From a virus, in the IMG/VR virus record IMGVR_UViG_3300037069_000502, positions 1-20,905 of that record: a DNA stretch of 20,905 nt. The stretch is one strand, 5' to 3'. The position numbers were made by a program, and so were the translations under genes. Position 1 is the first letter of the stretch, and each line of letters starts with the position of its first letter. The notes beneath the pieces are model-generated. The model saw only the letters and a list, made by a program, of their open reading frames with translations. It searched no databases and was not told the DNA's origin. This document shows, one piece after another, positions 1-20,905 of the stretch.

Positions 1-446
1 ACCCCGGCGAAGGCTCCAATCCGCCGCTGACGCAAGCGGTCGCCGGCATCGGTGCCGCCACGGTCGACATCACGCTGGACGGTGGTCCGCTGAACCAAGA
101 CATCTGGGCCTCCGTCAACGTCACGCTGGCCGGCACTGGCCTGCACCAGTCTGCCCAAGTCAAGCTGACCAAGGGGATGACCGCGTCGCAGGCCGCAGCG
201 GCTCTGGCAGGCCCCACCGACGCTCTGGCTGACATCACTGCCGTCTCAGCGGGGCCGGTACTGACGCTGGTCTGCACCTCCGCCTGCACCTATGCGTCGA
301 TCGTGCCGTCGATCGGTGGTACAATCCCCACGACGTCGATCGTCGAGGCGCCGCCGCATCCGCATCCGCATCCGCATCCGCATCCGCACCATGCCGACGC
401 CGACGCCGACGATCCAGAACCGCCGAAGAAGAAGGGCAAAGCCTGA
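1..446 (+). CDS. Virion-associated hypothetical protein, 5' truncated, with His-Pro repeat tail
   Basis: The reading frame (codons from position 3) is open from the left edge to the TGA at 444-446, so only the C-terminal 147 residues are visible. The body is rich in Ala, Thr, Val and Gly, with beta-like segments such as VDITLDGGP and VNVTLAGTG. That resembles a small immunoglobulin-like or decoration domain, but I recognise no family. The C-terminus is strikingly low in complexity: six Pro-His pairs, then Ala-Asp pairs, then a basic PPKKKGKA end. It lies directly upstream of the head-tail connector and its stop codon shares one base with that start (TGATG). This suggests a capsid-side structural or decoration protein. 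The role is inferred from position only. Confidence 0.7.
   Translation, partial: PGEGSNPPLTQAVAGIGAATVDITLDGGPLNQDIWASVNVTLAGTGLHQSAQVKLTKGMTASQAAAALAGPTDALADITAVSAGPVLTLVCTSACTYASIVPSIGGTIPTTSIVEAPPHPHPHPHPHPHHADADADDPEPPKKKGKA
354..410 (+). repeat. Hexanucleotide microsatellites (CCGCAT)5 and (GCCGAC)3
   Basis: Five perfect CCGCAT units occupy 354-383, followed by one degenerate CCGCAC at 384-389. Three GCCGAC units occupy 393-410. Both are in frame with the enclosing gene and encode alternating Pro-His and Ala-Asp. Because the unit is six bases, gain or loss of copies would change tail length without shifting frame. Confidence 0.95.
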
Positions 447-1039
447 TGGCATGGACGATCGAAGAGGCACGCGACCGCGCCGGTCTGGCAGGGGGTGACA
501 CCTCGCAGGACGCCGCCCTGACTTTGGCGATGGCGCTGTCGGTTGCTCAGGTCGAGAACTACTGCGACCGCAAGATCCTGCTGATGCCGGCGGTCGAGGA
601 GATCTTCTACCGCACGGCGTCGAGGTCGGTGCAGCTTGAACGCTATCCGCTGGTCTTTGTCTCCAGCGTTCAGGTCGCCGGCAACGACTGGTCGACCTAC
701 GACGTCGACCTCAAGCTGGGTCGGATTTTGTTCAAATCGGTTCCCTACGACGAGGTCACGGTGGCCGTCACCTACAACGGCGGCTACGACCCCGAAGCCT
801 TGCCGCCGGATCTCGAACTGGTGCTGTGGAGCGTGTTCGACGGCCTCTACAACGACGGGGCAGGGGCTGGAGGCGACAGCGGCGGCATCGGTGGCATCGG
901 CTCCATCCAAGTGCCTGACGTCGGCACCATCCGCTTCGACAACGGCTCAGGCACCGGCCTCGTCGGCAACGCCGCAGTGGGCGATCTGCTGGGGCCGTTC
1001 GCGCCGCTGCTGCAAGCCTATGTGAGGTACAGCGCATGA
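446..1039 (+). CDS. Head-tail connector protein (gp6-like)
   Basis: The 197-residue protein resembles the HK97 gp6/SPP1 gp15 type head-tail adaptor, which forms a ring under the portal. The N-terminal helices (TIEEARDRAGL, then ALTLAMALSVAQVENYCDRKIL) match the usual start of this family. A strand-rich centre follows (residues about 50-115: YPLVFVSSVQV, then VTYNGGYDP, then LPPDLELVLWSVFDGLYND). The Gly-rich segment and the closing LLGPFAPLLQAYVRY also fit. Its ATG shares its A with the previous TGA, and its own stop overlaps the next start by four bases (ATGA), indicating coupled translation in the late operon. The family is fairly clear; the exact ring position is inferred. Confidence 0.85.
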   Translation: MAWTIEEARDRAGLAGGDTSQDAALTLAMALSVAQVENYCDRKILLMPAVEEIFYRTASRSVQLERYPLVFVSSVQVAGNDWSTYDVDLKLGRILFKSVPYDEVTVAVTYNGGYDPEALPPDLELVLWSVFDGLYNDGAGAGGDSGGIGGIGSIQVPDVGTIRFDNGSGTGLVGNAAVGDLLGPFAPLLQAYVRYSA

Positions 1040-1371
1040 TGAACCAAGCCCTCCGCACGCGGATGAAGGTGGCGCATGCGACGACGGTCGACCTGTTGGG
1101 GACGACCTTGCAGTGGACGTCGGTCGACGGGGCGATGACTGACACCTGTGTCGGTGGCTTCAAGATCGTAGGCAAGGACGACGTCGCGGTGATCAACGCC
1201 TACGGCGCCGACACCCGCATCATCACGCTGTCGACCGCGACCACGTCGATCGTGCCGGGGCAGTTCGACATCTTCATGGCGCACGGGCTGGCCTATGTGG
1301 TGCAGGCGGTCAACGAGATCTGGCTGAATGACGACCTGATCGGCTTCGGCTGTTATTGCAAGGGGCGCTGA
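1036..1371 (+). CDS. Putative head closure / head-tail joining protein
   Basis: This 111-residue protein sits between the connector and the tail terminator, where lambda-like phages encode the FII/gp7-type head closure or stopper protein. The length fits (lambda gpFII is 117 aa). The pattern is compatible too: a beta-rich fold with an N-terminal strand region, then VVQAVNEIWLNDDLIGFGC, resembling the family's ending in which a strand is followed by a DG-containing turn. It starts ATGATG; the first ATG overlaps the upstream stop as ATGA. There is no diagnostic motif, so the assignment rests on size, fold pattern and position. A neck protein of another family remains possible. Confidence 0.55.
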   Translation: MMNQALRTRMKVAHATTVDLLGTTLQWTSVDGAMTDTCVGGFKIVGKDDVAVINAYGADTRIITLSTATTSIVPGQFDIFMAHGLAYVVQAVNEIWLNDDLIGFGCYCKGR

Positions 1372-1372
1372 G

Positions 1373-1537
1373 ATGAGTTTGGGAACCCTTCTGCTGATCG
1401 TGCTGATCCTCCTCCTCTTGGGAGGCGTCCCCAACTGGGGGCCGGGGCCGTTCTACGGCACGGGCTATTATGGGGGCGGGGCGTTGGTCGCGGTCGTCGT
1501 CATCCTCCTCGTCTTGATCCTGATGGGGCGCATCTGA
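1373..1537 (+). CDS. DUF3309 small hydrophobic protein
   Basis: A 54-residue protein starting MSLGTLLLIVLILLLL. A Gly/Pro/Tyr-rich central loop follows (GGVPNWGPGPFYGTGYYGGG), then a second hydrophobic stretch (ALVAVVVILLVLILMGRI). This is the hallmark layout of DUF3309, a short two-helix membrane family common in Proteobacteria with no assigned function. The start lies one base after the previous stop region (TGAGATG), and the stop overlaps the next ATG (TGATG), so it is embedded in the head-tail operon rather than inserted beside it. A membrane protein is unexpected between neck and tail genes; a role in assembly, host envelope or lysis is unknown. The family call is by pattern recognition. 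Confidence 0.8.
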   Translation: MSLGTLLLIVLILLLLGGVPNWGPGPFYGTGYYGGGALVAVVVILLVLILMGRI

Positions 1538-1938
1538 TGTCAGGCCTCTACGTCCGCAATCTGGTCCGCACTTGGCTGGCGTCGATCGGCGACGTGCCAT
1601 TCTACGACACGATCAACAAGGTCGTGAAGCCGACCGAAAACGTCTGGGTCACGGTCGAGTTCTTCGTCGGTTCCAAGGAAGGCACCATCAACTGCGGCGA
1701 CTACCTCGAACACGGCACGATCGACCTCGTCTTTGTCTCAAAACCGGGGATCGGCGACGGCCCCGTGCTGGCCGTGCTGGAGCCGTTCGTTGCCAAATTC
1801 ATGGATTTGCGGGATGATACGGCACGACTGGTCATCGACCAGACCGAAGAAGTCCGCGAACTGAGCGGCGGCGACGCCGATGGGTCTTACCGAATGGGCG
1901 TCGGGATCTCTTACGCCTTCAGCTTCATGCCAGCGTAG
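1537..1938 (+). CDS. Tail terminator / tail completion protein (DUF4128, gpU-like)
   Basis: At 133 residues this has the size and layout of tail terminators that cap the tail tube and join it to the neck. An N-terminal helix is followed by a FYDTINKVVKPTENVWVTVEF segment, then a beta hairpin (GTIDLVFVSKPGIGDGPVL), a helix and a C-terminal strand pair (SYRMGVGISYAFSFMP). The segment in which inputs are adjusted to a VWVTVEF strand and the ending with alternating aromatic residues are typical of DUF4128 and related gpU-like proteins. It directly precedes the major tail protein, the expected position. The ATG overlaps the DUF3309 stop as TGATG. Confidence 0.75.
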   Translation: MSGLYVRNLVRTWLASIGDVPFYDTINKVVKPTENVWVTVEFFVGSKEGTINCGDYLEHGTIDLVFVSKPGIGDGPVLAVLEPFVAKFMDLRDDTARLVIDQTEEVRELSGGDADGSYRMGVGISYAFSFMPA

Positions 1939-1951
1939 AGGAGTTTTCAGC

Positions 1952-2767
1952 ATGGCAACCGCAATCCCGGCCAAGGGTACGGAGTTCTGGATCGAAGTCG
2001 GAACCACCGAAACCAACAGCCTTGAAATTACCCCCGTCTCCATCTCCAAGGCCAATCCGGCAGTGGTGACCTGCGTCGGCAGCACGGCCATCACCGGCGA
2101 GATCGTCTGGTGCAACAACACCGGCTTCCCCGAACTCGACGGCTTCTATTTCATGGTCGGTTCCGCCTCGACCGCGACCTCGCTGGTCCTGATCGGCGCC
2201 AACACCCTGAACAGCCGTGGCACCCTGAACACCGATCCGCTGACCCCGCCGGTCATCGCGGTGTTCGTCGAGGGCGTCGACGCCGTGCCGCTCTGCGTCT
2301 CGACCTTCAGCTACGACGCCGGCACCAGCCAGTCGGTCAGCGTGGCCACCTTCTGCGACCCCGGTGCGACGATCCCCGGTGCGCCGACCGATGGCACCGC
2401 GACCTTCGCCGGCTTCACGGCGCCGCATGACAAGGGCTACCGCGCCCTGATGGACGCGGCCCACCGTCAGGACATGCGGGTGATCTACATCCGCGTCCCG
2501 CCGACCGCGAAGGACGCCTCGCTGGCGATCGACACGTCGGGGGTGATCATCCTCGAAGGCACGGTCAACAGCTACAAGGAAACCTACGAGATCGGTCAGG
2601 CGATCGCTTACACGTCGGGCCTGTCGATGACCAAGGCCTCCAAGCAGCTTTGGACGGTGGGGACCTATCCCTACGTCCCGCCGAAGTCAGGCGCCCAGTC
2701 CAACTTCGTCGTTACCGGCTTGCCGGTCCCGGCGATCGATGAGACGCAGAACACTGAAGCGGCGTAA
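1952..2767 (+). CDS. Major tail tube protein
   Basis: The 271-residue product occupies the canonical slot between tail terminator and tail chaperones. It is strongly beta-rich, begins ATAIPAKGTEFWIEVGTT, and has the FEGxxTPHDKGYRALMDAAH-like segment seen in many siphovirus tube subunits (here FAGFTAPHDKGYRALMDAAHRQD). The VTGLPVPA near the end also fits. The chosen ATG has the ribosome site GAGGAG at 1938-1943; an upstream in-frame ATG at 1880 lies within the preceding gene and has no such site. The tube forms the tail conduit around the tape measure. It is followed by a 131-bp gap containing a strong hairpin, consistent with separate control of this highly expressed product relative to the chaperones. 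Confidence 0.85.
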   Translation: MATAIPAKGTEFWIEVGTTETNSLEITPVSISKANPAVVTCVGSTAITGEIVWCNNTGFPELDGFYFMVGSASTATSLVLIGANTLNSRGTLNTDPLTPPVIAVFVEGVDAVPLCVSTFSYDAGTSQSVSVATFCDPGATIPGAPTDGTATFAGFTAPHDKGYRALMDAAHRQDMRVIYIRVPPTAKDASLAIDTSGVIILEGTVNSYKETYEIGQAIAYTSGLSMTKASKQLWTVGTYPYVPPKSGAQSNFVVTGLPVPAIDETQNTEAA

Positions 2768-2823
2768 GGAACCGGCCCCTGCATCACTGCTTGCTTGCCG
2801 AAGGTGGTAGGAGCGGGGTCGCA

Positions 2824-2881
2824 GGCGCGGGGCGGAGGTCGGTGGTGTCCTCCGTCCCGCGTCGACATCAACCACACCACC
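2824..2881 (+). promoter_or_regulatory. GC-rich hairpin with possible H-type pseudoknot upstream of tail chaperone
   Basis: A 13-bp stem (2826-2838 with 2849-2861, one G-U pair) could extend two pairs outward. It encloses a 10-nt loop whose GGTGGTGT (2841-2848) is perfectly complementary to ACACCACC at 2874-2881. If both stems form, this is an H-type pseudoknot ending three bases before the AAAGGA ribosome site (2885-2890) of the next gene. No T-run follows, so it is not a canonical terminator. Function is inferred: translational control or mRNA processing between the tube and chaperone genes. Confidence 0.6.
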
Positions 2882-2898
2882 CACAAAGGAAAGCCACC

Positions 2899-3147
2899 AT
2901 GACCACCACCACAATCAACGGCGTGGAATACACGACGAAGCCTCTGACATTGAAAGACGCCTCCATCGACGATCTGCTGATCAACGGCAAACTTGATCAG
3001 CAAAGCATCTTGGAGAACACGGTGATCCGCACCGACGCCCTGCCGATCGACTGGTCGATCATACCGATCGGCCACGCCATGCGCCTCCTGCCAATGGCCT
3101 TGGCTGCTGCCGGCTTCGACACGGTGGTCACTGAGGGAAACGCCTAA
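2899..3147 (+). CDS. Tail assembly chaperone, short form (gpG-like)
   Basis: This 82-residue protein lies immediately after the major tail gene and before a frame-shifted gpT-like ORF, the position of lambda gpG. It is the unshifted product and presumably coats the tape measure during tail assembly. Visible segments are MTTTTINGVEYTTKPLTL, then a helical region with IIPIGHAMRLLPMALAAAGF. The ATG at 2899 has AAAGGA at 2885-2890; the longer in-frame start at 2791 would read through the hairpin and is rejected. The last sense codons, GAG GGA AAC GCC, contain the slippery heptamer described separately. The role follows from synteny and the frameshift, not from sequence similarity alone. Confidence 0.8.
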   Translation: MTTTTINGVEYTTKPLTLKDASIDDLLINGKLDQQSILENTVIRTDALPIDWSIIPIGHAMRLLPMALAAAGFDTVVTEGNA

Positions 3148-3371
3148 GCGGGTTTGAGATGAACCTCTTCACACTGGCTGAGAACCTGCACATGACCGTC
3201 GAGCGCCTGCGGAGCGAGATGCCGCTGCGCGAGTTCTTCGGCTGGCTGAAGTTCTACGCCCAGCGCCGTGAAGAGGCGGAAGGCGAAGCGTCGGGGTCTG
3301 CGACCCCGCAAACCCGCGAAGAAGATCCAGCCGTGCAGATGTTCAGCTTCTTGCCGGGAGCGCCCATCTGA
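2899..3371 (+). CDS. Tail assembly chaperone, -1 frameshift fusion (gpGT-like)
   Basis: Slipping back one base at 3141 joins the first 81 codons of the gpG-like gene to the frame read from 3141 (CGC CTA AGC GGG TTT GAG ATG...). This gives a fusion of about 157 residues. The T part (NLFTLAENLHMTVERLRSEMPLREFFGWLKFYAQRREE) matches the typical gpT-like pattern in which a helix-turn segment LA..LHMTV..LR is followed by an aromatic WL.FY motif. In lambda the rare fusion recruits tube subunits to the coated tape measure. The same ORF also has its own ATG at 3159, but without a strong ribosome site, so the fusion is the likelier product. The stop overlaps the next ATG as TGATG. Confidence 0.8.
3135..3141 (+). 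promoter_or_regulatory. Programmed -1 ribosomal frameshift site G_GGA_AAC
   Basis: The heptamer is in the correct phase (X_XXY_YYZ) in the penultimate sense codons of the gpG-like gene, two codons before its TAA. The closely related GGGAAAG drives the lambda G/T shift. The -1 frame is open from here through the downstream ORF. A weak 6-bp hairpin (3150-3155 with 3161-3166) starts eight bases downstream. Confidence 0.85.
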
Positions 3372-4240
3372 TGCCGATCAAGATCAGGACCACCCGCACA
3401 GAGCCGACGATGGGCGCCCAGATGATCCTCCACATCAAGGAGCATCATCTGGAACGCGCCAAGCAAGTGCTGGCGGCCAACGTGCAGGCCGGTCGCTTCC
3501 CCTCGACCGGCTTCTCGACCTTCATCGGCCCCAACTCCACCGGGGCGCCGCTGTCGGAGCGCAAGCCGGGGAAAGCGATCGCGGCGCCGAAGGGAACCAC
3601 GCGCCGCGACCTCTGGTCGATCCAAGCCAAGTTCCTGCCGTTTCCCGGCCGGATCTACTTCGAGAACCCCACCAGCGCCAACCTCATGGAGGCGGTGCAG
3701 ATGTTCTTGTCGATCTTCAACGAGAAGGCGCCGAAGGGCGGCAACGGTGGGCCGAAGAAGGGCTTCGAGGCGAAGTATTCCAAGTCGCTGATCGCGGTGG
3801 TCAACGGCAAGCAGGCGACCGCCTCGTCGATCGGGGCCGCGCTGTCGGTGCCGTCGACCACTGGCAAGGGGTCGCTGGTCGAGTTCATGAACATCGCGCC
3901 GCACGCCGCAGCCCTCGAAGTCAAGAAGCGGATCATGTACGACGCAGCCAAGGCGGTCGCGGCGAAGTACGCGCCGGGGATCACCATCACCTACGACTAC
4001 ATCCCGTCAGATCAGCTTGGCATCAAGTACGGCACCGGCACCGGCGGGCCAAGTCAAGCCACAGCACAGGCCACCAGCCGGCCCTATCCGGTGGTCTATG
4101 CGTTGCCACGGGTTCAGATCGCGCTGAATGCCGCCGGCCAAGGCACCTCGAACGTCCGCTTCGTGACGCCGGGGCGCCGCCCGCGCAAGACGCGCAAGGT
4201 CAAGATCCGGTCGGCGGGTCGTGTCAGGAATGTGGGGTGA
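3371..4240 (+). CDS. Hypothetical tail-region protein
   Basis: A 289-residue protein lying between the chaperone pair and the tape measure. I do not recognise the family. Visible features are a basic, Ala-rich composition and a segment LVEFMNIAPHAAALEVKKR followed by AKYAPGITITYDYIP and LGIKYGTGTGG. This faintly recalls HK97 gp10-type neck proteins, which end with a similar YxxxxEYGT pattern, but not enough to assign. The C-terminus is very basic (RRPRKTRKVKIRSAGRVRN), which could bind DNA or an acidic partner. The ATG shares a base with the upstream stop. Its stop at 4238-4240 directly abuts the stop of the minus-strand HNH gene, marking one edge of the endonuclease insertion. A minor tail or virion morphogenesis role is likely. 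Confidence 0.6.
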   Translation: MPIKIRTTRTEPTMGAQMILHIKEHHLERAKQVLAANVQAGRFPSTGFSTFIGPNSTGAPLSERKPGKAIAAPKGTTRRDLWSIQAKFLPFPGRIYFENPTSANLMEAVQMFLSIFNEKAPKGGNGGPKKGFEAKYSKSLIAVVNGKQATASSIGAALSVPSTTGKGSLVEFMNIAPHAAALEVKKRIMYDAAKAVAAKYAPGITITYDYIPSDQLGIKYGTGTGGPSQATAQATSRPYPVVYALPRVQIALNAAGQGTSNVRFVTPGRRPRKTRKVKIRSAGRVRNVG

Positions 4241-4759
4241 TCAATGAAGCCTGCCGTGGTTCTCATGGAAGCCGTGCATCTTCTCCGCAGCCTTTCGCAT
4301 GGCCACGGCGACCTCAAAGGACGGGGACGAGCCGATGTGAATATCCTTGCCGTCGACCATGATCTTGGCGATCCATCTCTTGGCGCGCTTAACCCAGTAA
4401 ACTCCGATCACGCCGGAAGTGTTGGTGCTGCGCTGTGCTTGGTTCCGCATATTGACCGCGTGGGAAACATCCCGAAGGTTTGCGATGCGATTGTTCAGCC
4501 GATCGCCATCTATGTGGTCGATGGTCCCGACCGGCCAAGATCCATAGAACATCGCCCAGACAATCCGATGGACAAAAACATTGCGCCCGCCAAGCCACGT
4601 TGTCAGGTAGCCGTTGGTCAGGGCGCCGATCGGCTTGCCAAAGCGATGGCTCTTTTGCTTGGCAATGATGGCCCCGCTAAGGATGCCGGTTTCAGGGTCG
4701 TAAGAGAACTTGCGGAGGCATTCGGCAAGTTCTTCGGGTGTGTTAGGCTTCACGATCAT
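4241..4759 (-). CDS. HNH homing-type endonuclease with AP2 domain
   Basis: The 172-residue product has an HNH nuclease core: VHRIVWAMFYG with His64, then the DHIDGDRLNNRIANLR signature at residues 81-96. A C-terminal AP2-like DNA-binding domain follows (SGVIGVYWVKRAKRWIAKI ... KDIHIGSS, about 115-162). This is the common free-standing phage homing endonuclease layout. The ATG at 4759 is preceded by AGGAG about eight bases upstream and by a promoter, so the longer frame starting at 4906 inside the tape-measure gene is rejected. Sampled G+C is about 55-57%, against about 68-73% in flanking genes, indicating acquisition. It is antisense to the late operon and does not interrupt a gene. Such enzymes nick or cut cognate sites in related phages to spread. 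Confidence 0.92.
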   Translation of the reverse strand: MIVKPNTPEELAECLRKFSYDPETGILSGAIIAKQKSHRFGKPIGALTNGYLTTWLGGRNVFVHRIVWAMFYGSWPVGTIDHIDGDRLNNRIANLRDVSHAVNMRNQAQRSTNTSGVIGVYWVKRAKRWIAKIMVDGKDIHIGSSPSFEVAVAMRKAAEKMHGFHENHGRLH

Positions 4760-4786
4760 GGCGATCTCCTGTTGGTGGGTCATCGC

Positions 4787-4815
4787 AGTATAAGGATCTC
4801 GTAAGATCATGGCAA
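4787..4815 (-). promoter_or_regulatory. Sigma70-type promoter for the HNH endonuclease
   Basis: On the minus strand, TTGCCA (4815-4810) and TATACT (4792-4787) are separated by exactly 17 bp, each 5/6 to consensus. Transcription would start near 4780, giving a leader of about 20 nt with the AGGAG ribosome site. The -35 box overlaps the tape-measure start codon on the other strand. Confidence 0.7.
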
Positions 4816-4846
4816 CTAACACCACGACGGAGCTATACGAGATCCT
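4793..4846. repeat. 11-bp inverted repeat around the tape-measure start
   Basis: AGGATCTCGTA at 4793-4803 is the exact reverse complement of TACGAGATCCT at 4836-4846. The left arm contains most of the AAGGA ribosome site of the tape-measure gene and lies in the -35/-10 spacer of the HNH promoter. The intervening 32 bases contain the ATG at 4809. As RNA the stem would hide the ribosome site; as DNA it could be an operator. Confidence 0.8.
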
Positions 4847-6989
4847 AATCACGACCAACGGCGTCGCGGAAATCCAGAAGGTTTCCAAGGCGATGGAGGA
4901 CGCCAACCGGATCGCCCGCGAGGCGGCTGGTCAATTCGACAAGATCCCGCCCAAGGTCAAGGAGATCGGCAGGGCCGGCGAGGAAGCCTCCAAGGGGATC
5001 GGCAACGTCGGCAACAAGTTGCAGAACGCCTCGTTCCAGATCGCTGACTTCGCGGTTCAGGTCGGCGGCGGCACCTCTGCCGTCCGCGCCTTGAGCCAGC
5101 AGTTGCCGCAGGTTCTGGGCGCCTTCGGTGTCTGGGGTGCCGTGGCCGGCGCTGCCGTCGCCGTCATCGGTGGCCTGATCCCGGTCCTTTTCGACACCGG
5201 CGAGAAGGCGGTCGACACTGAGAAGCAGATCAGCAAGCTGACCGGGGCGCTGGACGACTATACAAAATTCACCCAGACCGCTTCGAAGTCGACCGAAGAA
5301 CTCAGCAAGACCTTTGGCCGCTTCGCGCAGGAGACGAAGGATAACGCCAAGTGGTTTGCCGACGTAAAGCTGGGCGAGGCAAATGCCGCGCTGGGCAAGA
5401 ACGCCGCCGGCCTGACGCAAGGGCTGAACGCCTTCACCCAAGCCCAGAAGAATGCAGCCGAAGCCGGCCAGCAATGGCTCGACGCCAAGAAGGCTATCGA
5501 AAACGGTGTGGGGTCCGAAGCGGATCTCAAGAACATCACCGACCAGTTCGAGTTGACGAAGCAGGCGATCGACGACACCGCGAAGTCTCTGGGCCTGACG
5601 AGTTTTCAGGCCGTGGAGTTGCGCGAGAACCTGAAGAAGATGGACGGCGCCAAGTCGGTGCTGGAGATCCGCGACGCGGCGCAGGCGACGATCAACTCGC
5701 TGATGGGGATGTTCGCCGCAGGCCAGACGGTCCCGCCTGAGATCGTCAAGATCGTCGACGGGTTGAAGGACGTCCGCGACGCGGCCACGCAGAGCGTGAT
5801 CGCCGCCGAAGGCATCGGCACCGTCATCAGGGCCGCAGTCGATGACAGCAGCGCCTTGGAGGCCTCTTGGGCCAAGACCTCGAAGTCGACCGGCGAAGCG
5901 GAGGCCGCAGCCTACCGCCACAACAAGGCGGTGGCGGAAAGCAACCGGCTGTCGGCATTGTTGGCGGAATGGTACAAGACCATCGGCGGCTGGGCGATCG
6001 AAGTCGCGGGATCATCTTGGCAGATCGCTGCCGCGATCGCTGCCGCCACCGACGCCAAGCTGCGCTTCAGCCAGACCGGCACCGAAGCCTCCGACGCCCT
6101 CGACCCCAACAGCGTGGCTTCGTTCACGGCCAACGCCAAGGCGATCGCCGACGCCAAGGCCAAGGCCGAAGCGGCGGCGCGTGCGGCTGCGGCCGGTGCC
6201 GGTGCTGCCAACTCCGCGGCGCGTGCCGATGACAACCTGAGCGACGCGATCGCCTCGACCCAGAAGCTGATCGACCTCCTGAAGCAGTTGAACCCCGGCG
6301 CCGCGACGGAATACGCCTCGCAACTCTTCGCCGACATCCACACCAACGCCGGCGCCGTGCGCGGCGACGTCGTACAGATCACCAAGGACATCAAAGAGAC
6401 GGGGAAAGCCACGGCCAAGGCGCTGAAGGAGGCGCAGGACAATCTCAAGAAGGTGACCGACATCTTCCAGAGCAACATCAGCGACAACTTCGATGCGATT
6501 ATTGATCATACCAAGACGGTGCAGGACGCCTTCAAGGACATGCTGACCGGGATCTTGGCCGACATCGCCAAGTTCTTGGTGCAGCGTCAGATCACGTCGC
6601 TGATCAACCTGCTGGCCGGATCTTTCGGCGCCGGGGTCAATGCGCTGAACACGCCGATCTACACGCCGCCGGGATCTGCCAGCCCTGCCGCATCTAGCAA
6701 CGGCTTCGCCGCCTCGACGCGGGGCGTCACCTCCAGCAGCGGCACCACCTCGAACGTGAACCCCGGCCCGCCCTCGAACCCTGCGGAGGAGAAGGCGAAG
6801 CAGTCCCTCGTCGTCAACATCAACAATACGGTCAGCGACGACGTGAAGGTGACCGCGACCCAGAACAGCCAGTCGATGGGGGCGCAACTCGACATTATCA
6901 TCGAACGCAAGGTGAAGCAGCTTTTCGGATCTGGCAGGATGGACAAGTCGATGCACAGCAACTTCGGCGCCCGCCGCGTGCCGGGATAG
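4809..6989 (+). CDS. Tail tape measure protein
   Basis: This 726-residue protein is the longest internal tail protein and sits right after the chaperones. The N-terminal part is helical and heptad-like (IQKVSKAMEDANRIAREAA ... KVKEIGRAGEEASKGIGNV). A widespread tape-measure segment follows (QNASFQIADFAVQVGGGTS, then ALSQQLPQVLGAFG), and then a hydrophobic stretch at about 101-128 that may help membrane insertion during DNA entry. Long Ala-, Lys- and Asp-rich helices fill the middle. The C-terminal part (DIFQSNISDNFDAIIDHTKTVQDAF, then LVVNINNTV) also fits. At about 0.15 nm per residue the tail would be roughly 110 nm, an estimate from the lambda rule. The start has AAGGA at 4792-4796, sequestered in the inverted repeat. 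Confidence 0.92.
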   Translation: MATNTTTELYEILITTNGVAEIQKVSKAMEDANRIAREAAGQFDKIPPKVKEIGRAGEEASKGIGNVGNKLQNASFQIADFAVQVGGGTSAVRALSQQLPQVLGAFGVWGAVAGAAVAVIGGLIPVLFDTGEKAVDTEKQISKLTGALDDYTKFTQTASKSTEELSKTFGRFAQETKDNAKWFADVKLGEANAALGKNAAGLTQGLNAFTQAQKNAAEAGQQWLDAKKAIENGVGSEADLKNITDQFELTKQAIDDTAKSLGLTSFQAVELRENLKKMDGAKSVLEIRDAAQATINSLMGMFAAGQTVPPEIVKIVDGLKDVRDAATQSVIAAEGIGTVIRAAVDDSSALEASWAKTSKSTGEAEAAAYRHNKAVAESNRLSALLAEWYKTIGGWAIEVAGSSWQIAAAIAAATDAKLRFSQTGTEASDALDPNSVASFTANAKAIADAKAKAEAAARAAAAGAGAANSAARADDNLSDAIASTQKLIDLLKQLNPGAATEYASQLFADIHTNAGAVRGDVVQITKDIKETGKATAKALKEAQDNLKKVTDIFQSNISDNFDAIIDHTKTVQDAFKDMLTGILADIAKFLVQRQITSLINLLAGSFGAGVNALNTPIYTPPGSASPAASSNGFAASTRGVTSSSGTTSNVNPGPPSNPAEEKAKQSLVVNINNTVSDDVKVTATQNSQSMGAQLDIIIERKVKQLFGSGRMDKSMHSNFGARRVPG

Positions 6990-6998
6990 GGGAACATC

Positions 6999-7406
6999 AT
7001 GGTGACTTACGTCGACAGGCCGATCTCCTTGTCTGGCTGCTGGGGATCTTGGGACGAGGCCGATCAGCCGGTGATCATCCGTTCGGCGATGGAGGATGGC
7101 ATCGTCAAGGTCAGGCGCAGGTTTACGGGGGTATACCGCGTGGCCAACGTGACCGTGGCACTGCCGTCGTCCAAGCTGGCGGCGTTCATGTCTTGGTTCC
7201 GGCTTGACTGCCAGCAAGGCGTCGTCCCGACCACGATGTTCGATCCGCTGGGCGTCGAAGGTGTCTGGCGTTTCACGCAGGCGCCGCAGGTCGCCTACAT
7301 GGAGCCGGGGGTGAAGGGCGTCAGGATCTCCTGCATCATCGAACAACAACCGGGATGGGTCATCACGACGAGGGACGCTACGCCACAGGACGAGGATGCC
7401 GCCTGA
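6999..7406 (+). CDS. Minor tail protein (gpM-like position)
   Basis: A 135-residue protein directly downstream of the tape measure, with AGGGGA upstream of the ATG. Sequence pieces such as VKVRRRFTGVYRVANVTVAL, then FMSWFRLDCQQGVVPTTMFDPLG and VKGVRISCIIEQQPGW, show a beta-rich fold in which a substituted F-D-P segment precedes a strand ending in the E-QQPG turn. This is typical of distal-tail adaptor proteins in this position of lambda-like clusters (lambda M/L). No catalytic motif is visible. The stop shares a base with the next start (TGATG). The exact family is not recognised; the role as baseplate or tail-tip component is inferred from order. Confidence 0.6.
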   Translation: MVTYVDRPISLSGCWGSWDEADQPVIIRSAMEDGIVKVRRRFTGVYRVANVTVALPSSKLAAFMSWFRLDCQQGVVPTTMFDPLGVEGVWRFTQAPQVAYMEPGVKGVRISCIIEQQPGWVITTRDATPQDEDAA

Positions 7407-7870
7407 TGGCCGTCACCCTCATCGAAGCCGTCAACGCCTCCAGCACGGCCTCAGCCTTCCTGACGCTGCTGACGATCAACGCCGGGGATCTGCCGCCGCT
7501 GCGGGTGGTCAACGACCTCAAGGCGCATACCTCGCGGGGTAACACCTTCGAGGCCTACCCTTTTTCGATCATCCTCGCCTCGAACGTGGCCGACAGTCAG
7601 CCGACCGTCTCGCTGACGATCGACAACGTCGACCAGCGGATCGTCGACTACATCAGGGGCTTCGAGGATGCGCCGACCGTCAAGATAGAGATGGTGCTGT
7701 CGTCGTCACTCGACAGGGTGGAGCGTGCCGTCAACTTCCTGCGTCTGGCGTCGGTGACTTACGATGCCTTGAAGGTCAGCGGCACCCTGATGCCGATCGA
7801 CTTCCTGACCGCCCGCGCCGTCGCCGAAACCTATCGCGGCACCTCCTATCCGTCGCTGGTGTGGGGATGA
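7406..7870 (+). CDS. DUF1833 minor tail protein (gpL-like position)
   Basis: The 154-residue protein has the DUF1833 pattern: an N-terminal ALTLIEAVNA-like start (here AVTLIEAVNASSTASAFLTLLTI), then LRVVNDLKAHTSRGNTFEAYPFSIIL and VSLTIDNVDQRIVDYIRG. The segment VKIEMVLSSSLDRVE and the late YRGTSYPSLVWG end complete it. DUF1833 proteins occur in tail-tip gene clusters of siphoviruses between tape measure and NlpC/P60 peptidase, as here. The ATG at 7406 overlaps the previous stop (TGATG); the longer frame from 7355 lies inside the upstream gene and is not used. The stop overlaps the next ATG as ATGA. Confidence 0.85.
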   Translation: MAVTLIEAVNASSTASAFLTLLTINAGDLPPLRVVNDLKAHTSRGNTFEAYPFSIILASNVADSQPTVSLTIDNVDQRIVDYIRGFEDAPTVKIEMVLSSSLDRVERAVNFLRLASVTYDALKVSGTLMPIDFLTARAVAETYRGTSYPSLVWG

Positions 7871-8289
7871 ACCTGTCGTCGTTCATCGGCATTCCTTACC
7901 TCGACCACGGTCGTGACCGGCGGGGCTGCGACTGCTGGGGCCTCGTCCATCTGGTCTACGAGGAGATGCGCGGCATCACCCTGCCGGATTATCGCGCCCT
8001 CTACGGCCACGCCGACAATCAGGTCGAGACGTCGGCGCTGTTCGGCATGGCTGCGGCTGGGCAGATCGCCGGCGCCTTCTGGCACCTCGTCCCGCCAGAG
8101 GATTGGCAACCCCTCGACGTGGCGCTGATCAGGATCGGCAGGCTGCACAGCCACGTCGGCTTGATTGCCGGCAACGGGCTTTTCCTGCATTGTCTCAAGG
8201 GCCGCGCCTGCACGCTGGAGCCGATCGACAGCTTCCACTGGGGCAGCGCAATCAAGGGAGGCTTCCGATGGACGGCTCAACCGATCTGA
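7867..8289 (+). CDS. NlpC/P60 family tail peptidase (gpK-like)
   Basis: At 140 residues this carries the full C40 catalytic triad pattern: Cys23 in DCWGLVHLVYEEM, His96 in HSHVGLIAGNG, and His108 in FLHC. Such tail-tip peptidases cleave peptide crosslinks of peptidoglycan during DNA entry and occupy the gpK slot before the hub gene. The DVALIRIGRLHSHVGLI segment before the first His is typical. ATG at 7867 overlaps the DUF1833 stop as ATGA; a GTG at 7861 is a less likely alternative. The 3' end overlaps the hub gene by 22 bases, which places that gene's ribosome site inside this one. Confidence 0.9.
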   Translation: MNLSSFIGIPYLDHGRDRRGCDCWGLVHLVYEEMRGITLPDYRALYGHADNQVETSALFGMAAAGQIAGAFWHLVPPEDWQPLDVALIRIGRLHSHVGLIAGNGLFLHCLKGRACTLEPIDSFHWGSAIKGGFRWTAQPI

Positions 8290-11200
8290 CGCTTCTCCAG
8301 CCGGCGCAGATCTCGTTCCGTCCCGGCCTGACCCTTGGCCAGATCGTCGATCTCGCGGAACTTCCAGACGAGGTGAGACAGCGCCTTATCCTGATATTGA
8401 ACGGGTTCGTTATCAGGGATTGGGACCACGTCCTGACGATCGATGGCGACCTTCTGGAGATGCTGGTCGTCCCCGCCGGCGGCGGTGGCGACAACAACGC
8501 CAAGGGGATCATCGGCACTATCGCCATCATCGCGATCTCCATCGCGGCGCCCTACCTCGCGGCGTCGATCCTCAGCGGTGGCTTCATCGCCGGCGGCGTC
8601 GGCGCGGCTGGAGCAGCGGTCGCGGGCTTCGGGGTCGCCGGCTACGCCTTGACCGCCGGCATCACGCTGGTCGGCACGATGGCGATCTCCGCCCTGATCA
8701 AGCCAGACACTGGCTTCGGATCTGGCACCCGTGCCTACAACAGCGCGGCAGAGAACCCCGCCTACCAGATCAGCGGGCAGTCGAACGAGGCGCGGCCCTA
8801 TGGGACGGTGCCAAGACTATACGGAACTACTAGGTTCTACCCACTACTAGCCTCGACGCCCTACTTCTCGAACGTGGGCAAGACCTCGTCGATGACCGCG
8901 CTCTACGACTACGGCATCGGCACGGTCGACGTGGTCGACACGCGGGTCGGCAATCAGGACATCGAACAACTGGCGCCGCAAGCCTACTTGCATCAAAACA
9001 CCTTGGCGACAGGAACGACCCTCAAACTGGTGGCAAAGGTTCCAAACTACGCCGACGTCACCCACCAGCTTGACCAGAACGTCGACTTCATCGTGCAGAC
9101 CCACGACGAGACGATCAACGCGGTCCTCGACGTCTACTTCCCCGGCGGCTTGACCACGGTCGACAGCAACGGCAACCGCCAGCAGAGGACCGCCGACTTC
9201 CGCGCCGCCTATCGCTTGGCCGGTGATGCCAACTGGACGCCGGTCCCTTCGACGAACTTCAAGGGCGTGACCAAGTCGACGCAGGCTTGGATCTGGGATG
9301 CGCGGTACAATCTGTCGACCGACTACTGGGCGGTCACCACCGGCCACACCACGCAAGGCAACTACCCCACGTCGCGGCTGACACTGGTCCGCGACGGCGT
9401 GGTGATCTACGACGTCTCATCGACCAACTACGGTGGCCTCGACCACGGCATCGACTACAGCCTCGTCACTGACAAGACCCTGAGCGTGCCTTACCTGCGC
9501 GGCGCCTACAGAGGCACCAGCACGAACTGGGGTGGCATCTACAACGCGACCCGCACCTACTACGAGATCAAGGTGCCGCGGGCAGATCCGACAGCGCCGG
9601 TGACCGTGATCGCGGCGACGTTGATCCCCTTCGTGCTGTCGATCCAGTTGCACTTCCCGGCGGCGGGGATCTACGACGTGAAGATCACGCGGACCAGTCC
9701 GGTGACTTCGCCCGACGCCGGCGGAGCGCAAACACAGGTCGACATGGCCGTGGCGTCGATGCTGACGTCGTTTCACGGCGGCAGGGTGGTCAACCTCAAG
9801 CGCCGGCACACGCTGCTGGAGATGCTGTTCTCCGCGACCGACACGCTCAACTCGACCGTCGACGGGGTCAACTCCATCTGCAAGGCGTGGATCAGGTCGG
9901 TGACGGAGACGGGTTGGGGGCCTCTGGTCCAGTCCTCCAATCCCGCCTTGATCGCCCTCGACATTGCCACGGGGCCGGCATGCCACAAGCCCTTGAACGA
10001 TGGCCAGATCGATTTCCCGTCATGGTTCGCCTTTGCCCAGAGGTGCGACGAGGATGTCACCACCAAGCTGAACGGCCTGACCTACGTCACCAACCGGCAC
10101 GAATGGAACGGCGTCATCGACACCGACTTGACGGCACAGTCAGCGATCGACAGCGTGCTTTCGATTGGCCGTGCTGCACGCACCACCACCGCCAACGGCA
10201 AGTTCGGCGTGCTGATGGACGTGCCGAAGAGCGACTTCAGGCAGTTGATCACGCCGGCGAACTCTTGGGGCTTCGAGGGCAACCGTACCTTCGCGCCGAT
10301 CCCTGACGGCTTCCGCGTCGGCTTCATCGATGCCTCGTCCGACTACATGCCGCGAGAGGTGATCGCCTACCGCGACGGCAAGGACGCCAGCAACGCAGAC
10401 ACCCTTGAGGATCTGCCGACGTGGGGCATCACCAACATCGCGCAGGCGTGGCGGCATGGCCGCTACATGCTGGCGCAGGGGTTGCTGCGGTCGGAGACTT
10501 TCAGCGTCTACATGGACGTCGAAAACCTCGCCTTCGGTCGCGGCGACCTCGTCCTGATGCAGCACGACATCCCGAAGTTCGGCGGCATGGCGGCAAGGAT
10601 CACCACCACCGATGGCGCCCAGATCGTCTCCGTCAACCGGCCCCTCGAACTGGGGGCGGGCAACTACACGCTGAGGCTGGCCTCTGGGCCGATTGTCCAG
10701 GGAAAGGTCCTCAGCCAGGTCGATCCGGTGACCTATCGCCTGGACAAAGTCACCGGCGCCGGCACCGACGACCTGATCGTGCTGGGCGACGCCACCACGA
10801 CCGCCAACCCCTATATCGTGATGGGGATCGAAGCCGGGGAAGATCTGACGGCGCGGATCACACTGGTCAGCTACAGCCCCGGCGTCTACACCGCCGACGA
10901 AGGCGACATCCCCGACTGGGATGCGAACTTCGGCGACGCGGTCGATCAGACCACCAACGTCGCGGTCGCGATCACGTCGCTGGCCTATGCTTGGGTGTTC
11001 GACGACGGCATCCCCTACGCGGAGATCACCGTCAAATGGAAGCCGACCAAGGCGGTCTACGCCTATGTCGGTGCCGACGTCGCCCTCCTGACCGGCCCGA
11101 TCAACATGGTGATCGGCCAGATCACCAAAGCGGGATCGGCTAGCCTTTCGTATAGGATACCCTTCAGCGACGCCCAGTTTTTCGGGCATCCGCTGACGAT

Positions 11201-12464
11201 CGCAGTGCGCCCCAAGTCAGTCTCTGGCCTGCGCGGGGTTGAGGCGACGCAACAGATCACGCTCCAGACCTACGACAGCACGCCACTGCCGCCGACCGAC
11301 TTCACGCTGGACACCCACGGCGCGGCCCTGTCGCTCTCTTGGCACCCGTCGCCGTCCAAGGACATCTTGGTCTACATCCTGCGCTACACGCCCGACACCG
11401 TGAACCCGACTTGGGCGACGTCCCAGTTCTTGGATCGGGTCGAGGGCAAGCTGACCTCTTCGACCCAGCCGGTCAGGGCCGGCACCTACATGCTCCGCGC
11501 CATGAACGTGATCGGCAAGCAGTCCGACATCCTGACCATGAAGCTGCCGATGGCCGACATCCCCAACATGATGCCGTTCACGGTGCTGGATGATGGCCCC
11601 TCTTGGCCGGGGACCAAGGACGGCTGGGTGCAGGGCTACGCGCCACCGGGAGGTGCAGGCTTTCCCGTGCTGCTGATCGACGGCGACACAGTCCAGCTGG
11701 CGCACATGACCGGCGTGACCAACTACAACGTCAAGCTGCTCGACGGCTCGTTCCTCTATGTCGGCGCCGGGGATGCGATCTCCGCGAACTATCTGGTGTC
11801 GCTCTTGGACTGGAAGTCCGACATGTCGGTCAAAGCCACCTACACCAGCCTCGTGACGACGGATCTGGGCGGCATCTTCGAGGCGCATATTCAGGCGCAC
11901 ATGCTGGTCGGCGTGGCCGGCAAGTCGGCAGCGCGGGAAGAGTTCTCCGTGCAGGGCTACGGGATCACGCCCTATGTCGGCACCGACACCAAGGCGACCG
12001 ACACGTCGCAGTTCGACAGCGGCTGGAGCGTCTGGCTGGAGTACCGCACCAAGGGGGCCTCAGCCGACGCCTATGGCCCTTGGAAGCGGATCACCGCCGG
12101 CATCGCGACGGGGCGCTTCTTCCAGTTCAGGATCGTCGGATCTGCATCCAATCCGCAGGCGATGATCGTGGTCTACAATGGCAAGATCACCATGAACTTC
12201 GTCGGCAGGAATTGGAACTCGACCAAGCTGACGGTGCCGATCGGCGGTCTGGTGGTGCCGTTCACGCCGGCCTTCTACCAGCCGCCCAGCCTGTCGGTGG
12301 CGCCGGCGGCGGCGGGGGATAACCCTGCTGGCTATTCGGTCGAGGCCGTCACTCGTACCCAAGCCACCATCAAAGTGCTACAACCGGGGACAAACACGCC
12401 GATCGCCGGCACCGCCTACGTCAGCGCCACAGGATACGGCACAGAAAGGACCGCCGCGATATGA
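8268..12464 (+). CDS. TipJ/gpJ-like tail hub, host specificity protein
   Basis: A 1398-residue protein. The N-terminal part (about 1-80) resembles the family's ubiquitin-like start. Residues about 80-145 are Gly/Ala-rich and hydrophobic (GIIGTIAIIAISIAAPYLAA, then ALTAGITLVGTMAISALI). The TipJ signature follows: ISGQSNEARPYGTVPRLYG, then the MTALYDYGIGTVDVVDTRVGN segment near residue 212. A fibronectin III-like module lies near 1000-1090 (PLPPTDFTLDTHGAALSLSWHPSP). The C-terminal 300 residues vary more and probably mediate receptor or fibre contacts. The ATG at 8268 has AAGGGAGG just upstream; the longer frame from 8103 is a shadow of the peptidase gene. Its stop overlaps the fibre start (ATGA). 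Confidence 0.92.
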   Translation: MDGSTDLTLLQPAQISFRPGLTLGQIVDLAELPDEVRQRLILILNGFVIRDWDHVLTIDGDLLEMLVVPAGGGGDNNAKGIIGTIAIIAISIAAPYLAASILSGGFIAGGVGAAGAAVAGFGVAGYALTAGITLVGTMAISALIKPDTGFGSGTRAYNSAAENPAYQISGQSNEARPYGTVPRLYGTTRFYPLLASTPYFSNVGKTSSMTALYDYGIGTVDVVDTRVGNQDIEQLAPQAYLHQNTLATGTTLKLVAKVPNYADVTHQLDQNVDFIVQTHDETINAVLDVYFPGGLTTVDSNGNRQQRTADFRAAYRLAGDANWTPVPSTNFKGVTKSTQAWIWDARYNLSTDYWAVTTGHTTQGNYPTSRLTLVRDGVVIYDVSSTNYGGLDHGIDYSLVTDKTLSVPYLRGAYRGTSTNWGGIYNATRTYYEIKVPRADPTAPVTVIAATLIPFVLSIQLHFPAAGIYDVKITRTSPVTSPDAGGAQTQVDMAVASMLTSFHGGRVVNLKRRHTLLEMLFSATDTLNSTVDGVNSICKAWIRSVTETGWGPLVQSSNPALIALDIATGPACHKPLNDGQIDFPSWFAFAQRCDEDVTTKLNGLTYVTNRHEWNGVIDTDLTAQSAIDSVLSIGRAARTTTANGKFGVLMDVPKSDFRQLITPANSWGFEGNRTFAPIPDGFRVGFIDASSDYMPREVIAYRDGKDASNADTLEDLPTWGITNIAQAWRHGRYMLAQGLLRSETFSVYMDVENLAFGRGDLVLMQHDIPKFGGMAARITTTDGAQIVSVNRPLELGAGNYTLRLASGPIVQGKVLSQVDPVTYRLDKVTGAGTDDLIVLGDATTTANPYIVMGIEAGEDLTARITLVSYSPGVYTADEGDIPDWDANFGDAVDQTTNVAVAITSLAYAWVFDDGIPYAEITVKWKPTKAVYAYVGADVALLTGPINMVIGQITKAGSASLSYRIPFSDAQFFGHPLTIAVRPKSVSGLRGVEATQQITLQTYDSTPLPPTDFTLDTHGAALSLSWHPSPSKDILVYILRYTPDTVNPTWATSQFLDRVEGKLTSSTQPVRAGTYMLRAMNVIGKQSDILTMKLPMADIPNMMPFTVLDDGPSWPGTKDGWVQGYAPPGGAGFPVLLIDGDTVQLAHMTGVTNYNVKLLDGSFLYVGAGDAISANYLVSLLDWKSDMSVKATYTSLVTTDLGGIFEAHIQAHMLVGVAGKSAAREEFSVQGYGITPYVGTDTKATDTSQFDSGWSVWLEYRTKGASADAYGPWKRITAGIATGRFFQFRIVGSASNPQAMIVVYNGKITMNFVGRNWNSTKLTVPIGGLVVPFTPAFYQPPSLSVAPAAAGDNPAGYSVEAVTRTQATIKVLQPGTNTPIAGTAYVSATGYGTERTAAI

Positions 12465-15400
12465 CCCAGCTTCTCACGCTCAACCGGACCACCAGCCAGA
12501 TCGAAGAGGCGCTGCCGACCGTCGACGCGGCCGGCCGTGTCACCGTGCCGCAGGCGACACCGCTGACCGACAACGAGTTGGCCTCCAAGGCCTATGTCGA
12601 CGCCCAAGGCGGCGCCTTCCTCGCCAAGAGCCAGAACCTTGCGGATCTGCCTAACAAGGCCACCGGCCGCTCCAACTTGGGCTGGACCGGCGGCACGGCT
12701 GGGCTGGCGGCGATGAACGTGCTGGGGACCACTGGCGCCATCGTGGTGACCGACTGGAACCTCGTCGGCTCCAAGGGGACGTCCTTCGTCAGCGGCGCCA
12801 GCACGGCCACCAACAGCCCCGTGGCCGGCAAGGCCTTCGCTGGCCACTGGACGGCGGTCGACGCCTCCAACGGCATCCTGAGCCTCGTCGAGGTCACCGC
12901 AGGCGCCTTCACCGTCTGGACGCGGCGCATGGTGGCCGGGACGTGGGACCAGTGGAGCAAATCCTATGACAACAGCGGCTACGCCCTCCTCAACGCTGCC
13001 AACACCTTCTTCGCCAACCAGACGATCCAGCACATCACGCCGGATCTGATCCTCAACGACAGCGACACGCTGTCGACCGGCACCACGATGCACGGGCGGG
13101 TCCGCTTCCAAGCACAGGCCACCGACATCGGAGCCTTCGGCTTTGCTGACAGCACGACGCTGGGGATGTCGAACAACGTCGGCGACATCGCCTTCAACGC
13201 CGTCAAGTCAGGCGCCTTCGTCACGTTCAACAATAACGGCGTGCTGTCGGCGCGGGTCGAACTCTTGGGGACGGTGGCGGTCGACGCCTCCATCATCACC
13301 CGCAAGTCAGGCGATGCCCGCTACCTGCAACTGGCCCCATCGCCACTGACCACGGCGCAGAGCGTGACGGCCACAGGGGCGGTGACTTTCGCGGGTCCAG
13401 TGCGCGGCATTACTCCTACGGTTGGCAATGACTTTGTGACCAAAGCCTATGCGGACAGCCTGATCGGCGGCGGCGGGTCCAGCGGCATCACGCAGGACCA
13501 GGCCGACGCGCTCTATGTGAACGTCACTGGCGACACGATGTCGGGCAACCTGAATATCCGCAAGACCACGCCGGTCATCGTTTTGGACAACACCACCGCA
13601 GGGGCCACCCCAGCCAACTCGACCAACGTGCTATACTTTCAGGCACTCGGCACCAACTTCGGCTACATCGGCTATGCCGCCACGGATGCGCTGAAGATCG
13701 ACAGCTACACCGGAGACATTCAGCTTCAAGTTGGGACAACGGCTCGGGCCATACTGTTCTTTAATGGCTCAACGGAGACTGCACGGATCGAAGCTGGCGG
13801 GTTGTTGAACCTCGACACCTCGCTGGTTAACCGCAAGCAGGGCGATGCCCGCTATGTGCAGTTGACGGCATCGACCGGGGCTTCCAAGTCAACCATCGTG
13901 GAAGGCGACAACATCTACCCTGACTACAACCTTCTCGACCCCGGCTTCTATGCCTCGTCGGTTGGTTCGGTCTATGTCTTTGCTGGCACCGCTGGTTCTG
14001 CCTACGGGCAGCAATTCGTGCAGCTTCCGATAAACGCCACCGTGACTGGACTTGTTGAAACCGCTTGGGTCACTTGCGAAGTCAATACCGAATATCTGGT
14101 CGGCGGCACCGCCTTCATGAACAGCGCCGTGGCCGGGGCTGGTACATGCAATCTCTATGTCGAGACGGGTTCGGTCGATGCGGCGGGCGTCGTCACCAGC
14201 CTTGGCCGCACCCTGATCGTGACCCGCACCGACAGCACCACGCAAGGCGCGGTCTATATCAGCCTGACCACGCCAGCCACGGCGCGGGTCATGCGCTTCG
14301 TGGCGGAACGGCCTGCGGGTGGCTCGCAAGTGTCGCGGTTTGGTGGCTTTAGGGCGCGTAGGAAAACAACTGTTGCTCAACTGGCATCAGACTACGGCAC
14401 CACCAACCACGCCATAGCCAACACAGGGCCATCCGTAAACCTGACAGACACTGATACGGCTGTCTCTGGTCTTGTCAGTGCGCGGGTCGTTCTGAACGGT
14501 TCGGATGGGCAAGCTGGGGTGATGGGGTTCAATGGCGTCAACTCCAACCTCTACATACGCTCAGAGCAAAAAGGCATCACGCTTCTTAGCGATGCGGCAA
14601 ACGTCTCGGCTGGTGCAGCTATTGCCCAATTCGTCACTGGCCCCACGGAAACAGCCCGTGTCGAGGCGGCAGGCACAACCATCACCGCGGCAACGGCCAT
14701 CGTCACCAAAGAAAAAGGCGATGCACGCTATGCCTTGGGACCGAAGCAAACATCAGCCTATGACACCACCGCTGGCGCGGTCGTTACCAACTTCGCCAAT
14801 GGCGGCAGTTTTGGATGGGGCAATGTCGGCACTGCTGGGGCCGTCCTGAACATGGACGACAACACCAAGCCGTCAGGTGTCTACCTCGTCAACAAGGACA
14901 CGACCGGCACAAGACCGCCCGGCATCCCGGCTTTCGGGGTTGTGGGCGGGTTCGTCCTCCAGCACATGCTCTACAACGCCACCTCCGCCGTTCAGATCCT
15001 CTTGAACCCCAATGCGATCAGCACGACCTTCTGGGGGTCTTGGATCAGGTACTACAACCTCGGGATTTGGGGGCCGTGGCGCTCGTTCGACGGCTACCTG
15101 ATCGACGGCACTCCCGCCAACCCGTCCCTGACTTTTGGCTCGGACCAGAACACCGGCCTCTATTCTGACGCTGCTGACTGCGTGAAGTTCACCACGGGCG
15201 GCTCTTGGGCCATGACGCTCGACGCCGCCAACAACATCTGGCTTGGCTCACCAAACCTCGTGACTGGCCCTTACGTCAACCCCTCCCGCATCAACATTCA
15301 GGGCGGGCAAACCTATGCCGCTACCATCATGTTGGGCCTGAACAACTCCGTCGCTGCCAACGCGCCACGGCTCAGTTTCGCCCGCAGCCTGTCTGGTCAG

Positions 15401-15790
15401 TCTTACGACCAATACACCGCCGTGACCGCGAACACGGTGCTTGGCGAATTGCGCTTCCACGGCGCGGACGGCACCACGATGGTCTATTCTGCCAACATCG
15501 GGTCCGTCGTCATGGGTACCCCTGCGGCGAACGATGTGCGGGGAGCACTGCGCTTCCAGACCGGCTCGGGGGCTGGCGTGGTCGCCACCCGCATGACCAT
15601 CAACGACACCGTGGTGACTTCTACCCTGCCTATCGTGCCGCCGACCTATACCGTTGCTACACTGCCATCGGCGGCACTGGTCGGCGCAGGGGGCATGGCG
15701 TGGTGTTCCAATGCTGCCGTGGGTGCTGTTCTCGTCACCTCCAACGCAACCCTCTGGAAGCTGGCTGGCACACAAACCACCGTCACCTAG
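12461..15790 (+). CDS. Long tail fibre protein, mosaic receptor-binding protein
   Basis: The 1109-residue protein starts with a hub-attachment region containing the common DNELASKAYVDAQGG motif, repeated in variant form as DFVTKAYADSLIGGGG near residue 325. Two pyocin-knob-like modules end in aromatic W-x-x-W pairs (AGTWDQWSKSYD at about 160-170; NLGIWGPWRSFDG at about 865-877). Three copies of a module ending K-x-GDARY lie at residues 284, 461 and 753. The C-terminus (TYTVATLPSAALVGAGGMAWCS ... WKLAG) is a common fibre end in phages of Alphaproteobacteria; no intramolecular chaperone is recognised. G+C in sampled lines falls from about 70% near 12850 to about 50-58% between 13740 and 14580, suggesting exchange of the receptor-binding part. 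Confidence 0.88.
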   Translation: MTQLLTLNRTTSQIEEALPTVDAAGRVTVPQATPLTDNELASKAYVDAQGGAFLAKSQNLADLPNKATGRSNLGWTGGTAGLAAMNVLGTTGAIVVTDWNLVGSKGTSFVSGASTATNSPVAGKAFAGHWTAVDASNGILSLVEVTAGAFTVWTRRMVAGTWDQWSKSYDNSGYALLNAANTFFANQTIQHITPDLILNDSDTLSTGTTMHGRVRFQAQATDIGAFGFADSTTLGMSNNVGDIAFNAVKSGAFVTFNNNGVLSARVELLGTVAVDASIITRKSGDARYLQLAPSPLTTAQSVTATGAVTFAGPVRGITPTVGNDFVTKAYADSLIGGGGSSGITQDQADALYVNVTGDTMSGNLNIRKTTPVIVLDNTTAGATPANSTNVLYFQALGTNFGYIGYAATDALKIDSYTGDIQLQVGTTARAILFFNGSTETARIEAGGLLNLDTSLVNRKQGDARYVQLTASTGASKSTIVEGDNIYPDYNLLDPGFYASSVGSVYVFAGTAGSAYGQQFVQLPINATVTGLVETAWVTCEVNTEYLVGGTAFMNSAVAGAGTCNLYVETGSVDAAGVVTSLGRTLIVTRTDSTTQGAVYISLTTPATARVMRFVAERPAGGSQVSRFGGFRARRKTTVAQLASDYGTTNHAIANTGPSVNLTDTDTAVSGLVSARVVLNGSDGQAGVMGFNGVNSNLYIRSEQKGITLLSDAANVSAGAAIAQFVTGPTETARVEAAGTTITAATAIVTKEKGDARYALGPKQTSAYDTTAGAVVTNFANGGSFGWGNVGTAGAVLNMDDNTKPSGVYLVNKDTTGTRPPGIPAFGVVGGFVLQHMLYNATSAVQILLNPNAISTTFWGSWIRYYNLGIWGPWRSFDGYLIDGTPANPSLTFGSDQNTGLYSDAADCVKFTTGGSWAMTLDAANNIWLGSPNLVTGPYVNPSRINIQGGQTYAATIMLGLNNSVAANAPRLSFARSLSGQSYDQYTAVTANTVLGELRFHGADGTTMVYSANIGSVVMGTPAANDVRGALRFQTGSGAGVVATRMTINDTVVTSTLPIVPPTYTVATLPSAALVGAGGMAWCSNAAVGAVLVTSNATLWKLAGTQTTVT

Positions 15791-15801
15791 AAAGGATCAA
15801 A

Positions 15802-16026
15802 ATGCCCATTGTTCAAAAGACTTACCTATACGAAGTGCTGGCCCGTTTCACCGCCGAAGGGCTGCAAGGCTGTCACAAGATCGAAATCACCGAAACCTAC
15901 GACGACGTGACGGGGCAGGTATTTGCGGCCACGGCGGGGTCTGCCATGTCGATAAGTCAGGAAGAAGCCGCTGACCTGATCTACAACGCGACCTTGGCCC
16001 CTGAACCCGACCCCGAAACCGAATGA
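15802..16026 (+). CDS. Small acidic hypothetical protein downstream of fibre
   Basis: A 74-residue protein with a good ribosome site (AAAGGA at 15791-15796) and ATG at 15802. The sequence MPIVQKTYLYEVLARFTAEG, then GCHKIEITETYDDVTGQVFAAT and an acidic Pro-rich end PEPDPETE, does not match a family I know. Its position right behind the fibre gene suggests a fibre-associated or fibre-assembly protein, or simply the last gene of the late operon. The frame is also open upstream into the fibre gene, but that part is a shadow. Confidence 0.65.
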   Translation: MPIVQKTYLYEVLARFTAEGLQGCHKIEITETYDDVTGQVFAATAGSAMSISQEEAADLIYNATLAPEPDPETE

Positions 16027-16172
16027 GGATCTTGCTGGCGGCTCTCGTCCTGACCGCCTGCACAGAAAAAACGCCACCCTCTCAGGTGGCGTTCTTCCTT
16101 CCGCTTTGCATGCTTGCATGCGAGATCCGCACGTCGGACGGCCCGACGACGGTGATCAATCCCCGAAGGTGA
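16023..16172 (+). CDS. Possible small lipoprotein
   Basis: A 49-residue frame whose ATG overlaps the previous stop (ATGA). It begins MRILLAALVLTAC, a short signal peptide ending in a good lipobox (LTAC, Cys13). A Pro-containing segment and a second hydrophobic stretch FFLPLCMLAC follow. Small outer-membrane lipoproteins near the end of late operons can be o-spanins, but no i-spanin partner is recognised. Against it being a gene: the terminator hairpin lies inside the frame and the end overlaps the convergent minus-strand gene by 17 bases. The start and lipobox make it worth listing, with low certainty. Confidence 0.4.
   Translation: MRILLAALVLTACTEKTPPSQVAFFLPLCMLACEIRTSDGPTTVINPRR
16063..16100. 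terminator. Bidirectional rho-independent terminator
   Basis: A 9-bp stem (16070-16078 with 16085-16093; AACGCCACC / GGTGGCGTT) has a six-base loop CTCTCA. On the minus strand it is followed by six to seven T (complement of the A run at 16065-16071). On the plus strand it is followed by the T-rich TTCTTCCTT. It lies between the convergent late and leftward operons, as expected. Confidence 0.85.
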
Positions 16173-16365
16173 CGGTGACCTTGCCGTGCTTGGTGACGAT
16201 CTCGCCTTCCTCGTTGTAGACATTGACCCAGCCCTCTTTGGTGTGGGCCTCGCGAACCTGTTCGATCGGCTCGCCGTCGAGGCTGATGTCGACAACCCAG
16301 TTGCCAAGTATGGTGTCGACGAACGTGTAGCGCGGCCCTTTCGGGGGAAGTGTCTGTTCGATCAT
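16156..16365 (-). CDS. Hypothetical protein, last gene of leftward cassette
   Basis: A 69-residue protein, predicted beta-rich: RYTFVDTILGNWVVDISLDG, then WVNVYNEEGEIVTKHGKVTVTFGD. No family is recognised. The ATG overlaps the preceding gene's TGA as ATGA, so its translation is probably coupled. It is the last leftward gene before the terminator hairpin at 16070-16093. Conserved Trp/Asn pairs and the strand-turn pattern look like a single small folded domain, but no catalytic or metal-binding residues stand out. Confidence 0.7.
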   Translation of the reverse strand: MIEQTLPPKGPRYTFVDTILGNWVVDISLDGEPIEQVREAHTKEGWVNVYNEEGEIVTKHGKVTVTFGD

Positions 16366-16571
16366 TTAGTGGTCATCCCTTTGAATAGCTTCTCAGCCTT
16401 GGCCATCAGGCCGTCCAACTGGAAGCGGTTGCGTTTCTCCATCATGGCCGCAAGGACCATGACGACGTCTGGGTCGTCGAGGTCGCGCACCGCTTGGATG
16501 GCGTGGCGCAGGGTCTTTTCACGCACCACACGGGTGCGACGGATCGGGGCGGTCAGGTCGGGTTCGATCAC
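16362..16571 (-). CDS. Hypothetical helical protein
   Basis: A 69-residue, mostly helical, charged protein (RRTRVVREKTLRHAIQAV, then DPDVVMVLAAMMEKRNRFQ, then GLMAKAEKLFKGM). The start is GTG at 16571, overlapping the upstream stop as GTGA, which supports it despite the non-ATG codon. No family is recognised. The basic N-terminus and amphipathic helices would suit a small dimer or nucleic acid-associated protein, but that is speculation. Confidence 0.65.
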   Translation of the reverse strand: MIEPDLTAPIRRTRVVREKTLRHAIQAVRDLDDPDVVMVLAAMMEKRNRFQLDGLMAKAEKLFKGMTTK

Positions 16572-16792
16572 TTGGGTTCCTCGTAGGGGGTGAACAGATC
16601 CCCCGCCGGCGGCTTGGGCTGGCGGGGTGCGTCGATCGCCCCCAGCACGGCATCGGCCTGATCACGCAGCCAGTAGAGGCGATCGCGCCAGAACCATTCG
16701 CTGCCGGTGGCGCCTTCCCGGTCGAGGTTCCGCCGGCTGACCTCGACCGCGAGGTCGTAGAGGGCCTTGGCTTCGGCTTCGCTGATCTTCAT
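16568..16792 (-). CDS. Hypothetical helical protein
   Basis: A 74-residue protein with helical N-terminal two thirds (ISEAEAKALYDLAVEVSRRN, then WFWRDRLYWLRDQADAVLGA) and a Pro-rich tail PRQPKPPAGDLFTPYEEPK. The aromatic WFWRDRLYWL patch is conspicuous and could form a helical hairpin or a partner surface. The start ATG overlaps the previous stop as ATGA, and its own TGA overlaps the next GTG. No family is recognised. Confidence 0.65.
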   Translation of the reverse strand: MKISEAEAKALYDLAVEVSRRNLDREGATGSEWFWRDRLYWLRDQADAVLGAIDAPRQPKPPAGDLFTPYEEPK

Positions 16793-17094
16793 GACTTCAA
16801 CATTTTCCAGATGATGGTGTTGGCATCGCCGCCGGCGTCACAGAATTGGTGGAGTTCCTGACCCTCGACTTCAGCGTTCTTGAGCGCCTGCGGAAAGCCA
16901 AGGTTGCCACCGTATTCGACCTGAGCCTGCACGCGCAGATGGTTGGTGTAGGTGTCCGCGTAGTGGTTGCAGTCCGCGATCGACGCGATCTGCGGCTTGG
17001 CGGGGTGCGCCTGCTGCGCCTTGAGGATCGGCGCGGCGACGAAGCCTGCGCCGATGATGACGCCGATCGCGATCATGAGATGGTAGAACTTCAC
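16789..17094 (-). CDS. Exported or membrane-anchored hypothetical protein
   Basis: A 101-residue product whose N-terminus is a hydrophobic segment (FYHLMIAIGVIIGAGFVAAP) followed by ILKAQQAHPAKP. This is either a cleavable signal peptide (possible cut after AQQA) or a single membrane anchor. The remainder is soluble, with two cysteines (ADCNHYADTYTNHL and HQFCDAGGDA) that could form a disulfide outside the cytoplasm. The start is GTG at 17094, overlapping the upstream TGA (GTGA). It directly follows a one-helix membrane protein, so the pair may act together in the envelope, for example in lysis or superinfection control. No family is recognised. Confidence 0.65.
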   Translation of the reverse strand: MKFYHLMIAIGVIIGAGFVAAPILKAQQAHPAKPQIASIADCNHYADTYTNHLRVQAQVEYGGNLGFPQALKNAEVEGQELHQFCDAGGDANTIIWKMLKS

Positions 17095-17270
17095 AGTGTG
17101 GCTCCTCCGATGGAGATGATGGTCAGTACGATGCCGACCACCGCACCGGCGGCGAAGGCCAGAGCGATGGTGGCGACGTCGAGGCGGTGCTTGGCCTCGA
17201 CCAGTTCAGGCGGCGGCTCGACGCCGCGTGCGGCCCACAGGACATCTTCGGGGTTGATCGGCTTCTTCAT
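17091..17270 (-). CDS. Small single-helix membrane protein
   Basis: A 59-residue protein. The N-terminal half is soluble (MKKPINPEDVLWAARGVEPP, then ELVEAKHRLD), and the C-terminal half is one membrane helix (VATIALAFAAGAVVGIVLTI) ending in SIGGATL. The start ATG at 17270 overlaps the previous stop as ATGA; the stop overlaps the next GTG. It has the size of a small holin or antiholin-like protein, but with one helix and no endolysin nearby this cannot be claimed. Its coupling with the exported protein downstream suggests a joint envelope function. Confidence 0.65.
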   Translation of the reverse strand: MKKPINPEDVLWAARGVEPPPELVEAKHRLDVATIALAFAAGAVVGIVLTIISIGGATL

Positions 17271-17539
17271 GCTTGGAACCTCTCATCGCGGGGCTTGCGC
17301 TTGGGCAAGTGCCTCTTGGTGGCTTCGATGGCGCTGTCCATGATCGGGACGTTCAGACCGGATGCGGTCAGGAAGGCGTCGCGATCTTCGCCTTCGATCT
17401 CCAGACAGATGACCTGATGCGACACCGCGAGGAGCAGGCCCATGCCGACCATGTCCTGCGTGATGGGGTCGACGCGATCGACGAAGTGACAGGTGGCCTT
17501 GTTGGCGGCTGCAAGGCGCAGCATCCACGCACTCAGCAT
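17267..17539 (-). CDS. Hypothetical protein, paralogue of its upstream neighbour
   Basis: The 90-residue protein starts at ATG 17539 (GGTGA upstream), seven bases inside the previous gene. The longer frame reaching 17836 is a shadow of that neighbour. Its core MVGMGLLLAVSHQVICLEIE ... RDAFLTASGL shares the arrangement HQ-x-I ... AF-x-x-ASG with the neighbour encoded at 17533-17778, suggesting a tandem duplication. The C-terminus is basic (KRHLPKRKPRDERFQA). No known family; a hydrophobic beta hairpin around HQVICLEIE is the main visible structure. Confidence 0.65.
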   Translation of the reverse strand: MLSAWMLRLAAANKATCHFVDRVDPITQDMVGMGLLLAVSHQVICLEIEGEDRDAFLTASGLNVPIMDSAIEATKRHLPKRKPRDERFQA

Positions 17540-17778
17540 GACTTCACCAGCGCCCGCAGCATCAGCGTGGCGGTGGCCTCCTCGTCGACGCCAGAGGCCG
17601 CGACGAAGGCCTTGGCGGTGGTGTAGTCCATGTCGCAGGCGATGGTCTGGTGTCCGATCACCATCATGACGCCGTTGACCATCCATCCGCTGCGCTTGGC
17701 GCCTTTGCAGGCTTCGGCCTTGGCCAGCGAACGACGGTTGGCTTCTGCCATCTGTTGCAGTAGTATGGGCAAGTCCAT
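17533..17778 (-). CDS. Hypothetical protein, paralogue of downstream neighbour
   Basis: An 81-residue protein with ATG at 17778 and ribosome site AAGGAA upstream; the extension to 17916 runs back through the preceding gene and hairpin and is rejected. An N-terminal helix (DLPILLQQMAEANRRSLAKA) leads into KRSGWMVNGVMMVIGHQTIA, then DYTTAKAFVAASGVDEEATATL. The GHQTIA ... AFVAASGV part aligns with SHQVIC ... AFLTASGL of the next gene. No family is recognised. It is the first gene after the internal hairpin at 17817-17842 and has its own strong ribosome site, so it may start a separate translation unit. Confidence 0.65.
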   Translation of the reverse strand: MDLPILLQQMAEANRRSLAKAEACKGAKRSGWMVNGVMMVIGHQTIACDMDYTTAKAFVAASGVDEEATATLMLRALVKSC

Positions 17779-17816
17779 GCTTGTGGTTCCTTCTGGGTTG
17801 GTTTCGGTTGGCGGGG

Positions 17817-17848
17817 AAGGCGGTGCTATTTTGCACCGCCTTTTTCTT
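17817..17848 (+). terminator. Rightward-facing intrinsic terminator inside leftward operon
   Basis: A perfect 10-bp stem (17817-17826 AAGGCGGTGC with 17833-17842 GCACCGCCTT) has loop TATTTT. On the plus strand it runs on into TTTCTTTG, a good terminator tract. On the minus strand the hairpin is followed by CCCCGCC, so leftward termination should be weak. The hairpin includes the last codons and TAG stop of the minus-strand gene at 17826-18155. Confidence 0.75.
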
Positions 17849-18155
17849 TGCGGCCCCAGTAGATGAACGTCGACCCCTTGTGCTGGCCGATCGTCAGGTT
17901 GGCGTCGAGGTCGCACTCCTCGCAGTAGAAGTGGATCTCGACGGCGTGGCGCCTGTTGCTGGGGTTGTCTGTCACGGCCATTATCTGATGGACCAGTCCA
18001 TCCTCGTTGACCTTGGTCAGCATGGTCGGCTCATCTTCCTTCCGCGAGTAGGCCTTCACCACGCCTTGATGGAGGTACTCTTCGCCGCACTGGGGGAATT
18101 GCAGCCAGTTATCGCAGCGCATCCAGTTATCCTCGAACCTGATCTTCATGCTCAC
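17826..18155 (-). CDS. Zinc-ribbon-like phage hypothetical protein
   Basis: A 109-residue protein of a type seen in many phages: a C-x-x-CG...YLHH..V..F.RKED opening and a CE-x-C ... LTI.QHKG closing segment, probably one zinc ribbon. Here the opening reads QFPQCGEEYLHQGVVKAYSRK and the closing FYCEECDLDANLTIGQHKGS. The family-typical first Cys is replaced by Phe20, leaving Cys23, Cys78 and Cys81, with Cys14 as a possible substitute ligand. It starts either at GTG 18155, overlapping the upstream stop as GTGA, or at ATG 18149. Its molecular function is unknown; nucleic-acid binding or protein contact is plausible. The family recognition is from memory of the pattern. Confidence 0.7.
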   Translation of the reverse strand: MSMKIRFEDNWMRCDNWLQFPQCGEEYLHQGVVKAYSRKEDEPTMLTKVNEDGLVHQIMAVTDNPSNRRHAVEIHFYCEECDLDANLTIGQHKGSTFIYWGRKEKGGAK

Positions 18156-18415
18156 ACCCAGTCCCGGTTGACGTTGATCGACGGCCAGCGGTCGCGCTCT
18201 TCGATGCGGCTGGCGATGCTGTGGTGCGCGGTCACCGACACGGTGCGCTCCTCACCGCTGGAGCGCGACAACAGCACCAGCTTGAAGGGATGCGGGTCGG
18301 AGGTGACGTCGCGGTAGCGGAAGAAGAACTCGTCCTCGTTGATGTAGCCAACCACCATCGGGTCGGCGTTCGGCTTCAGGATGCCCTTCAGGGCGTTTTC
18401 GTGTTCGTCGTACAT
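18152..18415 (-). CDS. Hypothetical protein
   Basis: An 87-residue protein with ATG at 18415 and strong ribosome site AAAGGAG. The frame extending up to 18670 is a shadow of the previous gene. Sequence: an acidic helical start (MYDEHENALKGILKP), then strands (MVVGYINEDEFFFRYRDV, then FKLVLLSRSSGEERTVSVTA) and a basic end (SRIEERDRWPSINVNRDWV). No family is recognised. The 26-bp palindrome at 18435-18460 lies just upstream of its ribosome site, so its translation or transcription may be separately controlled. Confidence 0.65.
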   Translation of the reverse strand: MYDEHENALKGILKPNADPMVVGYINEDEFFFRYRDVTSDPHPFKLVLLSRSSGEERTVSVTAHHSIASRIEERDRWPSINVNRDWV

Positions 18416-18434
18416 GGTTGGCTCCTTTGGTGGT

Positions 18435-18460
18435 GACACCGCCAAAATTTTGGCGGTGTC
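18435..18460. repeat. Perfect 26-bp palindrome in leftward operon
   Basis: The arms GACACCGCCAAAA and TTTTGGCGGTGTC are exact reverse complements with no spacer. As RNA it gives a nine-pair GC-rich stem with an eight-base AAAATTTT loop (or longer pairing). No T-run follows on either strand (GGGTTGG on plus, ACCACC on minus). It lies between the first two leftward genes and close to the ribosome site of the second. Confidence 0.9.
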
Positions 18461-18470
18461 GGGTTGGTGG

Positions 18471-18749
18471 TCAGTCGTCGGGGTCGGTGAAGACGTGGAG
18501 CGGGAAGCCGAAACCGGAGAAGCGGTTGATCTCCCACTGCCGTTCTTGTTCGGTGCGGTGGTAGGTTTCGGAGATGGTCCGGTAGCCATCGTCGCTTCCA
18601 TCCACACGGTTCTCGTAGAACTTTTGCAGCATGAGGGTGTGGAACCTTGCGTCGGGGTCGATGACGCCAAGGATGGCGAAGCGGAGATGGCGGCGATCGG
18701 CGTGTTGGACGTAGCGGAGGGCAGCGTTGTGGTCGTTCCTCAGTTTCAT
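18471..18749 (-). CDS. Hypothetical protein, first gene of leftward cassette
   Basis: A 92-residue protein with ATG at 18749 and ribosome site AAGGAG nine bases upstream; the start at 18776 would place the ribosome site inside the gene. The sequence is basic and aromatic (MKLRNDHNAALRYVQHADRR, then RFAILGVIDPDARFHTLMLQ, then YRTISETYHRTEQERQWEIN) and ends FGFPLHVFTDPDD. No family is recognised. As the gene nearest the divergent control region it would be the first made from the leftward promoter, a position often held by early regulators or host-takeover proteins; this is inference. Confidence 0.7.
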   Translation of the reverse strand: MKLRNDHNAALRYVQHADRRHLRFAILGVIDPDARFHTLMLQKFYENRVDGSDDGYRTISETYHRTEQERQWEINRFSGFGFPLHVFTDPDD

Positions 18750-18776
18750 GTCGTGTGTCTCCTTGTTGACCGTCAC

Positions 18777-18805
18777 ACCTTACATCAAGATCTTGACATG
18801 GTCAA
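18777..18805 (-). promoter_or_regulatory. Predicted leftward promoter
   Basis: On the minus strand TTGACC (18805-18800) and TAAGGT (18782-18777) are 17 bp apart. The -10 is poor (3/6), the -35 good (5/6). It would start the cassette near 18770, about 20 bases before the 18749 start. The left 10-bp palindrome sits in its spacer. Confidence 0.45.
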
Positions 18806-18816
18806 GCAAGATCTTG
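18786..18816. promoter_or_regulatory. Tandem operator-like palindromes
   Basis: CAAGATCTTG occurs twice, at 18786-18795 and 18807-18816, with centres 21 bp apart (two helical turns). Between and overlapping them is a further inverted repeat CTTGAC-ATG-GTCAAG (18792-18806). One site lies in the spacer of the leftward promoter, the other touches the -35 box of the rightward one. This fits binding sites for the adjacent helix-turn-helix regulator. Confidence 0.7.
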
Positions 18817-18842
18817 TCACGCTGTTCTGGGTCTGTTACATT
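18814..18842 (+). promoter_or_regulatory. Predicted rightward promoter giving a leaderless mRNA
   Basis: TTGTCA (18814-18819, 5/6) and TACATT (18837-18842, 4/6) are 17 bp apart. The start would fall at about 18849, which is the A of the regulator's ATG. No ribosome site precedes that ATG, so translation would be leaderless. Confidence 0.55.
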
Positions 18843-18848
18843 CTTGGC

Positions 18849-19127
18849 ATGGAAAACAGCATCACCCCACCCCGCAAACTGAAGGCGCTCATCGTCACCA
18901 GAGGCGTCTCCCAGATCACCGTCGCGAAGGATCTTGGCATCTCCGCGACCCACCTCAACCGGATCTTGTCGTCCCGTTACCGGCCAAGCTGGCCGCTGAT
19001 CGTCAAGATCAACGACTGGTCGGACGGCATCGTCAACCTAGATGACTGGCGATCGGTATTCCAAGATCTGCCGCGAGGCGTCGGTGGCGCCGAAGCCAAC
19101 GATGACAGTCTGGCCGACGCTTCGTAG
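18849..19127 (+). CDS. Helix-turn-helix (XRE/Cro-like) transcriptional regulator
   Basis: A 92-residue protein with a Cro/cI-type DNA-binding domain at about residues 10-45: LKALIVTRGVSQITVAKDLGISATHLNRILSSR, in which the second and recognition helices (QITVAKDLG-IS-ATHLNRIL) are clear. A segment PLIVKINDWSDGIVNLDDW follows, as in small Cro-like proteins that end with NxxDW. The C-terminal 25 residues are loosely composed and coincide with the overlap with the convergent VRR-NUC gene. It is the only rightward gene in this half and faces the leftward cassette across an operator-bearing region, so it likely represses or switches the two promoters. The longer frame from 18381 is rejected. Confidence 0.85.
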   Translation: MENSITPPRKLKALIVTRGVSQITVAKDLGISATHLNRILSSRYRPSWPLIVKINDWSDGIVNLDDWRSVFQDLPRGVGGAEANDDSLADAS

Positions 19128-19409
19128 GTAGGCGTGGATCTTGCTCTGGGTCGAGGACAGGTGACCGCACTTGGTGCGCTTCATCTCGACCCAGAGGCCC
19201 CAAGCCGGGATGTGGAGATCCGGCATCCCCGCCAGTACGCCCTCGTCCTTGAGCCGCTTCCCGGTCGAGATGGAGCGATGCTCCCCGTTCGGGATCGCGT
19301 AGATCAGCACGTCGGGGAAGGTGGCGCGAAACCACACCACCAACCCGATTTGCTCGCTATGCTCAGAAAAAGTCGAGGTCGATGTGGTCCTTCGTGGCGA
19401 AAGGCGCAT
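19038..19409 (-). CDS. VRR-NUC domain nuclease
   Basis: A 123-residue single-domain nuclease of the PD-(D/E)XK class, VRR-NUC family. Visible motifs are SEHSEQIGLVVWFRATFP with Glu16, then IPNGEHRSISTGKRLKDEGV, GMPDLHIPA (Asp64) and LWVEMKR (Glu75-x-Lys77), followed by LSSTQSKIHAYLRSVG with Gln88. These are the standard catalytic residues. ATG at 19409 has AAGGGA upstream; the longer frame to 19652 is a shadow of the helicase. It overlaps the helicase 3' end by 47 bases and the regulator gene tail-to-tail by 90 bases. Phage VRR-NUC proteins are associated with recombination or replication; pairing with an SF2 helicase here agrees with that. Confidence 0.9.
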   Translation of the reverse strand: MRLSPRRTTSTSTFSEHSEQIGLVVWFRATFPDVLIYAIPNGEHRSISTGKRLKDEGVLAGMPDLHIPAWGLWVEMKRTKCGHLSSTQSKIHAYLRSVGQTVIVGFGATDASRQILEYRSPVI

Positions 19410-20905
19410 CGGTCGTTCCCTTCTCTGGCTGGGGTGGTTTTGGCGCCGCTGGTGTGTAGTCCAGTTGCATGATCTTGTGATATTGGCCGTCAGGCTTGAC
19501 CTTGATCCGGCTGGGCTTGTTCCACCACTGGCACTCTGCCAGCGCCTCGTCGGTCGTGTCGGCACCTGACGCCAGCGCCGCCTTCCGCGCCTTGTAGCGG
19601 CTTGCGGCAAATCCACCATGATCGGGGCAGAGCCATTCGCTGATCGAAGCAAGGCCGCAGATGTAGGTGACCCTGACGCTGTCTGGTTTTCCCGGCTTGA
19701 CCCAGCGCCGGTAGGTGACCTGATCGACGTCGAACCATTCCGCTTGCACCTGAGACGTCAGCATGGCGCCGTCATAGGCGTTGTGGCCGTGCTTCAGTTC
19801 TGGCGTGGGGAACTTGGCATAGCAGTGCTGGCAGTAGGTGCAGCCGGCGTAGCTGAACTGCTGGCACTCCTCGCACTTCTTGACCGGCGCCTCGCCGCCT
19901 TCACTCTTGCCCTTGGCGGTCGGCTTGACGTCGTCGATGAAGCCGTGCCGCTGCACATTGGTGCCGTAGTCGAGGACGAGACAGTTCTCCTTGCCGGGGG
20001 CCGTGCGGGTGCCGCGACCGACCATCTGGACGTAGAGGCCTGTGCTGGCCGTGGCGCGGACCAAGGCCACCAGATCGGTCGAGGGCGCGTTGAAGCCGGT
20101 GGTCAGAACGTTGATGTTGATCAGGCACTTCAGCCGGCCCGCCTTGAAGTCATCGATCTTGCGGGTGCGTTCCTTCTTCTCGTCGGTGCCGGTGATGACT
20201 TCGGCTTCGACGCCGTGGGTGGCGAACGCCTCGCGCAGCATTACAGCGTGATCGATGCCCGACGCGAAGATCAGCCACGCCTTGCGGCCCGCACCATTGG
20301 CGACGATCTCCTCGACCGTCAGCCGCACAAGTTCTGGATCTGACGCAGCCAGCGCCAACTCGCTTTCGATGAACTCACCGCCGCGCATGTGGACGTTGGT
20401 CAGGTCGATCGACCGCTTGGCGCCCTTCGAGATCACCGGCGACAGCCAGCCCTCCTCCATCAGCTTGGCCACCGGGATGTCGTGGGCGATGCCGTCGAAC
20501 AAGGCGCCTTCGCCCTTGTGCAGGTATCCGCTGTCGAGGCGGTACGGCGTGGCGGTGAAGCCGACGATCTTGATGTCGGGGTTGCAGACCTTCAGATCGG
20601 CCAAGAACCGGCCGTAGCGCGTGGTCGTCGAGCGTGGGATCAGGTGGCATTCGTCGACCAGCACCAGATCCGGCGGCGGGATCATCTTGTAGGCCTGATC
20701 GCAGATCGACTGGATGCCGGCGACCACGACCTGAGTGTCGAGGCGCTTCTGGTTCAGCGAGGCGCTGTAGAAGCCCAGTTCGACACCGGGGCAGAGGTTC
20801 AGGATCTCGTCAGCGTCCTGCTCCAGCAGTTCCTTGACGTGGCTGAGGACCAGCACGCGGGTGCCGGGGAACATCATCGCGTCCTTGATGACTTGGGCGA
20901 TCCCT
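19363..20905 (-). CDS. SF2 DEAD/DEAH-type helicase, partial (5' end off window)
   Basis: 513 residues are visible; the frame is open at the right edge, so motif I (Walker A) lies outside. Counting from the Met at 20877: motif II DECH at 75-78, motif III TATPYR at 108-113, motif V near 256-268 (NVLTTGFNAPSTD), and motif VI QMVGRGTR at 284-291. This is the Res III/type I-like SF2 helicase fold. A cysteine cluster (335, 338, 346, 349, 352: CEEC ... CTYCQHC) probably binds zinc, and a further Cys/His segment (CGLASISEWLCPDHGG) follows. Such helicases act in phage replication or recombination. The gene ends 47 bases inside the VRR-NUC gene, giving a coupled pair. Confidence 0.92.
   Translation of the reverse strand, partial: GIAQVIKDAMMFPGTRVLVLSHVKELLEQDADEILNLCPGVELGFYSASLNQKRLDTQVVVAGIQSICDQAYKMIPPPDLVLVDECHLIPRSTTTRYGRFLADLKVCNPDIKIVGFTATPYRLDSGYLHKGEGALFDGIAHDIPVAKLMEEGWLSPVISKGAKRSIDLTNVHMRGGEFIESELALAASDPELVRLTVEEIVANGAGRKAWLIFASGIDHAVMLREAFATHGVEAEVITGTDEKKERTRKIDDFKAGRLKCLININVLTTGFNAPSTDLVALVRATASTGLYVQMVGRGTRTAPGKENCLVLDYGTNVQRHGFIDDVKPTAKGKSEGGEAPVKKCEECQQFSYAGCTYCQHCYAKFPTPELKHGHNAYDGAMLTSQVQAEWFDVDQVTYRRWVKPGKPDSVRVTYICGLASISEWLCPDHGGFAASRYKARKAALASGADTTDEALAECQWWNKPSRIKVKPDGQYHKIMQLDYTPAAPKPPQPEKGTTDAPFATKDHIDLDFF

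Follow-up and report, generated by a model that had tools for sequence, protein, structure and literature searches.

A predicted leaderless Cro-type regulator and paired operator-like palindromes in a phage fragment of alphaproteobacterial type

The regulator gene and its neighbourhood

The window analysed here is a 20.9-kb viral fragment (20,905 bases) from a phage of alphaproteobacterial type, in which the tail genes run rightward and a helicase, a VRR-NUC nuclease and a run of small open reading frames (ORFs) lie on the leftward strand. Against this helicase/VRR-NUC strand, a single HTH gene (18849–19127) is oriented rightward. The helicase shares 61–69% identity with environmental phage contigs and with Roseobacter phages CRP-901/902, which makes an alphaproteobacterial host probable; nearly all relatives have VRR-NUC downstream of the helicase. 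The locus contains the following features.

18474–18749, minus strand: divergent leftward gene, 92 aa, ATG at 18749, strong Shine-Dalgarno (SD) site AAGGAG
18805 to 18777, minus strand: leftward promoter TTGACC-17-TAAGGT, predicted by direct reading of the sequence, with its start expected near 18770
18786–18795: operator-like site 1, CAAGATCTTG, inside the leftward promoter spacer
18792–18806: central inverted repeat CTTGAC-atg-GTCAAG
18807–18816: operator-like site 2, CAAGATCTTG, overlapping the rightward -35
18814–18842, plus strand: predicted rightward promoter TTGTCA-17-TACATT (-35 at 18814–18819, -10 at 18837–18842)
18849–19127, plus strand: regulator gene, 92-aa XRE/Cro-like HTH protein, ATG 18849 the sole feasible start
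19041–19412, minus strand: VRR-NUC nuclease gene (phrog_824, E = 6.8e-34), convergent with the regulator gene

By its domain matches, the 92-residue protein is a small XRE/Cro-type HTH regulator, in line with its description as Cro-like in the first-pass annotation. It matched HTH_31 (E = 1.4e-5) and HTH_3 (E = 1.1e-4), each match falling slightly short of the curated gathering cut-off, and its clear homologues exceed the HTH cut-offs; searched together with its neighbours in its own record, it reached E = 2e-6 and 23.2 bits for HTH_3, above the 23-bit cut-off. The same search found no second HTH gene in the fragment, 18849–19127 being the sole match, and a CI-type partner could lie beyond it. 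Direct searches of phages, plasmids, viral contigs and genome contigs returned no close homologue, and neither such a homologue nor a second copy of the operator was found with which to test binding or the two-way balance that the annotation had suggested. A structure model computed without homologues was too poor for use (pLDDT 44).

The divergent leftward ORF shows strong anti-SD pairing (-8.3 kcal/mol); it has no Pfam match at E = 0.01, a best PHROG match of E = 0.24 and no relative among the viral contigs searched. Elsewhere on this strand, a perfect 26-bp palindrome, GACACCGCCAAAATTTTGGCGGTGTC, lies at 18432–18461 between two small leftward genes. On the other side, the 3′ ends of the regulator and VRR-NUC genes overlap by about 90 bp (19038–19127). 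Because the genes are convergent and a scan of 18400–19300 found no terminator-like site, antisense transcription across the regulator gene is likely.

Predicted promoters and operator-like sites

The first-pass annotation had described two identical 10-bp palindromes 21 bp apart, and exact copies of CAAGATCTTG do lie at that start-to-start distance, with no third copy in the 20,905 bases; with its flanks, site 1 forms a 12-bp palindrome, TCAAGATCTTGA. Among 300 dinucleotide shuffles of the whole window, 5 contained a pair of identical perfect 10-bp palindromes within 60 bp; when the 99-bp intergenic region was shuffled 20,000 times, such a pair never appeared. The inverted repeat placed between the two sites is real, but it has 4 bp in common with site 1. 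Interpretations of this central repeat as an FNR/FixK-type site or a C-box were dropped because its spacing and arms do not suit either. Pairs of CAAGATCTTG also occurred in other viral contigs (17 matches), mostly as repeats within coding regions that lack a recognisable HTH neighbour, and no related switch was among them; the operator assignment thus draws solely on the window sequence.

Site 1 falls in the leftward promoter spacer, as proposed, whereas site 2, said to lie at the rightward -35, covers only its first three bases. Measured from the regulator start, the centres of sites 2 and 1 are at -37.5 and -58.5, upstream of the regulator's -35 and outside its spacer; from the predicted leftward start they are at about -41.5 and -20.5.

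The two divergent promoters fared differently. The rightward one was recovered as described, with an extended TGn preceding its -10. The leftward one is weaker and fell below the scanner threshold, with 8 of 12 consensus matches (3 of 6 in the -10) on a score based on the E. coli consensus. Although the rightward promoter was the only sigma-70-like match in 18400–19300 (0.1 expected), the 20 kb as a whole contained 4 such matches against 3.1 expected; its significance therefore comes from where it sits relative to the ATG and not from the score. Its -10 ends 6 nt before the regulator ATG (18849–18851), which puts the predicted transcription start on the A of that codon, just where the earlier reading had it. 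The absence of a ribosome site was likewise borne out: anti-SD pairing at this ATG is -3.6 kcal/mol, compared with -5 to -10 kcal/mol for most window genes. ATG 18849 is the only in-frame ATG, GTG or TTG between the operator and the HTH domain, and the next in-frame start upstream, ATG 18798, lies within the operator.

Probable leaderless starts among Rhodobacterales homologues

Among 391 genomes from the order to which a Rhodobacteraceae relative belongs, our search gave a single clear homologue of the regulator (L197, E = 6e-9), the best one obtained from genomes. A profile built from four proteins then identified 18 genomes at E = 1e-9 or better. Homologues were picked by protein similarity alone, upstream DNA playing no part, and their start codons were set by closeness to the model start.

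Seventeen Rhodobacterales homologues had a median anti-SD energy of -2.5 kcal/mol, with none of the 17 at -6 kcal/mol or below. Their mean promoter score peaked at 6.94 when the -10 ended 6 nt before the ATG, whereas random positions averaged 4.00 and did not exceed 5.53 in 200,000 draws. A score of at least 8 (of 12) was found 5–8 nt before the ATG in 59% of homologues and in 1% at other offsets. The window promoter scores 9 of 12 at exactly 6 nt and follows the promoter pattern of this family (A3), with no SD site and a -10 six to seven nt before the ATG. The leaderless message that had been proposed by analogy with lambda cI is consistent with this family-wide pattern, and the comparison, though indirect, gives strong support to a leaderless start as an inherited lineage trait of small Cro-like regulators in Rhodobacterales. 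It also suggests that such starts are normal for these regulators in the order, not one phage's curiosity.

Homologues outside Rhodobacterales gave no clean 6-nt promoter peak. Generic Rhodobacterales HTH_3 genes also peaked, more weakly (17% with a score of at least 8), so the leaderless trait is not exclusive to the Cro-like family. Across all ATGs in the relatives' contigs, the excess at 6 nt was slight (31 of 7,250); leaderlessness is therefore no general property of ORFs in these contigs.

Family members are defined by an HTH followed by an extension of the G-x-V-x(3-4)-W type, with the start just before the first helix, and 10 of 19 match YdaS_toxin. The window regulator has such an extension (DGIVNLDDW) but also a 7-residue N-terminal insertion, and its sequence identity of 18–36% would make it a distant member. 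Most homologues diverge from a second HTH gene, mostly of 95–135 aa, and in one locus (L206) a CII-like gene (phrog_101) follows the Cro-like homologue; these loci are prophage-type cI/cro modules. The HTH partners opposite the 18 Cro-like genes L201–L218 showed their own promoter peak 6 nt before the ATG (6.06 versus 3.88; 0 of 200,000 draws), hinting that both divergent messages may be leaderless. Many of the homologue promoters contain inverted repeats, which tend to lie near -25 and near -58 relative to the ATG; single repeats are rarely significant against shuffles.

Within the phage group, two relatives (L002 and L071) carry an HTH gene likewise opposite to, and downstream of, helicase/VRR-NUC. 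The HTH gene of L071 has no ribosome site, a TATGAT 7 nt before its ATG (promoter 9 of 12 at 7 nt) and a 9-bp-arm palindrome at the -35. Directly downstream, in the same orientation, lies a C5 DNA methyltransferase gene, an arrangement (10026–11241) reminiscent of a phage-borne orphan methyltransferase under C-protein control. In other members of the group (L090–L096), the HTH genes bear SD sites. In two contigs (L085, 780–940; L087, 700–860), HTH genes have TTGTGG-17-TATATT 6–7 nt before the ATG, and the promoter coincides in part with a GC-rich hairpin and T run resembling a terminator. Roseobacter phages CRP-902 (L003, 1892–2001) and CRP-901 (L004, 1908–2029) share a conserved inverted repeat, TTTACAG-N13/14-CTGTAAA, between the HTH gene gp12 and gp13.

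Known switches and a model for the locus

The mRNA of lambda cI is leaderless, as is that of the phage repressor PaaR2 (PMC8630535). Leaderless mRNAs are common in Alphaproteobacteria, with 375 in Caulobacter (PMC4117421) and 171 in S. meliloti (PMC3616915), and the C proteins of restriction-modification systems often have leaderless transcripts and paired operators (PMC4824078, PMC5333194). With both leaderless phage regulators and leaderless C proteins with paired operators on record, the window belongs to a known kind.

It shares with lambda OR the divergent promoters, dyad operators over promoter elements and a leaderless regulator mRNA, here predicted. However, lambda OR has three operators of 17 bp, whereas the window has two 10-bp sites and shows one regulator, Cro/YdaS-like rather than a two-domain CI. 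The PaaR2/YdaS region of CP-933P is similar in its 97-bp divergent region, its palindromic operators over both promoters and its one regulator translated from a leaderless mRNA (again predicted in the window) (PMC8630535); in CP-933P the two facing genes both encode HTH proteins, the leaderless one being on the CI side, whereas in the window one HTH gene faces a 92-aa ORF. C proteins are likewise small XRE proteins with paired inverted-repeat operators upstream of their own gene (PMC4824078, PMC5333194). Unlike them, the window regulator has no adjacent restriction or modification gene, its neighbours being the 92-aa ORF, VRR-NUC and the helicase; its relative L071 does have the adjacent methyltransferase. 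Closest in kind are the Rhodobacterales Cro-like genes, with a homologous protein, no SD site, a -10 six nt before the ATG and promoter-region inverted repeats. Their partner is an HTH repressor, in contrast to the unrelated ORF with a good SD site in the window, and their repeats usually lie in the regulator spacer or -10, whereas those of the window lie upstream of the -35. Repeated dyad operators overlapping both promoters, as in lambda-type cI/cro modules, are present, the leftward promoter being a predicted one. Because the divergent gene has no HTH and the fragment holds only one, we do not file the window as a complete cI/cro module, but as a locus that would work like one side of it.

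On this evidence, we consider it reasonably likely that the locus encodes a Cro-type regulator with a leaderless message, which controls its own gene as well as the leftward small-gene operon. Transcription from A18849 would yield a leaderless mRNA for a small Cro-type HTH dimer, which would bind both CAAGATCTTG sites, on one face of the DNA as they are two helical turns apart, and perhaps also the central repeat. Occupation of site 2 would block the -35 of the regulator's own promoter, resulting in negative autoregulation; occupation of site 1 would block the spacer of the leftward promoter, turning off the small genes from 18749. Antisense transcription, arising by leftward read-through from helicase/VRR-NUC, may also work against the regulator. 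We infer binding, the direction of regulation and the order of site filling from the layout, and, given where the sites lie relative to the two predicted starts, the simplest reading is that both promoters are repressed. Several observations speak against the proposed mechanism: the leftward promoter is weak by consensus, CAAGATCTTG pairs in other viral contigs fall mostly in coding regions, the inverted repeats of homologues usually lie further downstream, in the regulator spacer or -10, and the window protein is distant from the family.

A serious rival, albeit an unlikely one, is dual action as at lambda OR2/OR3, in which site 2 would activate the weak leftward promoter and at the same time repress that of the regulator itself, and site 1 would repress the leftward promoter at high dose. 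The centre of site 2 at about -41.5 from the predicted leftward start is a class II activator position, with site 1 at -20.5, and the poor leftward -10 would suit a promoter of this type; yet that start is itself predicted, so that -41.5 may be off by a few bp, and Cro-type proteins usually act as repressors only. It is quite improbable that the sites serve another DNA-binding protein, either a host factor or a CI-type repressor whose gene lies outside the fragment, with the 92-aa protein as one of two regulators: family loci usually have a second HTH gene opposite the Cro-like one and the window is a fragment with one HTH match, but no second HTH gene adjoins the region and the ORF found there shows no relation to HTH families. 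Chance or structural palindromes, with the regulator made from a leader-bearing transcript (for example, from near ATG 18798) or by read-through, are very hard to credit, for although the promoter score is unexceptional within 20 kb and the reading frame is open upstream to 18381, local shuffles never reproduced the palindrome pair, the 6-nt spacing between -10 and ATG is family-wide and GC3 drops from 0.78 in the regulator gene to 0.62 upstream of 18849.

Returning to the autoregulated leaderless regulator, the part that may be new is the regularity of such regulators within Rhodobacterales; the literature searched gave no report of it, which is weak evidence of novelty. As a tentative generalization that we hold to be possible but doubtful, small XRE immunity-type regulators of Rhodobacterales and of the phages that infect them would as a rule be leaderless, frequently on either side of the divergent region, and the window would be a stripped-down single-protein switch without a CI partner. 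Leaderless repressor messages such as those of lambda cI, PaaR2 and the C proteins are usually cited as oddities, whereas our comparison suggests systematic leaderlessness of small XRE switch proteins in one bacterial order. If true, the decision circuit would be translated without Shine-Dalgarno initiation, and phage decisions could be swayed by the balance between 70S and 30S initiation and so by the physiology of the host.
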